Assembly: GCF_007747655.1 (NCBI RefSeq)
Contig: NZ_CP036274.1
Coordinates: forward strand, 930,001-994,000
DNA from: Anatilimnocola aggregata
GTDB taxonomy: Bacteria > Planctomycetota > Planctomycetia > Pirellulales > Pirellulaceae
Direction of reading: 5' to 3'
Length of the DNA stretch: 64,000 nucleotides
Shown here piece by piece: positions 1-64,000 of this stretch. The notes beneath the pieces are model-generated. The model was given only the letters and a program-made list of their open reading frames with translations, had not been told where the DNA came from and did not search any database. A program made the translations under genes and the position numbers. Numbering within the stretch: the first letter of the stretch is position 1; every line of letters begins with the position of its first letter.

Positions 1-3000
1 GTGCCGAAGGCGACGACCTGGCCCCCCCCTTCGCCCGCATCGGGGCCCATGTCGATCATCCAGTCGCAGCTCTTGATAATGTCGAGATTGTGCTCGATCA
101 GCACGACCGTGTTGCCGAGGTCGACGAGCCGCTGCAGCACTTCGAGCAGCTTGGCGAGATCGTCGAAGTGCAAGCCGGTCGTTGGTTCGTCGAGCAGGTA
201 GAGGGTGCGGCCCGTATCGGGGCGGGAGAGTTCCGCCGCGAGTTTCACGCGCTGAGCTTCACCGCCTGAGAGCGTCGGCGCGGGCTGGCCGAGCGTGAGA
301 TAATCGAGACCGACGTCGCACAAGGTTTGCATGACGCGGCGAATCTTCGGAATGTTCTCGAACAATCGCAACGCATCGCCGCAGGTCATATCGAGCACAT
401 CGCTGATCGAATGCCCGTGGAACATGACCGCCAGCGTTTCGGGATTGTAACGCTTGCCGCGGCAAACATCGCACTCGACCCACACGTCGGGCAGAAAGTG
501 CATCTCAATCCGCTTCTGGCCATTTCCCTCGCAAGCCTCGCAGCGACCGCCGGGAACATTAAAGCTGAAGCGTCGGCCCGAATAGCCACGCACCTTTGCC
601 TCGGGCAATTGTGAGAAGAGCGTGCGGATCAGTTCGAAGCATCCCGTGTAAGTCGCCGGGTTCGAAGTCGGCGAGTTGCCGAGCGGCTGTTGATCGACCC
701 GAATCACCTTGTTGATATGCTCCAGCCCGTGAATTGCATCGTGCTGGCCGGGGATGACCGACGCGCGATGCAACTGCCGCGCGATAGCCGCATAGAGCAC
801 ATCTTCGATGAGCGTGCTCTTGCCGCTACCGCTGGGGCCGGTAACAGCCGTCAAAGTACCGAGTGGAATCCTGGCCGTGACATTTCGCAGGTTGTTGTGC
901 CGCGCGCCAACCACTTCAATCCACGCTTGTTGGAGTTCCGGCTTCAGCCGGTCTGGTTCACCGTTGTTTGCTGGAACCGCAGTCAGCGGAGCCTTTTTCT
1001 TCTTACTCAATTTGGCCGGAGGAGCAGGCTCACCATTGGCGTCGACAGCAGGCAATGCCTGGCCAATGCGCCGAGTCTTGGGAACTGGAATCGCCTTCCG
1101 ATTACTCAGGTACGGACCCGTGACCGAGCGAGGCTGGCCATCGAGTTCGCTCGGATGAGCGCTGGCGACGATCTCGCCGCCGAGACGACCGGCCCGCGGA
1201 CCAAAGTCGAGCAAGTGATCGCAATGCTCGATCACTTCGCGATCGTGTTCGACAACGATCAGCGTATTGCCAAGATCGCGCAACTTGTGGAGTGCGCCGA
1301 GCAAGCGGGTGTTATCGCGCGGGTGCAAACCAATGGTCGGTTCGTCCAGCACATACAGCACGCCGCACAGACCGCTGCCGAGTTGACTCGCCAGCCGAAT
1401 GCGCTGGGCTTCACCATTTGACAAGGTCGCGGCGGGACGCGAGAGAGACAGATAGTCGAGGCCGACATCGAGCAGAAACTGCAGGCGGCCGGTGATTTCA
1501 CGCAGCAGTTCGCCGGCGATCTTCCGTTCGCGCTCGCTGAGGTTCCAATTGGCGATGGCCGTTTGCAGATGGCTGAGCGGCATCCGCCCGAGTTCGCCAA
1601 TCGTTTGATTGCGAAAGCGGACCGCCGACGCATCGTCCCGCAAGCGACTGCCGCCGCAGGTCGAGCATTCGACGTCGGCCACCAGTTGTTCCAGCCGAAT
1701 GCGCAGCAGCGGCGAAAGCTTCGAAGCTTCTTCGAGGGCCGGATAGAGCCCCTTGAATTGAAACCGGAAGAGCGGCTTCACCTTCTTGCCATTCGCACCG
1801 GGGGGCAACACGTCGAACCACTGTTCTTCCGCTCCATACAGGACCGTGCGGCGCTGACGATGCGGCAACTGATCGAACGGCACATCGAGCGGCACGCCCG
1901 TTCCCTGACCGAGCGCTTCAAGCATTGCCCGGGCATACGAGATTTGCAGATTCGGCCACAGAGCAAGTGCGCCTTCCGCCAGCGTGAGCTTGGGGTCCGA
2001 GAGGAGAGCAGCGGGATTGGCGCCGGTCTGCACGCCGAGCCCTTCGCACGACTGGCACCAACCGAGCGGGCTATTGAACGAAAAACTGTGCGGCGTGAGG
2101 GGCTCGAAGCTGCGGCCGCATTCGTGGCAAGCCAAGTGCTGGCTGTGGGCGACGGTCCGCCACTTGGGCTCGGGAACATCGTCCTGAGCATAGGCGACGT
2201 GCATCACCCCCTTGCCGAGATTCAGCGCCTGTTCGATGCTCCCCGCGATGCGCGAGCGGGCTTCTTCTTTGACGGTGATGCGGTCGAGCACCACTTCGAC
2301 CTTGTGCTTGCGGCGGCGATCGATTTCCGGAACCGCGTCGAGCGTGTAGGACTGGTTGTTGATCCGGACGCGGTTGTAACCTTTCGTGCGCAGATCTTCC
2401 CAGAGCGTGGCGTATTGCTGGCCGACATCGATTTCGACGGGGGCCATCAGATACAACTTCGCGCCCGGCGTTTCAGCGAGGATCGTATCGACGACCTGAT
2501 CGGCTGACTGTGTACCAACGGGAATCTCGCACGTGGGGCAATACAACTGCCCGAGTCGCGCCATGAGAATGCGCAGGTAGTCGTAAATCTCGGTGACGGT
2601 GCCGACAGTCGAGCGCGGCGTGTGACCGAGATTCTTCTGCTCGATGGCGATGGCCGGCGAGAGGCCGTCGATATGATCGACGATGGGCTTTTGCATCTGC
2701 GCGACGAATTGCCGGGCATAGCTGCTCAAGCTTTCGACGTATCGTCGCTGCCCTTCGGCATAGATGGTGTCCATTGCCAGCGAGCTTTTGCCGCTGCCGC
2801 TGGGACCGCAGAAGACGGTCATTTTGTCGCGTTCGATCGAGGCGCTGACGTCTTTGAGATTGTGCTGCCTGGCACCGCGGACGGTGATATGCGTGGCTAA
2901 GTGAGGCGGGCCTTGCGTGACCGGCAGTTCGACCAATTCACCATTCTTCTTGGACTTCTTCTTGCCGTTCGCTTTTTCTTCGCTGGGATGGAGCGCTGCG

Positions 3001-6000
3001 TAAGCCTTCTCGCGGGCTTCTTTGGCCGCGGAGCCGTCGAGAACTCGCTTGAGAGCGCGGCCCGTATAAGAACCCTCGACCTTGACGATCTCTTCCGGCG
3101 TGCCCGCCGCCAGAAGTTGACCGCCGGCAGCACCACCTTCGGGCCCCATGTCGATGACCCAGTCGGCCGTCTTGATGACGTCGAGATTGTGCTCGACGAC
3201 CAGGACCGTATTGCCGGCATCCACAAAGTTGTGCAGCACCTTCAGCAGCAGTTGAATATCGGCGAAGTGCAAACCGGTCGTCGGCTCGTCGAGCAGGTAG
3301 AGCGTCTTGCCGGTGCTCTTCTTCACGAGTTCACGAGCCAGCTTGATGCGCTGGGCTTCGCCACCGCTGAGGGTCGGCGAAGGCTGGCCGAGCTTGATGT
3401 AGTCGAGACCGACGTCGTGCAACGTCTTCAGGCGATGGTGAATGTTCGGCACATTCTCGAACAGGCCGAGTAGTTGCTGAACGTCCATTTCCAGGACGTC
3501 GGCAATCGACTTGTCCTTAAAGCGAACTTGCAGCGTTTCCCGGCTGAAACGCTTGCCTTCGCAGACGGGGCATGTGACCCACACGTCGGCGAGAAAATCC
3601 ATCTCGAGCCGCGTGCTGCCGTTTCCTTCGCAGGCTTCGCAGCGCCCACCTTCCACATTAAAGCTGAAGCGGCCGGGCTTAAAGCCGCGGCGTTTCGCTT
3701 CGGGCATTTGCGTGAAAAGATCGCGAATTTCGTCGAACAATTTGATGTAAGTGCCGGGATTGCTGCGTGGTGTGCGACCGATGGGAGTTTGATCGATGGC
3801 GATCAGCTTATCGAGATTCTCCATCCCTTCGATGGCCCGATGCTTGCCGGGATTTCCGTCACCTTTGTTCAAATCGCGATGCAGGGTCTCGACCAGAATA
3901 TCGCTGATGAGCGAGCTCTTGCCGGAGCCTGAGACGCCTGTGACGCAGACGAATGCGCCGAGGGGAATCTCGACGTCGACATTCTTCAGGTTGTTGTGTT
4001 CCGCGCCGAGAATCTTCAGGCTCTTGTCGGTACGCGGGCGTCGTTGCTTGGGAACGGCGATTTCGAGTTCGCCGGAAAGGTACTTGCCCGTGACGCTCCT
4101 CTCAGCCTTGAGGACCTCACCGGGGCGGCCTTGCGCAACGAGTTCACCGCCGCGCACGCCGGGACCAGGGCCGAAGTCGAGAATCTGATCGGCGGCCCAG
4201 ATCGTGTCTTCGTCGTGCTCGACAACGATGACGGTGTTACCCATGTCGCGCAGGCGGCGGAGCGTGGAAAGCAGGCGATCGTTGTCGCGCGGGTGCAGGC
4301 CGATCGACGGTTCGTCGAGAATATAGAGCACGCCGACGAGCCCGCTGCCAATTTGACCAGCGAGCCGAATGCGCTGGGACTCACCACCGGAGAGCGTTGG
4401 TGCGGTGCGGTCGAGCGAGAGATAATCGAGACCAACGTCGACCAGAAAGCCCAGCCGGGTCCGAATTTCCTTCAGCACTTCGGCCGCGATGATCTGCTGC
4501 GTATCGGTCAATTGCAGGTTCTGAAAAAAGGCCGAAGCGTCGCTGACAGCCAGGTTGCAGATTTGCGGCAGCGTGCGGCTCAGTTGTTCGCCGACTTGAT
4601 CGCTTTGCGTGGTCACGCGCACCGAGCGGGCCTGGGGAACAAGTCGCTCGCCTTGGCAGGTCGGGCAGCCGACCATGCTCATGTATTTTTCGAGCTGCTT
4701 CTGCTGCATCTTGCTCTTGCTGTTGCGATGCTTGCCCGCGAACTCGGGGATGATCCCTTCGTACTTGCCGCCGTACATCATCGGCGCTTGGCCACCGCGC
4801 CAAGTGAAGGTGATGTGCTCCTTGCCGGTGCCGTACAACAAGACGTGCTGCTGCTCTTTCGTCAGCTTGTTCCAGGGCGTTTCGAGTAGCGTATCTTCTT
4901 TCCACTTGTGCTTCCGTTCGAGCGTGTCGGCCACTCCCTGATAGATATGCCGCCGCCAGCGCCCCAGTTCGTGCCAGGGGCCGATCAATTCGATGGCCCC
5001 TTCTTTGAAGGTCAGCTTGGGATTCGGCACCAGCAGTTCTGGCGACAGGCTGTACATCACGCCGAGGCCGTCGCAATCGGGGCACATCCCCTGCGGGCTA
5101 TTAAAGCTGAAGAGCTGCGGGCTCGGCGGTTCGAACGACAGGCCGCAGGTCGTGCAGGCGTAGTCGGACGAGAAAAGCAAATCGCCCGCGCGAGCGGCGC
5201 GACGCTTCCGCTTGCTTGATTTGGCCGAAGTCTCTTCCTCGGCGACTTCGGGCTCCGCTTCTTCGTCCTGCGGAACGGGAACCGCCTTTGTTTCGCCCGC
5301 CGCCAGGTCGAGCGCGACAATCAGATTGCCGCCGCCCATTTTCAGAGCCGTTTCGACGGCTTCGCTCAAGCGCGGGCGAACATCGGTGCGCAGCGTGAGA
5401 CGGTCGACCACCACTTCGATATCGTGCCGCATCTGCCGATCGAGCGAGATGCTGTCATTCAGTTGCACGACGGTTCCATCGACCCGCGCGCGGACGAAGC
5501 CCTGCTTCAGCAAGTCTTCGAACAGGTCTTTGTATTCACCCTTTTGCTGGCGAATGAGAGGCGCGAGGACATTCAGCTTGGTCCCCTCGGGGAGTTGCAG
5601 AATGCGGGCCAGAATCTCTTCGCGCGATTGGGCGGTAATCGGCTGCTGGCACTTGGGGCAGTGCCCCTGGCCGACGCGGGCAAAGAGGACGCGCAGGTAG
5701 TCGTAGATTTCGGTGATCGTGCCGACGGTCGAGCGCGGGTTATTACCGCTGCTTTTTTGGCTGATCGAAATCGATGGGCTCAAGCCGCCGATGAAGTCGA
5801 CATCGGGCTTGGGCATTTGGCCCAAGAAATGTCGCGCATAGCTAGACAGGCTCTCGACATAGCGCCGCTGCCCTTCGGCATAGAGCGTATCGAACGCCAG
5901 ACTACTTTTTCCGCTGCCGGAAACGCCGGTGAGGCAGATGAGCTGATTTCGCGGCAAAACGAGGGAAACATCGCGCAGGTTATGCTCGCGAGCCCCTTTG

Positions 6001-6053
6001 ATGACGATGTCCGATGCTGGCATACGGCGGCCAAAACCCCCAAGCAAGTTCAT
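1..6053 (-). CDS. uvrA: Double-length excinuclease ABC subunit UvrA (two fused UvrA units, 3' end outside window)
   Basis: This is the damage-recognition ATPase of nucleotide excision repair, but the reading frame holds two complete UvrA units in tandem. About 2017 codons lie in the window and the frame is still open at base 1. Four Walker A loops are visible: GVSGSGKSS near residue 43, the same near 706, GPSGSGKSS near 1084 and GPSGSGKST near 1739. The ABC signatures are LSGGESQR (about 553), LSGGEAQR (about 893), LSNGEAQR (about 1543) and LSGGEAQR (about 1926). Paired CxxC zinc motifs occur in each unit, for example CEAC...CPVC and CEAC...CDVC. A Lys-rich linker around residues 1005-1050 joins the units, and a second Lys/Pro-rich linker lies inside unit two. 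The start at 6053 has AGGA about 10 nt upstream. An in-frame ATG at 6023 gives the more family-like N-terminus MPASDIVIKGAREHNL. Double-length UvrA proteins are, to my knowledge, known in planctomycetes. Confidence 0.95.
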   Translation of the reverse strand, partial: MNLLGGFGRRMPASDIVIKGAREHNLRDVSLVLPRNQLICLTGVSGSGKSSLAFDTLYAEGQRRYVESLSSYARHFLGQMPKPDVDFIGGLSPSISISQKSSGNNPRSTVGTITEIYDYLRVLFARVGQGHCPKCQQPITAQSREEILARILQLPEGTKLNVLAPLIRQQKGEYKDLFEDLLKQGFVRARVDGTVVQLNDSISLDRQMRHDIEVVVDRLTLRTDVRPRLSEAVETALKMGGGNLIVALDLAAGETKAVPVPQDEEAEPEVAEEETSAKSSKRKRRAARAGDLLFSSDYACTTCGLSFEPPSPQLFSFNSPQGMCPDCDGLGVMYSLSPELLVPNPKLTFKEGAIELIGPWHELGRWRRHIYQGVADTLERKHKWKEDTLLETPWNKLTKEQQHVLLYGTGKEHITFTWRGGQAPMMYGGKYEGIIPEFAGKHRNSKSKMQQKQLEKYMSMVGCPTCQGERLVPQARSVRVTTQSDQVGEQLSRTLPQICNLAVSDASAFFQNLQLTDTQQIIAAEVLKEIRTRLGFLVDVGLDYLSLDRTAPTLSGGESQRIRLAGQIGSGLVGVLYILDEPSIGLHPRDNDRLLSTLRRLRDMGNTVIVVEHDEDTIWAADQILDFGPGPGVRGGELVAQGRPGEVLKAERSVTGKYLSGELEIAVPKQRRPRTDKSLKILGAEHNNLKNVDVEIPLGAFVCVTGVSGSGKSSLISDILVETLHRDLNKGDGNPGKHRAIEGMENLDKLIAIDQTPIGRTPRSNPGTYIKLFDEIRDLFTQMPEAKRRGFKPGRFSFNVEGGRCEACEGNGSTRLEMDFLADVWVTCPVCEGKRFSRETLQVRFKDKSIADVLEMDVQQLLGLFENVPNIHHRLKTLHDVGLDYIKLGQPSPTLSGGEAQRIKLARELVKKSTGKTLYLLDEPTTGLHFADIQLLLKVLHNFVDAGNTVLVVEHNLDVIKTADWVIDMGPEGGAAGGQLLAAGTPEEIVKVEGSYTGRALKRVLDGSAAKEAREKAYAALHPSEEKANGKKKSKKNGELVELPVTQGPPHLATHITVRGARQHNLKDVSASIERDKMTVFCGPSGSGKSSLAMDTIYAEGQRRYVESLSSYARQFVAQMQKPIVDHIDGLSPAIAIEQKNLGHTPRSTVGTVTEIYDYLRILMARLGQLYCPTCEIPVGTQSADQVVDTILAETPGAKLYLMAPVEIDVGQQYATLWEDLRTKGYNRVRINNQSYTLDAVPEIDRRRKHKVEVVLDRITVKEEARSRIAGSIEQALNLGKGVMHVAYAQDDVPEPKWRTVAHSQHLACHECGRSFEPLTPHSFSFNSPLGWCQSCEGLGVQTGANPAALLSDPKLTLAEGALALWPNLQISYARAMLEALGQGTGVPLDVPFDQLPHRQRRTVLYGAEEQWFDVLPPGANGKKVKPLFRFQFKGLYPALEEASKLSPLLRIRLEQLVADVECSTCGGSRLRDDASAVRFRNQTIGELGRMPLSHLQTAIANWNLSERERKIAGELLREITGRLQFLLDVGLDYLSLSRPAATLSNGEAQRIRLASQLGSGLCGVLYVLDEPTIGLHPRDNTRLLGALHKLRDLGNTLIVVEHDREVIEHCDHLLDFGPRAGRLGGEIVASAHPSELDGQPRSVTGPYLSNRKAIPVPKTRRIGQALPAVDANGEPAPPAKLSKKKKAPLTAVPANNGEPDRLKPELQQAWIEVVGARHNNLRNVTARIPLGTLTAVTGPSGSGKSTLIEDVLYAAIARQLHRASVIPGQHDAIHGLEHINKVIRVDQQPLGNSPTSNPATYTGCFELIRTLFSQLPEAKVRGYSGRRFSFNVPGGRCEACEGNGQKRIEMHFLPDVWVECDVCRGKRYNPETLAVMFHGHSISDVLDMTCGDALRLFENIPKIRRVMQTLCDVGLDYLTLGQPAPTLSGGEAQRVKLAAELSRPDTGRTLYLLDEPTTGLHFDDLAKLLEVLQRLVDLGNTVVLIEHNLDIIKSCDWMIDMGPDAGEGGGQVVAFG

Positions 6054-6265
6054 CCGTGACGAATCCTGCCATTGTACGAGTTCTGAGGCTCCGCGGGACA
6101 GGGGGAGCATGCTCGCGCCGCATGTCATCTATCTTCAGCAGTCACATGCAAAGGGTGACTTGCGAGTTGTGACGGTTCGCACATCGCAAGAGTGATCGCC
6201 AGATTTGCTGCCCCGGTAGCGGGGTGTTAGAGTGCGCCAGGGCGAGTTGCTGAAAAGGCTCTACG

Positions 6266-6793
6266 ATGAAGTCTCGATTAATGCTACAGCTGTGTTTTCT
6301 CGCCGCGATAGTGAATGTCGCGGCTGCAGATGGTTTTCCGGAAGCAAAGACGATTCTCTATCCGGCGGAAGTCCGCGAAGCTTTAGAAAAGGCAACATCG
6401 GTCGAACTGCTTTCACTGAACTACAAGATTGCCGGAGTGGAAGCGCGGAAAAAGCATCCGGGAGAATTCTTCGATGGTTTGCTGGTTCTTGGCAGCGTTC
6501 AGCTAAAGGACGCTGAGCAAAAGAAGCTGGTTGCGGCATTTCACCAGAGCGTCACGAATTGGGACGGAGCAATTGGGTGCTTTTCGCCGCGGCATGGCAT
6601 CCGGGTCAAGCATGCTGGCAGCACTTACGACCTGGTCATTTGCTTCGAGTGCATCACAGTGGTTGTGAATAAAGATGGAAAACATTTTGCCACCGCGCTG
6701 CTGAAGAATCCGCCAGCCGATCTGTTCAATCAGTTCCTCAAAGACGCCAAGGTCCCATTGCCCGAGCAGCCAGAACCGGAGGCGGACGAGTGA
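6266..6793 (+). CDS. Secreted hypothetical protein with CFxPRHGI / CFEC motifs
   Basis: Protein of 175 residues with an N-terminal signal peptide (about residues 1-21, ending near AAA) and no further membrane segment. The mature part has a conserved-looking core, IGCFSPRHGIRV, followed about 20 residues later by VICFECITV. Two Cys-containing strands and a His of this kind could bind metal or form a disulfide, but that is inference. I have the impression of similar small secreted proteins in other planctomycetes but cannot name a function. AAGG lies about 7 nt before the ATG. The gene converges on the next gene with only 5 nt between them. Confidence 0.75.
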   Translation: MKSRLMLQLCFLAAIVNVAAADGFPEAKTILYPAEVREALEKATSVELLSLNYKIAGVEARKKHPGEFFDGLLVLGSVQLKDAEQKKLVAAFHQSVTNWDGAIGCFSPRHGIRVKHAGSTYDLVICFECITVVVNKDGKHFATALLKNPPADLFNQFLKDAKVPLPEQPEPEADE

Positions 6794-6798
6794 TCCAC

Positions 6799-7410
6799 TT
6801 ACGGCTTTTTCTGCCACTCGCGCTTGAGTCCGCTCAATCGGCCCAGCACGAACTCCATGTCCTTCGCTGCGGCTCCGTTTAGCGCAGGCTGCCATGATTC
6901 CAGTCGTTCAATCATCTTCAGATCCCAGCCCAACGCTTGATAAAGCTCGACGTGGCCGTCCCCTTTGATCGCCTGCCAACCGAGTCGCTTGAAATCCGCA
7001 GCTCCTCCGGTCTTTTTCGCGGTGAGCGTCAGGTTGTAACCAACGGTTGGCTTGATGTCCTTCGTGCTGATGTCACGCGCCGCGGCAATGAAGCCATCCT
7101 TCGCCAGCGCATCGATAAACGTGAGCATGGCGTCGCGATCGAGCTTGGTGACGCGGTCGAATGGATTGTTGTCGGCACCTGCGGCAAAGTCGCCGAGGTG
7201 GAACGTGAATTGATAGAACGGTTTGTCCTGATCTCCATAGTAGCGCAGAGCCGCAGTGAGAGATTCGCAACTCCGCAGAATCTTCAGCCGGTCGGCTGTG
7301 ATTTCGTTCTCATCTGCGGAGACAAGGTCCGCGGTCAGCAAATTGGCCGCCAGTCCCACCGCAGCACAGCTGAATAGCCAATTACGCCTGGTTGGTTTGG
7401 TGTTGTCCAT
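6799..7410 (-). CDS. Exported hypothetical protein (twin-arginine-like leader)
   Basis: Protein of 203 residues. The N-terminus MDNTKPTRRNWLFSCAAVGL carries two arginines before a hydrophobic stretch, which resembles a Tat leader although the full S-R-R-x-F-L-K consensus is not met. The mature part is soluble, with no repeats and few cysteines. I do not recognise the family. It is a single gene on the minus strand, convergent with the upstream hypothetical gene. The divergent partner is the beta-propeller gene starting at 7667, and the roughly 250 bp between them hold no further gene I can see. Confidence 0.7.
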   Translation of the reverse strand: MDNTKPTRRNWLFSCAAVGLAANLLTADLVSADENEITADRLKILRSCESLTAALRYYGDQDKPFYQFTFHLGDFAAGADNNPFDRVTKLDRDAMLTFIDALAKDGFIAAARDISTKDIKPTVGYNLTLTAKKTGGAADFKRLGWQAIKGDGHVELYQALGWDLKMIERLESWQPALNGAAAKDMEFVLGRLSGLKREWQKKP

Positions 7411-7666
7411 GTTGAACCTTTGCTCGAAAAAATGAGAGATGTACCAGTTAAGACGAGGCCGGTTTCCGGTTTGTTCTGCAATTGGCAGCCAGCGCCCGGT
7501 GGAATTGCCCCGCCCTTCGTGTGGTCTAGGTTAGCTGCGCAACCCAGAGTCGGCACGATTCATCATTTCTTCCGACAAGCTTCACTCGGCGGCGCGATCG
7601 AATACGCACAATCCGCCCGGCGAGTGGAATCTTCTTACTTTTCTCTTCTTTGAATTGAGCTGCAGC

Positions 7667-9121
7667 ATGGTGCAAGCGAAAAGCGTCGTTCAGCAGGTGC
7701 TAAGAGGGGCTTATTTAGCCCTCATTGCCATTCTGGCTGCCTCCCTGATTGTGGTTCTGACTTTTAACGACAACTGGTACGTATTGTGGACAGGGAACAT
7801 GTTTACGGGAACGACCTATCCGCCGGTGAGGACGCGGAAGGCATCGTTCGAAGCTGCCGACGAGACAGCAGCACAACCCGTTGCAACGGCTGATTGGCCG
7901 GGCTGGACGATGCTGTTTGGCCCGCGACTGAGCAGTTGTTCGCCCGAGACCGGGTTGAACCTCCGCTTTGGCGAAGAAGGTCCGCGCCGCTTGTGGCAGA
8001 AACCCATTGGCACCGGCTATAGCGCGCCAGTCGTGGCTAAAAATGAAAAGGACGGAGGTGACCTTGTCCTTCTCTTTCGCGAAGAGAACCAGGAAGTGCT
8101 GGCCTGCTATCACGCCGAAAATGGCGAAGAGCGGTGGCGCTGCTCGTGGCCGACAAGCTATCAGTGCCCTTACGAATACAGCAGCGGTCCGTACGCGACT
8201 CCGATTGTCGATGGCGAGCAGATTTATGCCGTCGGTGCGCAAGGGCAGTTGCATTGCGTGGCCCGTGAGAGTGGCGAAGTCCTCTGGCAACGTCTGCTGC
8301 AGGAAGATTTTCAAGGCAAGGCTGGACTCTTCGGCTATGGTGCCGGCTTGCTGATTGATGACGAGAAGATCTATCTGAATGTCGGCGGCGTGGAGCAGCA
8401 GGCGGGCATCGTCGCGTTCGACAAGAAGACCGGCGACACGCTCTGGAAAACGGGCGAACGAAATTGGGCTTACACGACACCACGCTTAACCACGATCGGC
8501 GAACAGCGGTACTTGCTCGTGCTGACCGATTTCGGGCTGGCGGCTCTCGAACCAGCTTCGGGCAAGTTGCTGGGCGAGTATGAATTTCATCCGCGGGGCC
8601 CGGATGTCATCAACGCCGTCACGCCGGTGGTGCAGGGCGACCGCGTGCTTCTCGTCACGGGACCAGGGCCAGGCGCTGTCTGTTTGCAGCTTGCCCACAC
8701 TTCAGACGAAGGAATGACGTTTAAAGAACTGTGGCAAGATCGTCGCGTCCTCGATAGTCAGTTCAACAGCTTGATCTTCTATCCGCAGCTCAACGACGAC
8801 ACACTCATCTTTGGTTTCACCGCCTCACAACAAGGGGGAGCCACCTTCCGCTGCGTCGATTTTGGCACGGGCGAATTGAAGTGGAAGCACTCTTCCGAAC
8901 TAGGGCGCGGCCAGGCGCTTGCCGCCGATGGTCACATCCTGCTGCTCGGCGAGCATGGGCACCTGCAAGTCTTGCCGGCTACCGAGAAGCAGCCCGAACC
9001 GGTCTCCAGCACCAAGGAACCTCTTCTGGCCGCACCTTGCTACAGCCAGCCAGCGCTCTGTAACGGCCTGCTGTTCGTTCGCAACGAGCGGGAAGTGATC
9101 TGCTTCGATCTGCGGAAATAG
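7667..9121 (+). CDS. Membrane-anchored PQQ-like beta-propeller protein
   Basis: Protein of 484 residues from ATG 7667; an in-frame TTG at 7655 is possible but less likely. A single N-terminal hydrophobic segment (about residues 10-32) would anchor it, with the rest outside the cytoplasm. The body shows PQQ/YVTN-type blades with repeated patterns such as GEVLWQRL, GDTLWKTG, GKLLGEYE and GELKWKHS, and the family-typical WPGWTMLFGPRLSS entry. Such proteins are common in planctomycetes as quinoprotein-like or BamB-like scaffolds. No PQQ or metal ligand set can be assigned, so a catalytic role is not supported. Its stop lies 14 nt from the end of the convergent DUF1559 gene. Confidence 0.85.
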   Translation: MVQAKSVVQQVLRGAYLALIAILAASLIVVLTFNDNWYVLWTGNMFTGTTYPPVRTRKASFEAADETAAQPVATADWPGWTMLFGPRLSSCSPETGLNLRFGEEGPRRLWQKPIGTGYSAPVVAKNEKDGGDLVLLFREENQEVLACYHAENGEERWRCSWPTSYQCPYEYSSGPYATPIVDGEQIYAVGAQGQLHCVARESGEVLWQRLLQEDFQGKAGLFGYGAGLLIDDEKIYLNVGGVEQQAGIVAFDKKTGDTLWKTGERNWAYTTPRLTTIGEQRYLLVLTDFGLAALEPASGKLLGEYEFHPRGPDVINAVTPVVQGDRVLLVTGPGPGAVCLQLAHTSDEGMTFKELWQDRRVLDSQFNSLIFYPQLNDDTLIFGFTASQQGGATFRCVDFGTGELKWKHSSELGRGQALAADGHILLLGEHGHLQVLPATEKQPEPVSSTKEPLLAAPCYSQPALCNGLLFVRNEREVICFDLRK

Positions 9122-9135
9122 CATTCTGCAGAGGC

Positions 9136-10068
9136 CTACTCGTTCACCTCGCCGCCCCCCTTGGTAACCAAGCGAGCGACAATGCGAACATCCGTTCCCT
9201 TCGCTAAGAACCGCACGCTGCCATCACCCATCATGGCATTCGCGCCGCCGGGGTGAAAGCCGAAGATTTCGTCTTTATTGCAGCAGTTGATCGCGCAGTT
9301 GACCGGCCCTGCCGTGCAGTCGGTGTTGTAGCCATCAAGCGAGAATGAATTCTCAGGGTCGGCCCAAGCACTACCCGACGCTGAGCCGCTTGAGTTTCTG
9401 CTCCGGTCGCCATTATAGGCCTGGGGCCGACCAGCATCTTCGACAACCCACGTTGTGTTCGAAAGGCCGTCGGTGATATCGGCAAAGCGATCCAGTTGAT
9501 TGATGCGCATCACGCCATACCGCATCGTCCCCGTCACATTATCGACAAACCCTCCGGTGACGAGCCCGTTATCGACCTCGTTAATCACACCGTAGTCGCC
9601 GCAGGCTTCCTTCTTCGTGGCAGATGCGACTCGCTTGCCGTTGGGAGTAGACGGGCAGTAAAAGGTCTGCACCCGCGTGGTGACTACTGGCAGATTCTCG
9701 GTCGCGTTCCAATTGAAATCGAATCGATACAGGTCGCTAAGGTTCTTCTGCTCCATGTACGGCAACAAAAACACGGCCCAACTATGCTCGGTCCCATTTC
9801 CAACATTGAATTTTGAGTGCACTGGATTGGGATAGCCGGTGCTATTCACTTTGCCGGGCGGCAAGCAGCCAAAAGTGTCGTGAAAGTTCTGCATTGCCAG
9901 CCCGATCTGCCGCACGTTGTTCGAGCACTGCATGCGCCGCGCTGCTTCGCGGGCGGCTTGCACGGCCGGTAACAGCAGTGCGATGAGGGCACCGATGATC
10001 GCAATCACCACGAGCAATTCGACCAGCGTGAAAGCACGACGAGCGAAAGATACGTGGCCTGAACTCAT
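9136..10068 (-). CDS. DUF1559 protein with type IV prepilin-like N-terminus
   Basis: Protein of 310 residues. The N-terminus has the prepilin cleavage and methylation pattern RRAFTLVELLVVIAIIGALI, followed by the planctomycete-typical AVQAAREAARRMQCSNN. The C-terminus has the diagnostic GFHPGGANAMMGDGSVRFL box. DUF1559 proteins are hugely expanded in planctomycetes and are thought to be pseudopilin-like surface or secretion proteins; the precise role is unknown. Length and domain order are standard for the family. It stands alone and has no pilus assembly genes nearby. Confidence 0.95.
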   Translation of the reverse strand: MSSGHVSFARRAFTLVELLVVIAIIGALIALLLPAVQAAREAARRMQCSNNVRQIGLAMQNFHDTFGCLPPGKVNSTGYPNPVHSKFNVGNGTEHSWAVFLLPYMEQKNLSDLYRFDFNWNATENLPVVTTRVQTFYCPSTPNGKRVASATKKEACGDYGVINEVDNGLVTGGFVDNVTGTMRYGVMRINQLDRFADITDGLSNTTWVVEDAGRPQAYNGDRSRNSSGSASGSAWADPENSFSLDGYNTDCTAGPVNCAINCCNKDEIFGFHPGGANAMMGDGSVRFLAKGTDVRIVARLVTKGGGEVNE

Positions 10069-10408
10069 TGCTCGATCCCCAAAAACGTGCTGCGTCTAAT
10101 GCCAATCAGCCTATCGCGAGGGGAGAGCGGGCGACAAGGAATACGCTGAAAATTAACACATTGCCGGCTACTTCGAAATGACTGCACTCGAGTCGACCGC
10201 AACGTTGCTTGCCGAATTGCCCAAATCTTTCCCTCCACCCTCTTCACCTGGGGGGCCATTGCGCTACAATTCGACACTGTACGCTGGTCCTGCTGCGATT
10301 CTTACCGTGGCGAGCAGCGTAGTGCTTTGGGTTTGCTGGCCCGTTCTCAGCTGAAAATTTGTTTCGCGAAGCGGCAGTCAGCATTTTAGTCGAGAAGGAA
10401 ACACGTAC
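10069..10408. promoter_or_regulatory. Intergenic region between DUF1559 and the deoxyhypusine-synthase-like gene
   Basis: These 340 bp lie between divergent genes and I find no coding signal. A TACAAT hexamer at 10265-10270 could be a -10 box for the plus-strand gene, which would give a leader of about 130 nt, but no convincing -35 accompanies it. AAGGA about 9 nt before ATG 10409 is a good ribosome binding site. Confidence 0.3.
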
Positions 10409-11494
10409 ATGACCTGGCAACCCACCAAGCAAGAACTGCTGCAAAAGACCATCGAGCACATCGACATGAAGGACCACAACGTGGTGCCGGTTGTCGAAGC
10501 CATGCAGCACATGGCCTTCAGCGCTCGCGACTTGAGCCGCGCTGCTGACATTTACGACCGCATGCTCCGCGACACTGAGTGCGGCGTGATTCTCTGCCTC
10601 GCCGGTTCGCTGATCAGCGCCGGACTGAAGCAGGTGATTATCGACATGGTGCGCAACAAGATGGTCGATGCCATCGTCAGCACTGGTGCCAATATGGTCG
10701 ACCAGGACTTCTTCGAGGCCCTCGGCTTCAAGCATTATGTGGCCGAAGAGCGGTTGAAGAGCGGCATGGACGACAGCATGCTCCGTGATCACGGGATCGA
10801 CCGAATCTACGACACGCTGATCGACGAAGAAGAACTGCGCGTGTGCGACGAAACGACCCGCAAGATCGCCGATGGTTTGCCACCTGGCGCTTATACCTCT
10901 CGCTACTTCCTCAACAAGATGGGCGAATATCTCGAAACGAACGCCAAGACCGATTCGATCATCGGCGCGGCCTATCAATGTGGCGTGCCAATTTTCTGCC
11001 CGGCCTTTTCCGATTGCTCGGCGGGGCTCGGTATTGTGGCTCACATTCACGAACGGCTGCGAACGGGTCGTCAGCCCATTTCGTTCGACAGTGCGATGGA
11101 CTTCTACGAACTGACTCAGATCAAAATGAACAATCCGGTCACCGGTCTGTTCATGATCGGTGGCGGCGTGCCGAAGAACTATGCGCAGGACATCGTCGTG
11201 GCGGCTGACATTCTGTTGCAAGAAGAGCATGGTGCGCACGAGTATCCCGCGATGCACAAGTATGCCGTGCAGATCACGATTGCCGATGTTCGCGACGGCG
11301 CTCTGTCGAGCAGCACGCTCAAAGAAGCCAGCAGCTGGGGCAAGGTCGATACGACCTTCGAACAGATGGTCTTCAGCGAAGCGACGCTTGCCCTACCTCT
11401 CATCGCCGGCTACGCCTACCACAAGCGTGGCTGGGAAGGCCGCAAGTTCAAGCGCTTCGCCGACCTGTTCGTCGAAGCTGGCGAGATTGTTTAG
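10409..11494 (+). CDS. Deoxyhypusine synthase-like protein
   Basis: Protein of 361 residues that aligns by eye with the deoxyhypusine synthase family (NAD-dependent transfer of an aminobutyl group from spermidine). The SWGK box that holds the catalytic lysine in eukaryotic DHS is present (EASSWGK, Lys312). GANMVDQDF, GGGVPKNY and the C-terminal ATLALPLIAGYAY stretch also match family positions. Bacteria have no eIF5A substrate, so a role in polyamine metabolism (homospermidine or a carboxyspermidine-like product) is more likely, but this is inference. The gene is monocistronic, with a good AAGGA site upstream and a strong hairpin 47 nt after the stop. Confidence 0.88.
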   Translation: MTWQPTKQELLQKTIEHIDMKDHNVVPVVEAMQHMAFSARDLSRAADIYDRMLRDTECGVILCLAGSLISAGLKQVIIDMVRNKMVDAIVSTGANMVDQDFFEALGFKHYVAEERLKSGMDDSMLRDHGIDRIYDTLIDEEELRVCDETTRKIADGLPPGAYTSRYFLNKMGEYLETNAKTDSIIGAAYQCGVPIFCPAFSDCSAGLGIVAHIHERLRTGRQPISFDSAMDFYELTQIKMNNPVTGLFMIGGGVPKNYAQDIVVAADILLQEEHGAHEYPAMHKYAVQITIADVRDGALSSSTLKEASSWGKVDTTFEQMVFSEATLALPLIAGYAYHKRGWEGRKFKRFADLFVEAGEIV

Positions 11495-11540
11495 TTCTAC
11501 TTTGTCATAGGCGAATCTCGCCTCATTGCATTTTCCACCT

Positions 11541-11568
11541 CCTACTCCTCGGCACTCCGAGGAGTAGG
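11541..11568 (+). terminator. Perfect hairpin downstream of the DHS-like gene
   Basis: CCTACTCCTCGG and CCGAGGAGTAGG form a perfect 12-bp stem with a 4-nt loop (CACT). It lies 47 nt after the DHS-like stop. No clear U-tract follows, so it may act as a transcript-end stabiliser rather than an intrinsic terminator. The rest of 11495-11849 (355 bp without a gene) shows only a TAGAAT hexamer at 11791-11796, a possible -10 for the ferredoxin/MBL gene. Confidence 0.55.
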
Positions 11569-11849
11569 TTGGTGTGAGGAGCCGAACTGCAACTGTCCCA
11601 GCCATTCACTTCTTCTGCGAGGCGTGCATGAGCTGGGATGCATACGCCGTCTACAATGGCGAGTTCTCGCGCGAGTGTTCTTTAGACCGATCTGTTTCCC
11701 TTGGATTTATTCGCGCGCTGCAACTGAGACTCTGCCAAAGCATTTCTGGAAGCTTGTGCCGAACAGGGCTACGGAATCCAGTTCGACCCGTAGAATAAAC
11801 CGAGGGCCGAACGTGTCGGCCGCAAGATGAATCAACTGGAGACTGCGAA

Positions 11850-12710
11850 ATGGCCAGCGCAGCGCGAGCAGTGCCAGAGAATGTGCCCGGCGATTTCTTT
11901 GTCGATGCGACTTGCATCGATTGCGATACCTGCCGGCAACTTGCCCCGCAGACCTTCGGGGAAGGGGCCGACACGGCCTTCGTGCACGAACAGCCCACGT
12001 CTGGCTCGGAGCGGCGGCAGGCGTTGCAGTTTCTCGTTTGTTGCCCGACGGGATCGATTGGCACGCGCGGCAACGAGTCGGCGAAGGCCGCCCTGGGCGA
12101 TTTTCCGCTCATCGTGGAAGAACCGGTCTGGTACTGCGGTTTTAATTCACCCAAGTCGTACGGCGGCAACAGTTACTTCATCGAGCATGCCAGCGGAAAC
12201 TGGCTTGTCGACTCGCCCAAATTTCTGCCTCAATTGGTGAGGCAATTCGAATCAAGGGGTGGAGTGAAGCACATCTTTTTAACTCACAGCGACGATGTAG
12301 CGGACGCCGAGCAGTACGCCACTCACTTTAGGGCTGAGCGCATCATTCATCGCCACGAACTCCATTCTCAGCCCGGCTCCGAGCGTGTGCTCGGCGGCTA
12401 CGAAAGTGTCCAACTCGCTCCGGAGTTCGTTGCCATTCCCACGCCGGGACATACCGCCGGCCACTGCGTGCTGTTGTTTCAGAATCGGTTTCTCTTTACC
12501 GGCGATCACCTGCACTTCGATCGAGCCACGCAACGGCTTGCCGCTTTCCCCGATTACTGCTGGGATTCATGGCCGCAGCAAGTCGAGTCTCTTCGGCGCC
12601 TGCTCGACTTTCGCTTCTCCTGGGTTCTTCCCGGCCACGGTCAACGAGTGCAACTGCCTGAAGCAGAGATGCAGCGGCAACTGGCTGAGCTGGTTGCAAG
12701 TTCGCACTAA
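11850..12710 (+). CDS. Ferredoxin domain fused to a metallo-beta-lactamase-fold hydrolase
   Basis: Protein of 286 residues in two parts. Residues about 15-75 are ferredoxin-like: DATCIDCDTCR gives three Cys at C-x2-C-x2-C spacing, and a later CCPTGSIG supplies the fourth. Residues about 85-280 have the MBL fold. The usual HxHxDH motif is changed to THSDDVAD, while TPGHTAGHCV, FTGDHLHF and LPGHGQRV (motifs 3-5) are kept. Ferredoxin-MBL fusions occur in cyanobacteria and plant plastids, with no firmly established substrate as far as I know. GGAG stands about 8 nt before the ATG. Altered motif 1 suggests one metal site is changed or the enzyme binds metal differently. Confidence 0.85.
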   Translation: MASAARAVPENVPGDFFVDATCIDCDTCRQLAPQTFGEGADTAFVHEQPTSGSERRQALQFLVCCPTGSIGTRGNESAKAALGDFPLIVEEPVWYCGFNSPKSYGGNSYFIEHASGNWLVDSPKFLPQLVRQFESRGGVKHIFLTHSDDVADAEQYATHFRAERIIHRHELHSQPGSERVLGGYESVQLAPEFVAIPTPGHTAGHCVLLFQNRFLFTGDHLHFDRATQRLAAFPDYCWDSWPQQVESLRRLLDFRFSWVLPGHGQRVQLPEAEMQRQLAELVASSH

Positions 12711-12768
12711 AGCCTCAACGCACCACGCGCTTGGTCACGACTCAACAGCGGCGCGGTATCATGCCCGC

Positions 12769-12975
12769 ATGGAAGCGCATCAACTGCAGCAGCGTCATTG
12801 GTACTGGATCCGCCGCAAGGACGGCAGTCTGGCACCGTATGTGTTTCATCAGACGCGGCACGATCACGAGGGCAAGCTCGTCGCCGATTTCTTCGTGGGG
12901 AGTTTTCTCGTCCCCTTTGGGCTGAACCAAATCGAAGGGGAGGCGAACATGCCGACCTTCGCCAAAGAGAAGTAA
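12769..12975 (+). CDS. Small hypothetical protein (68 aa)
   Basis: An ATG at 12769 opens a 68-residue frame beginning MEAHQLQQRHWYWIRRKDGS and ending MPTFAKEK. It is Trp/His/Arg-rich at the start and has no signal peptide or membrane segment. The composition (WIRRKDGSLAPYVFHQ) looks like a real small protein, whereas the overlapping frames do not. It is 58 nt downstream of the ferredoxin/MBL gene on the same strand and could be cotranscribed. I do not know its function. Confidence 0.55.
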   Translation: MEAHQLQQRHWYWIRRKDGSLAPYVFHQTRHDHEGKLVADFFVGSFLVPFGLNQIEGEANMPTFAKEK

Positions 12976-13005
12976 CAGCCAGCAGCGTGGCGGGCGAGAC
13001 GTTTG

Positions 13006-16000
13006 CTATTTAACGGTCGACGCCTCGAATGCCGTATTGGGCGCGTGAACGTGACCAGCGGGATGAATGACGATCGGGTGTTCGGCGACGGTCGCAGTGC
13101 TGATGACCGTTGTTTCGGTCAGGGCAGTTGGCGACAAAGTCGCTGCCTCGTCGGTGAGTTCCGCACGGCGCAGGATGTGCTTGTTCCAAAATAGGGTGAA
13201 GTCATCCCAAAGGGAGTAGGCCACTGGCGTGAGGAGCAGCGTTAGCAGCAATGAAAGCGCTTGCCCGCCGATGATGACCTTGGCCATGCTGGCTCGCGAG
13301 CCGGCCCCGGGCCCTTGCCCCATAGCGACGGGAACCATCGCGGCGACGAGCATGAGCGTGGTCATCAGGATCGGACGCAAGCGAGTCTGGTTGGCATCGA
13401 GAATTGCCTTGTCGCGTGGGACACCTTGTCCGCGGAGCACGTTCGTATAGTCGATCTGCAAAATGCCGTTCTTCTTCACAATGCCGAACAGCATGAACAG
13501 CCCGAACATCGCGTAGATATCGAGCGGCGTTTGCAGCAGATAAAGCGAAAGGAAGGCAAACGGCAGCGTGAGTGGCAACGCCAGCAGAATGGTAATCGGA
13601 TGGACGAAGCTTTCGAACTGCGCGGCCAGCACCATGTACATGAACAGAAAGCTGAGGCCAAAGGCGATGAGGAAGCCGCCGTTCGACTCTTTCATCATCT
13701 TGGCCTGACCGAGAAACTCGTAGTGATAACCGGCGGGCAGGTTGAGTGTCTTCATGTACGCGTCGATCTCGTCGACGGCGGGGCCGAGCGGCATCCCCTC
13801 TAGGTTCGCCACCACCACCACTTGCCGCTGACGGCTGTGGCGTTCGATCGAGGTCGGCCCTTGGGCCGATTCGAGCGTGGCGAGGTTCGAGAGCTTCACT
13901 AGGCCCGCCTTGGGAGACGGAACCATCAGGGCATCGATAGTTTCGGGGGCATCGCGAAAACTTTGATCGGCCCGCACCCAGACATCGTACTGATCGGCGT
14001 TCTCTTTGTACTTGCCGATGAGCTCGCCTCCGACGAGCAGATTCAGCGTGGAAGCCACCGTTTCGATCGGCACGCCCAAGTCGGACGCGCGCTCGCGGTC
14101 GATCTTCACCCGCAGTTCGGGCTTCCGCAGCGAGAGACTGGTATCGACATCGACATAGCTGCTGCGGGTCTTCATCCACGCGGCAACCTTGTCGGCAATC
14201 AGCCGCAGCTCTTCAAGCTCGGGGCCGCGAATATTCAAGTCGACGTCGACCTGCTTGAACCCACTGGCAGAGATCGCGCCGACGTCTTGCACGGCAGTCC
14301 GAATATCGGGGTAGCGGGTCATCAATTCGCGAGCCTGTCGCATCACATCGAACTGCGAATAGGGACGGTGACCGACGTCGGGCAAGCGGACATAAATGCT
14401 GGCCTGCGTCACATCTCCCTGGCCTTTGCCGACTCGGCCGGTCGTATCGCCGACAATCGTGAAGATGTGCCGCACATCGGGCAGCGTTTTCAGGTCGGTT
14501 TCCATTTCCTTCATCAGCTTGTCGGCCCGTTCGAGCGAGTACCCTTCGGGCAGCGTCATACTGACCTCAAATTCGCCCTGATCGTCGACAGGAACAAAGT
14601 CGAAGCCGACCATGCCGGCGATCGTCGGCGTCGAGAGGAGCACCAGCACCGAAGTGACGACGATCACCCAGCGATGCTGCAGCGACCAACTGAGGATCCA
14701 ACGATATGAGCCTTCGATGATCCGCGTCGTCCAGCCCGACTTGCTCTTGTTGTGGGCCCCTTTTTCGAGCACCAAAAACCGCGAGCAAAGCATTGGTGTG
14801 AGCGTGAACGAGACAAACATGCTCATCAAAATCGAGAAGCCGACTACAAAGCCGAAGCTATTAAAAAATCGGCCCACTTGTCCCTGCATAAAGGCCACGG
14901 GGACGAAGATCACCAAGAGTGAAATTGTGGTCGCGACGACCGCAGTGGCGATTTCAGACGTTGCGGAGCGGGAAGCTTCCATCGCGGAGCGGCCAAACTC
15001 TTCCATATGCCGGAAGATGTTTTCGTGCACCACTACCGCATCGTCGATGACGATCCCAATCGCCAGAATCAGCCCCAGCATGGTGATGTTGTTGAGCGTG
15101 TAACCCATCGCCATCATGAAGGCGAAAGTGGGAAGCATCGAGGCGGGAATCGCGATGGTCGCGATAATCGTCGTCCGCCAGTCGCGAATGAAGAGCAGAA
15201 TCGTCAGGCTCACCAATACCGCGGCGAGTACCAGGTGGAACTTCACTTCTTCAATACTGCTCTCGATGAATCGCGATTGATCGCGAATCACCGCCCATTG
15301 GATGTCGGCGGGGAGCGACGAACTGATTTCCTTAAGCCGTTCCTTGATGCGGTGCACGACCGCGACCGTGTTCTGCCCCGACTGCTTTTGCACCACCAGA
15401 CTGACTGCTGAATTGCCATCGAGCCGACTAAGGCCGCGGGGCTCTTCGAACGAATCTTCAACGCGGCCAATGTCCTTCAGCCGCACGGGGTAGTCGTTGC
15501 GATCGGCGACGATCAGATTCGCGAAGTCGGCGACCTTTTCAATTCGCCCCATCGTTCGCAGCACCAGTTCCGAAGCACCTTGATCGACTCGGCCACCGGG
15601 AACTTCGAGGTTCTGCCGCAGTAGTGCCTGGCGAATATCTTCCGCAGATAGGCGATACGCGGCCAGTTTGTCGACATCGAGGATGATGTTAATCGCCCGC
15701 TGACGACCACCGACCAGCGTCACGGCACCAACGCCGTAGATTGTTTCCAGATTCTCTTTGACTTGCTTCTTCGCCAGTTCGGTCACTTCGCGCACATCGC
15801 GCTTGCCGCTGACGGCAATCGTCATGACCGGCGCGGCATCGACGGCGAACTTATCGACCAGCGGTGTTTCGGTTCCGGCAGGCAGGCGATTGATGATCGT
15901 CGAGACCTTGTCGCGCACTTCTTGCGCGGCGACATCGCCATCTTTGGCCAGCTTGAAGGCGATGACGATCTGCGAAAAACCTTCCTTGGTCGTCGACTTG

Positions 16001-16239
16001 AGTTCGTCGATGCCCGAGATCGTATTGACTGCCTCTTCAAGTTCCTTGGTGACGCTCGACTCCATTTCCTCGACGCCGGCACCCTTGAGCGTCGTAGTAA
16101 TCACGACGGTGGGAATGTCGACATTAGGAAACAAGTCGACGCCGAGGCGAGGATAGGCAGCAGCCCCCAGCACGACCGGCGCGAGGACCAGCATGCAAGT
16201 GAAGACCGGCCGACGAATGCAAAGTTCCCAGACAGTCAT
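13006..16239 (-). CDS. RND efflux permease (AcrB/HAE1-like)
   Basis: Inner-membrane proton-driven drug/metabolite exporter of 1077 residues, normal for the family. Both halves have the expected layout of one TM helix, a large periplasmic porter region and a TM bundle. The proton-relay pair is present in TM4 (AIGIVIDDAVVV) and the TM10 Lys in FGIVKKNGILQIDY. It starts MTVWELCIRRPVFTCM. The adaptor ends 2 nt upstream, so tetR, adaptor and permease form one operon. No TolC-type outer-membrane gene is in the window. An acidic/Thr-rich C-terminal tail with several His residues (about 50 aa) follows the last TM segment. Confidence 0.95.
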   Translation of the reverse strand: MTVWELCIRRPVFTCMLVLAPVVLGAAAYPRLGVDLFPNVDIPTVVITTTLKGAGVEEMESSVTKELEEAVNTISGIDELKSTTKEGFSQIVIAFKLAKDGDVAAQEVRDKVSTIINRLPAGTETPLVDKFAVDAAPVMTIAVSGKRDVREVTELAKKQVKENLETIYGVGAVTLVGGRQRAINIILDVDKLAAYRLSAEDIRQALLRQNLEVPGGRVDQGASELVLRTMGRIEKVADFANLIVADRNDYPVRLKDIGRVEDSFEEPRGLSRLDGNSAVSLVVQKQSGQNTVAVVHRIKERLKEISSSLPADIQWAVIRDQSRFIESSIEEVKFHLVLAAVLVSLTILLFIRDWRTTIIATIAIPASMLPTFAFMMAMGYTLNNITMLGLILAIGIVIDDAVVVHENIFRHMEEFGRSAMEASRSATSEIATAVVATTISLLVIFVPVAFMQGQVGRFFNSFGFVVGFSILMSMFVSFTLTPMLCSRFLVLEKGAHNKSKSGWTTRIIEGSYRWILSWSLQHRWVIVVTSVLVLLSTPTIAGMVGFDFVPVDDQGEFEVSMTLPEGYSLERADKLMKEMETDLKTLPDVRHIFTIVGDTTGRVGKGQGDVTQASIYVRLPDVGHRPYSQFDVMRQARELMTRYPDIRTAVQDVGAISASGFKQVDVDLNIRGPELEELRLIADKVAAWMKTRSSYVDVDTSLSLRKPELRVKIDRERASDLGVPIETVASTLNLLVGGELIGKYKENADQYDVWVRADQSFRDAPETIDALMVPSPKAGLVKLSNLATLESAQGPTSIERHSRQRQVVVVANLEGMPLGPAVDEIDAYMKTLNLPAGYHYEFLGQAKMMKESNGGFLIAFGLSFLFMYMVLAAQFESFVHPITILLALPLTLPFAFLSLYLLQTPLDIYAMFGLFMLFGIVKKNGILQIDYTNVLRGQGVPRDKAILDANQTRLRPILMTTLMLVAAMVPVAMGQGPGAGSRASMAKVIIGGQALSLLLTLLLTPVAYSLWDDFTLFWNKHILRRAELTDEAATLSPTALTETTVISTATVAEHPIVIHPAGHVHAPNTAFEASTVK

Positions 16240-16241
16240 GC

Positions 16242-17642
16242 TTAGCGAGTCCCTGCGGAGTTCTGAGAATTGCGGGCCTGATCGACAGCATTCTTGCTGT
16301 TGACTTCAGGTGCGAGTTGTTCCATGTCGACCAGGTGCGAGGCAGGCATTACCTGCGGTGCGGCGACGGCCAACGGTTGCCGCACGCTAATGCGCGAGCC
16401 GTTGGCCAGTTGAGTTTGACCACTCGTGACGGCGACCGCCTGCGCGGGAAGGTCGCCGATGACTTCGACCCAGCCTGCATCGCGCACGCCCAGGGCCACC
16501 GGCACATCGCGAACGGTGTCGCCATCCTGACAGAAGATCTTGGTCACACCCGCGTAAGTAATGACTGATTCAGCGGGGGCCATGATTGCCTGGTCTGCGG
16601 TGCGGGTCACAATCGCGCCCTTGGCGAAACAGCCGTGCTGCAGGCGGTGATCGTTATTCGGCACATACGCTTCGATTTCAAAGGTGCGACTTTCGGAGTC
16701 AATCGTCGGGCTGATGCGGGCGATGCGGGCTTGAAAGACATCGTTGGGATATGCTTCCACGCGCACTTCCACCGCCTGGCCCAGTTGCAATTCGCTGGCA
16801 TAACGCTCAGGAACGGTCGCGCGTAGTTTGAGCGCGTCGTCGATGACCAATTCGAGCAACGGTGAAGAACCGGCAGTGGCAAGCTCGCCAGCAGTGGCCA
16901 TGCGCTTGGCGACCACATAGCCCACGCCTTGCTGCTGCAGTTCTTTGACGGAAGGGAAGTCGCTGGGAGGAGCGGTGATTCGCGTCTCGGCCAATTGCCG
17001 CTGTGCCGTTTCGAGCACCGACTGCGAATAGCGAACCGCTGCCATCGTGGCGCGAATGTCGAGCTGTGTTTGCAGCAGCGTCGACTCTTCCACACGGAGA
17101 TCGGTCTCCGCTTTCTCGAACTCTTCGTTGGTGCCGGCATTCTTTTGAAACAAGTTGCGGAACCGCTCGTAACGGCGGCGGGCATTATCGACGAGCAATC
17201 GCCCGCGGATCATGCTGGGCAACTGCTCCGCATCGAACTGACCTTTCGGCATCTCCGTAAGGCCCAGCTTCGAGAGTTCCTTTTCGAGTGACCGCTGAGC
17301 TTCATCGAGCGCCAGTTTGAAATCGGTCGGATCGAGCTCGACCAGCACCGCGCCAGGCTTGATGCGGTCGCCGACGTCGACGAGGACTTTTTCGATTCGC
17401 CCCGGCACCTTCGCGCTGATCTGGATTCGCTCCAATCCATGCAGCGTGCCGACCGCGGTGATGCGGCGCTGCACGGACCGCGTTTCGAGTGCGGCGACCG
17501 TGACGATCACCGGCTTCGGCGGCGCTGCCACAGCTGTTGGTTCGGGCTTGGCACCGTGCGAACCGCAGCCAACGAGCGGGATGGCGAGTGCAACAGCTGC
17601 CGCAGCGGTGATGAATACGGACGAGCGTCGTGAGACTGACAT
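16242..17642 (-). CDS. RND efflux periplasmic adaptor (membrane-fusion lipoprotein)
   Basis: Protein of 466 residues with a lipoprotein signal (residues 1-26, lipobox LVGC). It shows the HlyD/AcrA order: barrel-sandwich half (QISAKVPGRIEKVLVDVGD), alpha-helical hairpin about residues 110-220, second lipoyl half, beta-barrel (VRVEAYPNDVFQARIARISP) and membrane-proximal domain. It links the permease to an outer-membrane channel. The permease begins 2 nt downstream and the TetR gene ends 6 nt upstream, so the three are almost certainly cotranscribed. Confidence 0.93.
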   Translation of the reverse strand: MSVSRRSSVFITAAAAVALAIPLVGCGSHGAKPEPTAVAAPPKPVIVTVAALETRSVQRRITAVGTLHGLERIQISAKVPGRIEKVLVDVGDRIKPGAVLVELDPTDFKLALDEAQRSLEKELSKLGLTEMPKGQFDAEQLPSMIRGRLLVDNARRRYERFRNLFQKNAGTNEEFEKAETDLRVEESTLLQTQLDIRATMAAVRYSQSVLETAQRQLAETRITAPPSDFPSVKELQQQGVGYVVAKRMATAGELATAGSSPLLELVIDDALKLRATVPERYASELQLGQAVEVRVEAYPNDVFQARIARISPTIDSESRTFEIEAYVPNNDHRLQHGCFAKGAIVTRTADQAIMAPAESVITYAGVTKIFCQDGDTVRDVPVALGVRDAGWVEVIGDLPAQAVAVTSGQTQLANGSRISVRQPLAVAAPQVMPASHLVDMEQLAPEVNSKNAVDQARNSQNSAGTR

Positions 17643-17648
17643 AGGTAG

Positions 17649-18311
17649 TTACTCAGGTCGGCAGGTGTCTTGAGTGGGGGCTAAGGCGATGCCTTGCAGG
17701 ATTAAATCGGCGACGCGATTCCCGTCCGCAGCTGTAGCAGGGTCGCGCTTGCCGAGAAAATGAACGAGGACGGCACCGAAGAGCGACTGCTCGATGAAGT
17801 CCATCAAATGTTCGACGGGAAGTGACCGCAGAACCTTCTTTTGGACCAGGTCCGTAAAGTCGTCGCGCCAGCGGCAGGTCATTTCGTCGTCTTTGCGACC
17901 AAAGAACGTCGGGGACTCACGATCGCGGAAATGAGCCCGCTCTTGAATCATCAGTTCGACGAACTCCGGGTGATTGCGGAAGAACTTTAAGAACGCGATG
18001 ACACCGGCTCTTAGGCGATCGAGCGGCAGCGCCTGTGCATCAGCCACTTGATTCACGGCATCCTTCAACCGCCGCAGACCAAGGTCAGCAGCCGCCAGGA
18101 AGAGTTTTTCCTTATTGATGAAGTGCCGATAAACGGTTCCCTTGCCAACTCCAGCCCGGTCGGCAATTTGCTGCACTTCGGTCGCTGCGAACCCTTGCCG
18201 GGCGAATAGTTCGACCGCTGCCGAAAGTATCTCGTCGGAGCGGCGCGAATGGGCTTCGTCGACTCGCAAGTCGTCGGCGGAAGTGCCAGTCGGTAATTGA
18301 GTTACATTCAT
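17649..18311 (-). CDS. TetR/AcrR-family repressor of the RND operon
   Basis: Ligand-responsive repressor of 220 residues from ATG 18311. The N-terminal helix-turn-helix is typical: GFAATEVQQIADRAGVGKGT followed by VYRHFINKEKLFLAA. The C-terminal half is the variable ligand and dimer domain. The open frame reaches back to 18413, but that extension covers a 12-bp palindrome likely to be regulatory, so I chose 18311. It is first in an operon with its adaptor and permease, as in many efflux systems, and probably represses itself and them. Confidence 0.88.
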   Translation of the reverse strand: MNVTQLPTGTSADDLRVDEAHSRRSDEILSAAVELFARQGFAATEVQQIADRAGVGKGTVYRHFINKEKLFLAAADLGLRRLKDAVNQVADAQALPLDRLRAGVIAFLKFFRNHPEFVELMIQERAHFRDRESPTFFGRKDDEMTCRWRDDFTDLVQKKVLRSLPVEHLMDFIEQSLFGAVLVHFLGKRDPATAADGNRVADLILQGIALAPTQDTCRPE

Positions 18312-18348
18312 CGCGAGTTCACAATCCACAAACCAATCGAGCGCCGGA

Positions 18349-18360
18349 CGGACCGGTCCG
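18349..18360. promoter_or_regulatory. Palindrome, candidate TetR operator
   Basis: CGGACCGGTCCG is a perfect 12-bp palindrome 38 nt upstream of the chosen tetR start, in the region that divides tetR from the divergent rimO. A shorter dyad, GAAT-ATC-ATTC, lies a few bases further on (about 18369-18379). GC-rich dyads with an ACCGGT core are plausible TetR-family sites; no binding data are implied. Confidence 0.4.
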
Positions 18361-18565
18361 CCCGCCTGAATATCATTCGAAATGCCGGGCAGAGCGTCAA
18401 GACCAATTTCCACTGCACCCCCGGCTTTGCTGCCACCCGCAACGGAATCGCGGCAATTTTGCCCCTCCCGCCGCGAGAACTTCGCCCATAGACTGAAGGA
18501 TTACGCGCTGCCCAAGGAAGCAAATTTGGTCTCCGGGTGGCCTCTGTTTACGTTCGGACGCAGCC

Positions 18566-20026
18566 ATGCGTCGCGCACCGCCGAGATCTGTCATGAAGCC
18601 GAAGAACCAAGTTGCTCCCGCTCCCACCGACTCTAAGGGGAGCTATGCCTTCGTCAGCTTGGGTTGCCCGAAGAACCTCGTCGATAGCGAGCGAATGCTC
18701 GGGCTGTTGAAGATCGATGGCTACGACCTCGTCGCCGATCCCGAAGGGACCGACTTCGTTGTCGTGAACACTTGCGGCTTCATCGAACGCGCGCGAACCG
18801 AGTCATTCTCGTCGATCGACGAAATGCTGGCCTTGAAGAAGGCCGGCAAGACGAAGGGGGTGATCGTTACCGGCTGTCTGGCCGAACGTCAGAAGGAAGA
18901 CCTGCTCACCGAACGGCCGGAAATTGACTACCTCGTGGGCGTGTTCGGTCGCGAAGCCATTACCAAGGTCGCCGACCGGTTGGTGGGGAATCTCGAAGAG
19001 CAGCGAACCGTCTTTCAGCCCGCTCCGATTCGCGCGCTGTCGGATAAAGATCGCCTGCGGATCACTCCCAAGCATTTTGCGTTTCTGAAGATCAGCGAAG
19101 GCTGCGACCGGCTCTGCACGTTCTGCGCAATCCCCAAGATGCGCGGCAAGCACGCCAGCAAGGTCATGGAAGACGTGATTGCCGAGGCCGAACAATTGGC
19201 TGCTGACGGCGTGCGCGAGTTGATCATCGTCGCTCAAGACACCACCTATTACGGCATGGATATCTACGGCGAACCGCGGCTCGCGGAACTGCTGCGTAAG
19301 CTCGATGAAGTGCAGGGAATCGACTGGATTCGCCTGATGTACTTCTATCCGATGTACATCACCGACGAACTGATCGACGTGCTGGCCAATAGCCAGCGCA
19401 TCATTCCTTACATCGACATCCCGCTCCAGCACGCCAGCGATCACATGCTGCGCCGCATGGCCCGCCGCGTTACCCGGCCCGATACCGAAGCCCTCCTGGC
19501 CAAGCTGCGGAGCAAGATCCCGAACCTTAGTTTGCGGACGACATTCATCACCGGCTTCCCCGGCGAAACCGAAGAAGACTTCGAAGAACTGTTGGCCTTT
19601 GCCAAGGCGCAGCGCTTCGAGCGGATGGGGGTCTTCACCTATTCCTTCGAGCCCGATACCCCGGCCGCGAACCTGCCCAATCATCTGAGCGAAGAAGAAA
19701 AAGAGTCTCGCCAGGTGCGGCTGATGGAAGTGCAGCAAGCGCACGCTTTTGCCTGGAATCAGGCCCAAATCGGCAAAACCATTCCCGTGATTCTTGACCA
19801 GCCCGTCGAAGGCGAGAAGAACGTCTGGATCGGTCGCAGCCAGGCCGATGCACCTGATGTGGACGGCCTGGTGTTCGTCACCGGCGATCGCATCAAGCTC
19901 AAGGCGGGCGATATCGTCCCCGTCGAAATCGTCGCCACGCAAGACTACGACCTGGTCGGTCTCGCCGCCGACAAACCGCTGAAGCGTCAACAGCCGGGGC
20001 GGATCCTTTCGCTCACCAGCAAATGA
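18566..20026 (+). CDS. rimO: Ribosomal protein S12 methylthiotransferase RimO
   Basis: Radical-SAM enzyme that adds a methylthio group to the conserved Asp of ribosomal protein S12. It has the MTTase N-terminal domain with three Cys ([17 protein letters not shown] and TGCLAE), the radical SAM motif CDRLCTFC about residue 190, and a C-terminal TRAM domain. Length (486 aa) is slightly above normal because of about 25 extra N-terminal residues. An internal ATG at 18593 (MKPKNQ) is an alternative start. Its stop overlaps the next start as ATGA. Confidence 0.95.
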
Positions 20027-20421
20027 ACGCCGCTGATCCCTCCTCGGTCGAGCCCCCCGTTGTCGACCCGCAGCCGCGATCCGCGCTGACCGACTCGCCG
20101 TGGTTCTGGGCCTATTTGTTCGGCACGGCGGCACTCATCGCCCTGTTCTTTGCCGGGGGCAAGTTCGGCCCGCGCCAAGCGCAGATCGAGCGCGAGTATC
20201 AGTCGCGCACCCGCGCGGCCCAGCAGCTCAACGGCCAAGAGCCCTCGATCAAACTCTCGACGCCCGAGCAAACAATGGTCACGCTCGAGCCGTTGTGGTA
20301 TTTATTAGCTGTCGTGACCGTGATCGGCTGGTTTCTCTTCTGGCGATCGCGACGCGCGACAAACTCTTCTCCTCTCTCATCGACTCCCGCGAGCTCGCAC
20401 CATGTGGATTCTGGACAATGA
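20023..20421 (+). CDS. Small two-TM hypothetical membrane protein
   Basis: Protein of 132 residues. The ATG overlaps the rimO stop (ATGA), which suggests translational coupling. After a Pro-rich cytoplasmic start there are two hydrophobic segments (about residues 27-47 and 90-107) separated by a polar loop with coiled-coil tendency, and a Ser/Thr-rich C-terminus. No known domain. It overlaps the next gene by 20 nt, so rimO and these two genes form one transcription unit. Confidence 0.75.
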
Positions 20422-20989
20422 GTACAATCCCGCGCTCCTAGTGTTCTTGGCTGCCTTCGTTGCTCTCGTCGTCTTCGTCGCTTGGATCAAGACCGGCAGA
20501 AAAGAAGTCCTCTACCTCCTGGGCATGGTCATCGTGCTCGACGTCGGCCTCGTCATGTACGAGCGCTTCACCATCTCTGATCGTGAGGCCATTCAAGCGA
20601 CACTGCTGCGCGTCGCGCGCGAGTTGGAAACCAACGACCGCGCTGCGGTCTACGCGGCCATTCATCCCAAGGCAGTGGACCAGCGGATGCAGGCCGAAGC
20701 GGAATTGCCCAAGTACACGTTCAGCGAATGCCGGATTACCAAGATTCACGAGACGAAGGTCGAAGGAAACCAGTCGCCCAAGAAGGCCACCGTCGAGTTC
20801 AACATCATCGCCTCGGGCTCTTTTCGCAGCGGGGCCGACGTGCTGGGCGAAACCAAAATCCCCCGCTTCATTCGCCTCTCGCTCGAGCAAGATACCGACG
20901 GCCAATGGAAAGTCACCGACTATTACCACGCTTCTCCCGAGCAGGCGATCATGCAGCAAACTGGAAATTCAGACTTTCCCAAGCCATAA
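20402..20989 (+). CDS. Membrane-anchored hypothetical protein
   Basis: Protein of 195 residues. Two hydrophobic segments near residues 9-30 and 37-53 are followed by a soluble domain of about 130 residues. Its helix-strand pattern (EAIQATLLRVARELETNDRA at the start, DTDGQWKVTDYY near the end) resembles NTF2-like/SnoaL folds; this is inference only. It overlaps the previous gene by 20 nt and is the last gene of the rimO unit. Confidence 0.75.
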   Translation: MWILDNEYNPALLVFLAAFVALVVFVAWIKTGRKEVLYLLGMVIVLDVGLVMYERFTISDREAIQATLLRVARELETNDRAAVYAAIHPKAVDQRMQAEAELPKYTFSECRITKIHETKVEGNQSPKKATVEFNIIASGSFRSGADVLGETKIPRFIRLSLEQDTDGQWKVTDYYHASPEQAIMQQTGNSDFPKP

Positions 20990-21218
20990 TTTCCCAAAAT
21001 TATTAACGGCAAGTTAACCGCCGCTATCCAAAAAACAGCGTGACTTGATAGCACGCTCGGCTGATTTCACGCTAGTAAAAGCAGTGAATCTGAGGAATCT
21101 AGCATCTGTCTGACTAATTTTGTTGTTGCAGCCGATCTGAAATTTCGATAGAAGAAGATAACGCGTCAGCCCGGGCTTCACCGCCAACAGAACTCTATCA
21201 CCCCTTAGGAGGTGACCG

Positions 21219-21638
21219 GTGAATCCCTTGATCCTTACCCTTGGCATCGCCCTTTCTTCCGTCGCGATCTCTCCTCGCGAAGATGTTGCTACTGAACGTG
21301 TTGACTTGGTTGAGGTTAACCACTTCTACGACGACCAAGGCCGCCTCGTTTTCGACCAGTTACTGTTCTACGACTGGAGCCACGACGACGCTCGCTACCA
21401 GCTGCGGGCCTGGCGAATGGTCAAAAACAGCTCGCAGTTGCCGCAACGCAATTGGCAAACGGGGGGCTATACCGCCGTCTGGCAAGACGGCGACATTCTT
21501 CGCAAGATCGACTCGCCCGCCACCCGCGAATCGTGGACGCAGTACGACCCCGAACTGACCGAACGAGAATTCCTGCCGAAAGAACGGCGGAAAGAACTCC
21601 GTTCCCCCTCGACCCTCGTGAAGGCCCGCACGCGCTAA
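21219..21638 (+). CDS. Exported hypothetical protein, GTG start with perfect Shine-Dalgarno
   Basis: Protein of 139 residues. AGGAGGT at 21207-21213, 5 nt before GTG 21219, is the strongest ribosome binding site in the window and fixes the start. A short hydrophobic N-terminus (PLILTLGIALSSVAIS) acts as a signal or anchor. The body is a compact beta-rich domain with NHFYDDQGRLVFDQLLFYDW. I believe near relatives occur in other planctomycetes but know no function. A hairpin 14 nt after the stop may end the transcript. Confidence 0.75.
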   Translation: MNPLILTLGIALSSVAISPREDVATERVDLVEVNHFYDDQGRLVFDQLLFYDWSHDDARYQLRAWRMVKNSSQLPQRNWQTGGYTAVWQDGDILRKIDSPATRESWTQYDPELTEREFLPKERRKELRSPSTLVKARTR

Positions 21639-21652
21639 GAAGTAGGCTAACT

Positions 21653-21693
21653 TGGGTGCCAATTGTTTTGCACAGCAAAACGACAGGCACCCA
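21653..21693 (+). terminator. Long imperfect hairpin after the GTG-start gene
   Basis: TGGGTGCC and GGCACCCA form an outer 8-bp stem. An inner TTTTG/CAAAA stem closes on loop CACAG. The right arm is followed by TTTTC, so it could terminate transcription. Equally it could be a REP-like element, as it opens a stretch dense in repeats. Confidence 0.45.
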
Positions 21694-21710
21694 TTTTCAA
21701 GTCTCAAACT

Positions 21711-21858
21711 AGTAGTCCGACTAGCGCTCAACGTCATCTGGTTAACCCACGTGCTTGCGCGGGTGAACTGCAAAACAAGCGAACTGCCAGTTCAACGGCC
21801 GCAAGCGGCCCGGTTAACCAAGTTTGGCAACCCGACATCCATCGGTAGCTCAGCCACT
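21711..21858 (-). repeat. Repeat family I, copy A (about 150 bp, GGTTAACC type)
   Basis: Read on the minus strand, this copy matches the plus strand at 41626-41775. The shared blocks are GGTTAACCGGGCCGCTTGCG through CCGTTGAACTG, TTTTGCAG, ACCCGCGCAAG...GTGGGTTAACCA, and a terminal CGCTAGTCGnACnACT. The internal GGGCCGCTTGCGGCC and CCCGCGCAAGCnCGTGGG blocks are hairpin-forming. No coding content is evident. The ends are related inverted repeats, as in miniature mobile elements. Confidence 0.7.
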
Positions 21859-21892
21859 AGCCCACCATCAGCCTGTGACCGAATGCCGGGAG

Positions 21893-21996
21893 GTTTATCA
21901 ACACCCCCCTTTTGCGTGCATCACATTCAAGCCATTCTGCGGCAACGATTTGCGCCCTATTTGCTCAACCTGAAATCATCCTATTTGTTGATTAAC
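21893..21996 (+). repeat. 104-bp MITE-like element, copy 1
   Basis: It begins GTTTATCAACA and ends TGTTGATTAAC, terminal inverted repeats matching at 10 of 11 positions. The interior (TTTTGCGTGCATC, AAATCATCCT) matches the reverse complement of 54129-54232, which has exactly the same length. It is non-coding and too small to carry a transposase. This size and structure fit a MITE mobilised by an enzyme encoded elsewhere. Confidence 0.75.
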
Positions 21997-22014
21997 TGGT
22001 TGCTCTGGCCACTC

Positions 22015-22192
22015 ATCTGCCCGGGGTCGGGAGGCTTTTCGGGCGAGTTGACCCTGTCTTTAGCCGCTCAACGACGGCCTGAGAATCCTCCTGAGCCCAG
22101 TCGAGTGAATGCCACAGTCGCGCTTCAGTTGGTTTTTCGGGCCAACCGTTAACGAAAAGCGGGCTGTCCAAACTCGCCCAAAAACCAACGCC
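22015..22192 (+). repeat. Repeat family II, copy 1 (about 178 bp)
   Basis: It is similar over its whole length to 54294-54472 in the same orientation. Shared blocks include ATCTGCCCGGGGTCGGGAGG, TTAGCCGCTCAACGACGGCC (one change) and AAAACCAACGCC. On the minus strand both copies can encode VERLKTGST-PK-LPTPGR, but small indels break the frame upstream, so I treat it as a non-coding repeat. It starts 19 nt after the 104-bp element. Confidence 0.7.
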
Positions 22193-22370
22193 GCCCCAGG
22201 TCGCACTGGCGTGACTGATTACCAGAAACCGTTCCTCGCGCTGGCGCGAATTTTCCCCGCCGCGTAGACACGCATCTTCCACCAAGTTGTCAAACAGCCG
22301 CTTAATTTATGACGACGTATTGCGCACTTGTCAATCATTTGCACAATATATTTTGGCAAAGCCCCACCTT

Positions 22371-22420
22371 GGTCAACCGGGCCGCTTGCGGCCGTTGAAC
22401 TGCTGGTCCCAGTTGTTTGG
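22371..22420 (+). repeat. Repeat family I, partial copy C
   Basis: GGTCAACCGGGCCGCTTGCG followed by GCCGTTGAACTGCTGGTCC matches the left half of the copy at 41626-41775 almost exactly. The right half is missing, so this is a fragment or a separately spread half-element. The bases between it and the 178-bp repeat (22193-22370) show nothing I can name. Confidence 0.6.
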
Positions 22421-22452
22421 CTCGAAGATAGTGATCTGATTTTCTCAGCGAG

Positions 22453-22701
22453 TCATGGCGGAGGCAGTTTGGAAGACAGCCCAATTCCAATAATTACTAC
22501 CCCCATGATGAGCAGCAACACTCCGCCGATCCGCCCCCAGGTTGCTGAGACGTGAAAATTGTCCGCTCTCTTTTCGAAGTTAAGTGCTCTCAAGAAATCT
22601 TCGGTGGGCTGGAATTTCTTCCCAGCCATTGTCAGGCCTATTGAGCCAACAAACAGAAAAATCAAACCCACGAAAACGATTTGGAAGTTCATATAGGCCA
22701 T
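22453..22701 (-). CDS. Small two-TM membrane protein (82 aa)
   Basis: From ATG 22701 the protein begins MAYMNFQIVFVGLIFLFVGS and ends with a second hydrophobic segment (GGVLLLIMGVVIIGIGL). A polar stretch with FQPTEDFLRALNFEKRADNF lies between. The frame is open further upstream but that part is low-complexity and crosses the conserved 22699-22730 block, so it is unlikely to be translated. It is divergent from the small membrane-protein gene at 22767. No function recognised. Confidence 0.6.
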   Translation of the reverse strand: MAYMNFQIVFVGLIFLFVGSIGLTMAGKKFQPTEDFLRALNFEKRADNFHVSATWGRIGGVLLLIMGVVIIGIGLSSKLPPP

Positions 22702-22730
22702 TCTACTCGCGCAAGAAAAAGCCCCGCCAG
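22699..22730. promoter_or_regulatory. Conserved block in a divergent small-gene pair, copy 1
   Basis: CATTCTACTCGCGCAAGAAA followed by AAGCCCCGCCAG matches 52873-52904 at 29 of 32 positions. On the minus strand it reads ...GCGGGGCTTTTT...GTAGAATG, where TAGAAT could be a -10 box. Both copies lie between a minus-strand small gene and a plus-strand member of the LYVGSY family. Confidence 0.5.
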
Positions 22731-22766
22731 AGTGACAGCGCTGAACGGCCACCTTAGAAACCACCC

Positions 22767-22982
22767 ATGCCCACCACCCGCTCAGCCGCGCCGATCTTCG
22801 CAGCTTTTTTGCTGCTGCTGCCGGTGCTGTATTCGGGGAGCTATTTCGCCTTGGTAGCACCCGAGCGAGAAGGGTTCACGCATCATGGTGCGACTTATCC
22901 GTATCGCTACGGCGGCGCTCTGGCAGCAAGCGTGTATTGGCCGCTGGAGCAAATCGACCGCCGGCTAAGAGCCCAGGTTTAG
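22767..22982 (+). CDS. LYVGSY-family small membrane protein, copy 1 (71 aa)
   Basis: Starts MPTTRSAAPIFAAFLLLLPV and has a single TM helix (about residues 8-28) ending in LYSGSYFALV. A short region follows with PYRYGG, then the C-terminal signature VYWPLEQIDRRLR. It is shorter than the other copies. It shares the frame TRSAAP-FAA-LLLLP-LY-GSY and Y-PLE-DR-R with the copies at 23353, 23679, 52418 and 52941. Function unknown; probably a single-pass protein with an extracytoplasmic tail. Confidence 0.65.
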   Translation: MPTTRSAAPIFAAFLLLLPVLYSGSYFALVAPEREGFTHHGATYPYRYGGALAASVYWPLEQIDRRLRAQV

Positions 22983-23103
22983 GAGGATTGATTTTGGAGT
23001 TCGGTTTCCCTTGACTTGTCCCCTAGCCTCGGCAACTCTAGCAGGGCTTTCGCATAAGCGGTTAGAATCGATGGCGTTATTCAATGCGAAGGAAAGAGTA
23101 TTC

Positions 23104-23343
23104 ATGCAAGATTTCGTCACCGATTTAGTGATCAGAATCGGGGTAAAGCCCATCTGTTTTCTTGCGCTTCTTGCCCTCGGTTTAGCGATGCAGGCAGGTT
23201 ATTCTCGGCTGCGTCGTCCCGCTAAGGATGCCGAGTTTGTTGGGAATTGGCGAGTGCCTGCGGGGCGCTGGATTTTAGGCGTAATCCTACTCGTCGTTTT
23301 CATCTATCTCGGTTATGTCATTTCGAGAGACCCATTGCAGTAA
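23104..23343 (+). CDS. Small two-TM membrane protein (79 aa)
   Basis: ATG 23104 is preceded by GGAAAGAG about 7 nt upstream, which decides the start over earlier in-frame codons. The protein has two hydrophobic segments (about 14-28 and 55-73) with a basic loop containing YSRLRRPAKDAEF. It stands 9 nt before the next LYVGSY-family gene and is probably cotranscribed. Not a member of that family and not recognised. Confidence 0.6.
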   Translation: MQDFVTDLVIRIGVKPICFLALLALGLAMQAGYSRLRRPAKDAEFVGNWRVPAGRWILGVILLVVFIYLGYVISRDPLQ

Positions 23344-23352
23344 GTACTCGAA

Positions 23353-23607
23353 ATGACCAATCGCGTGCCACTTATCATAGCCATCGTTTTGCTGCTGCTG
23401 CCGGTGCTCTATGTAGGGAGCTATCTGGCCAATGTGCGCCCCAGGCCTGTGCTAGTTCCCTTCACGCTTCCGTCGGGCAAGGTTGCCCGCCTAGTCTCGC
23501 ATTACCGATTTGGAATCGAATACTCGGAACGAATCTATTGGCCGCTGGAACAAGTCGACCGCAAGCTACGGCCAAGGGCTTGGGTTGAAAACGAGACAGG
23601 CCCCTGA
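23353..23607 (+). CDS. LYVGSY-family small membrane protein, copy 2 (84 aa)
   Basis: MTNRVPLIIAIVLLLLPVLY opens a single TM helix ending in VGSYLANV. The C-terminal half contains VSHYRFGIEYSERIYWPLEQ and VDRKLRPRAW, the family signature in full. The N-terminus is closest to the copy at 52418 (MTNRAPLIVTIALLLMPVLY). It lies 9 nt after the two-TM gene on the same strand. Confidence 0.68.
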   Translation: MTNRVPLIIAIVLLLLPVLYVGSYLANVRPRPVLVPFTLPSGKVARLVSHYRFGIEYSERIYWPLEQVDRKLRPRAWVENETGP

Positions 23608-23678
23608 TCAGCCAAGTCACTCATTCTTGCCCACCCGCTAGATTCGCGAGTGCGAAGCCCCAAGCTTAAAATGTCCCA

Positions 23679-23951
23679 ATGCCCTCTACCCGCTCAGCCG
23701 CGCCGATCTTCGCAGCCGTATTGCTGCTCCTGCCGATGCTGTACGTGGGGAGCTATCTCGTATCGGTGCTTCCTCAGGGGAAGGTCGTTGTTTGTCCGGT
23801 AGTTGGTAGGCCGGGCCATAGTACTGCTCGCTTCACGCACTACCGCTGGGGATACTAACTACCGACTTCGCTATACTCGCCACTAGAAGAGATTGACCGC
23901 CAAATCCGTCCTGGTGCGTGGGGCAAGCCACCATCGCGATTGCATCCGTGA
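23679..23951 (+). pseudogene. LYVGSY-family gene, copy 3, broken by an in-frame stop
   Basis: From ATG 23679 the frame reads MPSTRSAAPIFAAVLLLLPM, LYVGSYLVSV and on to THYRWGY, then hits TAA at 23856-23858. In the same frame it continues LPTSLYSPLEEIDRQIRPGA to TGA at 23949. The C-terminal signature is therefore intact but cut off by a single nonsense codon. No frameshift is needed. It may be a recent pseudogene, a truncated but functional 59-aa form, or a sequencing error. Confidence 0.7.
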
Positions 23952-24087
23952 CCTGACTAGTCCGGCAAAACCGGACACTACCCCGCTGACGCGCTTCTTG
24001 AATTTGGCCGGTCGATCTGCGAGACTGCGTGCGATTATCACTTGGCCGCCTCCTCTCGAATTTTTTCAGTGGCGGAAGGAGAGATCC

Positions 24088-24351
24088 ATGTCTCAGCAAA
24101 GCATGCTCGGCGAGGTCACTCTGCAAGAGGTGTTTCTTCAAGAGATTGTGAAGTCGAGCGCCGTCGCTGAACTTCGCTCGCTGGAAGTGAAGTTCGTCGG
24201 CGATCGAATCATTCTAAGCGGTGTCGTTGGCTCGTATTATTACAAGCAACTCGCCCAGGAATTGGTGCGGAGCTCCGGCGAGGGTTTTGAAATCGAAAAC
24301 GCGATTGCGGTTGAATACGACAAGTCAGTTACAACCAAAGACTTTGAATAA
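24088..24351 (+). CDS. Small BON-domain-like protein (87 aa)
   Basis: ATG 24088 follows a strong GGAAGGAGAG site and is chosen over the longer open frame. The single domain has the BON-type pattern: a helix, then VKFVGDRIILSGVVGSYYYK, a helix, and IENAIAVEYD. BON domains bind phospholipid or other ligands and are usually periplasmic, but no signal peptide is present here, so a cytoplasmic role is equally possible. It lies 38 nt before the chosen start of the RND adaptor. Confidence 0.75.
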   Translation: MSQQSMLGEVTLQEVFLQEIVKSSAVAELRSLEVKFVGDRIILSGVVGSYYYKQLAQELVRSSGEGFEIENAIAVEYDKSVTTKDFE

Positions 24352-24389
24352 CCAGCATGTTGCTCCTGCCCATGTTCACGAGATATATC

Positions 24390-25601
24390 ATGGCGACATC
24401 GCCCCCGAGATTGTTGGTAGTCCTTTTGTCGGCAGCCCTCCTGGGCACGTTGGCAGCAAGTTCTGGCTGCAGGCCCGCCGCGCCAGAAGCTGGCGAAATG
24501 CCAGTGCCCAAGGTCACCACGACCGCGGTCGTCGCCCAGGAGACGCTCGATTCGGACGACTATACGGGGCAGACGGAAGCCTCGGAGATGGTTGATATCC
24601 GGGCGCGGGTGTTCGGCTATCTCAAGTCGATTGAGTTTAAGGACGGCGATTTCGTTACGGGCCCGGTACTGGGACCGAATGGCGAAGTCGAAAAAGAAGG
24701 GCAGATTCTGTTCACGGTCGAGCCGGACGAATACGAAGCAATTCACAACCAATCGCTCGCCCGCATCGATTTGAACCAGGCCAATCTCACACTGGCGAAA
24801 GCCAAGCTGGCCCGCAATGCCGCGCTCCTCAAATCGAGCGCTGTCAGCCGCGAAGAATATGAGGAGTCCGTGGCTGCGGTCGCATCGACCGAGGCGACGA
24901 TCACCGCCGCGCGGGCCGACGCAAGTCGAACGGCGGTTGACCTGAAGCACACCGTGATTCGGGCCCCGATTAGTGGCCGCATCGATCGCGCCATGGTCTC
25001 CAAGGGGAGTTTGCTCACCGGTGGGCAGACGAACGGCACGCTGTTGACGAAGATCGTCAACGAAAATCCGATGTATGTTTACTTCGATGTCGATGAGCGA
25101 TCGCTGTTGCGTTACATGCGCATGCGGGCGGCGACTCGTGAATCTGCCCCCGGCAGCTTGCGCGACCTGGATATTCGCGTTTATTTGCAATTAGCCGACG
25201 AAACCGACTACAAGCACGAAGGGACGCTCGACTTCATCTCGACAACAGTCAATCGCACAACGGGAACAGCTCGGCTGCGTGGCGTGTTCAAGAACGAAGA
25301 TCGATCGTTGGCCGGCGGCCTGTTTGTGCGGCTTCGCATTCCAGTCAGCAAGCCCTATGAAGCACTGCTGATACCGGAGGCCGCACTCGCGACCGATCAG
25401 AGCGTGAAGTATGTCTATGTGGTCGGGCCCGATGGGACCACCCGGCGCCAGACGGTCGAGTTGGGCGGTACCAGGGGAGAAATGCGAATCGTCACCGCGG
25501 GGCTCAAAGCGGGCGAACACGTGATTGTGAAAGGGCTGCAGCGCGTGAAGCCCGGGCAGAAAGTGGACGCAGAGCTCATCGCTGCCACGTCGCTGCACTA
25601 A
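24390..25601 (+). CDS. RND efflux periplasmic adaptor, second system (lipoprotein)
   Basis: Adaptor of 403 residues. The start at 24390 gives a clean lipoprotein signal (MATSPPRLLVVLLSAALLGT, Cys about residue 27 in SSGC); two earlier in-frame ATGs (24357, 24372) only add residues. Domain order is AcrA/MexA-like: lipoyl half, helical hairpin about 115-190, VIRAPISGRIDRAMVSKGSL, beta-barrel and membrane-proximal domain ending VKGLQRVKPGQKVDAEL. It sits 77 nt before the permease and forms the second tripartite efflux pair in the window. No regulator gene is adjacent. Confidence 0.92.
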   Translation: MATSPPRLLVVLLSAALLGTLAASSGCRPAAPEAGEMPVPKVTTTAVVAQETLDSDDYTGQTEASEMVDIRARVFGYLKSIEFKDGDFVTGPVLGPNGEVEKEGQILFTVEPDEYEAIHNQSLARIDLNQANLTLAKAKLARNAALLKSSAVSREEYEESVAAVASTEATITAARADASRTAVDLKHTVIRAPISGRIDRAMVSKGSLLTGGQTNGTLLTKIVNENPMYVYFDVDERSLLRYMRMRAATRESAPGSLRDLDIRVYLQLADETDYKHEGTLDFISTTVNRTTGTARLRGVFKNEDRSLAGGLFVRLRIPVSKPYEALLIPEAALATDQSVKYVYVVGPDGTTRRQTVELGGTRGEMRIVTAGLKAGEHVIVKGLQRVKPGQKVDAELIAATSLH

Positions 25602-25678
25602 CAGATTGCAGTTGATCCCAGCCGAGAGTTGCAGCAGGTTTTACATCGACGAGTAGCCGTCCACAGGAACGCTCAATC

Positions 25679-28600
25679 GTGGCTAAGTTTTTCATCGATC
25701 GCCCCATCTTCGCAGCCGTCATCTCAGTGCTGATCACGCTCGCGGGGCTGATTGCAGTCGGCGTGCTTTCGGTCGCACAGTATCCCGAGATTACACCGCC
25801 GACGGTGCAAGTCAGCTGCACCTATCCTGGTGCCAGCGCGCGGGTTGTTGCCAACACGGTCGCCGCGCCAATCGAGCAGCAAGTGATTGGCGTCGAGAAC
25901 GCGCTCTACATGAGTTCGCAGAGCACCAACGACGGTGGCTACAGCTTGACCGTCACGTTTGAGGTGGGCACCAATCTCGACATGGCGCAGGTGCTGGTGC
26001 AGAACCGGGTGAACCTGGCCCTGCCAAGCTTGCCGTCCGAGGTCAAAGCGACCGGCGTGAGCGTCAAAAAGAAGTCGCCGAACATTCTGCTCGTCGTTAA
26101 TCTGATCTCGCCCAAAGGGACGTACGACCAGCTCTATCTGAGTAACTACGCGACCATTCAGATTCGTGATGAGTTGGCCCAAATCAAGGGGGTGGGGGAC
26201 GTCACTTACCTCGGCCAGCTCGATTACAGCATGCGAGCCTGGCTCGATCCCGAACGGATGGCCGCCCGAGATCTGGTCGCCAGTGACGTGGTCGCAGCGC
26301 TCCGCGAGCAGAACGTGCAGGTCGCCGCCGGCGCGCTCGGTCGCCCTCCTGTTCCCACCGGACAAGCCTTTCAATACACGCTCAGTACTTTGGGTCGCTT
26401 GACCGATCCAGAAGAGTTTGGCGACATCATCGTGAAGATGGGGAGCCAAGGCGAGCTGACCCGCATGCGCGACCTGGTGACGGATCGGCGCGAGGATGAA
26501 CGGGGCAAAAAGTTCGGCGGCATCGAGCTTGGCGCAAAAGTGCAAGACACCTCGTGCAGCCTCGACGGGCAACCTTCGATCGGGCTGGCGATCTTTCAAC
26601 AGCCCGGGTCCAACGCGCTGAGTACGGCAGAATCGATTCGCACGACGATGGATGGGCTGAAGAAAAACTTTCCGCCCGATCTGGATTACGCCATCGTCTA
26701 CGACACGACACCCTTCATCGACGAGTCGATTCACGAGGTGTTCAAGGCCCTCCGCGATGCGATCATCCTGGTCGCCATTGTGGTGCTCGCGTTTTTGCAA
26801 TCCTGGCGGGCTACGATCATCCCGCTGATTGCCGTGCCGGTCGCGATTGTCGGCACCTTCGCGGTCATGCTGGGTTTGGGCTTCAGCTTGAATAATCTGT
26901 CGCTGTTCGGCCTGGTGCTGGCCATCGGCATTGTGGTCGATGATGCGATCGTCGTCGTGGAAGCGGTCGAGCATCATCTCGAGCACGGACTATCGCCCAA
27001 GGAAGCTGCCCGCAAAGCGATGGACGAAGTCACCGGGCCAATCATTGCGATTTCGCTCGTGTTGATGTGCGTGTTCATACCGTGTGCCTTTATTTCCGGC
27101 ATCACGGGGCAGTTCTTTCGCCAGTTCGCCTTGACGATTGCAGTTTCCACCTTCTTTTCAGCGGTCAACTCCCTCACGCTCAGCCCGGCGTTGTGCGGCC
27201 TGTTGCTGCGAGCCAAGCACGAGCAAAGTGATCCGCTGACGTGGTTAATCAATCTGACGCTCGGCTGGTTCTTCAAGCTCTTCAACCTGGCCTTCACCTA
27301 CACCGCCGAAGGGTACAGCCAGTTGGTGCGGATGATGCTGCGGGTGAGCTTTATTGTGCTCTTGGTGTATGGCGGGCTGTTGTACCTCACGTATTTCGCC
27401 TTCACGCAAGTGCCGATCGGTTTTATTCCGTCGCAAGATAAAGGCTACCTACTGGTCGATGTGCGTCTGCCCGACTCAGCTTCGCTCGAGCGAACACAAG
27501 CCGTGATGGCCCAGGTCGAGAAGATCGCCCGTGGCGAGGGTTCCACCGCGCACGCGGCCGGAGAACATGCCGGCGAACACACTGGTGACAGTCACGGCGC
27601 AACGGGGGGCATCCCGGGCATTGGGCATACGATTACTATCTCTGGTCAATCGATCGTGCAGAACGCGATTGGTTCAAACTACGGCACTGTGTATGTCGTG
27701 CTCGATGAATTTCACCATCGGCACGGTAGCGATCTAGGAGCCGACGCAATTGCCGCGAAGTTGCGGGCCGCTTGTTTCCGCGAGGTGCAGGAAGCGCAGG
27801 TCGATGTGTTCGGAGCACCGGCTGTCGATGGTCTGGGAAGCGCCGGTGGATTCAAGTTCATGGTGCGCGATGTGGGTGCTCTTGGTCTGGAATCGCTGCA
27901 AGAGGCGACCGACGGACTCACCACCGCGGGAAACACAGAGCTCACACGTCAACCGAAGCAAGCGGCCGATTCGAGCCCAGCGCCGGGCACCGAACGGGAG
28001 CCGGTGCTGGTTGGCCTGTCCAGCGCGTTTCGGGCCAGTACGCCACAGATGTTTGTCGATATCGATCGCGAACGGTGCAAGGCGATGGGCGTGCCGCTGA
28101 GTGAAGTCTTCCTCACGCTGCAGGTTTATCTCGGCGGTTATTACACCAACGACTTCAATCAGTTTGGTCGTACCTGGCAGGTGAACCTGCAAGGTGACCC
28201 CAGCTTTCGCCTCACTCCCGAGGCGGTGCGCCAGCTTAAAGTTCGTAACCTTTCGGGCGAAATGGTGCCGCTGGGTAGCGTGGCGAGCATCAGTCCCAAC
28301 GGCGGCCCGGCCCTGGTGATTCGTTACAACGGCGTCGCTGCCGCAGCAGTCAACGGAGCGTCGCTCCCGGGCGTCAGTTCGGGCACTGTCATCAAATCAA
28401 TCGATGAGTTGGCCGCGCACGAATTGTCGCAGGGGATGAATCTGCAATGGACCGAGCTGACGTTTTTGCAAATCAAAGCTGGCAATACGGCCATGATTGT
28501 GTTTGCCCTGGCGGTTGTACTGGTGTTCCTCGTTCTCGCCGCCCAGTACGAAAGCCTGACGCTGCCGCTGGCCGTCATTTTGGTTGTCCCCATGTGCCTT

Positions 28601-29056
28601 TTGTGCTCGGTGATTGGGGTGGCCTTGGCTGGCATGGACATCAACATCTTCGTGCAGATTGGCTTTGTGGTGCTCGTCGGACTGGCGAGCAAGAATGCAA
28701 TTCTGATCGTCGAATTTGCCAAGGGGAAATCGGCAGAAGGTGCTTCACCGGCCGATGCGACCGTCGAAGCTTGCCGCCTGCGCTTGCGGCCAATCATCAT
28801 GACCTCGCTGGCCTTCATTCTCGGCGTGGTGCCGCTGGCCCTGGCCGTTGGCGCGGGTGCCGAAATGCGCAGCACCCTCGGCATCGCGGTCTTTTCCGGC
28901 ATGCTCGGCGTCACGCTCTTCGGGATCTTCCTCACGCCTGTCTTCTACTACGTCATCGTCAGCCTGACGGGAACGTCGGCCGCGCCCAGCAGTGCTCCTG
29001 TCCCCGCGGGCAAAGCAGACGGTCACGCCGCCGGAGCTAAGCACAGCCCCAGTTGA
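25679..29056 (+). CDS. RND efflux permease, second system (HAE1/AcrB subfamily) with His-rich insert
   Basis: Permease of 1125 residues starting at GTG 25679, with AGGAA about 9 nt upstream. It opens with the classic MAKFFIDRPIFAAVISVLIT. The TM4 proton-relay pair (AIGIVVDDAIVVVEA) and the TM10 Lys (GLASKNAILIVEFAKG) are present. It is longer than AcrB, partly because of an insert near residues 618-645 rich in His, Gly and Ala (HAAGEHAGEHTGDSHGAT) in the second periplasmic half. A second extra Ala/Pro stretch follows near residue 760. The His-rich insert may bind metal or simply be a loop. The outer-membrane partner must lie elsewhere. Confidence 0.95.
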   Translation: MAKFFIDRPIFAAVISVLITLAGLIAVGVLSVAQYPEITPPTVQVSCTYPGASARVVANTVAAPIEQQVIGVENALYMSSQSTNDGGYSLTVTFEVGTNLDMAQVLVQNRVNLALPSLPSEVKATGVSVKKKSPNILLVVNLISPKGTYDQLYLSNYATIQIRDELAQIKGVGDVTYLGQLDYSMRAWLDPERMAARDLVASDVVAALREQNVQVAAGALGRPPVPTGQAFQYTLSTLGRLTDPEEFGDIIVKMGSQGELTRMRDLVTDRREDERGKKFGGIELGAKVQDTSCSLDGQPSIGLAIFQQPGSNALSTAESIRTTMDGLKKNFPPDLDYAIVYDTTPFIDESIHEVFKALRDAIILVAIVVLAFLQSWRATIIPLIAVPVAIVGTFAVMLGLGFSLNNLSLFGLVLAIGIVVDDAIVVVEAVEHHLEHGLSPKEAARKAMDEVTGPIIAISLVLMCVFIPCAFISGITGQFFRQFALTIAVSTFFSAVNSLTLSPALCGLLLRAKHEQSDPLTWLINLTLGWFFKLFNLAFTYTAEGYSQLVRMMLRVSFIVLLVYGGLLYLTYFAFTQVPIGFIPSQDKGYLLVDVRLPDSASLERTQAVMAQVEKIARGEGSTAHAAGEHAGEHTGDSHGATGGIPGIGHTITISGQSIVQNAIGSNYGTVYVVLDEFHHRHGSDLGADAIAAKLRAACFREVQEAQVDVFGAPAVDGLGSAGGFKFMVRDVGALGLESLQEATDGLTTAGNTELTRQPKQAADSSPAPGTEREPVLVGLSSAFRASTPQMFVDIDRERCKAMGVPLSEVFLTLQVYLGGYYTNDFNQFGRTWQVNLQGDPSFRLTPEAVRQLKVRNLSGEMVPLGSVASISPNGGPALVIRYNGVAAAAVNGASLPGVSSGTVIKSIDELAAHELSQGMNLQWTELTFLQIKAGNTAMIVFALAVVLVFLVLAAQYESLTLPLAVILVVPMCLLCSVIGVALAGMDINIFVQIGFVVLVGLASKNAILIVEFAKGKSAEGASPADATVEACRLRLRPIIMTSLAFILGVVPLALAVGAGAEMRSTLGIAVFSGMLGVTLFGIFLTPVFYYVIVSLTGTSAAPSSAPVPAGKADGHAAGAKHSPS

Positions 29057-29097
29057 TACACCGACTGCGACCACCAGCCAGCGACGCTCGACTTTGT

Positions 29098-31734
29098 CTA
29101 CTTCGCTGGCCCTTTTTCCCATTGGGCAAGCCGCTCGCGATATTTAGGATTATTCCGTTCGATCGCTGCGGCGCGCTGGCCGGCGGAGATGGCAGCCCCT
29201 TGTTCGCCGCGCAGGAAATGAATCTCGGCGAGCGCGTCGTGATTTAGCGCGGTCTGCTCTTCGAGCTTGACGGCTGCCTGAGCGAGCGCGAGCGCTTCAT
29301 CGCGGCGGCGATTGCAGCGGGCGAAGAGCAGTGCCAATTCGCGCCGATGATTCGATGTCTGCGGATAGTCGCGAATCACCTGCTCGTAGCGACGGGCCAC
29401 AGACTCGAGTAATTCGCTGGCCTCTTTCTCGCGCCCAGCCCGTTCGAGCAGCGGGACGAACTCTTCAAGGACGCGGACGTTGCCCGGAATGATCGCCAGC
29501 ACGCGTTTTACTTCGGCCAGGGCCAAGTCGGTTTTGCCCGCGGCGAGCAACGCTCGGCCACGATTGCGATGGATGACTTCCGGGTCGGTCAAGTAATGAT
29601 CGAACTGCGTGTAGTTGTTCACTCCCACCAGTTGGCTCAACAGCCAGCGCTGCCAGACTTCGGCGGCAACTGCGGGTGACTGCTGAAATACCAGGTTCCC
29701 CCGCAAGTGACCGGCCGCCAAAGTGGGATACTGCACGGTGGGGTTGGCCGTCAGTTCCACAATGCGGGCCTGCTCCGTCGCTTCGGCAAACAGGCCGCGC
29801 TCCTTCAGTTGGCCTGCCAGTGCCAGGCGACCCACCGGCGAGAGCGCGGCGAGGCTGGCCCGCCGCTGTTGTTGTTTCGCTTCGTCCGTTTCACCATTCT
29901 GCAGCAGCGAATAGCTCAGCAAGAACCGGGGCAACGGCAACACCGGCAATTTGTCTGCCGCGGCCCGATAATGCTTGATCGCGACGGGCCAATCCCTTTC
30001 TTCGCGCGCGAGGTCTCCCAAGCGAACGAGCGCATCGGAGTAACTGCTCGAAGCAGCCTCGAACCAACGGCGCGCCTGCTGTCGATCACCGAGCTTGAGC
30101 ATCAGTTCCCCTAGCTTCAACTGGCGATGATCGGGAGTGCCCATGAAAGGTTCGATGGTCTCGACAATCTGCGCGTTGATTGGCCCGCGCATTTCGTCGG
30201 GCATGCCAATGGGGCCGAACACTTGATCCATCGTGGCTAGCGACAACCGCCGCTGCTCGTCTTCGGTTCCCAGGCGCGCATACAACAGTTCGGCCAGCAC
30301 CGCATCTTGAGGCTGGTCGTACATCGCGCGGAACATAGCACTTGGCGTGATGTTCGGCCTGCCGAGCGCCACGTTGAGATCGGCGAGTGCCTGCTGGCGA
30401 TCGCCGCAATAAATGCTGGTTTGAATTACGACGGGCCACAATTGCCCGGACTTATCGAGTTCAGCTGCCTTGCGCATGACGGCCAAGACTTGCCGCGCCC
30501 GCTCGCGCTCTCCCAAATAGTGCAACTGCTTGGCGATGTTGCGGGCAAACTCGCCGCGGGGAAGAGTTTTCTGCGTCGCCACCAGCCCACCGTCGACCAG
30601 GTTGCCGAACCAGGCGTCGTCCAAGACCGACTCTTTGGTCACGCCGGCCAACTGTTGCGAACGGGCGTAGTCGAATCGCAGCTCATGCAGCAGCGAAGCT
30701 GCGCCGGGAGTGCAGGTCGCGAGCAATTGCAGCGCCTGCTCGTGCCGCTCGCACACCAGGTGCGCTTCGGCGGCATCCCAGTGCTTCGAGAGTTGCTCGG
30801 GAGCGATTTCCCGCAAGGTTTGCAGCCGAAATTCCACCGCTGGCTCGTCGCCGGCAAAAAAGTGCAGCGCCGCGCCGAAGGCGAGCGTTTCCGCCGCCAG
30901 ATTGGGCACCTTGAACATCTCTTGCTGCAGAGCGGCCGCACCTTTCCAATCGTTGTTCTCGATCAAGATCGCCCGCTGGTAATAGTGCAACTGATGTTTG
31001 CCGGCCAGGTCGGCGGCTCCGACCAGGTCGCCGCTGGCCCGGCGCAAATAGACCAGCCGTTTGGCAGTCGCAAACGATGGCGCCCGGGCCAGTTGCTCTT
31101 CGGCCCGTTTCAAGCGATCGGGAAGGCGGCCGGATACGAGGAGCATCGCGGTCAATCGCTCCAGCGAAGGATCGAGCGTCATCTCGATCGATTCGAGAAT
31201 CGACTCCGCTTCGTCAATCTCGTCATTCACCAGCAAATCGGGTACGTAGCGCTGCGCCTGTCGACTGGCACTCGAAAGCAACGAATCTCGCTGACTGGGG
31301 TCGCTTTCGGCACGTGCCAACTTGAAGGCCAGCTTGATTTTCTTCTCGTTGATTAACTGATGGAGTGTGGTTTGCTTCTCGTCGATCGTGTTCTGGCGAA
31401 AGGCAGTAATCAACATTTCGTATTCAGGTGGCGAATCGGGCGTGATCCCCAGTTCGAACTTCTCCAGAATCGTCTTGGCCCGCAAACGAATCTCGGCATC
31501 GGTACTGAGCGCGGCCTGCTGCAGGGCTGCCTCGACGGTCGTGCCCCAGCTCCAGAGTTCTTTCGAAGCCGCTTCGCGCACGGGATAGTCGTCGTGCCCC
31601 AGATTCTTGATCGCCCGTTGAATTGCCGCCGCTGAAGGAGCCGCCGCTTCTTCCTGAGCGAATGCCGCCGAATGATGGACGACCAGCGCGCAGACCAGGC
31701 AGACGAGCGAGAGTTGTCGTCGCAACGCGAGCAC
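29098..31734 (-). CDS. Secreted TPR-repeat protein
   Basis: Protein of 878 residues with a signal peptide (residues 1-26, cleavage near AFA). A short HEAT-like segment ([20 protein letters not shown]) comes first. The rest is mostly paired helices with TPR spacing, clearest at [40 protein letters not shown] and the last two repeats. TPR solenoids mediate protein contacts; the partner is unknown. It is convergent with the RND permease and divergent from purE. Confidence 0.85.
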
Positions 31735-31829
31735 GATTTCGGTTCCTCTCGCCGCAGGTGATGGATGAAGTGGAACGAACTGACGGCCCGTGGCATGTTC
31801 CCTTTCCCGCTAGCGATTATCATGGTTGC

Positions 31830-32321
31830 ATGAACACACAACAACCGCTCGTCGGCGTGATCATGGGGAGCAAGTCCGATTGGGAGACCATGCGCCACGC
31901 TGCCGAAATGCTCACCCACTTTGGCGTGCCGCACGAATGCCGCGTCGTTTCTGCCCATCGCACGCCGCAATGGATGTGCGAATATGCCGCCTCAGCCGAG
32001 CAGCGCGGGCTGGCGGTCATCATCGCCGGGGCGGGCGGGGCAGCTCACTTGCCGGGCATGGTCGCTTCGCAAACGGTGCTGCCCGTCTTGGGTGTGCCAG
32101 TGCAAAGTCGCGCACTCTCGGGGCTCGACTCGCTCCTCTCAATCGTGCAAATGCCCGGGGGAATTCCCGTCGGCACTCTCGCCATTGGTGAAGCCGGGGC
32201 GAAGAACGCAGCACTCCTCGCCGTGCGCATGCTCGCCGTGAACGACGACAAACTGCGTCAGCAGTTGCACGACTTCCACCGCGAACAGGCCGCCAAGGTG
32301 ATGCAAGACACGCTGCCGTAG
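31830..32321 (+). CDS. purE: N5-carboxyaminoimidazole ribonucleotide mutase PurE
   Basis: Purine biosynthesis enzyme, 163 residues, normal for class I PurE. Key motifs are [13 protein letters not shown] at the start, [22 protein letters not shown] and [17 protein letters not shown]. The longer open frame upstream is rejected because [12 protein letters not shown] is a family-like start. No purK is adjacent, so either it lies elsewhere or the pathway uses another entry. purM lies about 8 kb downstream. Confidence 0.95.
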
Positions 32322-32365
32322 TTTGCCCATCGCTGGTTCACCGAGCCCCTTGCGGCCGCTGACTA

Positions 32366-32944
32366 CTACTCTTGCCTCGGTGCGGGGGGAATTGGTGGCG
32401 CAGGAATGCCCGGCGGAAACGGCGGGGCAATGGTGGGATTCGGAATGATCTTTGGCTTGGACGGCGGCGGAGCGTCGGAGAACTCCCCGGGCGTTTCGAC
32501 GAGCTTGCAGTCTTTCAATTCGAGAATGAAAGCGACGCCACGATCGAGCGATTGCAACTGCGTACCGAAGCACGTTCCTTCGATCGTGACCTTGCTGCGT
32601 CCCGGTTCGAGCGTTGCCAGATCCTTGCGGGCTGACGCTGGAAAGTACAGCCCTGCCGTCACATCGACGGCCCGGTCTTCGTGGCCAAGTCGCTCGAAGA
32701 TTACCCGGTAACCGCTCTCTTTCTTCTCGCCGTCTTTCTTTGCGTCCGTGTCCAGCCGCTCGATCAACTTGACGGTGCCGAACAGTTGCAGCGTTTGATC
32801 CTTTAGAAATTCGTCGACAAACGCGTCGTTCCGCGCTCCGGCGGCAATCTGGTCGAGCGTGAAGGGCCGCAACTCTTCCGCCGTCTCTGGCGGCACGTTG
32901 TCCGCCCCCAGCAGCACCGCAACCAGCAACACAGCAGCATTCAT
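32366..32944 (-). CDS. Exported hypothetical protein, possible OB-fold (tRNA_anti-like)
   Basis: ATG 32944 follows AAGGAG at 5 nt, which fixes the start. The 192-residue protein has a short signal-like hydrophobic N-terminus (AAVLLVAVLLGA). A beta-rich domain follows with TLQLFGTVKLIERLD, EPGRSKVTIEGTCFG and VAFILELKDCKLVE, a pattern like the OB-fold tRNA_anti-like family; this is inference from strand order. The C-terminus is Pro-rich (about 35 residues, PPPSKPKIIPNPTIAPPFPP). Divergent from the cupredoxin-like gene. Confidence 0.7.
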   Translation of the reverse strand: MNAAVLLVAVLLGADNVPPETAEELRPFTLDQIAAGARNDAFVDEFLKDQTLQLFGTVKLIERLDTDAKKDGEKKESGYRVIFERLGHEDRAVDVTAGLYFPASARKDLATLEPGRSKVTIEGTCFGTQLQSLDRGVAFILELKDCKLVETPGEFSDAPPPSKPKIIPNPTIAPPFPPGIPAPPIPPAPRQE

Positions 32945-33115
32945 ATCAACTCCTTCAGCGGCAGGCTGAATCAATTCTCTTGGGTGATGAGCAATTGGCA
33001 ATTGTCGATAGAACGACCGGATGGGGCAAGATGAAAGTAGAGATGCCAGCAAGGCAGCGGCTACAATTCGTTAAAATTGCCCGCTCGGAATGCTTCGCGA
33101 ACGGAGATTCTTCGG

Positions 33116-33925
33116 ATGCATCGTCGCCAATTAAATGCTCTGGGCGCGCTGACAATTAGTGCGATTGCCGCGTCTGCACTCGCCAACGACTCACTCTTGG
33201 CCGGTGAAGAAGAGGCCAAATGGGGCAACTTGTCGGCGACATTTGTCTATGACGGCCAGCCTCCGGAGCGGAGGCTAATCAAGATCGATAAAGACGCCGC
33301 GCCTCTCCGGGAGCCCATTTACGATCGAAGATTGGTCGTCGATCCCCAGACCAAGGCGATCCGGTACGTTTGTGCTTGGCTGCTTGTCGAAGATGGAAAA
33401 GTGCCAGCAATTCATGCGGACTTTGCGAGTGCAGCGAAGGAACCTGTCGTCCTCAAGATCGACAACCTGCAATTCGAGCCTTTCATCAGCGCAGTTCGCA
33501 TGGGTCAGAAACTGATCTTCCGTGGGATTGATCGCACCGGGCATGATCCTTACGTCAGCAGTCCTGAGAATCCCGAATTCGGCCGGCTCATTAACCCCAG
33601 TCCCGACACCGAACGAGTTCTTGCTAAGCCCACACGCTGGCCCGCGCAGGTTCAATGCTCTCTTCACCCCTGGGAAAACGCCCGCCTGATTGTGCAAGCT
33701 CATCCTTACGTCGGTATCTCTGATCGCGCCGGTCTGGTCGCAATTAAGAATCTGCCCGTCGGCACCCACACGTTTGTCTTTTGGCACGAATCAACCGGTG
33801 CCATCAGCAAAGTAAAACGCGGCAACACACAGGAAGCCTGGGAGAGCGGGCGAGTCACCATTGACATTAAGCCGGGTGAAAACGAACTCGGCGAGATTCT
33901 GATCAAGCCAGAACCTCGCCGCTAG
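33116..33925 (+). CDS. Exported cupredoxin-like protein
   Basis: Protein of 269 residues from ATG 33116, with a signal peptide about residues 1-26. The C-terminal half has a cupredoxin-type arrangement: QCSLHPWENARLIVQAHPYV supplies Cys and His candidates, and LPVGTHTFVFWHE another His. This matches the plastocyanin-like proteins linked to methylamine-utilisation-type annotation in planctomycetes. It probably binds copper in the periplasm. It is convergent with the dihaem cytochrome c peroxidase gene (26 nt apart), so a shared electron-transfer role is possible but not shown. Confidence 0.75.
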   Translation: MHRRQLNALGALTISAIAASALANDSLLAGEEEAKWGNLSATFVYDGQPPERRLIKIDKDAAPLREPIYDRRLVVDPQTKAIRYVCAWLLVEDGKVPAIHADFASAAKEPVVLKIDNLQFEPFISAVRMGQKLIFRGIDRTGHDPYVSSPENPEFGRLINPSPDTERVLAKPTRWPAQVQCSLHPWENARLIVQAHPYVGISDRAGLVAIKNLPVGTHTFVFWHESTGAISKVKRGNTQEAWESGRVTIDIKPGENELGEILIKPEPRR

Positions 33926-33951
33926 TCGTTTCAGGATTTCATGTCGAACCG

Positions 33952-34986
33952 TTATTCCGGCAACTTGGGTGGCTTCACGTGCGGATACGATTCGCTGGTC
34001 AGCCCTTCGACCAGGAACTTCACCAGATCGGCTTGCTCTTGCTTGGTGAGCTTGAGTTCGAAAATCTCTTCATCGAGTTGGGCATTCGGGTGGCCACCTT
34101 TGTCGTAATAGTCCACCACTTCGTCGAGCGTTTTGAAGCGGCCGTCGTGCATGTAAGGAGCGGTGCGCGAGATTTCTCGCAGCGTGGGAGTCTTGAAGGC
34201 CCCCTTGTCCCCTTCAATCTTGGTGACGACAAAGCGACCCAGGTCGGGCATGTCCTTGTCCATGCCAATGCCCAGGTTGTGGAAGGCGAAATCGCTAAAG
34301 CTGTGACCGGTGTGACAGGCCGAGCAGTTCGCTTTGCCGAAGAAGAGCTTCGCGCCGCGCTGGGCCTGTTCCGACATCGCCTTGGTGTCGCCCGCTTTGA
34401 AGCGGTCGTAAGGAGCGTCACCTGAGAGAATCGTTCGTTCGAAGGCGGCGATGGAGCGGGCAATGGCATCGGGCGTGACATCGGTCTGGAAGATCTTCTG
34501 GCACTGCTCGCGATAGCCGGCGATCTTGTTCAACTTGGCCACGACCTCGTCGATGGTCATATCCATTTCGATCGGGTTCTGAATCGGCCCGAGGGCTTGC
34601 CCTTCGAGATGCGTGGCCCGACCATCCCAGAACTGCAGCGTGGAATAGGCCGAGTTCACAATGCTTGGCGAACTGCGGCCGCCCCGTTGCCCGCGCACGC
34701 CGGTGGCAAAGGTGTCGCCGTTCGACCAACCCTTGTCCGGATCGTGGCAGGTCGCACAGCTGACGGTGTTGTCGCGCGACAGCCGCTTGTCGAAGTACAG
34801 CTGTTTGCCCAGTTCCACCTTCTCGGCAGTGTGCGGATTATTTTCGGGATAGGTTATCGCCCCAAGTCCCTTGGGGGGCGCAGGAGGTTCTGCCCCGGCG
34901 TAACTTGCAAGCGCGAAGCACAAGGCCAGTCCGCAACCGGCGGCAACCAAAGTACGAATCGATGGAAAACAGAGCACGCGGATCAC
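33952..34986 (-). CDS. Dihaem cytochrome c peroxidase (CcpA/MauG family)
   Basis: Periplasmic protein of 344 residues with a signal peptide ending near YAGAE. Two c-type haem motifs are present: CATCH about residue 77 and CSACH about residue 222. Family features include the GKQLYFDKRLS start, SPSIVNSAYSTLQFWDGRA, and FKTPTLREISRTAPYMHDGR. Members reduce H2O2 or oxidise protein-derived cofactors; which one applies here cannot be told. The region upstream of its start (34987-35184) carries a CACCTTGTCACCCCC motif. Confidence 0.92.
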   Translation of the reverse strand: MIRVLCFPSIRTLVAAGCGLALCFALASYAGAEPPAPPKGLGAITYPENNPHTAEKVELGKQLYFDKRLSRDNTVSCATCHDPDKGWSNGDTFATGVRGQRGGRSSPSIVNSAYSTLQFWDGRATHLEGQALGPIQNPIEMDMTIDEVVAKLNKIAGYREQCQKIFQTDVTPDAIARSIAAFERTILSGDAPYDRFKAGDTKAMSEQAQRGAKLFFGKANCSACHTGHSFSDFAFHNLGIGMDKDMPDLGRFVVTKIEGDKGAFKTPTLREISRTAPYMHDGRFKTLDEVVDYYDKGGHPNAQLDEEIFELKLTKQEQADLVKFLVEGLTSESYPHVKPPKLPE

Positions 34987-35132
34987 TCCTCAGTTCAAGT
35001 TGGGCGAGCCTCGACAGGTGGGAACTTCTATTCTTCCTGCACATTACGGCCAAGGCAAGTGTGCTGCGCGGCGGTTGGTGGGAGTGCGAGAGCCAAGTAG
35101 AGGGGGAAAGGGCCGGCAATGTTAGGGTGAGT

Positions 35133-35147
35133 GGGGGTGACAAGGTG
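35133..35147 (-). repeat. CACCTTGTCACCCCC motif, single copy
   Basis: On the minus strand this reads CACCTTGTCACCCCC, identical over 15 bases to the tandem unit at 39665-39696. It lies about 147 nt upstream of the cytochrome c peroxidase start and in the same sense as that gene. Confidence 0.5.
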
Positions 35148-35184
35148 AGGAGACGCGCGGCCCGGTGGGGACTTTAGCCCGCGA

Positions 35185-36036
35185 TCATTGCGGCAATCGT
35201 GGGGAGTCGCGAGTGATGGCGAGGACTTCCGCTTGCACCAGGCCGTTGGTGGCAATGGCTTCGCCGGCGTGAATGGTGGGGACTCCTTGCCAGTCGGTGA
35301 AGGTGCCGCCAGCTTCTTCAATGATGGGTTGCACTGCGGCGGCATCCCAGACATTCAGCATTGGGTCGACCATTACTTCGGCCCGGCCGGTAGCGACCAG
35401 CAAGTAGCCGTAGCAGTCGCCCCACGTGCGCGTGATATAAGCCGCCGCTTGCAGCTTTTCGAACGCTTGCCAGCCGTCTCGCTTGCGAAAGGTATCGGCC
35501 TGCGAAGTGACAAACAGCCCCTCGCTCAGTTGCTTCCGCTGCGAGACTTTGGTCGGTCGGGGTGCCTGTGCGCCGCGAAAATGAAAGCAACCCTGACCGT
35601 GCGCGGCGAAGACTCCTTCGTCGAGACCCGGAATGTAAACCACGCCCGCCCAGCTGCGGCCGTCTCGTTCCAGCCCGATCATGGTGCCATACATGGGGAC
35701 ACCGCTGATGAACGACTTGGTGCCGTCGATAGGGTCGAGAATCCAACGCCAGCCGCTAGTCCCTTCGCTGATGCCGAACTCTTCGCCGACGATGCCATCG
35801 GTCGGATATTGCGCGGCGATCTTGCCCCGAATCAATTGCTCGGCCGAACGGTCGGCAATCGTCACGGGCGAAGCGTCGCTCTTCCGCTCCACTTCGTAAT
35901 TCTCTTGCTGAAAATACGTGAGCGTGAGTTGACCGGCCTCTTTGGCCCACTGCACGGCGGCCTGCAGTTTTTCGGTCAACAGTTCGGCAGCTGGGACGCT
36001 TGCGCTAACGGGCGCTGATGGCGAGTTGGCATTCAT
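35185..36036 (-). CDS. hisN: Inositol-monophosphatase family phosphatase, likely histidinol-phosphatase HisN
   Basis: Mg-dependent phosphatase of 283 residues from ATG 36036; the open frame extends upstream but without family similarity. Metal-site motifs are GEEFG, DPIDGTKSFISG and WDAAAVQP. The DGTKSFI and RTWGDCYGYLLVATGRAE segments favour the HisN-type histidinol-phosphatase subgroup over true inositol phosphatases. Cytoplasmic, last step but one of histidine biosynthesis if correct. No other his gene is near. Confidence 0.8.
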   Translation of the reverse strand: MNANSPSAPVSASVPAAELLTEKLQAAVQWAKEAGQLTLTYFQQENYEVERKSDASPVTIADRSAEQLIRGKIAAQYPTDGIVGEEFGISEGTSGWRWILDPIDGTKSFISGVPMYGTMIGLERDGRSWAGVVYIPGLDEGVFAAHGQGCFHFRGAQAPRPTKVSQRKQLSEGLFVTSQADTFRKRDGWQAFEKLQAAAYITRTWGDCYGYLLVATGRAEVMVDPMLNVWDAAAVQPIIEEAGGTFTDWQGVPTIHAGEAIATNGLVQAEVLAITRDSPRLPQ

Positions 36037-36125
36037 GCTGCCAAGGTACCCCGAGCGCTGGCTGCGAGAAAGGTAGGGTCTGCTGTTCGGCGCTGCCAGG
36101 CAACGAACAGAGCAAGAAACGAATA

Positions 36126-36156
36126 GAGCCGGGAAGCGTCCGCTGCTTCCCGGCTC
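36126..36156 (-). terminator. Hairpin downstream of the YTV gene
   Basis: GAGCCGGGAAGC and GCTTCCCGGCTC form a perfect 12-bp stem with a 7-nt loop. In the minus-strand sense it follows the YTV-protein stop by about 55 nt, and TATTCGTTTCTTG comes after it. It probably ends that transcript before the phosphatase gene. Confidence 0.6.
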
Positions 36157-36210
36157 CATTCATATCTGCCTGCGACAGGTCTGCTGATCCTTCGCCCGTC
36201 TGACCCTAAA

Positions 36211-37134
36211 CTACTTGCAGGTGGTGCAGCCGTTCGGATAGATCGTGTAGGTCACTTCTTTCGGCACGAGCACGCACTTGGCAACCTTCACTTCGCGTTG
36301 TTCGGTGGTGGCAACGCATTCGGTGTAGCTGACTTCCTTCTGTTCGGCAACGCGTTCGCAATAAGTCTCGGTGAAGGTCTTTTCGACCTGCTGAGCTTCG
36401 CAAACGGTGTAGTTCACTTCGCGGGTCTTCTGTTCGCTGACCATTTCGCAAACCTTGAAGGTCTTGGTCTGAGCGACAGGCTTGCAAACGTTCACGTTGT
36501 ACGTGTAGGCTTCTTCCGAAACCTGGTGCTTGCAAACTTGGACTTGGATTTCTTCCTTCACAACATTCGGCACCCAAACTTTGCAGGTGCGGCAGCAACC
36601 GCAGCAATCGACATAGGTGCGGCATTCGTAGGCACCATGGTCGCGGCAAACGGTGCGAACTTCCGTCGTCATCACGGGCTTGCAAACGCGGCGAACGCCT
36701 TCGCGAGCTTCGACCGACGAAACCATCACGGTCACGTCCTTGGTCACTTCTTTCCAATTTGGTGTGCTGACGGTGTAAGTCTCGGTGCGAGTCTTAGGAA
36801 CTTGCACGTACTGCGTGACCATCCGCTTCACTTCGCGCGTTTGCGGCACGTTGCGATAGACGGTGATCATCTTGGTCTTGGTGACGGGCTTGTAGACCGT
36901 CACGGGAACCGTCATTGTTTCGTACACCGTCTGCGGAACCATGATCGTCTTGGTGACGGTCACAGGCTCGGGGGCCGGTGCCGGTGCGGCACATTCGGCC
37001 GGGGCATAAGCTGGCGCACAATCAGGCGCGCAACTGCGATGCCGACGACCTGCTTGTGCCGGAGTTGCGACAAGCAGCCCTCCAGCAACCAAAGCAGCGG
37101 CCCAAGCAAGGGCCAATCCATGAACTCGAGTCAT
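36211..37134 (-). CDS. Cysteine-rich YTV-type planctomycete cell-wall protein
   Basis: Protein of 307 residues, chosen from ATG 37134 because GGAGGA stands 6 nt before it (an in-frame ATG at 37152 has no such site). A signal peptide ends near AQAG. The body is nearly all repeats of a Val/Thr/Tyr/Lys-rich strand: YKPVTKTKMITVYRNVPQ, TRTETYTV, VCKPVAQTKTFKVCE, REVNYTVCEAQ, KEVSYTECVA. It has about 20 cysteines, including CCGCCRTC. This matches the YTV domain of cell-wall proteins described in Rhodopirellula baltica. Probably a disulfide-linked envelope structural protein. Confidence 0.88.
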   Translation of the reverse strand: MTRVHGLALAWAAALVAGGLLVATPAQAGRRHRSCAPDCAPAYAPAECAAPAPAPEPVTVTKTIMVPQTVYETMTVPVTVYKPVTKTKMITVYRNVPQTREVKRMVTQYVQVPKTRTETYTVSTPNWKEVTKDVTVMVSSVEAREGVRRVCKPVMTTEVRTVCRDHGAYECRTYVDCCGCCRTCKVWVPNVVKEEIQVQVCKHQVSEEAYTYNVNVCKPVAQTKTFKVCEMVSEQKTREVNYTVCEAQQVEKTFTETYCERVAEQKEVSYTECVATTEQREVKVAKCVLVPKEVTYTIYPNGCTTCK

Positions 37135-37365
37135 TCCAATTCCTCCACGCATTGCTCAAGCCAGGCCGACAAGGTGAATGCCCCATCCAAAAATAGCCCG
37201 ACCACTGGTACATCAAGGTGTAGCGATCATATGGCACCGACTTTGCCGATTACGCAACGTGCACAATATAACTACGACTAGGGGGTGTGCGAAGCATGTG
37301 GTGCCTGGATTTTGAAAATTAACACTCGGTCGGACTACGGACACACTCTTCTGAGAGGGGAGCCA

Positions 37366-38874
37366 ATGAAACGCTTCAAATCGATCACTCTAGCCAGACG
37401 TCAAGCCATTCTGCTGTCGCTCGCTGCTGGCGGTGCCGTGTTGGGTGCATGGATCGCAATTCCGGCCGAGGGACAAGCTCCGCAGCCGGCTATTTCCCGC
37501 AACACGCCTTCACTTGCGGCCCTTTTGCAGGTGGCCGACGGCGAGGCCGACGCCTCTCCCGCTTTGCAGCGGGCCATCGATCAATCGGCCGGCGCCATCG
37601 TACTGCCGCCGGGGACGTATCTGCTGAAAAAGACGCTCGTCGTCGATCTGGCGCGCGTGGGCTTCACGTCGCTCGATGGGCAAGGAGTGGCGACCTTAAA
37701 AATGGTTGGCGACGGGCCGGCCCTCAAGTTCGTCGGCACGCATGGTGGCACCGCAGCGCCAGAATCGGTGAAGCCCGGCGTTTGGCAAAAAGAGCGGGCT
37801 CCGCTCGTCCGCGATCTAGAAATCATCGGCCCGAAAGTTCCCGACGAACAAACCGCCGCCGACGGCATTGAAGCCGACGGTACGATGCAGCTTACCTTGC
37901 GGGGAGTGGTCATTCGCCACGTCCGGCATGCTGTTCACCTGGTCAATCGCAACCGCAACGTCCTCATTGATGGTTGCCATTTGTACGAGAACAGCGGCAT
38001 CGGCGTCTATTACGATCACGTCAATCTGCACCAGTCGAACATCAGCGCGTGCCACATCAGCTATTGCCGGCAAGGTGGCATCGTGAATCGCGGCGGCGAC
38101 GTGCGGAACATTCACATCAGCGGTTGTGACATCGAAGCCAACATGCCCGAAGGGGAAGGGACAGCGGCCAACATCCTGCTCGACTCGACGGGCGGCAGCG
38201 TGGCCGAAGTGGCCATCGTCGGTTGCACCATTCAGCACTCGATGAAGTGTGCTAACGGCGCGAATATTCGCGTGCTGGGCAAAGCCACCTGGAAGCGAAT
38301 GGGCAAAGAGACTTTCGAACAGTGCGGACATATCACGATTGCCGACAACGTCCTCTCCGATGTGCAAACGAATATCGAACTGCGTGAAGCGCGCGGCGTG
38401 ACCATCACGGGCAATACGTTCTGGCAGGGCTACAAGCACAATCTCGATCTCGAGAATTGCACACAGCTGGTGATCGGCAACAACGCGATGGAGCGGAACC
38501 CGCTCTATGGCTACACCTCCGAAGCCAACAACACCGTCGTGCTGAAAAACTGCACCGACTGCACAATTACGGCCCTGCATCTTCATCACACGCTCGGCGG
38601 CAAGTGTGGCCTGCTGCTCGAGGATTGCCGGCGGATCAATCTCACCAACAGTACGCTGCTCGATTGCCAGCCTGTCGCAATCATGCTGCACAATGTCACC
38701 GATAGCCGCATTTCTGACTGCCTGATTCGCGACGATCTCAAGCCAGAATCGCGCGCTCCCGCCCTCGTTGTGACCGGAGGCAAGGGAAACATGGTTGTCG
38801 ACAATCGGCTGGTGGGGCAGGTTTCGCTCGACGATCCCAAAAATCATCACGTGGAGGGCAATTACACCAAATGA
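37366..38874 (+). CDS. Exported right-handed parallel beta-helix protein
   Basis: Protein of 502 residues from ATG 37366 (GAGGGGA about 5 nt upstream; the open frame begins earlier). A twin-arginine-free leader (about residues 10-35) is followed by a pectate-lyase-3-like start (GAIVLPPGTYLLKKTLVVDL) and many beta-helix turns such as NRNVLIDGCHLYENSGIGVY, NIHISGCDIEAN and ITIADNVLSDVQTNIELREA. No catalytic residues can be assigned; it may bind or cleave polysaccharide. The mgsA start overlaps its stop (ATGA). Confidence 0.85.
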   Translation: MKRFKSITLARRQAILLSLAAGGAVLGAWIAIPAEGQAPQPAISRNTPSLAALLQVADGEADASPALQRAIDQSAGAIVLPPGTYLLKKTLVVDLARVGFTSLDGQGVATLKMVGDGPALKFVGTHGGTAAPESVKPGVWQKERAPLVRDLEIIGPKVPDEQTAADGIEADGTMQLTLRGVVIRHVRHAVHLVNRNRNVLIDGCHLYENSGIGVYYDHVNLHQSNISACHISYCRQGGIVNRGGDVRNIHISGCDIEANMPEGEGTAANILLDSTGGSVAEVAIVGCTIQHSMKCANGANIRVLGKATWKRMGKETFEQCGHITIADNVLSDVQTNIELREARGVTITGNTFWQGYKHNLDLENCTQLVIGNNAMERNPLYGYTSEANNTVVLKNCTDCTITALHLHHTLGGKCGLLLEDCRRINLTNSTLLDCQPVAIMLHNVTDSRISDCLIRDDLKPESRAPALVVTGGKGNMVVDNRLVGQVSLDDPKNHHVEGNYTK

Positions 38875-39263
38875 TCGCCCTCATTGCTCACGACCAGCAA
38901 AAACCCCTGCTGCTGCAGTTTGTGCGAGAGCATCGCGAACTATTCGCAGCGCACGACCTCGTCGCCACGGGGAGCACCGGCCGACTGCTGGCCGACGAAT
39001 TGGAACTCGACATCGAACGGGTCGCTCACGGCCCTGCTGGGGGCGACTTGATCATCGGCGGCCGCGTGGCAGAAGGAAAAATCCTCGCTGTCTTCTTCTT
39101 TCGCGATCCCCTCACTGCCCAGCCCCACGAGCCGGATGTCTCTGCACTCATGCGCGTCTGCGACGTCCACAGCATCCCGCTCGCCACCAACAGTGCCACC
39201 GCGCTCGCCGTGGTCGAATGGCTGAAGCTGAATGCAGCAGGAAGAAGTCAGCAGGCAGAATGA
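38871..39263 (+). CDS. mgsA: Methylglyoxal synthase
   Basis: Converts dihydroxyacetone phosphate to methylglyoxal, a bypass of lower glycolysis. It is 130 residues, typical length. Motifs: IALIAHDQQK, LVATGSTGRL, GPAGGDLIIGGRVAEG (catalytic Asp) and VFFFRDPLTAQPHEPDVSAL, with LATNSATA near the end. Its ATG overlaps the stop of the beta-helix gene and its stop overlaps the next ATG (both ATGA), so three genes are translationally coupled. Confidence 0.94.
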   Translation: MIALIAHDQQKPLLLQFVREHRELFAAHDLVATGSTGRLLADELELDIERVAHGPAGGDLIIGGRVAEGKILAVFFFRDPLTAQPHEPDVSALMRVCDVHSIPLATNSATALAVVEWLKLNAAGRSQQAE

Positions 39264-39643
39264 AAACAACTGCACAGCTAGATTCGCATTGGTTTTTCAG
39301 GCCATCCTTAGGTTGGACTCTGACACTTACGAACATCAATGCTTGGGTGATCCTTTTTCTGATTGTACGGGGGCACATCACTCCAGGAGATCCGTTCCCG
39401 GCCTCGGAATTTCTGTTAGTTCTGTTGGGTTTAATGATGTTGATTTTGTCGATTCCGTTTGCAACTTGCGTGATGTTGCCATCTGGCCATGGTGGGATGG
39501 ACTACTTGGGAATCGTTTTTACTGTCGTGGTCATCGGCGCAAACTCGTTTGCCTGGGGTTACGGCCTTGCTTGGTGCATCAAGACCGGCTGCCGCTTCAT
39601 CGGCATCAGCGAAGAAGAACGGCAACGATTCGAGTCCGGCTAG
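39260..39643 (+). CDS. Hypothetical multi-TM membrane protein (127 aa)
   Basis: The ATG overlaps the mgsA stop. The protein has three hydrophobic segments (about residues 22-37, 48-72 and 80-105), then CIKTGCRFIGISEEERQRFE at the C-terminus. It has no recognised domain. Coupling to mgsA suggests cotranscription rather than a shared job. Confidence 0.65.
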   Translation: MKTTAQLDSHWFFRPSLGWTLTLTNINAWVILFLIVRGHITPGDPFPASEFLLVLLGLMMLILSIPFATCVMLPSGHGGMDYLGIVFTVVVIGANSFAWGYGLAWCIKTGCRFIGISEEERQRFESG

Positions 39644-39664
39644 GAGTTCAAATTCGCTTTCCTT

Positions 39665-39696
39665 CACCTTGTCACCCCCTCACCTTGTCACCCCCT
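39665..39696 (+). repeat. Tandem CACCTTGTCACCCCCT, two perfect copies
   Basis: Two adjacent perfect 16-bp units lie just upstream of purM; TAGAAT at 39704-39709 follows, 10 nt before the ATG at 39719. A near-identical 15-bp copy is at 35133-35147 on the minus strand, and TTGTCACCCC recurs at 53266. It may be a regulatory site or a seed for slippage; which one is unclear. Confidence 0.55.
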
Positions 39697-39718
39697 CTTC
39701 CTCTAGAATCATCCGGCT

Positions 39719-40840
39719 ATGAAGCCTCTCGATTACCACTCAGCGGGCGTCAATTACGACGTCTTGGACGAATTCAAACGGCACTGTCAGCGGGCAGCGG
39801 CGACCACGACCGGTCTGCTCGCGCGGCACGGCATCACGGAGCCGGCGGGCATCCGCGGCGAGAGTGCCTACCTGCTCGAAACGCCCGACGAATACCTGGC
39901 CCATGTCGAAGAAGGGTTGGGGACGAAGAACCTCGTCGCCGATGCCCTGATTAAGCTGACCGGCGAGAGCCATTACCACGCCATCGGCGTCGATACGGTC
40001 GCCTCGATCGTCAACGATTTGATCACCGTCGGCGCGCTCCCCATTTCCATCGCCATGCACGCGGCGGTCGGCAATGCGAACTGGTTTGAACAAACGACCC
40101 GCGCTCGCGACCTGGCCGAAGGTTTTGCGGAAGGCTGCCGTCAGTCGGGCGCTGTGTGGGGGGGTGGTGAAACTCCCGCGCTGAAGAATCTGATTTGCGA
40201 CGATACGATCGTCCTCGCTGGTTCGGCCCTCGGCCGGATCAAGCCGAAGGATTTACGCATCGCTGGGCAACTGCAAGCCGGCGACGCGATGGTCTTCCTC
40301 GCCAGCAGTGGCATTCATGCCAACGGCCTTACGCTCTGCCGCGACCTGGCCGATCGTTTGCCACGGGGCTATCTCACGCCGGTTACTCCCGAACAGAACT
40401 TTGCGCAGGCCTTGCTAGCGCCCACACGCATCTATGTGCCGTTCATTCAGGCCTGTCAGGATGCCGGCATCAAACTGAAATACGCGGTGAACCTGACCGG
40501 CCACGGCTGGCGCAAGTTGATGCGGCTCGATGAGCCGTGGGTCTATCGCTGCACCCGGCTGGGCCCGCAGTTGCCGATTTTCGACTTCATCAAGCAGCAT
40601 GCGGGAATGGACGACCAGGGGATGTACGGCACCTTCAACATGGGTGTGGGGTTTGCCGTCTATGTCTCGATGGTCGAGGCCCTCAACTGCCTGGAGATTG
40701 CTCGGCAGCAAAATCTGCCCGCTTGGATCGGCGGCGTCATCGAACAGGGGAAGACCGCCACGGGTGAACCGCGCCGCGCTGTCGAAATTGAACCGCTGGG
40801 AATCTCCTTCGCTGGTGATACGCTGAAGATTCGCGGTTAA
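39719..40840 (+). CDS. purM: Phosphoribosylformylglycinamidine cyclo-ligase (PurM), divergent
   Basis: AIR synthase of the PurM superfamily, 373 residues. Family landmarks are recognisable but altered: DYHSAGVNYDVLDEF (usual SYKDAGVD), EEGLGTKNLVAD (usual GVGTK), ASIVNDLITVGALPI, WGGGETPAL, SSGIHANGLTLCR and NLTGHGWRKLM (usual LTGGG). This is consistent with the divergent planctomycete form of PurM, though a different AIR-synthase-related role is possible. A probable -10 (TAGAAT) lies very close to the ATG, giving a short leader. Confidence 0.78.
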   Translation: MKPLDYHSAGVNYDVLDEFKRHCQRAAATTTGLLARHGITEPAGIRGESAYLLETPDEYLAHVEEGLGTKNLVADALIKLTGESHYHAIGVDTVASIVNDLITVGALPISIAMHAAVGNANWFEQTTRARDLAEGFAEGCRQSGAVWGGGETPALKNLICDDTIVLAGSALGRIKPKDLRIAGQLQAGDAMVFLASSGIHANGLTLCRDLADRLPRGYLTPVTPEQNFAQALLAPTRIYVPFIQACQDAGIKLKYAVNLTGHGWRKLMRLDEPWVYRCTRLGPQLPIFDFIKQHAGMDDQGMYGTFNMGVGFAVYVSMVEALNCLEIARQQNLPAWIGGVIEQGKTATGEPRRAVEIEPLGISFAGDTLKIRG

Positions 40841-41010
40841 GTTCGTTCATCGTCAGGCCAAATCCAAGGTGGAGCCTGCTGGCGAGGTAGCTTTCCCGCA
40901 GCAAGCGACAGCTCTTGTCACTGCAGCGGAGTTTTACCGCATCACAATCCTCACGCTCCGCAGATTCGTCACGATGCGCACGAATCGTCTGGGGGGGACT
41001 TGCTCCTTCC

Positions 41011-41037
41011 AGGCTGTAACCTAACTTTCTACAGCCT
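41011..41037. promoter_or_regulatory. Inverted repeat upstream of cheX
   Basis: AGGCTGTA and TACAGCCT are perfect 8-bp arms with an 11-nt spacer. They lie 50-80 nt upstream of cheX, just before a TAGAAT hexamer (41064-41069) that could be a -10 box. It may be a purM transcript end or a cheX operator. The remainder of 40841-41088 shows no gene. Confidence 0.35.
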
Positions 41038-41088
41038 GTCGAGCATTGGCCAGACAGCCCTCCTAGAATCTGTGCGGAACAGCCCCTC

Positions 41089-41595
41089 ATGCGTGCCGAT
41101 TACATCAATCCGTTTATCAGCGCACTCGTCAACACGTTCGAGACGATGCTCTCGTGCCAACTCACGCGCGGCCCGCTCTATTTGCGGGGGCACGAGACGC
41201 AACTGCACGACGTCAGTGGCGTGATTGGCTTGAGCGGACATGCGCAAGGGACCGTCGTGCTGAGCTTGGAGAAGCAAGTGGCTTTACAAGCTGCTGCGAC
41301 CCTGCTGTTGTGCGAGACGACCGAACTGAACGACGATGTAGTTGATGCGGTGGGCGAACTGACGAACATGGTCGCCGGCAGTGCCAAGGCGAAGCTCGAA
41401 GAATATCAACTGTCGATCAGCTTACCGAGCGTGATTCTGGGGGCGGGACACCTGGTTCGCTTTCCCTCGGATGTCACGCCAATCTGCGTCCCTTTCACTT
41501 GTCCGTGGGGCGCGCTCAAAATTGAAGTGGGCCTGACCGACATGCGGTCGTCGGCTGCAAATGCTGGCGCGGCAGCAATGGCCAACGCCAACTAG
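41089..41595 (+). CDS. CheX-like CheY-phosphatase
   Basis: Protein of 168 residues with the CheX/CheC/FliY phosphatase fold. The catalytic ExxN motif is present in VDAVGELTNMVAGSAKAKL, and MRADYINPFISALVNTFETM is the typical N-terminus. CheX dephosphorylates response regulators such as CheY. No other chemotaxis gene is nearby, so it probably acts in a two-component system encoded elsewhere. There is one ExxN, as in CheX, not two as in CheC. Confidence 0.88.
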   Translation: MRADYINPFISALVNTFETMLSCQLTRGPLYLRGHETQLHDVSGVIGLSGHAQGTVVLSLEKQVALQAAATLLLCETTELNDDVVDAVGELTNMVAGSAKAKLEEYQLSISLPSVILGAGHLVRFPSDVTPICVPFTCPWGALKIEVGLTDMRSSAANAGAAAMANAN

Positions 41596-41625
41596 CGCTG
41601 CATTCGCTCCAAGGCAAGTCGCCCT

Positions 41626-41775
41626 AGTAGTCCGACCACCGATATTGGTCAGCCTGCTGTCCGTCGGTTAACCGGGCCGCTTGCGGCCGTTGAACTGCTG
41701 GTCCAGTCATTTTGCAGATTACCCGCGCAAGCGCGTGGGTTAACCATATGACATGGATCGCTAGTCGAACCACTA
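41626..41775 (+). repeat. Repeat family I, copy B (about 150 bp)
   Basis: It begins AGTAGTCCGACC and ends GCTAGTCGAACCACT, related inverted ends (9 of 11). Between them are GGTTAACCGGGCCGCTTGCG, ATTTTGCAG and ACCCGCGCAAGCGCGTGGGT, shared with copy A at 21711-21858 in the opposite orientation. Its right end overlaps the menC stop codon. It separates cheX and menC. Confidence 0.72.
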
Positions 41776-42897
41776 AGTTAAGCTCGCGCGCTGCACCGTC
41801 ACGCGACTCAAGCGATCGCTATTTGGCTCGGGTAGTTCGCGCGGCGCTCGGACGCCGGGAAGTCCCTCGCGCGTGCGAATCAGTTCCAGCGGCGGATCGC
41901 TCAGATCCTGATGATAAAAGCGACTGCTGGGAAAAATATCGGCCGGATAAGTGAAGTTTGGCAGCATCGCCAGCGAGACGCATAGCGCGGCGCCCGCGGC
42001 ACTCTCCAGCATGCCACCCACCCAGCACGGAATGCCTGCCCGCTGGAATTCATTGTGCAACTGCACCGCGTTCGTCAGACCGCCGACGCGCCCCGGCTTG
42101 ATGTTCGCATAGCGGCAACTTCCCAGCGCGATGGCCTGCTGCGCTTGCCGCAAGGTAATCAGGCTTTCGTCGAGACAGACAGGGGTCCGAATCGAACGCT
42201 GCAGCTGGGCATGGTCGACCAGGTCGTCGTGCTGCAACGGTTGCTCGATCATTGCCAGGTTCAGTTCATCGACCTGTTGAAAGAGGGGCAAGTCGCTGAG
42301 GCGATAGCCACTGTTGCAATCGATGTGGATGGGATGCGTGGGATGGCGCTCGCGCACGGCGCGCAACATGGGAAGGTCCCAGCCCGGCCGGAACTTGAGC
42401 TTGATGCGCGGAAAGCGATCTTTGACAGCTGCATCAATGCACGGCAGCAGTTCATCGACCGTATCGAGGACGCCGAAATCAGCACCAACGGCCACTTCAT
42501 CGCGCGGCGTGCAGCCGGCGTATGCTCCTAACAATTCATGCACCGGTTTGTTCTGCACGCGGCTAGCCAGGCTCCACCAGGCGGTATCGAGCACTGCCTT
42601 GGCGAAGGGGTTGCCTTTAAAGTGACCGATGCGGCGCTGCAGATCTTCGCCACTGGTGACATCCTGCCCAAGCAGTGCCGGCGCGAGCCAATCGCGGCAG
42701 ACGGCAAAGATGCCGCCGCCCCATTCCGGGCTGTAGCAAGGAGCGGCGAGCGGAGAACTTTCTCCCCAACCCACCAGCGAGCCACTCGTCATTCGGCAGA
42801 GGACGGCATGAATCGAAGCGTCTTCGCCATAGGCAGTGCGCCACGGCGAGATCAGCGGCATGGCAACGTGAAACAAATCGATCCGGTCGATCTTCAT
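41773..42897 (-). CDS. menC: o-Succinylbenzoate synthase (enolase superfamily)
   Basis: Protein of 374 residues of the muconate-lactonising subgroup, acting in menaquinone synthesis. Active-site motifs are KLKFRPGWD (KxK), HIDCNSGYRLSD, MIEQPLQHDD, VCLDES and NIKPGRVGGLTNA, giving the Asp/Glu/Asp metal ligands and two lysines. N-acylamino-acid racemase activity cannot be excluded, as these enzymes are often promiscuous. The final residues (RASLT) and the TAG stop are formed at the edge of a repeat element, so the C-terminus may have been altered by its insertion. Confidence 0.82.
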   Translation of the reverse strand: MKIDRIDLFHVAMPLISPWRTAYGEDASIHAVLCRMTSGSLVGWGESSPLAAPCYSPEWGGGIFAVCRDWLAPALLGQDVTSGEDLQRRIGHFKGNPFAKAVLDTAWWSLASRVQNKPVHELLGAYAGCTPRDEVAVGADFGVLDTVDELLPCIDAAVKDRFPRIKLKFRPGWDLPMLRAVRERHPTHPIHIDCNSGYRLSDLPLFQQVDELNLAMIEQPLQHDDLVDHAQLQRSIRTPVCLDESLITLRQAQQAIALGSCRYANIKPGRVGGLTNAVQLHNEFQRAGIPCWVGGMLESAAGAALCVSLAMLPNFTYPADIFPSSRFYHQDLSDPPLELIRTREGLPGVRAPRELPEPNSDRLSRVTVQRASLT

Positions 42898-42985
42898 GGC
42901 CGTAGTTTTCTGGCGGGTGTGGGATGCGGAACGTGGGGCCGTCGCAGGGGCGAGTTTCTGGCGACTGCAAATTATTTGGCGACGA

Positions 42986-43906
42986 CTAACGATAGTTCTG
43001 ACTGATGACGAAGAATTCGTACCGGCCCCCGACGTTCTTCACACCAAACACAGTGCGGCGAACTTCGATGATGCGGCGCTGTCCCTTGGCGATGTTCTCG
43101 AGCGTCAGCAAGTTGGTATAGGTCTCGGGACTATAAAACTGAAACACAACCTTGCCACTCACATCGACACCAGCCTTGCCGGCCAGTCGACGGTCAGCAT
43201 CGCGCAGTTGCCCCGAGCGGTGCATGAAACGGAGCCGTTTTTCATCCTTGGGACTTCCCACGCGAACGCTTGGTTTAGCGCTGGAGACATTCGTGACATA
43301 GGTCACGTTGGGGTTGCCGCCGCCGGCGACGGCCAACTCGATTTTGAAGAAGTCGAGTTGCTTGGCATATTCTTCGGTCGTAGTTGCGTTGAGGCGCACC
43401 TCCCAGCGCTCCCAAGCGGGAATACCATCGCTGGTGCCGGGACCACCGGGGCCGGGGCCGCGGCCATCGCCGGTTCCCGTTCCTTCGCCGTTGCCGCGCG
43501 AGCTGCTATCGATGACGCTCAGTTCAGCAACTTCAGGCGTAACGACCAAGGAAATGGCGTCGAGAGTTTGTTCGAGCTTGGGCTCGGTCACTTCGACCAA
43601 CTCTTCCGCGGTTGGCTCTTGAAATTCTTGTTCGGTCCCTTGCCCGTTGCCGCTGCCGCCGCCACCTACATCTTCCAGCACCATGACAGGAATTGCGGGA
43701 CGAACCGGCCACTCGCGATTCGAGAGCCAGACGAGGAACATGAGCCCGACGATGAAGCCGAAGATCATCAGCACCGACATGAGAACGCCGGCCACTTGAT
43801 CGTAGGTCGAGACTTGCAGACCGGCGCTGCGCAGTTTGCCTGCAGACCGTTCAGGGGCCGATATGTTCGGCGGTTGAGGAGGAGCGTCTTTAGATACGGT
43901 GGCCAC
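42986..43906 (-). CDS. Single-TM hypothetical protein with Gly-rich linkers
   Basis: The GTG at 43906 has AGGA about 7 nt upstream, directly after the stop of the preceding gene. The 306-residue protein has one TM helix (about residues 40-63, MSVLMIFGFIVGLMFLVWLS). It also has Gly/Ser-rich linkers (DVGGGGSGNGQGTEQEF and a GTGTGDGRGPGPGGPGT run), and a C-terminal soluble domain. The C-terminal part (KVVFQFYSPETYTNLLTLEN) is likely extracytoplasmic. It lies 8 nt downstream of the prenyltransferase-repeat gene, so the two probably act together in the envelope. Family not recognised. Confidence 0.7.
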   Translation of the reverse strand: MATVSKDAPPQPPNISAPERSAGKLRSAGLQVSTYDQVAGVLMSVLMIFGFIVGLMFLVWLSNREWPVRPAIPVMVLEDVGGGGSGNGQGTEQEFQEPTAEELVEVTEPKLEQTLDAISLVVTPEVAELSVIDSSSRGNGEGTGTGDGRGPGPGGPGTSDGIPAWERWEVRLNATTTEEYAKQLDFFKIELAVAGGGNPNVTYVTNVSSAKPSVRVGSPKDEKRLRFMHRSGQLRDADRRLAGKAGVDVSGKVVFQFYSPETYTNLLTLENIAKGQRRIIEVRRTVFGVKNVGGRYEFFVISQNYR

Positions 43907-43914
43907 GCGGAATC

Positions 43915-45582
43915 CTAATCGAGCAGTTCGGCGTCGGGACGGATGGAGAGGAACCACGCGCGCCAGCGCGCCCGGAGTTCGGCCAGGGTTTCTTTTGTGG
44001 GCGTGTCGAGTTCTACGACGCCGAGCAGTTTTCGGCTATTGAACCGCAGTCCGCGATCAGCTTCGCGCACGATACGAATATCGGGATCGCTCAGCGCGTA
44101 TAAAAGCGCGGGAACGTTATCCAGATCGCGCACTTTGGCGAGCGAGCGGACGGCAACCAGGCGAGTCTCGTAAGCACCGGCCGAAACCATTGCCCGCAAG
44201 CGATTGATCTGCCCAGCGCGGCGGGTGATATCGGGATCGAGGGCGACGACCTGGTTGGATTCTGCCAGGCGGGCCAGTTCGGGGTTGCTGTCGTCTTCGA
44301 GAATTCCCAGGAGTTCGTCGACAGTGCCGGACAGTGGCGAATCGACCAGCTTGCCGTTTCGCTCTTTCAAGTCAGCGGTGTTGGGTGGCAAACCCATGCC
44401 ACCGAGCAAAATGCCTTCGCCCAGGGCTTCAATTCGCTTGATGACTTTGCGCGTGCTGCGCGAAAGAACCAGCACGCTGAAGGCGGTGCCGGACGCTGGA
44501 GTTTCGGAACTATTCCAGTAGCCGTCGCCCTCAACGCTAGAATTGAGAGACTTGTATAAATCGGTATACCATTTCGGTTCAGGGGGAAAATCTCCTTCGG
44601 CAATTTCTCGAAAGCTCTCATATCGCTCGTACGCGTAGTAGGCATAGTGAGTCCAATCGGCAATTTCGGCAGTAAACACTTTCTGCACGAAGTTCTTGCC
44701 ATCGTCCATCGTCTTCTTCAAACGGGCAAAATCAACACTAGCGGGGACGCGCTTGCCGTTGCGTCCTTGATTGGCCCGTTTATCTTGAATCTCTTGCAAG
44801 GCCGGAGGAAGCTTCTTCACTGCCGGGCCCTTGGGTGGTGCAATCAGTCCCTCGGGAAGTTGCAGAAGATCGGTAAGAATGTAAATCGAACCTAGAGCGG
44901 CTGCCCCCAGCGACAGGGTGAGCGGTGACTGGGCAATGCGATTGCCGCCTGGACCTGGATCGTTTCCCTGGTAGCCCCAGCCACCACTGGGATCTTGTGT
45001 GCGGATGAGCCAGTTCAACACGCCTTCGATAGCAGGGAGAGGAACGTCATAGCCGTGGCGGGCTGCGGACCAGAGTGCCAGTACAGCATACTGAGTTTGC
45101 GACGTATCGCCCGTAGTGTTCTGGGTGTAAGACCAGGAACCGTTTGGTTTCTGCCGACCAAGTAAATCGGTGAGCATCTTCTGAACTTGGGGGCGCTGCG
45201 CAGAATCTTCCATTTCGCAGAGAAAGATGATTGCCAGGGCCAGGTTATAGTTCTCGTCGCCGTAGTTCCCCGTTGTGGCATATTTGAGGCATTCGTCCAG
45301 CGCTTCTTTGATCTTTGGGTGACTGATATCACGACCATTCTGCTTTAGCGCGATGGCTATCAATACTTTTCCACCCACCTGCTCGTGTGTGGTTTGCTCC
45401 AAGAACTTGGTCGCACGAGTTACTAGCGCCTTCACTTCCGGACTATCGGGCGTCACGGCCCGCGCAGACTTCGTCCCTCCACACACGGCAGCCAAGGCGA
45501 ACAGGCAGCAGCAGATGGTGCGCAGCAGGCCCGCAGGATTGCGCATGCGCAGCAAAAAATTCGATTCGTCCGTTCGAATCAT
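43915..45582 (-). CDS. Exported prenyltransferase/squalene-cyclase-repeat protein
   Basis: Protein of 555 residues with a signal peptide (to about residue 42). The N-terminal 230 residues form an alpha/alpha barrel with QW-type repeats: LLGRQKPNGSWSYTQNTTGD, LIRTQDPSGGWGYQGNDPGP. The C-terminal part has HEAT-like helices (TRLVAVRSLAKVRDLDNVPA). It lacks a DxDD or similar cyclase acid motif that I can see, and secretion also argues against a terpene cyclase; a binding or structural role fits better. First gene of a pair with the single-TM protein. Confidence 0.8.
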   Translation of the reverse strand: MIRTDESNFLLRMRNPAGLLRTICCCLFALAAVCGGTKSARAVTPDSPEVKALVTRATKFLEQTTHEQVGGKVLIAIALKQNGRDISHPKIKEALDECLKYATTGNYGDENYNLALAIIFLCEMEDSAQRPQVQKMLTDLLGRQKPNGSWSYTQNTTGDTSQTQYAVLALWSAARHGYDVPLPAIEGVLNWLIRTQDPSGGWGYQGNDPGPGGNRIAQSPLTLSLGAAALGSIYILTDLLQLPEGLIAPPKGPAVKKLPPALQEIQDKRANQGRNGKRVPASVDFARLKKTMDDGKNFVQKVFTAEIADWTHYAYYAYERYESFREIAEGDFPPEPKWYTDLYKSLNSSVEGDGYWNSSETPASGTAFSVLVLSRSTRKVIKRIEALGEGILLGGMGLPPNTADLKERNGKLVDSPLSGTVDELLGILEDDSNPELARLAESNQVVALDPDITRRAGQINRLRAMVSAGAYETRLVAVRSLAKVRDLDNVPALLYALSDPDIRIVREADRGLRFNSRKLLGVVELDTPTKETLAELRARWRAWFLSIRPDAELLD

Positions 45583-45773
45583 CGTAGGCCCGATTCGTGC
45601 CGAAATGACCGGCTAGTTGGCGGGGAGTAAGGCAAGAAGTATCTGGCTGAAACGAAACTCCCCTAGCGCGATGCTAGTGTGACCCTGGGACAGCGTCAAG
45701 TCTCGGCTGCAGGAAGTTCGGCAGAGCCGGTGGAGCAACTTGCATCGCACCTTGGCTATGCGACAATCGAGCG

Positions 45774-46160
45774 ATGCTTATCCCCCGCTTTACGATCAAG
45801 ATTATGCTTATCGTCACGACCGTTGCGGCCGTGATTTCGTACGTCATGGCCCAGGCACTCAAGGGTGGCTTCGCAGGGATTTTTCTCAGTGAGCGGTTTG
45901 CCGGGCGGCGCATGGGTCCCGGCAATGTGCAGGGGTCGGAGTTCGCACAGTCAGCTGGGGAACCTTGGGCAGCAGCCCTCATTTTTGCCTTGGGTGGAAT
46001 CGGGCTGATCTTTGTCCTGTTCATTCTATTTTGGGCAGCGGCCTGGATCTTGGAGCAAACGTTCGGGCATTTGCTCCGTAGCCCAGCCCCTGCGGGGGGC
46101 AACCCGTTCGCGTCGGCGGGTCCGCCGCGGCAAGTCGTCCCGCCGACCGATCCTCAGTAG
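45774..46160 (+). CDS. Small two-TM membrane protein (128 aa)
   Basis: The protein starts MLIPRFTIKIMLIVTTVAAV, a beginning frequent among short planctomycete membrane proteins. A second TM segment lies near residues 68-92 (ALIFALGGIGLIFVLFILFW). The C-terminus is Pro-rich. No known domain. It is 70 nt upstream of the large envelope protein on the same strand and may start that transcription unit. Confidence 0.6.
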   Translation: MLIPRFTIKIMLIVTTVAAVISYVMAQALKGGFAGIFLSERFAGRRMGPGNVQGSEFAQSAGEPWAAALIFALGGIGLIFVLFILFWAAAWILEQTFGHLLRSPAPAGGNPFASAGPPRQVVPPTDPQ

Positions 46161-46230
46161 CACTCGTCATTCACTTCGCCTGATTCGTGCCCCCTTTTCA
46201 GCCAGATTTATTTCCGTGGTGGAGCTTTCG

Positions 46231-48507
46231 ATGTCTGACTTCCGCCCTGGCTGCCCGCTCCGCTTGCTGGGGGCATTCCTTTTCGTGCTTGGCAGTTGGG
46301 TCGCTGCGCAGCCTTCCATGTGCGTGGCAGCCAGCGGCGGCGTGAATGTGTTGCCGATACCGGGGCGCTTGAACACCAGTGGCGTGAAACTGGTGGTCGA
46401 TACCCGCTGGGTCGACGGGCACGGCTATCGTCCGGTTCGCCTGGAATTAATTCCCAACAAAGTGCCTGCAGCGGGCTATCGAAAGTTTCGAGTCGTCCTC
46501 AGGCCGAACAGTTATTACGGCAATCCGGGCGATACCATTTCGCAAATGATCGAACTCGAACAGGGGAGCAGCAAGGCGACCGCCACGATGCCCGTGCCGC
46601 AAGATGCCATGTGGCATTCGGTCGTAGTGGAAGTCTTTGAAGAAGGCCGCCGACATGCCGACCTCTCGGGCGATCATCTCAGCTGGCCGCGCGGTGGGGG
46701 GGGCTGGAACTGGAACGAAGGGACACCGGGAGTGCTGTTGATCGATGCTAAAGCGCCGACGCTGGCCGAGCGCGAAGCGTTGCTGCAAGTCTTCCAGTCT
46801 TCTGGTACCGGGGGGCTGAAAGGAAAATACGATCACCACTTGCCCGACGTGCGCAATCTCCTGCGGCAATTTTCCGACACTCAGTTTCAAGGCAACTTTG
46901 TTTCTGACGAAGATTCGAGAAATGCGCACTCCGTCTTGATGCTGAATGAACTGAAAGACAATGCCAAGGCCGAAGTGCTGCCGCCATCCGAGTTGCCGAC
47001 GAAGTGGATCAATTACTCGTCGCTCGATTTGATTCTCATCTCGCTGGCCGACCTCAAGGACATGGCCAAGAGTCACCCCGCGGTGATGAGAGCGCTTGCC
47101 GATTGGAATCGTGCGGGGCGGTTCTTGATTGTGTTCAACACTGGCGAAGACTTCGCCGGCCTCGAACAGCTCGAGAAGTTGTTGCAGCTGGCGCCGCTGC
47201 CAAACCCTGACGAGAACGATACTCGCGGCTGGCAAAAGCCCAGCCCCTATCGCCCGGGCGAGGTGCTCCGCGGCTTGGTGGACAATAACAATGGCAACCT
47301 GCGGCAACCGTCACGAGTAGTAATCAACTCGGGCGAGGAAACCGCAGCTCTCACCAAGCTGGGATTCATCTCGCGCGATGCGGGTCTGGGCCAGGTAATC
47401 GCTATCGCAGGAGATCCCTTTCCCGGCAGTGAAGTGGAATGGATTTGGATCCTTAACTCCATTCGGGGCGAAGGCTGGAATCCGTCGATTCGCACCGGCA
47501 CCTCGTTCCAGCAGCGGAACGAAGACTTCTGGAACTTTCTCATTCCCGGCACCGGCCAGGCACCGGTCCTGTCGTTTCTGGTCTTCATCACGCTGTTTGT
47601 CGTGCTGATCGGTCCCGTCAACTATTACCTCTTGAATCGCGCGCGGCGGTTGTACCTGCTGCTCATCACCGTCCCCGCAGGGGCCTTGTTGGTAACGGCG
47701 AGTCTGTTTCTCTATGCCATGTTGACCGACGGTTTGGGGGTGAAGTCGCGCGTCCGCAGCTACACCACCATCGAGCAACGTGCGGGGAACGTCGCCTCCA
47801 CTTCGCGGCAGGCGTACTACGCGTCGATTGCTCCCTCGCAGGGCTTTCAATTTCAAGACGATACGTTCATCAGCCAGTACGAGCACGAACCGGTGGCGTT
47901 CAATGGCCAGCGCCAGAACCGGCGCATCGTCAACTGGGCCGCGCACGACCAGCAGCTTAAGTCCGGCTATATTGCTTCGCGCACGCTCAGCCAGGTGATG
48001 GTGACTTCGGCGGGCAAAACCAAGGCCCGCTTGCGAGTTGGCAAGGCTGAAGGCGAAACGCTGCGCGTGAAGAATGAACTGTCGATGCCACTCAGCTATC
48101 TGGTCGTTTGCGCTGAGCAAGACAAGTACTACGTCGGGGAGAAAGTCCCGCAGGGAGAGGCCACGCTGAAGTTGGTTCCGCTGACCGAAGTCTCGCGCGT
48201 CCTGGCACAGCGTTTGCGCCGCTTCGAACCGAGCTTTCCGGAAGGGTACGACGCCAACATGCACGACTCACCCCTCGACATCTGGTCCTTTGGCCCGCGC
48301 TACTACGGTCGCTATGGCAACACGGCCACCGTGCATCAAGGTGCGAGTCTGCTGGAGCGAAACCTTGCTCAGTTTAGCCATCTGGCCAGCCAACCCCTGG
48401 CCCCACGTTCGTATGTCGCCCTGAGTGAAACCTCGCCCGAAGTTCCACTGGGTGTCCCCCGAACCCAGCAGCAGTTAAGCCTGCACGTGACGGAAGGTCA
48501 TTATTAG
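46231..48507 (+). CDS. Large exported/membrane protein upstream of an ABC exporter
   Basis: Protein of 758 residues from ATG 46231 (GGAG about 8 nt upstream). It has a signal peptide (ends near VAAS). A beta-sandwich-like region comes next. Then a Rossmann-like stretch (about residues 170-400) with WINYSSLDLILISLADLKDM and GRFLIVFNTGEDFA. Two TM helices follow near residues 450-500 (LSFLVFITLFVVLIGPVNYY, LYLLLITVPAGALLVTASLF) and a final extracytoplasmic domain. This architecture recalls GldG-like auxiliary subunits of ABC-2 exporters. The ABC ATPase follows 66 nt later, which supports that reading. Confidence 0.72.
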   Translation: MSDFRPGCPLRLLGAFLFVLGSWVAAQPSMCVAASGGVNVLPIPGRLNTSGVKLVVDTRWVDGHGYRPVRLELIPNKVPAAGYRKFRVVLRPNSYYGNPGDTISQMIELEQGSSKATATMPVPQDAMWHSVVVEVFEEGRRHADLSGDHLSWPRGGGGWNWNEGTPGVLLIDAKAPTLAEREALLQVFQSSGTGGLKGKYDHHLPDVRNLLRQFSDTQFQGNFVSDEDSRNAHSVLMLNELKDNAKAEVLPPSELPTKWINYSSLDLILISLADLKDMAKSHPAVMRALADWNRAGRFLIVFNTGEDFAGLEQLEKLLQLAPLPNPDENDTRGWQKPSPYRPGEVLRGLVDNNNGNLRQPSRVVINSGEETAALTKLGFISRDAGLGQVIAIAGDPFPGSEVEWIWILNSIRGEGWNPSIRTGTSFQQRNEDFWNFLIPGTGQAPVLSFLVFITLFVVLIGPVNYYLLNRARRLYLLLITVPAGALLVTASLFLYAMLTDGLGVKSRVRSYTTIEQRAGNVASTSRQAYYASIAPSQGFQFQDDTFISQYEHEPVAFNGQRQNRRIVNWAAHDQQLKSGYIASRTLSQVMVTSAGKTKARLRVGKAEGETLRVKNELSMPLSYLVVCAEQDKYYVGEKVPQGEATLKLVPLTEVSRVLAQRLRRFEPSFPEGYDANMHDSPLDIWSFGPRYYGRYGNTATVHQGASLLERNLAQFSHLASQPLAPRSYVALSETSPEVPLGVPRTQQQLSLHVTEGHY

Positions 48508-48573
48508 ACTGCCAACATTTTCTTGTCTGCTCGAGTTCCACTTACTTCTCATCTCCGCTCTGCTGATTGTTCT

Positions 48574-49518
48574 ATGGTCGCCAACCATCCCATGATTGAG
48601 CTTCGCCGCTTGCATCGCTTCTTCGGCAAGACGAAGGCAGTGAACGACGTCTCGTTCGAGGTGCCGCGGGGAACCGTGTTCGGCTATATCGGTCCCAACG
48701 GCGCGGGCAAGACAACGAGCATGCGGATTCTCGCCTCGCTCGAACTGCCAACCTATGGCGATGCTTTCGTCGATGGTTTCTCGGTCATTAACGATCCTGA
48801 CCGCGTCCGTCGCCGCCTGGGCTTCATGCCCGATTATTTCGGCACTTATGCCGACGTGAATGTCGAAGAGTATCTCGATTTTTTCGCGCGGTCGTATGGC
48901 CTCATCGGCCGCGAGCGGCATCAACGCCTGCAATACGTCATGCACTTCACGGGGCTGGATGTGCTGAAAGAAAAACCAATTCGCGGGCTGTCGAAAGGAA
49001 TGAAGCAGCGTCTCTGCCTGGGGCGGGCAATGGTCCACGATCCGGCGGTCTTGATTCTCGACGAACCGGCCAATGGCCTCGATCCCCGCGCGCGGATCGA
49101 ACTGCGCGAAATGATTCGCGAGTTGGCGGCGCGCGGAACGACGGTCCTGGTCAGCTCGCACATCCTTACCGAACTGGCCGAAATGTGCGATCGCGTGGCG
49201 ATTCTCGAGCGGGGGCAACTCCTCGCGCTGGGCACGGTCGCCGAAATCCAAAAACAACAGCAGCCCCAGCGCGAAGTGAACGTGGGAGTGCTAGGCGATC
49301 CCACGAGTCTGCTGCAGTGGTTGACCGTCCGCACGGACGTCGCCGATGTGCGACTCAACGCTCACTCCATTCGCTTTGCCCATCAAGGGGAGCGCGAGTC
49401 CGAAGCCGCGCTGCTCCGCGAGATGTTGCAGGCCGGTTTTGCGGTCTGCGAATTCGGCAGCCATAACCGCTCGCTGGAAGACGTCTTTCTGGCCGTGACC
49501 AAAGGACTTGTGCAATGA
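48574..49518 (+). CDS. ABC-2 type transporter ATP-binding protein
   Basis: ATPase of 314 residues from ATG 48574. Motifs: Walker A GPNGAGKTT, a signature changed to LSKGMKQR (usual LSGGQ; this change is normal for the ABC-2 group), Walker B AVLILDEPANGLD and H-loop SSHIL. A C-terminal extension of about 90 residues is typical of CcmA/GldA-like exporters. Its stop overlaps the permease start (ATGA), and it likely drives export or assembly of an envelope component together with the upstream 758-aa protein. Confidence 0.93.
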   Translation: MVANHPMIELRRLHRFFGKTKAVNDVSFEVPRGTVFGYIGPNGAGKTTSMRILASLELPTYGDAFVDGFSVINDPDRVRRRLGFMPDYFGTYADVNVEEYLDFFARSYGLIGRERHQRLQYVMHFTGLDVLKEKPIRGLSKGMKQRLCLGRAMVHDPAVLILDEPANGLDPRARIELREMIRELAARGTTVLVSSHILTELAEMCDRVAILERGQLLALGTVAEIQKQQQPQREVNVGVLGDPTSLLQWLTVRTDVADVRLNAHSIRFAHQGERESEAALLREMLQAGFAVCEFGSHNRSLEDVFLAVTKGLVQ

Positions 49519-51215
49519 CCACCGCCAGCGACGCACTTATTCCGGGCAACGAGCCACTCCCTTCCGAACCGATCACGGCGACCGCCATCGCGCCGCCTCG
49601 TGGCGCGTTCTGGCCGCGCGTCGAGCGCCTGCTCGAAGCCATCAGCGAGCGGTTGAATCCGATTCTGGTGAAAGAAGCGCGCCAGGCGATGAAGAGCAAG
49701 CAGTTCTCCGTCACCTTCACGCTGCTGCTGGTCTTCGGTTGGATCTACACCATTCTGTTCGTGATGGTCAATCTGCCTGGCGTCTTCTATTCTCCCTTCG
49801 GCTCCGTAATGCTGGTGGGCTATTACTTGATTCTGGCGGTGCCGCTGTTGATCGTGGTCCCTTATGCCTCGTTTCGTTCGCTGGCTGCGGAACTCGAAGA
49901 CGGCACGTTCGACCTGCTCTCCATCACGGCGCTCAGTGCTCGGCAGATCGTCACCGGCAAACTCGGCAGCAGTGTGCTGCAGATGCTCGTCTACTACTCG
50001 GCCCTCGCCCCCTGCATTGCTTTCACGTATCTGCTCCGCGGCATCGACGTCGTGACGATCGCCCTGATGCTGACCTATACGTTTCTGGCCTCGCTCCTGC
50101 TCAGCATTCTGGCCCTTACCTTGTCGACGGTCACGCGGGCGCGACATTGGCAAGTCTTGCTCTCGGTCTTGCTGGTCATCGCACTTTTGAACTTTGCGTT
50201 CTTCTGGTGCTGGCTGATGTTTGCCATGCTCGCCACCGCGCAAATGATGCCCTACGACCAGCCCGAATGGTGGATGTTCAATGTCGGCGTCATCACGTTC
50301 TATGTGCCGGTGGCGCTCCTATTCGTGCTGATTGCGGCCGGGCAAGTGACGTTTGCCAGCGAGAACCGGAGCACGGGCGTGCGCGTGGTGCTGATGGTGT
50401 TGCAAATGCTGATTGTGGGCTGGACCATCTACGGCTTTTTGCTGGTCGGCGAAGAGGAAATCATGATGGTCGGCTCGTCGTGGATTGGGGGCCTATGGGC
50501 GGTAGCGGGGGCATTCTTGATTGGCGAGACAGCTGAACTTTCGCCCCGCGCGCGGCGCGAATTGCCCCAGAGTCTGCTCGGACGGATGGCCTTTACCTGG
50601 TTCAATCCGGGCTCGGGAACGGGCTATGTATTTGCCGTCCTTAATGCGCTGGGCGGAATGCTCACACTGGCCTTCGTCTGCACGCTGGCCACGATCGCGA
50701 CAACCGGCAGTTGGAGCGATTTCGACGTCTGGATGAGGTGGTGGATGGCGCAGGCCAGTTACCTCACCATTTATCTGGGGCTGGCCCGGTTGTGCGGTGT
50801 GCTCCTCAAGCGTTTTCGCCTGGGAGGGATGCTCCCCACGTTCATTTGTTATTTGCTGCTGCTGGTGATGGGTGTTCTTGGCCCGCTGGCCGGTCAGGCC
50901 GTCATTCGCTGGCTCTTTTACGATGGCATTGTCGGCGACTTCGAGTATTCGCTGCTGCAAACCCCCAACTGGATCTGGACGCTGTTCGAAATCGGCTCGC
51001 AGCGCAACGCCATCGCCGACGAGGCGGTGAATTATCTGCTGGTGCCACTAGCGAGCTTTATCTTTTTGGTGAACTTAGCCCTCGCCGCCAAGGAAGTGGA
51101 ACAAACTCGCCTGGCGACGCCGCTGCGCGTTCAACAAGACGAAGCGGAACTGCATCCTGGGCCGTCCAAGCCCACCAAACGTAATCCCTGGGACGAAGCC
51201 CCCGCTTCTTCCTGA
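49515..51215 (+). CDS. ABC-2 type transporter permease
   Basis: Membrane protein of 566 residues with about 12 hydrophobic segments, roughly twice a normal ABC-2 permease, so it may be a fused pair of six-TM units. The first half has NPILVKEARQAMKSKQFSVT, the typical cytoplasmic coupling start, and a typical ABC-2 segment LAAELEDGTFDLLSITALSA. It is translationally coupled to its ATPase. Substrate unknown. Confidence 0.9.
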   Translation: MTTASDALIPGNEPLPSEPITATAIAPPRGAFWPRVERLLEAISERLNPILVKEARQAMKSKQFSVTFTLLLVFGWIYTILFVMVNLPGVFYSPFGSVMLVGYYLILAVPLLIVVPYASFRSLAAELEDGTFDLLSITALSARQIVTGKLGSSVLQMLVYYSALAPCIAFTYLLRGIDVVTIALMLTYTFLASLLLSILALTLSTVTRARHWQVLLSVLLVIALLNFAFFWCWLMFAMLATAQMMPYDQPEWWMFNVGVITFYVPVALLFVLIAAGQVTFASENRSTGVRVVLMVLQMLIVGWTIYGFLLVGEEEIMMVGSSWIGGLWAVAGAFLIGETAELSPRARRELPQSLLGRMAFTWFNPGSGTGYVFAVLNALGGMLTLAFVCTLATIATTGSWSDFDVWMRWWMAQASYLTIYLGLARLCGVLLKRFRLGGMLPTFICYLLLLVMGVLGPLAGQAVIRWLFYDGIVGDFEYSLLQTPNWIWTLFEIGSQRNAIADEAVNYLLVPLASFIFLVNLALAAKEVEQTRLATPLRVQQDEAELHPGPSKPTKRNPWDEAPASS

Positions 51216-51263
51216 TACACTTCAACCTTCCCCTTACCGACCCGCACCATGCCAGGATTTTTT

Positions 51264-52358
51264 ATGCGCACGACCATTCCAGCGGCCCTCGTTGCGGCGG
51301 CACTTACTTTTTTCGGAACATCGCTCGTTACTGCGGCCGAGATCACCACGGTTGCCGGCACCGGCCAACCGACGAACAACGGCAATGCCGGGCTCGGCAC
51401 CAAAATGAACGTGGGCGATCCGTTTGGCGTGGAGATCGGTCCCGACGGCGCGCTCTACATCACTGAAGTGCGCAATCATCGGGTCCTCAAACTCGACCTC
51501 AAGACAGGCCAGCTGACAACGGTCGCGGGGACGGGCAAGAAGGGTTACGCGGGAGATGGCGGACCAGCGACTGCGGCCGAATTGAATGAACCTTATGAAG
51601 TGCGGTTCGATCGCGCGGGGAACATGATCTTTGTCGAAATGCAGAATCACGTCATTCGCCGTGTCGATGCCAAGACGGGAATCATTTCGACGGTCGCCGG
51701 CACCGGTGTCGCCGGTTTTAGTGGCGACGATGGCCCGGCCCTCAAGGCCCAGTTCAAACAGCCGCATAGCATCGCGCTCGATCCCGCAGACAATATCTAT
51801 GTCGCCGATATCGGCAATCATCGGATTCGCCGCATCGACGCCACCTTGGGCGTGGTCACTACCATCGCGGGCAATGGCGAACGGAAACCGCCGGTCGATG
51901 GCGAGCGGGCCGCAGGGAACCCGATGATCGGCCCTCGCGCCCTGATCATTGCCGATGGCACGCTCTGGATCGCCTTGCGCGAAGGACACAGCCTGTGGCA
52001 AATGAAGTTCAGCGACGGCCTGCTGAAGCACGTCGGCGGTACGGGCAAAAAGGGTTTCACTGGCGACGGCGGACCGGCCACCGCGGCCACCTTCGATGGA
52101 CCCAAGGGGATCGCGCTGGGTGCCGATAAGAAGTTGTACGTGGTCGATACCGAAAACCACGCGATCCGCGCGATCGATACCACTGCGGGCCTGGTGACCA
52201 CCATTGCTGGCATGGGGCCGAAGCACAAAGGTGGCTCTGGCGATGGCGGACCGGCGACCGAGGCGAAACTCGACCGCCCCCACGGGATTTGCGTCGGTCC
52301 CGACGGGGCCGTCTACATTGGCGACACGCTCAATCACCGCGTTCGCCGGGTGAAGTAG
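51264..52358 (+). CDS. Exported NHL-repeat beta-propeller protein
   Basis: Protein of 364 residues. ATG 51264 has AGGA 6 nt upstream and gives a clean signal peptide (ends near VTAAE); an ATG at 51249 is in frame but has no site. About six NHL blades repeat VAGTGKKGYAGDGGPATAAE, then a position of the type VRFDRAGNMIFVE, then NHVIRRVD. NHL propellers bind ligands or proteins and rarely act as lyases. It follows the ABC permease by 48 nt and could be part of the same transcript. Confidence 0.88.
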   Translation: MRTTIPAALVAAALTFFGTSLVTAAEITTVAGTGQPTNNGNAGLGTKMNVGDPFGVEIGPDGALYITEVRNHRVLKLDLKTGQLTTVAGTGKKGYAGDGGPATAAELNEPYEVRFDRAGNMIFVEMQNHVIRRVDAKTGIISTVAGTGVAGFSGDDGPALKAQFKQPHSIALDPADNIYVADIGNHRIRRIDATLGVVTTIAGNGERKPPVDGERAAGNPMIGPRALIIADGTLWIALREGHSLWQMKFSDGLLKHVGGTGKKGFTGDGGPATAATFDGPKGIALGADKKLYVVDTENHAIRAIDTTAGLVTTIAGMGPKHKGGSGDGGPATEAKLDRPHGICVGPDGAVYIGDTLNHRVRRVK

Positions 52359-52417
52359 TCGCGGAATGGCGGAATTGTCAATTTCGAGTAGTGGGCCAAT
52401 TCGAGGGAGTACTTAGG

Positions 52418-52711
52418 TCACGGGTTGGGCGTCCGTTTTGAATATGCATGGAGCGGACGAATCCCATTTTCGTGCAATTGATACTCCCACTCCCACATGG
52501 TTGGCCGAATTCTGCGATCTAGCTTCTCCACTGGGAAATACACATACCCTGCCCAAGCATTTCCCAAGCGGTAATGCCTGGGCCAGTGCATTGAGCCATC
52601 AATCAACTGTTGGTACTCCCCAGGCGTCACCAGTGCGAAATAGCTCCCGACATACAGCACCGGCATCAGCAGTAAGGCGATGGTGACGATGAGTGGTGCG
52701 CGGTTGGTCAT
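52418..52711 (-). CDS. LYVGSY-family small membrane protein, copy 4 (97 aa)
   Basis: MTNRAPLIVTIALLLMPVLY followed by VGSYFALV forms the single TM helix and junction. The tail has RHYRLGNAWAGYVYFPVEKL and DRRIRP, the family signature with Pro-Val in place of Pro-Leu. It is close to copy 2 at its N-terminus. Its ATG lies 3 nt after the stop of the 50-aa gene upstream, so the two are cotranscribed on the minus strand. Confidence 0.68.
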   Translation of the reverse strand: MTNRAPLIVTIALLLMPVLYVGSYFALVTPGEYQQLIDGSMHWPRHYRLGNAWAGYVYFPVEKLDRRIRPTMWEWEYQLHENGIRPLHAYSKRTPNP

Positions 52712-52714
52712 GGC

Positions 52715-52867
52715 TCAATAACGCACAAATCGATTGATGGCGGGAAGAACACCCACAAGAATAGTCCACGCAGTAACGATTATTAAAACCACAATCAACC
52801 AAGTAAATGGCTTCTTGGGCTGAAATGGTTGGCTCGGCTGTGGCGATTCGTAAGGGTTCTGGTTCAT
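52715..52867 (-). CDS. Very small single-TM protein (50 aa, NPYESP start)
   Basis: The frame reads MNQNPYESPQPSQPFQPKKP and then a TM helix (FTWLIVVLIIVTAWTILVGV) to a TGA at 52715. A start of the type NPYESP is, in my experience, common among short planctomycete membrane proteins. The stop and the next ATG are separated by only 3 nt. It occupies the same position relative to the conserved 32-bp block as the 82-aa gene at 22453-22701, but the two proteins are not alike. Confidence 0.6.
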   Translation of the reverse strand: MNQNPYESPQPSQPFQPKKPFTWLIVVLIIVTAWTILVGVLPAINRFVRY

Positions 52868-52872
52868 CGCCC

Positions 52873-52904
52873 CATTCTACCCGCGCACGAAAAAGCCCCG
52901 CTAG
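52873..52904. promoter_or_regulatory. Conserved block in a divergent small-gene pair, copy 2
   Basis: CATTCTACCCGCGCACGAAA followed by AAGCCCCGCTAG matches 22699-22730 at 29 of 32 positions and sits in the same divergent context. A further TAGAAT occurs at about 52930, close to the plus-strand ATG. Confidence 0.5.
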
Positions 52905-52940
52905 ATTCATGGGGCCGAAATCGTCGAGTAGAATCAACTC

Positions 52941-53213
52941 ATGTCCACCACCCGCTCAGCCGCACCGAACTTCGCAGCCGTCTTGCTGATGCTGCCAATG
53001 CTATACGCAGGGAGCTATCTGGCACTGGTAAGGCCGGTAGACGATGTCCACGGATGCTTCTACCAGTATCCTCGAATTGGCACCGACTATGGCAGGATGA
53101 TAATTTGGCCACTACAGCGAATCGATATTAAGGTCCGCCCTGTGGAATGTGTATACGAGCGCATGGATGAACGTGAGTGGAATGGCCAGTGGAACAAGCC
53201 AGCACTGCCGTGA
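52941..53213 (+). CDS. LYVGSY-family small membrane protein, copy 5 (90 aa)
   Basis: MSTTRSAAPNFAAVLLMLPM followed by LYAGSYLALV gives the TM helix. The tail (YQYPRIGTDYGRMIIWPLQR, then IDIKVRP) keeps the Trp-Pro-Leu and Arg-Pro positions but loses the DR pair (IDIK). It groups with copies 1 and 3 by its N-terminus. Function unknown. Confidence 0.67.
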   Translation: MSTTRSAAPNFAAVLLMLPMLYAGSYLALVRPVDDVHGCFYQYPRIGTDYGRMIIWPLQRIDIKVRPVECVYERMDEREWNGQWNKPALP

Positions 53214-53253
53214 CCTAACTCGTCTCTCAAATTAGCTCACTACCCAATTTTGC

Positions 53254-53273
53254 GGTGACAGGCTTTTGTCACC
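53254..53273. promoter_or_regulatory. Inverted repeat GGTGACA/TGTCACC upstream of the HYExAFE gene
   Basis: Perfect 7-bp arms with a 6-nt spacer lie 54 nt upstream of the HYExAFE gene. The right arm is part of TTGTCACCCC, the core also found before purM and before the cytochrome c peroxidase gene. It could be a terminator for copy 5 or an operator. Confidence 0.35.
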
Positions 53274-53327
53274 CCGATTTGCTAGAAAACTGGGACTTCA
53301 GGCTTCTATCGCGGTAGAGGTGTCCCC

Positions 53328-53930
53328 ATGACCAAGCGCGACAATCACTACGAGTTGGCTTTTGAAGCCTATTTGCAGCGGCGACAAATTCCGTATGTAG
53401 CCGTCGACGAGACCCGCCGCAGTGCGGCGGGCTTGCCGACCGGCGGCCAGACGGCCAATGGAACTGGAACACGTGGGCACGGCTCGCCCACGCTCAAGAG
53501 TCTCGACTTTATCGTCTCGCCGCGCTTGATCGCGGCCGATTCCCCCGGTTCGTGGCTCGTCGATATCAAAGGGCGCCGCTTTCCCACCGGCAGCCGCAAG
53601 CAGTATTGGAAGAACTGGTCGACCGCCGACGAACTGCGCAGCCTGGCCCACTGGGAATCGATTTTCGCGGGGCGCTTTCACGGACTGCTCGTGTTTGCCT
53701 ACAACGTGATTGGCGATCGGGCGCCCCTCCCTGCCGACCAGCTGTTCGAATTCCGGAGTGGGGTCTATGCCTTTCTCGGTATCCGCCTGGATCACTACGC
53801 GGGTTGGTCCCGGACTCTCTCGCCCCGCTGGCAAACCGTCAGCATGCCCACGCCGCGCTTTCGCGCGCTGGCCCGTCCCACCGATGAGATCTTCGGCATC
53901 TCGCCCACTGGCCAGACGCAGGTTGCTTAA
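53328..53930 (+). CDS. HYExAFE-family protein, possible PD-(D/E)xK-like fold
   Basis: Protein of 200 residues beginning MTKRDNHYELAFEAYLQRRQ, which matches the HYExAFE family of planctomycetes named after this motif. Beyond the motif, SLDFIV followed about 20 residues later by WLVDIKGRRF has the spacing of an acidic residue plus DxK (PD-(D/E)xK nuclease core), with the N-terminal Glu of HYELAFE as a third candidate. That fold is inference. No signal peptide. The next 950 bp are repeats and non-coding. Confidence 0.8.
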   Translation: MTKRDNHYELAFEAYLQRRQIPYVAVDETRRSAAGLPTGGQTANGTGTRGHGSPTLKSLDFIVSPRLIAADSPGSWLVDIKGRRFPTGSRKQYWKNWSTADELRSLAHWESIFAGRFHGLLVFAYNVIGDRAPLPADQLFEFRSGVYAFLGIRLDHYAGWSRTLSPRWQTVSMPTPRFRALARPTDEIFGISPTGQTQVA

Positions 53931-54128
53931 GTTCCCGCTTGGCCACAACAGCGAGACAGGACTTATCGATAAGTGCTTGACAATTATTAATTAACTGACA
54001 ATAATATAAGCCGCTCTGTTGGCAACCTGGTGGAAGGAGCGCGCCTGCGCGTTGGCAGTGGTTCGCGCGGCGCGGAATCGCTGCTTCGCACTCCGGGGAA
54101 TTCGCCAGGGGTGAAATCAGCCGGAGAC

Positions 54129-54232
54129 GTTTATCAACAAAGAGGATGATTTTGGAATTGCAAAGTTGAGCGCAATTCGTTGCTGCGAAACAGCTTGCCT
54201 GCGATGCACGCAAAAGGGGGGTGTTGATTAAC
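54129..54232 (-). repeat. 104-bp MITE-like element, copy 2
   Basis: Ends GTTTATCAACA and TGTTGATTAAC are identical to those at 21893-21996, and the interior matches that copy when reversed, over exactly the same length. The flanks differ at once outside the inverted repeats, so the borders are well defined. Non-coding. Confidence 0.75.
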
Positions 54233-54257
54233 TGATGAACGGTTCTGATAAACCTCG

Positions 54258-54506
54258 GGTTGCAGCGACAGCACCCCTTCACGCTGGCAAACGATCTGCC
54301 CGGGGTCGGGAGGTTTTTCGGGGGAGTTGACCCCGTCTTCAGCCGCTCAACGACGGCCCGAAAATCCTCCTGCACCCAAACGAGCGAATCCCGCCACAAC
54401 GCTTCAGGTTGGTGTTTTGGGCCGACTCTTAATTGCAAACTGGCTGCCCGACCTCGCCCGAAAACCAACGCCAGTCCCCTGGCGTGAGCGGTTGCAGCGA
54501 CAGCAC
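54258..54506 (+). repeat. Repeat family II, copy 2, flanked by 17-bp direct repeats
   Basis: The 178-bp repeat occupies 54294-54472. It is bracketed by perfect 17-bp direct repeats GGTTGCAGCGACAGCAC at 54258-54274 and 54490-54506. Such direct repeats can be target duplications or recombination scars; 17 bp is long for a simple target duplication. The copy at 22015-22192 has no such flanks. The stretch 53931-54128 before the MITE contains no gene. Confidence 0.68.
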
Positions 54507-54550
54507 ACGGGTGACGATGCCTGCGGAACATTCACGATAATCGAAATTAT

Positions 54551-54737
54551 GGAAATTGAATTTGGACATTTCCTCCACTTATGAAGGACTTATGGCGCGT
54601 GGAGTGAGTGCAACTGGTGGCCGAACGGGCGTTTGCGCGATCGAGGAAATTTTTCGCCGCGATTTGAATAATGGAAATTTCCTGATCCCGTTCCACTCGC
54701 GATTTTGCGTTGCCCAATTCGCCCGATCAGGAAATTT
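54551..54737. repeat. Cluster of GGAAATTT motifs with a 13-bp inverted repeat
   Basis: GGAAATT(T) occurs at 54551, 54645, 54673 and 54730, and ATTTCC at 54568. GGAAATTTCC at 54673-54682 is itself palindromic. AAATTTCCTGATC (54675-54687) and GATCAGGAAATTT (54725-54737) are perfect 13-bp inverted arms with a 37-nt spacer. It lies 150-330 nt upstream of the Nudix gene. A 69-codon open frame crosses it but does not look coding. Confidence 0.5.
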
Positions 54738-54883
54738 TGAAGTCTATGGGGGGCGGGTTCAATAATTCCGAGCGGTGCCGAGCGGAATTCTTCTCGCCGA
54801 TTTCATTCCCCGTGATAAGAAGAAGGGAGCGAGTACCTGCCCCGTATTAATCGTCCGATCAAGTTGAACTTGGGAAGTGAACT

Positions 54884-55366
54884 ATGTGGGCAAATAGGAT
54901 GTTGCTGCGAGAGAAATGGCCGCAATTCGACGACCGCCGAGGGACGTCGAAACTAAGTGCTGGTCTGCTGATGTACCGGCAACTTGACGAACAACTGCTG
55001 GTGTTCCTGGTCCATCCCAGTGGCCCTTATCTTCGGAATCAGGATTTGGGAACCTGGTCGGTGCCAAAGGGTGAGATCGAGCCCGGCGAAGTTGTGCTCA
55101 ATGCCGCTTGCCGCAGATTCACCGAGGAAGTGGGTGTGCCCGCCTTCGGCCCGTTCATTCCCCTGGGACCGGCCTACGAGCGTAGCGGCAACGTCGTCCA
55201 TAGTTGGGCCTTTGAAGCGGGGAGCGAACCTGCGGGGGGCGAGTGTAATTCTCGCGAAGTGGATCGAGCGGAATGGTTCACTCCTGAAGCGGCGAAACTC
55301 AGGATTGATCCTGCTCAAGCCTGGTGGATTGACGAAGTCGTCGCGCGCGTGCGACCCGGCCGCTGA
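54884..55366 (+). CDS. Nudix hydrolase with altered Nudix box
   Basis: Protein of 160 residues. The Nudix box reads GEIEPGEVVLNAACRRFTEE followed by VGV. Compared with Gx5Ex7REUxEExGU, the Glu of RE is replaced by Arg, while the metal-binding EE pair is kept. The preceding TWSVPKGEIE strand is typical of small DUF4916-like or diadenosine-phosphate Nudix enzymes. Hydrolysis of a nucleoside diphosphate derivative is likely but the substrate is unknown. GGAAG stands about 7 nt before ATG 54884. Confidence 0.85.
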   Translation: MWANRMLLREKWPQFDDRRGTSKLSAGLLMYRQLDEQLLVFLVHPSGPYLRNQDLGTWSVPKGEIEPGEVVLNAACRRFTEEVGVPAFGPFIPLGPAYERSGNVVHSWAFEAGSEPAGGECNSREVDRAEWFTPEAAKLRIDPAQAWWIDEVVARVRPGR

Positions 55367-55473
55367 CGTCTGGCACCAACCATGGTGAGCGAGCCTGCAG
55401 AGGCGATTGCCGTGGACCAGCAGCGGCTTCCGAATTGCTTGAATTGCTCGAGAAGTTGCCAGGTACCAATGGC

Positions 55474-56100
55474 TCACATTCCTGTGGCCAATTCCACTTT
55501 GCCGCGCGCTGGGCGGGCGAAGTAGAGGCCGAAGCCGATCAGCGCTAGGGAGAGAATCGCGGCCAGGGTCGTGTTGATCCACCAGAGCATGCCGGGTGGA
55601 TTGTTCTTGCTGGGGTCTTCCGGCGGCGCTTCTGTAGTGACGACGAGTTTCCCCTCTTTTAGTTCGACGGTGTACTTGGTGATCGAAGCTGTTTTCCGCT
55701 TCTTGTCCCCCACGGTCGATGGCGGATCGAGTTCGGCGCTCAGCACTCCTGCGGTTTCGGCAGTCAGCCATTTGAGCGATGGATCGGCCTTGGCGCGCTT
55801 GGCGAACTCGTCGCGCTGCATGGCGAGAAGTTCCACGCTCCCTAGCCGCCGCTCGACGTTGAGCGTGAATGGTTTGTCGTCTTTCACCGGGGTGTACTTG
55901 TGCATCGCGCCGCTCGGCGAACCGGCAAACGAAAAGACTCGCAGCTGAAAAACATACTCGGGCAGCTTGTCGACGCCGACGAATTGCACGGTCGGCTTGA
56001 TGTATTCCAGGTTGCTCGGGAGCGGGATATCCGCGCGTGCGGCGGTCAAGGCAAGTCCGACCAGCGTGATGCCCAGCAGCAAAGTGGCGATGCGAAACAT
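55474..56100 (-). CDS. Exported protein with C-terminal TM anchor
   Basis: ATG 56100 has AGGAGGA at 8 nt, which decides the start over an upstream open frame. The 208-residue protein has a signal peptide (ends TAARA). A beta-rich domain (LEYIKPTVQFVGVDKLPEYV through KYTVELKEGKLVVTTE) follows, and a C-terminal TM helix (MLWWINTTLAAILSLALIGF) with a short basic tail. This is a type I membrane topology. No family recognised. Confidence 0.7.
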   Translation of the reverse strand: MFRIATLLLGITLVGLALTAARADIPLPSNLEYIKPTVQFVGVDKLPEYVFQLRVFSFAGSPSGAMHKYTPVKDDKPFTLNVERRLGSVELLAMQRDEFAKRAKADPSLKWLTAETAGVLSAELDPPSTVGDKKRKTASITKYTVELKEGKLVVTTEAPPEDPSKNNPPGMLWWINTTLAAILSLALIGFGLYFARPARGKVELATGM

Positions 56101-56201
56101 GAAACGATCCTCCTGATGTTTGTGGTCACACGCCCCGGACTTTACCATACAGGGCGACAAAAAGAACCATCACCCGTAAGGCGGTCTGCCCGGCGACTTG
56201 T

Positions 56202-56732
56202 ATGTTCGACTCCCTGAAAACTTTTCTCTTTGGCTACGAACCCAAGCCCAGCGACTTGCCGCCGCAAGCGCAGCGTTATGCGGCACCAGCCCCAGCCACT
56301 GCGATGGACTTAGCGCGGCGAGGTTGGCGGCCGCATCGGCTGGGGAATTCGCAGCTGGTGATCTTCTTGCCGGCACAGATTCATATTTGGGCGGGACCGA
56401 ACGGGATGCTCTATGGCGGCGAGGATCCGCCCAACATCACTTTGACTGCAACCTTGCAACAAGGCTTTGCCGCTGATCCTTCGCTGGCGATTGACTTTGT
56501 CGAAGACCTGGCCGAACGCCGCGGTTTGCCGTTTCATCACGTGGGCACCTATTGCTGTTTTCATGATCCGGGACCAGCTGATCCCTGGATTGTGGCCGAC
56601 CGGCAATTCTTGATCGGCCTGCCGGGTTCCGTTGTGACGCTTTCGCTGCGCGGCACGCGCGACGCAGCGGCCACCATCGCGCTGAACGAAGTGCGAGGGG
56701 CAATTCCACAGTTAGTGGGTGAGATGACTTGA
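56202..56732 (+). CDS. Cytoplasmic hypothetical protein (176 aa)
   Basis: Soluble protein with no signal peptide, starting MFDSLKTFLFGYEPKPSDLP. The middle contains GNSQLVIFLPAQIHIWAGPN and FVEDLAERRGLPFHHVGTYC, a mixed alpha/beta pattern. I do not recognise it. It is 37 nt upstream of the esterase gene on the same strand. Confidence 0.65.
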   Translation: MFDSLKTFLFGYEPKPSDLPPQAQRYAAPAPATAMDLARRGWRPHRLGNSQLVIFLPAQIHIWAGPNGMLYGGEDPPNITLTATLQQGFAADPSLAIDFVEDLAERRGLPFHHVGTYCCFHDPGPADPWIVADRQFLIGLPGSVVTLSLRGTRDAAATIALNEVRGAIPQLVGEMT

Positions 56733-56769
56733 GAGAGGCGAGAGACGAGAGAATGAAGGGGCGATAGAG

Positions 56770-57849
56770 ATGAAACAACTGCTGATGGTGTTTCTCGGGT
56801 GGGTGCTAGGCTTCGCAGTTTGCTGCGCAGTTGCGATTGGCCAAGAATCGGCAAAGCCCGCTGAAGTGCTGCCGCAGTTCGAAACGCGCGTGCATGCCGA
56901 GGGTGAGAGCAAGCTCCCTTATCGGTTGCTAGTGCCCAAAGACTACGACAAGGCTCACGCCTGGCCGCTGATTATTTGGCTCCATGGCAGCGGCGAAATC
57001 GGCGACAACAACACTGCGCCGATTCGTCCGCTGGGCAGCACTTTTCTGGCCGATAAAAAGCGCTGCCCGGCCTTCGTGATGGTACCGCAATGTCCGCCCG
57101 GAGATTCATGGCTGGGCGTGGGGCTGAACAAGCCAGCCGAGATTACCGAAGCCTCGCGCCTGGTGATTGCGACGATTGCCGAACTGCGGCAAGAGTTCAA
57201 CATCGACGATCGGCGACTCTACATCAGCGGTTTCTCGATGGGAAGTTGCGGCGCATGGGATCTACTCAGCCGTTACCCGAATTTGTTCGCTGCGGCGGTC
57301 CACATTGCCGGGCCACCGGGCGATCGGCCGGGGCTCGCGCCGATCATCAAGCACCTGCCGCTGTGGGTCTTTCATGGCGATCGGGATAACACCGCCCCGG
57401 TCGAAAGTTCAAGGACTATCGTCGCCGCCCTGAAAGAAGCTGGCAGTAACGTGAAATACACCGAGTATCGTGGTGGCGGACACGAACTCGCTCGGCCGCT
57501 GGCCGAGCCCGATCTACTCCCTTGGCTGCTCGCACAGCAGCGAACCGAGCCAGCCGATTTCACACAACAAACGGTTCCAGACTCCGCGTCACTCATCACC
57601 AAGACTTTGCCGGACAAAACTCGCGGCACCTGGAAAGGCCCCGCGGAGCGAACGCGTCACGCCGTCCCCAGCCTGGCCATCGATAACGTTCGCTATCGCC
57701 TGAAAGCTGCTAGCCACGCCAAGCCAGGCGTAGAAGAGTTTTTGACCAAGATCGGCCAGAAAGAATTCAATGGCAACGTGCAGTTGACTGGCACGATTGA
57801 ACTTACCAAGCAGGCTTGGATTCTGGTGGAAGAGATTGAGGCCAAGTGA
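56770..57849 (+). CDS. Exported alpha/beta-hydrolase (esterase/depolymerase-like)
   Basis: Protein of 359 residues with a signal peptide (ends AIGQES). The catalytic triad is visible: nucleophile Ser in ISGFSMGSCGAWDL (about residue 156), Asp in VFHGDRDNTAPV (about 203) and His in YRGGGHELARPL (about 239). The oxyanion strand is LIIWLHGSGE. This is the phospholipase/carboxylesterase or PHB-depolymerase-like group. A C-terminal part of about 90 residues (from ALI... LPDKTRGTWK) is extra and carries no known fold. It precedes the ECF sigma gene by 50 nt. Confidence 0.87.
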   Translation: MKQLLMVFLGWVLGFAVCCAVAIGQESAKPAEVLPQFETRVHAEGESKLPYRLLVPKDYDKAHAWPLIIWLHGSGEIGDNNTAPIRPLGSTFLADKKRCPAFVMVPQCPPGDSWLGVGLNKPAEITEASRLVIATIAELRQEFNIDDRRLYISGFSMGSCGAWDLLSRYPNLFAAAVHIAGPPGDRPGLAPIIKHLPLWVFHGDRDNTAPVESSRTIVAALKEAGSNVKYTEYRGGGHELARPLAEPDLLPWLLAQQRTEPADFTQQTVPDSASLITKTLPDKTRGTWKGPAERTRHAVPSLAIDNVRYRLKAASHAKPGVEEFLTKIGQKEFNGNVQLTGTIELTKQAWILVEEIEAK

Positions 57850-57899
57850 GAACTTCGGTGCTCGAGTGACGAACCAATTCATGCAGGGAGTCTCGCGTT

Positions 57900-58448
57900 T
57901 TGGATACCACCCCCGTCAGCCTGCTGGAACGATTGCGTCAGCCGGGGGACGGACGGGCATGGTCGCGATTTGTTGATTTGTACAGCCCGCTTTTGCTTAC
58001 TTGGGTGCGCCGGGCAGGGCTTCAGCAGGCTGATGCCGACGATGTCGTCCAAGACGTATTCGTGATCCTCGTCCGGCAATTGCCGCAGTTCATTTACAAT
58101 CCCAACCAGCGTTTTCGCGGTTGGCTGTACACCGTCACCCTCAACAAAGTCCGCGAGCGAGCGCGGCAGCCCGAAGTGCGGCAAAATTACGAGTCGCTTC
58201 CTGCCGAAGGAGTCGCTGCACCGCTGAACGACGCCCTGATCGAAACGGAATTTCGCACGGTAGTCATTCGGCGGGCCTTCGAGTTGATGCGGACGGATTT
58301 CTCTCCCCAAACTTGGCAAGGTTGCTGGGGTCATTTCATGGAAGGCAAAACGGCAGCAGAACTTGGGTGGACAGCAGGTGCCTTGCGAGCGGCTAAGTTT
58401 CGCGTACTCAGCCGGTTACGGCGGGAATTGGCTGGCATGCTCGATTGA
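57900..58448 (+). CDS. ECF-type RNA polymerase sigma factor (TTG start)
   Basis: Protein of 182 residues, starting at TTG 57900 because no in-frame ATG is available before the conserved region; AGGGAG stands about 10 nt upstream. Region 2 includes ADADDVVQDVFVILVRQLPQ and RFRGWLYTVTLNKVRERARQ; region 4 is FSPQTWQGCWGHFMEGKTAA through LRAAKFRVLSRLRREL. This matches the planctomycete ECF group in which sigma is controlled by a Ser/Thr kinase rather than a classical anti-sigma factor. The kinase gene follows 101 nt later. Confidence 0.92.
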   Translation: MDTTPVSLLERLRQPGDGRAWSRFVDLYSPLLLTWVRRAGLQQADADDVVQDVFVILVRQLPQFIYNPNQRFRGWLYTVTLNKVRERARQPEVRQNYESLPAEGVAAPLNDALIETEFRTVVIRRAFELMRTDFSPQTWQGCWGHFMEGKTAAELGWTAGALRAAKFRVLSRLRRELAGMLD

Positions 58449-58512
58449 CATTTTTCGCCAGCAAGAGATTTTCTCGTAACGCTGTGTGCTTGGCGCGCAT
58501 AGATTGGTGAGA

Positions 58513-58527
58513 CGGCTGATTCAGCCG
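58513..58527. promoter_or_regulatory. 15-bp palindrome upstream of the kinase gene
   Basis: CGGCTGA-T-TCAGCCG is a perfect palindrome 22 nt before the kinase ATG. As RNA it is too tight to fold (1-nt centre), so an operator for a dimeric protein is the more natural reading. No other feature is seen in the 101-bp gap. Confidence 0.4.
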
Positions 58528-58549
58528 CACCACCCGAGGGAACCCTGCC

Positions 58550-61500
58550 ATGGCTGTCGCGAAAAAAACGTGCCCCGATGCCGAAGATTTGCAGCGCGTA
58601 GTCACCGGCCAAAGCACACCGGAAGCCGAAGAGCAGCTGGCCGCACATCTGAACGATTGTTCGACCTGCGGTAACACCGTCGAGCAATTGCTGACCAGCG
58701 ATACGCTCTGCGAGGCACTCCAGCAGCCTACGACATCGCCCGCGCTGGCTGCCGGCGATGCCAGTCGCATTGCCGAACGAATCAAAAGCCTGCAACTCTC
58801 TCAAGCCGTCGGCAGCGACCCGACATTGCCGCCGGCTACTGCGTCGTCGTTCCCGGCAATTGCCAGACCGGCCACTAGGGCGGGCGAGATCACGCATCTG
58901 GGACCCTATCGAATTGTGAAAGTCCTGGGTCGTGGCGGAATGGGCGTCGTCTATCAGGCAGAAGACGAGCAGTTGTCGCGCTTGGTCGCGATCAAGGCCA
59001 TGCTCCCCAGCCAAAGCAATGCCACTTCCCGGCAGCGATTCTTGCGCGAAGCCCGGGCGGCAGCTGCCCTCAAGCACGACCACGTCGTGACGATCTATCA
59101 GGTGGGCGAAGATCAGGGGCTCCCCTTCATCGCCATGGAGTTCCTCGAAGGAGAATCTCTCGAAGATCGACTCGAACGCGAGACCACGCTTCCCCTTGCC
59201 GAAGTGATGAGGATTGGTCGCGAGATCGCGCTGGGCCTGTCAGCCGCCCACCAGCGAAAACTGATTCATCGTGACATCAAGCCGGGCAATATCTGGCTCG
59301 AAGCGCCGCGAGGCCGCGTCAAGGTGCTCGACTTCGGCCTGGCCCGTGCCGCCGGTGCCGCCGACGAACAGAATCTCACGCATTCAGGTACCATTGTCGG
59401 CACGCCTGCGTATATGGCCCCCGAGCAGGCGCGCGGCGAAGAAGTGGACGGCCGGACGGACCTCTTCAGTTTGGGCTGTATTCTCTATCGGCTAGCCACG
59501 GGCAAATCGGCCTTTCAAGGTCGGGATCTGGTTTCAACGCTCTTGAATCTGGCGACCCTCACCCCACCTGCGCCCGAAGCGATTCGCCCGGACCTTCCCG
59601 CACGTCTCTCTCAGCTCATCCAACAATTGCTGGCGAAAGATCGGGAGCAGCGCCCACCATCTGCGGATGCAGTCGTACAACTCCTGGAATCAATGATGGC
59701 CGAACAAGGGTCGTCTTCTGTTGCCAGTGCTCCGCTGATTTCGATTGTCACCAACAAGCCTAAGCAAAGTGCCAGGGCCAAAACCCAGCCACCGTTACAG
59801 TCTGCGCGCTGGTCGGCCAAGTGGCTGATGGTCGCCGCCGGTTTTGCCGCAGCCATGATCATTGCAGCCGCAATGGTGTATCGCATTCAGACCGATCAAG
59901 GCTCCTTCGTGGTCGAGATCAACGATCCGGCAGTCGAGATCAAATTGCGCGAGCAAGGACTGGTGCTCGAAGATAAAGCTCACAATCGCGAATTCACCAT
60001 CAAGACGACCGGCCAACAAGCTCCGCAAAAGTCAGGCAATTATGAATTGAAACCAGGACAAGGCCTGCAATTGCTTGTGGTCGACAATGGCGGACTCGAA
60101 GTTCCTACGCAGGAATTCAAATTGACTCGCGGCGACAAGGTCCGCGTCCGTATCAAGCTCGATTTGCCCGTCGCGCAGCAACCACCGACGGTCCCGAAAA
60201 CGCCGGATACTTCCGCTCCCGCGATCGTGACCAAAGTGCCGCGTAAGAGCAACACGCCCTACTCGGTTGTGGGTGCCAATGGAAGTCGCAAGGCGTTTAA
60301 GACATTTAGCGGTGCCATCGAGGACTACAAGGACGAGGATTGGCTCGAAGTAAGTGGCGACGGGCCCTACGAGTTGCCTCCCATTCAATGGCACCGACGA
60401 AACCTCAGCATTCGCGCAGCCGCTGGCTCCCGACCTTCGTTTTATCCCAATGCGGCCATCGAACAGCCGACACAATCGAGTTGGATCCACTTGCGGGAAG
60501 GGAATTTGCGATTCGAAGGCTGCGACTTCGTCGGCCTGCGAGCCGGTGATTATCACTTGATCGAGACAACCGGCAATTGCCAGATCATCAATTGCCGTCT
60601 GTTTAAAACAGATTCAAGCATCAGTCTTATCCTCTCTCTCAACGGCCCCCAGAACCGCGTGGAGAATTCACTGCTGGCCCACGGGTTCTCGCACGGCAGC
60701 CTGGCAGTGGGGCCGAAGTGCGAACTCGATTTCATCAACAACATATACATTTGCGCGGCATATGTCTATTTTGGCTGCGTGCCCGGCGGGGGCCAACGCA
60801 TTCGCTTGGAGCACAATACGTTTCTCGGTGGTGGCAATTTGATCCAAGTCTGGCCGGGAGTTACCGAGCGCGTGCGCGTGGAAGCAACGGGCAATATCTT
60901 CGCGGCCAATGAAGGGGGAGTCCTTGCTAACGCCACGGTGAAGGAGGTGGAGCAAGTTAAAGATGTGCTGGATTGGCAAGGAAAAGACAATGTCCTTTGG
61001 AACGGAACGCAGCGTTTTTACGTTCAGTGGAATGACAATGCCTCTGTACTCACCTCGCTCGCGGAATGGCAGAAATTGTGGGGCGAGAATGACCAGAACA
61101 CTCAAGTAGCCACCGGACGCTTCTTTCAGTTCGATACAGCAACGGTTGCCGCGTCCACTGCCGCGAGAATCCAGGCGATCAAAGACCCCATTGATGCTCG
61201 TCGCCCTGCGGGCTTTCAAGGCGGCCCTGCTTGGGACTTAATCGGCCCCGGAGAAGCCTTTGTTCGCGCACTCGCGGCGGAGGGTAGGCCAGTTGCCGAG
61301 GATGATCTGCGTCCCGAAGCGATCGAGGGCGGGCCGATCACACTCCTTCGTGGTGGCCAGGCGATTGCGGGCTATTCCGACCTGAATGCTGCCACAACCG
61401 CTGCCAAGGATGGCGACGTGATTGAATTGCGCACCGATCGCGAAGTGGCAGCCATCTATCGCCGCGATTTACCAGGCAAGGAGCTCACCCTGCGAGCGGG

Positions 61501-62275
61501 GCCCGGGTTTATTCCGCAGATCAAAGACACAATCATCTTGGCGAAAGACGATCAATGGACAATCGAGGGGCTTCACTTCAAGCACTCGCTCAACGGCCAA
61601 TATGGTGCCGAATGTGGTCAAATCCGTAAGCTTGCCAACTGTTCTTTTGACCCGCAACCGAATCTGATTGCCCCCAGTGTTTATCTCGCCGGAAGGGGCG
61701 AACAGGGTGAAGTCGAGATTACCCGCTGCTTGATGTCCAACAATATTCGCGTGGAATCACTAACGGCCAAGCAACGCTTGCGAATCCGCGACTCGATTGT
61801 TCAGCAAGTGAATTTCGTCGGTGTGGAACCCGACGATCATCGCCTGGTGGTCGAACGCACGGTGTTCTGGTTGCCTGGCCACCGAGTTGGAATTCTCGCC
61901 AGCAACCTGCAGAAGGCCAGAATCAATGTCGAGATGCACGATTGCTGGCTGGAAGGGGAACCCATTTGCGTTGGCAATCGAGAATTAGGTCCGTGGCAAG
62001 GAAACCGGAATGTCTTCACCGCAGGTGCCATAGTTTGGTTCTGGCCGCTCGCGAAGCCGGAAGATATTGCTTTCAATCTCGCTGACTTCCAGCGCGTGAC
62101 CGGCAGCGATGCAGACTCCCACGCGATCGAGCCACTCCTTTTCGATTCGCAGCAATGGAAGGTGCTACCTGGAGCACTTGGAAAGAGCGCAAATTCAGGC
62201 GGCAAGGACGCGGGAGCCGATGTTTCGCGAGTTGCAACCACCACTGCAATTGCCCAGTCACCGGGGGAAAAATAG
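58550..62275 (+). CDS. Transmembrane Ser/Thr protein kinase with zinc-finger N-terminus and beta-helix sensor domain
   Basis: Protein of 1241 residues in four parts. Residues 1-60 carry an anti-sigma-like zinc finger (Cys8, His33, Cys37, Cys40; HLNDCSTC). Residues about 117-385 are a PKN2-type kinase: GRGGMGVVY, AIKAM (Lys about 148), HRDIKPGN (about 239), DFGLARA (about 261), GTPAYMAPEQARG. One TM helix lies about 424-445. The remaining 790 residues are extracytoplasmic, with right-handed beta-helix turns (IRLEHNTFLGGGNLIQV, WTIEGLHFKHSLNGQYGAEC). The paired ECF sigma gene upstream suggests signal-dependent sigma control. Confidence 0.93.
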   Translation: MAVAKKTCPDAEDLQRVVTGQSTPEAEEQLAAHLNDCSTCGNTVEQLLTSDTLCEALQQPTTSPALAAGDASRIAERIKSLQLSQAVGSDPTLPPATASSFPAIARPATRAGEITHLGPYRIVKVLGRGGMGVVYQAEDEQLSRLVAIKAMLPSQSNATSRQRFLREARAAAALKHDHVVTIYQVGEDQGLPFIAMEFLEGESLEDRLERETTLPLAEVMRIGREIALGLSAAHQRKLIHRDIKPGNIWLEAPRGRVKVLDFGLARAAGAADEQNLTHSGTIVGTPAYMAPEQARGEEVDGRTDLFSLGCILYRLATGKSAFQGRDLVSTLLNLATLTPPAPEAIRPDLPARLSQLIQQLLAKDREQRPPSADAVVQLLESMMAEQGSSSVASAPLISIVTNKPKQSARAKTQPPLQSARWSAKWLMVAAGFAAAMIIAAAMVYRIQTDQGSFVVEINDPAVEIKLREQGLVLEDKAHNREFTIKTTGQQAPQKSGNYELKPGQGLQLLVVDNGGLEVPTQEFKLTRGDKVRVRIKLDLPVAQQPPTVPKTPDTSAPAIVTKVPRKSNTPYSVVGANGSRKAFKTFSGAIEDYKDEDWLEVSGDGPYELPPIQWHRRNLSIRAAAGSRPSFYPNAAIEQPTQSSWIHLREGNLRFEGCDFVGLRAGDYHLIETTGNCQIINCRLFKTDSSISLILSLNGPQNRVENSLLAHGFSHGSLAVGPKCELDFINNIYICAAYVYFGCVPGGGQRIRLEHNTFLGGGNLIQVWPGVTERVRVEATGNIFAANEGGVLANATVKEVEQVKDVLDWQGKDNVLWNGTQRFYVQWNDNASVLTSLAEWQKLWGENDQNTQVATGRFFQFDTATVAASTAARIQAIKDPIDARRPAGFQGGPAWDLIGPGEAFVRALAAEGRPVAEDDLRPEAIEGGPITLLRGGQAIAGYSDLNAATTAAKDGDVIELRTDREVAAIYRRDLPGKELTLRAGPGFIPQIKDTIILAKDDQWTIEGLHFKHSLNGQYGAECGQIRKLANCSFDPQPNLIAPSVYLAGRGEQGEVEITRCLMSNNIRVESLTAKQRLRIRDSIVQQVNFVGVEPDDHRLVVERTVFWLPGHRVGILASNLQKARINVEMHDCWLEGEPICVGNRELGPWQGNRNVFTAGAIVWFWPLAKPEDIAFNLADFQRVTGSDADSHAIEPLLFDSQQWKVLPGALGKSANSGGKDAGADVSRVATTTAIAQSPGEK

Positions 62276-62319
62276 GGCGCTATCCATCAGCAAACAGAAT
62301 GGTCTACATCGCAGGGTAA

Positions 62320-62682
62320 CTATTGAAACACGTGCTCTTTGGGCACCTCGCAACTGCAATAGATGCAGCGCACGTTCTTGGTGCTGAGAGTCCGCTGACA
62401 TTTGGGACAAGCGAGTACCTGATGGGCCAGGCGATTGTCTTTGCTTCCATCGCGCAGATCGACTTCGGTGATCTTGTCGACTAGCTCGTCTTCTGTCAGC
62501 CCAACTCGCTCGCGCAGTAGTTCCCATACCGCCTGCGAAACGAGCGTGACGCGGGCCAACTGCTGTTCCATATCGCGCAGCCTCGAAGAGTGCTGCGATA
62601 CCTGTTGCTTGGCGCTCGCCGCACTACTTTCTGCTTGCGAAACCTGCTGCTGTTGGCGGAGTTCCCAAAAGAAATCGATCAT
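62320..62682 (-). CDS. Coiled-coil zinc-ribbon protein (120 aa)
   Basis: ATG 62682 has AGGAG about 11 nt upstream. Residues about 5-60 are a Gln/Ser-rich coiled coil (ELRQQQQVSQAESSAASAKQ, then RLRDMEQQLARVTLVSQ). Then comes a helical region (ELLRERVGLTEDELVDKITE). The C-terminus is a zinc ribbon, CPKC...CIYC. The four Cys are spaced CxxC-12-CxxC. This may be an adaptor for nucleic acid or protein; no family recognised. Confidence 0.72.
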   Translation of the reverse strand: MIDFFWELRQQQQVSQAESSAASAKQQVSQHSSRLRDMEQQLARVTLVSQAVWELLRERVGLTEDELVDKITEVDLRDGSKDNRLAHQVLACPKCQRTLSTKNVRCIYCSCEVPKEHVFQ

Positions 62683-62767
62683 ACAGAGCCTGCTCCTTTG
62701 ACGTGACGAACTTGTTGCCTGATATTCGCTGAACAGTGGCAGATATTGCGAGCTCACTTAGGGGCAT

Positions 62768-63541
62768 TTAGCTGCGATACCGCGTCACAAACTCTCGATA
62801 GTCGGCCGGAGTATCGATGCCGATACTCGGTTCGTCGATGGTGCCGACGAGAATGGTCTGTCCCGCATGCAGCACGCGCAGTTGCTCGAGGCTTTCGAGT
62901 TGTTCAATCTCGGGGCGAGGCAAGCGGGCGATCTGCAGCAGGAACTCGCGGCGATAAGCGTAGAGGCCAATGTGTTGATAGAAGTGCGCCGGCTCGGCTG
63001 TCAACAGATCGTCGTGCCAGGTGCGAGCATGCGGAATGACACTGCGGCTGAAGTAGAGCGCGCGACCTTGCTGGTCGAAGACGACTTTCACGCAGGCTGG
63101 GTCGAACAGCTTGTCTTTGCTGCGGATCGGAGTGGCCAGCGTCGACATGACCGCGCAGCGATCTCGCTCAAGTAGTTCGACAACCTGATCGATGGCAGCT
63201 GCCGAGATTTCCGGTTCGTCTCCTTGGACGTTCACGATCACATCGATGTCGGTCCATAGACGCGCCACTTCGGCCACTCGGTCGCTGCCGCTGGCATGAT
63301 TTGGATCGGTGAGCAAGACATGGCCGCCAAAACGGCGAACGACATCGGCGATTTCGTCGCTATCGGCTGCTACGCAAATGTTTTGGATCTTCGTGGCGCG
63401 CGAGGCTGCTTCGTAGGTGTGCTGAATCACCGGTTTGCCTGTCTCTGCAAGCAGCAGTTTGCGCGGCAATCTGGTAGAGTGCAAACGAGCGGGAATGACA
63501 ATGGCTGCTTGCAGTGGGCGCATCGAATTTGTCTCGTTCAT
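62768..63541 (-). CDS. kdsB: 3-deoxy-manno-octulosonate cytidylyltransferase
   Basis: Activates Kdo as CMP-Kdo for lipopolysaccharide. Protein of 257 residues. Motifs: VIPARLHSTRLPRKLL at the N-terminus, VQGDEPEI, STLATPI, CVKVVFDQQGRALYFSRSVI and GIDTPADYREF near the end. An internal ATG at 63523 (MRPLQAA) is an alternative start. Presence implies an LPS-type outer membrane or a Kdo-containing polymer. No other LPS gene lies in the window. Confidence 0.95.
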   Translation of the reverse strand: MNETNSMRPLQAAIVIPARLHSTRLPRKLLLAETGKPVIQHTYEAASRATKIQNICVAADSDEIADVVRRFGGHVLLTDPNHASGSDRVAEVARLWTDIDVIVNVQGDEPEISAAAIDQVVELLERDRCAVMSTLATPIRSKDKLFDPACVKVVFDQQGRALYFSRSVIPHARTWHDDLLTAEPAHFYQHIGLYAYRREFLLQIARLPRPEIEQLESLEQLRVLHAGQTILVGTIDEPSIGIDTPADYREFVTRYRS

Positions 63542-63597
63542 CCGTGGTTGTCCCTCCGTTGTTGGTCCAATCGTAACGCGAACAGCGACCGTTTGTC

Positions 63598-64000
63598 ATG
63601 GCTCCTCTCGAACCTGAAGAATACATCGAGCAAGCCTATCTGTTTCGGGCTCTCGCGGAGCGACTGCCGGAAAATCATACCGTGCAGGATTTGCTCGGGC
63701 AGGTGAAGCAAGAACTGCTGAGCACCACGCGTTTGCCTCTGGCGATCGATTTTCTCCTGGCCGAGATCAAGCATGCGGGGACGATGGCCTCGGCCATGGC
63801 TCGCTTGCCGCACTATTTCACACCATTTCAGACTTACGTCATTCGCGAAGCAGAAGCGGAGACGGGTCGCTTCGATATGCGGATTGCCGTCGACATTTTG
63901 CAGCACGAGGCCGAATACCGGAGCAAGTCGCCGCGGCCGCAAGGGCTGTTCATGTATCAGCTCGAATGCCTTTGCCGCAATCGCCTGAAGTACGATCCGG
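63598..64000 (+). CDS. Hypothetical protein (3' end outside window)
   Basis: ATG 63598 opens a frame that continues to the window edge (134 codons). The product starts MAPLEPEEYIEQAYLFRALA and is mostly helical, with ALAERLPENHTVQDLLGQVK and a central HYFTPFQTYVIREAEAETGR. No signal peptide. I do not recognise it, but the residue pattern is clearly coding, and the overlapping minus-strand frame is its shadow. Divergent from kdsB. Confidence 0.7.
   Translation, partial: MAPLEPEEYIEQAYLFRALAERLPENHTVQDLLGQVKQELLSTTRLPLAIDFLLAEIKHAGTMASAMARLPHYFTPFQTYVIREAEAETGRFDMRIAVDILQHEAEYRSKSPRPQGLFMYQLECLCRNRLKYDP

Follow-up and report, generated by a model that had tools for sequence, protein, structure and literature searches.

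Two islands of the window (the whole 64,000-nt stretch of Anatilimnocola aggregata DNA that was analysed) contain the same four kinds of element: LYVGSY genes, a 32-bp block, a 104-bp element with inverted arms and a 178-bp repeat. These elements cluster, yet they do not form one module, so that an earlier note on this DNA was correct in its observation and half right in its interpretation. It is likely that two layers are superimposed here, an older family formed by the LYVGSY genes and the block, and a set of species-specific repeats nesting in intergenic DNA. The islands are a vivid though mostly ordinary example of the turnover of short repeats, in which a single repeat family is unusual, and they look alike because the LYVGSY/block family sits in gaps that have filled with short repeats, some inserted in others.

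Organisation of the two islands

The features of the islands are the following (window coordinates, strand, description).

Island 1
21709-21860, minus: repeat A, a two-palindrome dispersed repeat of ~150 bp
21893-21996, minus: B unit 1, 104-bp end, arms GTTAATCAACA / TGTTGATAAAC
22009-22225, plus: repeat C copy 1, 178-bp repeat of the earlier note, within B unit 1 (limits judged by eye)
22226-22345, minus: B unit 1, leader and promoter-like part (TTGACA at 22334-22329), separated from the 104-bp end by repeat C
22363-22402, plus: repeat A fragment
22453-22692, minus: 79-aa small membrane protein, leftward from the block
22700-22730, no strand: 32-bp block, promoter-like, between divergent small genes, zero mismatches to the pattern
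22767-22982, plus: LYVGSY gene, type 2 (MPTTRSAAPIF...), 71 aa
23104-23343, plus: small ORF, with its end 9 bp ahead of the LYVGSY gene that follows
23353-23607, plus: LYVGSY gene, type 1 (MTNRVPLII...), 84 aa
23679-23858, plus: LYVGSY gene, type 2, with one early in-frame TAA, family similarity running to 23924

Island 2
52418-52711, minus: LYVGSY gene, type 1, second of the leftward pair
52715-52867, minus: 50-aa NPYESP-type small membrane protein, first of the leftward pair
52874-52904, no strand: 32-bp block, matching the pattern
52941-53213, plus: LYVGSY gene, type 2, 90 aa
53977-54233, plus: B unit 2, complete, with TTGACA at 53977-53982, a -10-like AATAAT at 54000-54005, a leader and the 104-bp end at 54129-54232
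54279-54487, plus: repeat C copy 2, end motif TCACGCTGGC / ...TGGCGTGA, with the 178-bp match at 54294-54472

As had been described, LYVGSY genes occur in both islands (three and two, five in the window), as does the block, whose compared 31-mer shows three differences, and the order and orientation of the elements differ between the islands. The 104-bp elements are inverted with respect to each other (78% complementary) and do possess inverted arms; this part is, however, not a whole element but the end of a unit of ~280 bp, called B here. The 178-bp repeat is also shared, its two window copies being 81% identical over 178 bp (the match in copy 1 starts at about 22015), although in island 1 it is located inside the B unit, and not simply beyond the 104-bp part, as the earlier note had it. 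Copy 2 is flanked by a 17-bp direct repeat (54258-54274 and 54490-54506, read by eye).

The LYVGSY genes and the 32-bp block

The A. aggregata genome contains 39 LYVGSY matches at E<=0.01, of which 36 reach E<=1e-8. In a search of 60 genomes, 38 were found in its own genome, 51 in its single congener and four in three of the 58 other genomes, these three belonging to other genera of the same family. LYVGSY is a paralogous family that is nearly restricted to the genus. Its proteins consist of a hydrophobic N-terminal segment, a variable middle and a conserved C-terminus, YR...FWPLEQIDRKxRP. Median dN/dS, calculated with the 38 stop-free sequences among 43 copies (703 pairs, keeping those with dS of 0.1-1.5), was 0.30 for the N-terminal block (564 pairs), 0.36 for the C-terminal block (200 pairs) and 0.41 for all columns (348 pairs).

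The pattern of the block was matched 23 times in the own genome, six times in the congener and never in 11 other genomes, and its reversed control gave no match. A block is present within 1 kb in 16 of the 28 LYVGSY clusters, the circular-shift mean being 0.12; the genes and the block therefore belong together, and constitute a small membrane-protein family under purifying selection. In island 1 a GTAGAAT box lies 7 nt ahead of the ATG of the leftward gene, and in 16 of the 18 own-genome blocks read the ATG is found 6-7 nt past this box, which is probably a leaderless -10 element. The block precedes leftward gene pairs, in which small membrane proteins of various kinds are combined with type-1 LYVGSY, and in some cases a type-2 gene lies to its right. 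The 79-aa protein encoded leftward from the block in island 1 gave an FtsX-like match of 23.4 bits, under the Pfam cut-off of 25.5.

Element B

B units, composed of a promoter-like box resembling sigma70 ones, a leader and the 104-bp end, are present in about 65 copies in the A. aggregata genome. The pattern of the M1 end (<=3 mismatches) was found 75 times genome-wide, compared with two for its reversed control, and that of the M2 end 64 times, against none for the control. The arms of the 104-bp element are 11 bp long (GTTWATCAACA/TGTTGATWAAC) and enclose 104 bp in 51 of the 62 M2-anchored units, whereas in most of the other 11 they face each other across about 72 bp. Three of these arm-facing units contain near-palindromic TGTTGATAAA-N8-9-TTTATCAACA pairs, read by eye, which are built like the core site of a recombinase.

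No B unit was detected in 59 of 59 relatives, either with the M2 pattern or by BLAST of the unit (the BLAST searches of relatives covered 12 or 13 scored candidates in each genome), and viral contigs, phages and plasmids yielded no match. Exact M2 patterns were likewise absent from a GTDB contig collection, from which the own genome or very near ones may be excluded. Inspection by eye of the flanks at 68 candidate places showed no constant target duplication, and the boundary on the promoter side is not sharp.

Repeats A and C and the Y1 transposases

Repeat C is palindromic and of the type that accompanies RAYT genes. The genome has seven Y1 transposase genes (PF01797 matches), all seven with repeated sequence on both sides. 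One of them, at the locus L228, is of the RAYT type, its protein matching NF047646, the model of the REP-associated tyrosine transposase, with an E-value of 1.1e-18 and a score of 67.6 bits, which falls short of the curated cut-off (80). A second Y1 protein, from L230, matches weakly (18.2 bits, the IS200 model giving 19.4 bits). At L228, C-like repeats are located at 909-982, 1132-1210 and 1931-2004 around the ORF at 1210-1980 (locus coordinates), and these flanks are 71-78% identical to dispersed C copies. Each of them is itself palindromic at about 76%, and C is able to fold into hairpins (-77.9 and -89.9 kcal/mol for the window copies and -48.3 for one RAYT flank, as raw energies calculated for RNA).

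The earlier suggestion that an enzyme encoded elsewhere spreads the elements is supported for the 178-bp repeat only, a RAYT-like gene at 1.217 Mb having repeats akin to it on both sides. A RAYT was also considered as the mobiliser of A and B and was rejected, as no adjoining copies exist at the seven Y1 loci: within 1.5 kb on each side neither the B arm, nor M2, nor the A core was found, and there was one weak leader-like match, at L226. Farther out, the Y1 gene at 558.8 kb has one B unit 1.7 kb away and two A copies within 1.7-2.3 kb.

The repeats are in some cases nested. C was found within B units at 951, 1336 and 3644 kb, and A within those of two further loci, L069 and L076. The B+C composites at 1336 and 3644 kb have 596 columns in common (93%), starting <=2 bp from the outer end of B.

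Clustering of the elements and its origin

Co-occurrence was evaluated against 1000 circular shifts over the 9.0-Mb genome, with both islands of the window counted in. This null does not limit positions to intergenic DNA, where all the repeats lie, and the excesses over it are therefore inflated by an unspecified factor. Eight of the 28 LYVGSY clusters, two of them being the window's own islands, lie within 3 kb of a B unit (mean 1.25, with 0/1000 shifts getting to 8), and 6/20 C copies and 9/19 A clusters lie within 1 kb of one (means of 0.29 and 0.25, that is, about 20-36 times the expected values). The association between LYVGSY and C is weak (2/28 clusters within 3 kb, mean 0.37, 51/1000 shifts). 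Under this null the elements are accordingly not spread independently through the genome with no co-occurrence beyond chance, the outcome that the earlier note had named as fatal to its proposal.

It could be argued that this clustering merely follows from intergenic regions being long or poor in genes, and that any feature located there would co-occur just as strongly. Such an explanation would agree with the location of B, 60 of the 61 neighbourhoods scanned lying between predicted genes and the remaining one overlapping a low-scoring prediction. It would also agree with the only comparable locus in the congener (one of three loci compared had both flanks together), where the syntenic gap, of 466 bp between aligned ends against 386 bp in A. 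aggregata, does not contain B and is likewise full of other palindromes, so that it is no clean empty site. However, the direct nesting of C and A in B units is more than neighbourhood, and the frequency of A and C next to B, even though its excess is an overestimate, also speaks against it; we regard this explanation as rather improbable.

As regards B itself, it may be, and we propose this only tentatively, a lineage-restricted mobile DNA of a new kind, promoter-bearing and of ~280 bp, whose GTTWWTCAACA arms would be recombinase half-sites. If this were true, B would have arrived at about 65 sites within one species, and could take neighbouring DNA along, starting from a single fixed end. 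Integron attC sites were provisionally set aside.

A less probable reading, which we consider unlikely, is that B is not mobile DNA but a dispersed structured small-RNA gene or a regulatory RNA with promoter, leader and hairpin. A conserved TTGACA-N17-nATAAT-like box followed by a leader (the promoter-like box being found in 45/53 type I units), the nearly constant length of the 104-bp part (exactly 104 in 27 of 31 copies, 102-106 in the rest) and the occurrence of the same ends in two arrangements would all suit an RNA. Nevertheless, the two B units folded no better than their shuffles (z of -0.79 and -0.50), no Rfam family was found, two miRNA matches falling far under their gathering scores, and in a 15-sequence alignment 2 of the 31 predicted pairs show change on both sides. 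Among the arms of 54 copies, 30 pair perfectly (29 of the common type and one in which a change is compensated), while 23 have a mispaired position 4 or 5; the arms are thus unlike an RNA stem, and on these statistics a permuted RNA domain was also dropped as the reason for the two arrangements. The presence of B in one species among 60 genomes points in the same direction.

The proposal of the earlier note, that a single expanding mobile module moves LYVGSY genes, block and repeats jointly as cargo, is very unlikely. The coexistence of all four elements in both islands, the excess of LYVGSY clusters near B and the columns common to the two B+C composites could be adduced in its favour. However, LYVGSY genes and the block exist in the congener, whereas A, B and C are without match there, the 104-bp unit being found in 0/59 relatives. 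The search with an 801-bp query spanning A, B and C likewise matched 0 of 39 relatives. Moreover, 60 of the 68 B units are more than 3 kb away from any LYVGSY gene, the orders and orientations in the islands are unlike, and all four elements coincide at just 2 of the 28 LYVGSY clusters, both in the window, among the copies listed (40 of 149 first-look candidates were scored for A and 40 of 68 for C, so that the list of C is incomplete). Finally, it is hardly credible that the arms of B (TTATCAACA) resemble DnaA boxes because they were dispersed to control replication, given that, although each unit has two arms one base off the DnaA-box consensus TTATCCACA, the mismatch affects an invariant base of the box, the 68 B units are spaced as if at random (CV 0.95 vs 0.98) and the strand-arm bias is below that of all 200 permutations.

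Under the two-layer reading, the first layer, shared by both genomes of the genus, would comprise the LYVGSY genes and the 32-bp block, acting as a divergent promoter-like element. The second, not found in the congener, would be formed by the short non-autonomous repeats A, B and C, dispersed through intergenic DNA. The B unit would be mobile through an enzyme acting on its arms, and C would probably owe its spread to a tyrosine transposase acting in trans, for example the one at 1.217 Mb. The three repeats would insert into or beside each other and build up in gaps that are under little constraint, among them the surroundings of LYVGSY genes, and it is this build-up that would make the islands resemble each other. 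The case illustrates that islands need not be a single mobile unit in order to have several elements in common, and makes this genome suitable for studying the speed at which bacterial intergenic repeats are replaced.

Comparison with known systems

No described family was found for the four window LYVGSY proteins tested: Pfam gave no match, and in NCBIfam the sole one was TIGR03061, for one protein, with an E-value of 0.097, far below the cut-off. A search of the literature for any three of four subjects (Planctomycetes, palindromes outside genes, paralogy and small membrane proteins) returned nothing. The role of this family, for which no Pfam or NCBIfam model was found, is directly testable.

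B is similar to MITEs in being small, multicopy and intergenic, and in having terminal inverted repeats, the 11-bp arms that enclose 104 bp; the 54 copies in which their pairing was counted had been selected by these arms. Unlike in MITEs, the arms bound just one end-module of the ~280-bp unit, the other boundary not being sharp; and there is a second arrangement with the same ends facing each other. As regards an autonomous relative, the seven Y1 loci are without a B end. The enterobacterial RU-1, RU-2 and RU-3, of 127, 168 and 103 bp according to PMC2759123, resemble B in size and intergenic dispersal, and belong to other bacteria.

With respect to C, classical REPs measure 20-40 bp according to PMC3733652, and one of their ends bears a GTAG or CGTC tag; the C palindromes are doubled and measure about 75-80 bp each. 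The flanking repeats of RAYT genes stand in inverted orientation according to PMC2817692; those of the C-associated Y1 gene at L228 match each other in direct orientation (94-95%). PMC3733652 also reports REPs in Planctomycetes, and R. baltica with a plethora of transposase genes and flanking repeats. As in REPtrons, TIRtrons and BIMEs, the repeats related to C, together with a further family, F, flank Y1 genes in A. aggregata and are, in addition, scattered between genes as palindromes.

The two islands

In the stretches of the window at 21.6-24.0 kb (island 1) and 52.4-54.5 kb (island 2), a gene family that is older and nearly confined to the genus lies, together with a promoter-like block, in gaps that nested, species-specific repeats fill. 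The window covers genome positions 930001-994000. The four kinds of element that the earlier note had placed in both stretches were located in each of them: genes of the LYVGSY family of small membrane proteins, a 32-bp block, a 104-bp element (here part of a larger unit, B) and a 178-bp repeat (C).

Elements of the two islands (window positions; percentages are between copies)
Within 22.7-23.9 kb: three LYVGSY genes, island 1
Within 52.4-53.2 kb: two LYVGSY genes, island 2
22700-22730 and 52874-52904: 32-bp block, 3 differences in the 31-mer
21893-21996 and 54129-54232: 104-bp element of B, mutually inverted, 78%
About 22015 and 54294-54472: C, 81%

Outside the islands, window positions 1-5920 hold blocks at 71-74% identity, 2970-3120 bases apart, which looks like a tandem duplication with a length of about 3 kb.

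Structure and copies of the B unit

The 104-bp element is indeed inverted between the islands, but alignment of uninterrupted copies reveals it as merely the end of a unit of about 280 bp. The unit comprises, in this order, an A-rich stretch that is short and weakly conserved, a box of the TTGACA-N17-nATAAT-like form, a leader containing TTTGGCAACCTGGTGGAAG and the 104 bp, with 253-297 bases from TTGACA to the B end (16 copies). The promoter-like box is found in 45 of 53 type I units, in which 11-bp inverted arms enclose the 104 bp, and the leader motif also in 45 of 53 (looked for within 420 bp). Allowing up to 3 mismatches, the pattern of one end of the 104 bp (M1) has 75 matches in the genome against 2 for the reversed control, and that of the other end (M2) has 64 against 0. 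At this tolerance the 75 M1 matches include sites other than B units. Among 62 M2-anchored units, 51 were assigned by script to type I and 10 to type II (ends facing each other); the remaining one (L172), outside both script classes, is type II by eye.

B units are intergenic in 60 of the 61 neighbourhoods scanned for genes, the exception being a type II unit that overlaps a low-scoring prediction. The spacing of 68 units equals random expectation, and their arm bias by strand is lower than in any of 200 permutations. The arms pair perfectly in 30 of 54 copies (29 of the common type, one through a compensated change), and 23 copies lack a pair at position 4 or 5; taking into account these pairing statistics, they behave like DNA recognition sites and not like an RNA stem.

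A long array of the 9-bp unit gacagtcaa lies inside the B unit of L070 (about 8461 kb), some 100 bp beyond the 104-bp part. Four loci (L068, L076, L080 and L154) have a common further repeat downstream of B at varying distances, the listed pairs being 78-81% identical. Directly upstream of the island 2 unit, an HYExAFE family protein (NF038001, 9.1e-55) is encoded at window 53328-53930.

Nesting of the repeats

The 178-bp repeat had been described as lying a short distance beyond the 104-bp element. In island 2, C is about 45 bp past the B end with a 17-bp direct repeat read on both sides; in island 1, C sits inside the unit, between the leader and the 104-bp end of B. The same placement occurs at 1336 and 3644 kb; these two loci have 596 alignment columns in common (93%), in a match that starts within 2 bp of the outer end of B and continues beyond the promoter side of the unit. 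In L069 and L076, B units contain the dispersed repeat A (~150 bp). Thus, nesting of C and A inside B units explains part of the A-B-C association. C may itself belong to a longer composite, since a CTGGTCAC-like motif precedes several copies (upstream of C in L014, L089, L090 and L091). An extra A copy, 83-85% identical to that of island 1, lies outside both islands at window 41666-41782.

Three loci were compared with the congener, another genome of the genus, and for one of them both flanks were recovered at one place. At this single locus the aligned ends are 466 bp apart, versus 386 in A. aggregata, and no B unit was found in the congener gap. Several other palindromic repeats, seen there by eye, may be the congener's own repeat families; GCACCCTxxxAGGGTGC-like and CCCAGGGT...ACCCTGGG-like palindromes lie in the gap at about 3886.2-3886.7 kb in the congener (C1; L219/L225).

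LYVGSY genes and the 32-bp block

Selection was estimated from the 38 stop-free copies among 43 from both genomes (703 possible pairs, dS of 0.1-1.5 retained). Median dN/dS was 0.30 for the N-terminal block (564 pairs), 0.36 for the C-terminal block (200) and 0.41 for all columns (348), which indicates purifying selection; stops are present in some copies.

For the block, a search with a 31-base pattern that tolerated up to 3 mismatches gave 23 matches in A. aggregata, 6 in the congener and none in 11 other genomes (control, 0). Of the 18 A. aggregata blocks in fetched loci, 16 have a leftward ATG 6-7 nt after a GTAGAAT-like box; the first leftward genes include six of NPYESP type and four with an MxFxxR/QxL-like start, and at eight blocks, that of island 2 included, this first gene is succeeded within 10 nt by a type-1 LYVGSY gene. 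On the opposite side, a type-2 LYVGSY gene starts at 36-40 nt in six of the 18. From this spacing, we read the block as a putative divergent promoter-like element with leaderless starts.

Co-occurrence across the genome

The co-occurrence check suggested in the earlier note was run on the whole genome (a single contig of 9,007,740 bases) with 1000 circular shifts, and element pairs were found near each other more often than the shift means, weakly for LYVGSY and C. These excesses are upper estimates, because the counts of A and C are lower bounds and shifted positions were drawn from genic as well as intergenic DNA. The set comprised 36 LYVGSY genes in 28 clusters, 68 B units, at least 22 A copies in 19 clusters, at least 20 C copies and 23 blocks.

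A block lies within 1 kb of LYVGSY in 16 of 28 clusters (mean 0.12). For B, the count is 3 within 1 kb (mean 0.41; 9 of 1000 shifts) and 8 within 3 kb (mean 1.25; 0 of 1000), or 6 of 26 once the window's islands are subtracted. Among the C copies listed, none is within 1 kb of the 28 clusters and two clusters have one within 3 kb (mean 0.37; 51 of 1000), a weak excess. B is within 1 kb of 9 of 19 A clusters (mean 0.25) and 6 of 20 C copies (mean 0.29), among the A and C copies listed. LYVGSY, block, B and C occur together only in the window's two islands among the copies listed; at one further locus, 7515-7518 kb, LYVGSY, block and B are joined by A.

Distribution in other genomes

Neither BLAST (scoring up to 12 first-look candidates in each genome) nor pattern search matched B in 59 other genomes, congener included. 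Exact B patterns were absent from the GTDB contig collection and viral contigs, BLAST gave no B match in phages and plasmids, and an 801-bp query spanning A, B and C had no match in 39 genomes (at most 13 candidates scored per genome). LYVGSY has 39 matches in A. aggregata at E<=0.01; a 60-genome search gave 38 there and 51 in the congener, and three of the remaining 58 genomes contributed 4.

Y1 transposase genes and known repeat systems

The genome has seven Y1 (PF01797) matches, and repeated sequence flanks every one of them on both sides.

Y1 gene of L228 and its C-like repeats
1,217,226-1,217,516: Y1 gene
L228 909-982, 1132-1210 and 1931-2004: C-like repeats around the ORF

The L228 protein, a candidate mobiliser of C, matches NF047646 (NCBIfam, REP-associated tyrosine transposase) at 1.1e-18, under the curated cut-off, and that of L230, whose gene is flanked by the dispersed family F, matches it weakly. 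A and B adjoin none of the seven genes within 1.5 kb on either side; the Y1 gene at 558.8 kb does have one B unit and two A copies farther out, at 1.7-2.3 kb. A short repeat at window 927-975 matches the flanks of the Y1 gene in L231 (GTTGGAGTTCCGCCTTTAGGCGG).

PMC2817692 and PMC3733652 describe RAYT/TIRYT genes with cognate flanking repeats, many such genes being reported for R. baltica in the latter. C differs from classical RAYT-associated repeats in size and in its flanks, which are not inverted; because repeats flank Y1 genes, as cognate repeats flank RAYT/TIRYT genes, C and F look like variants of this known kind of repeat.
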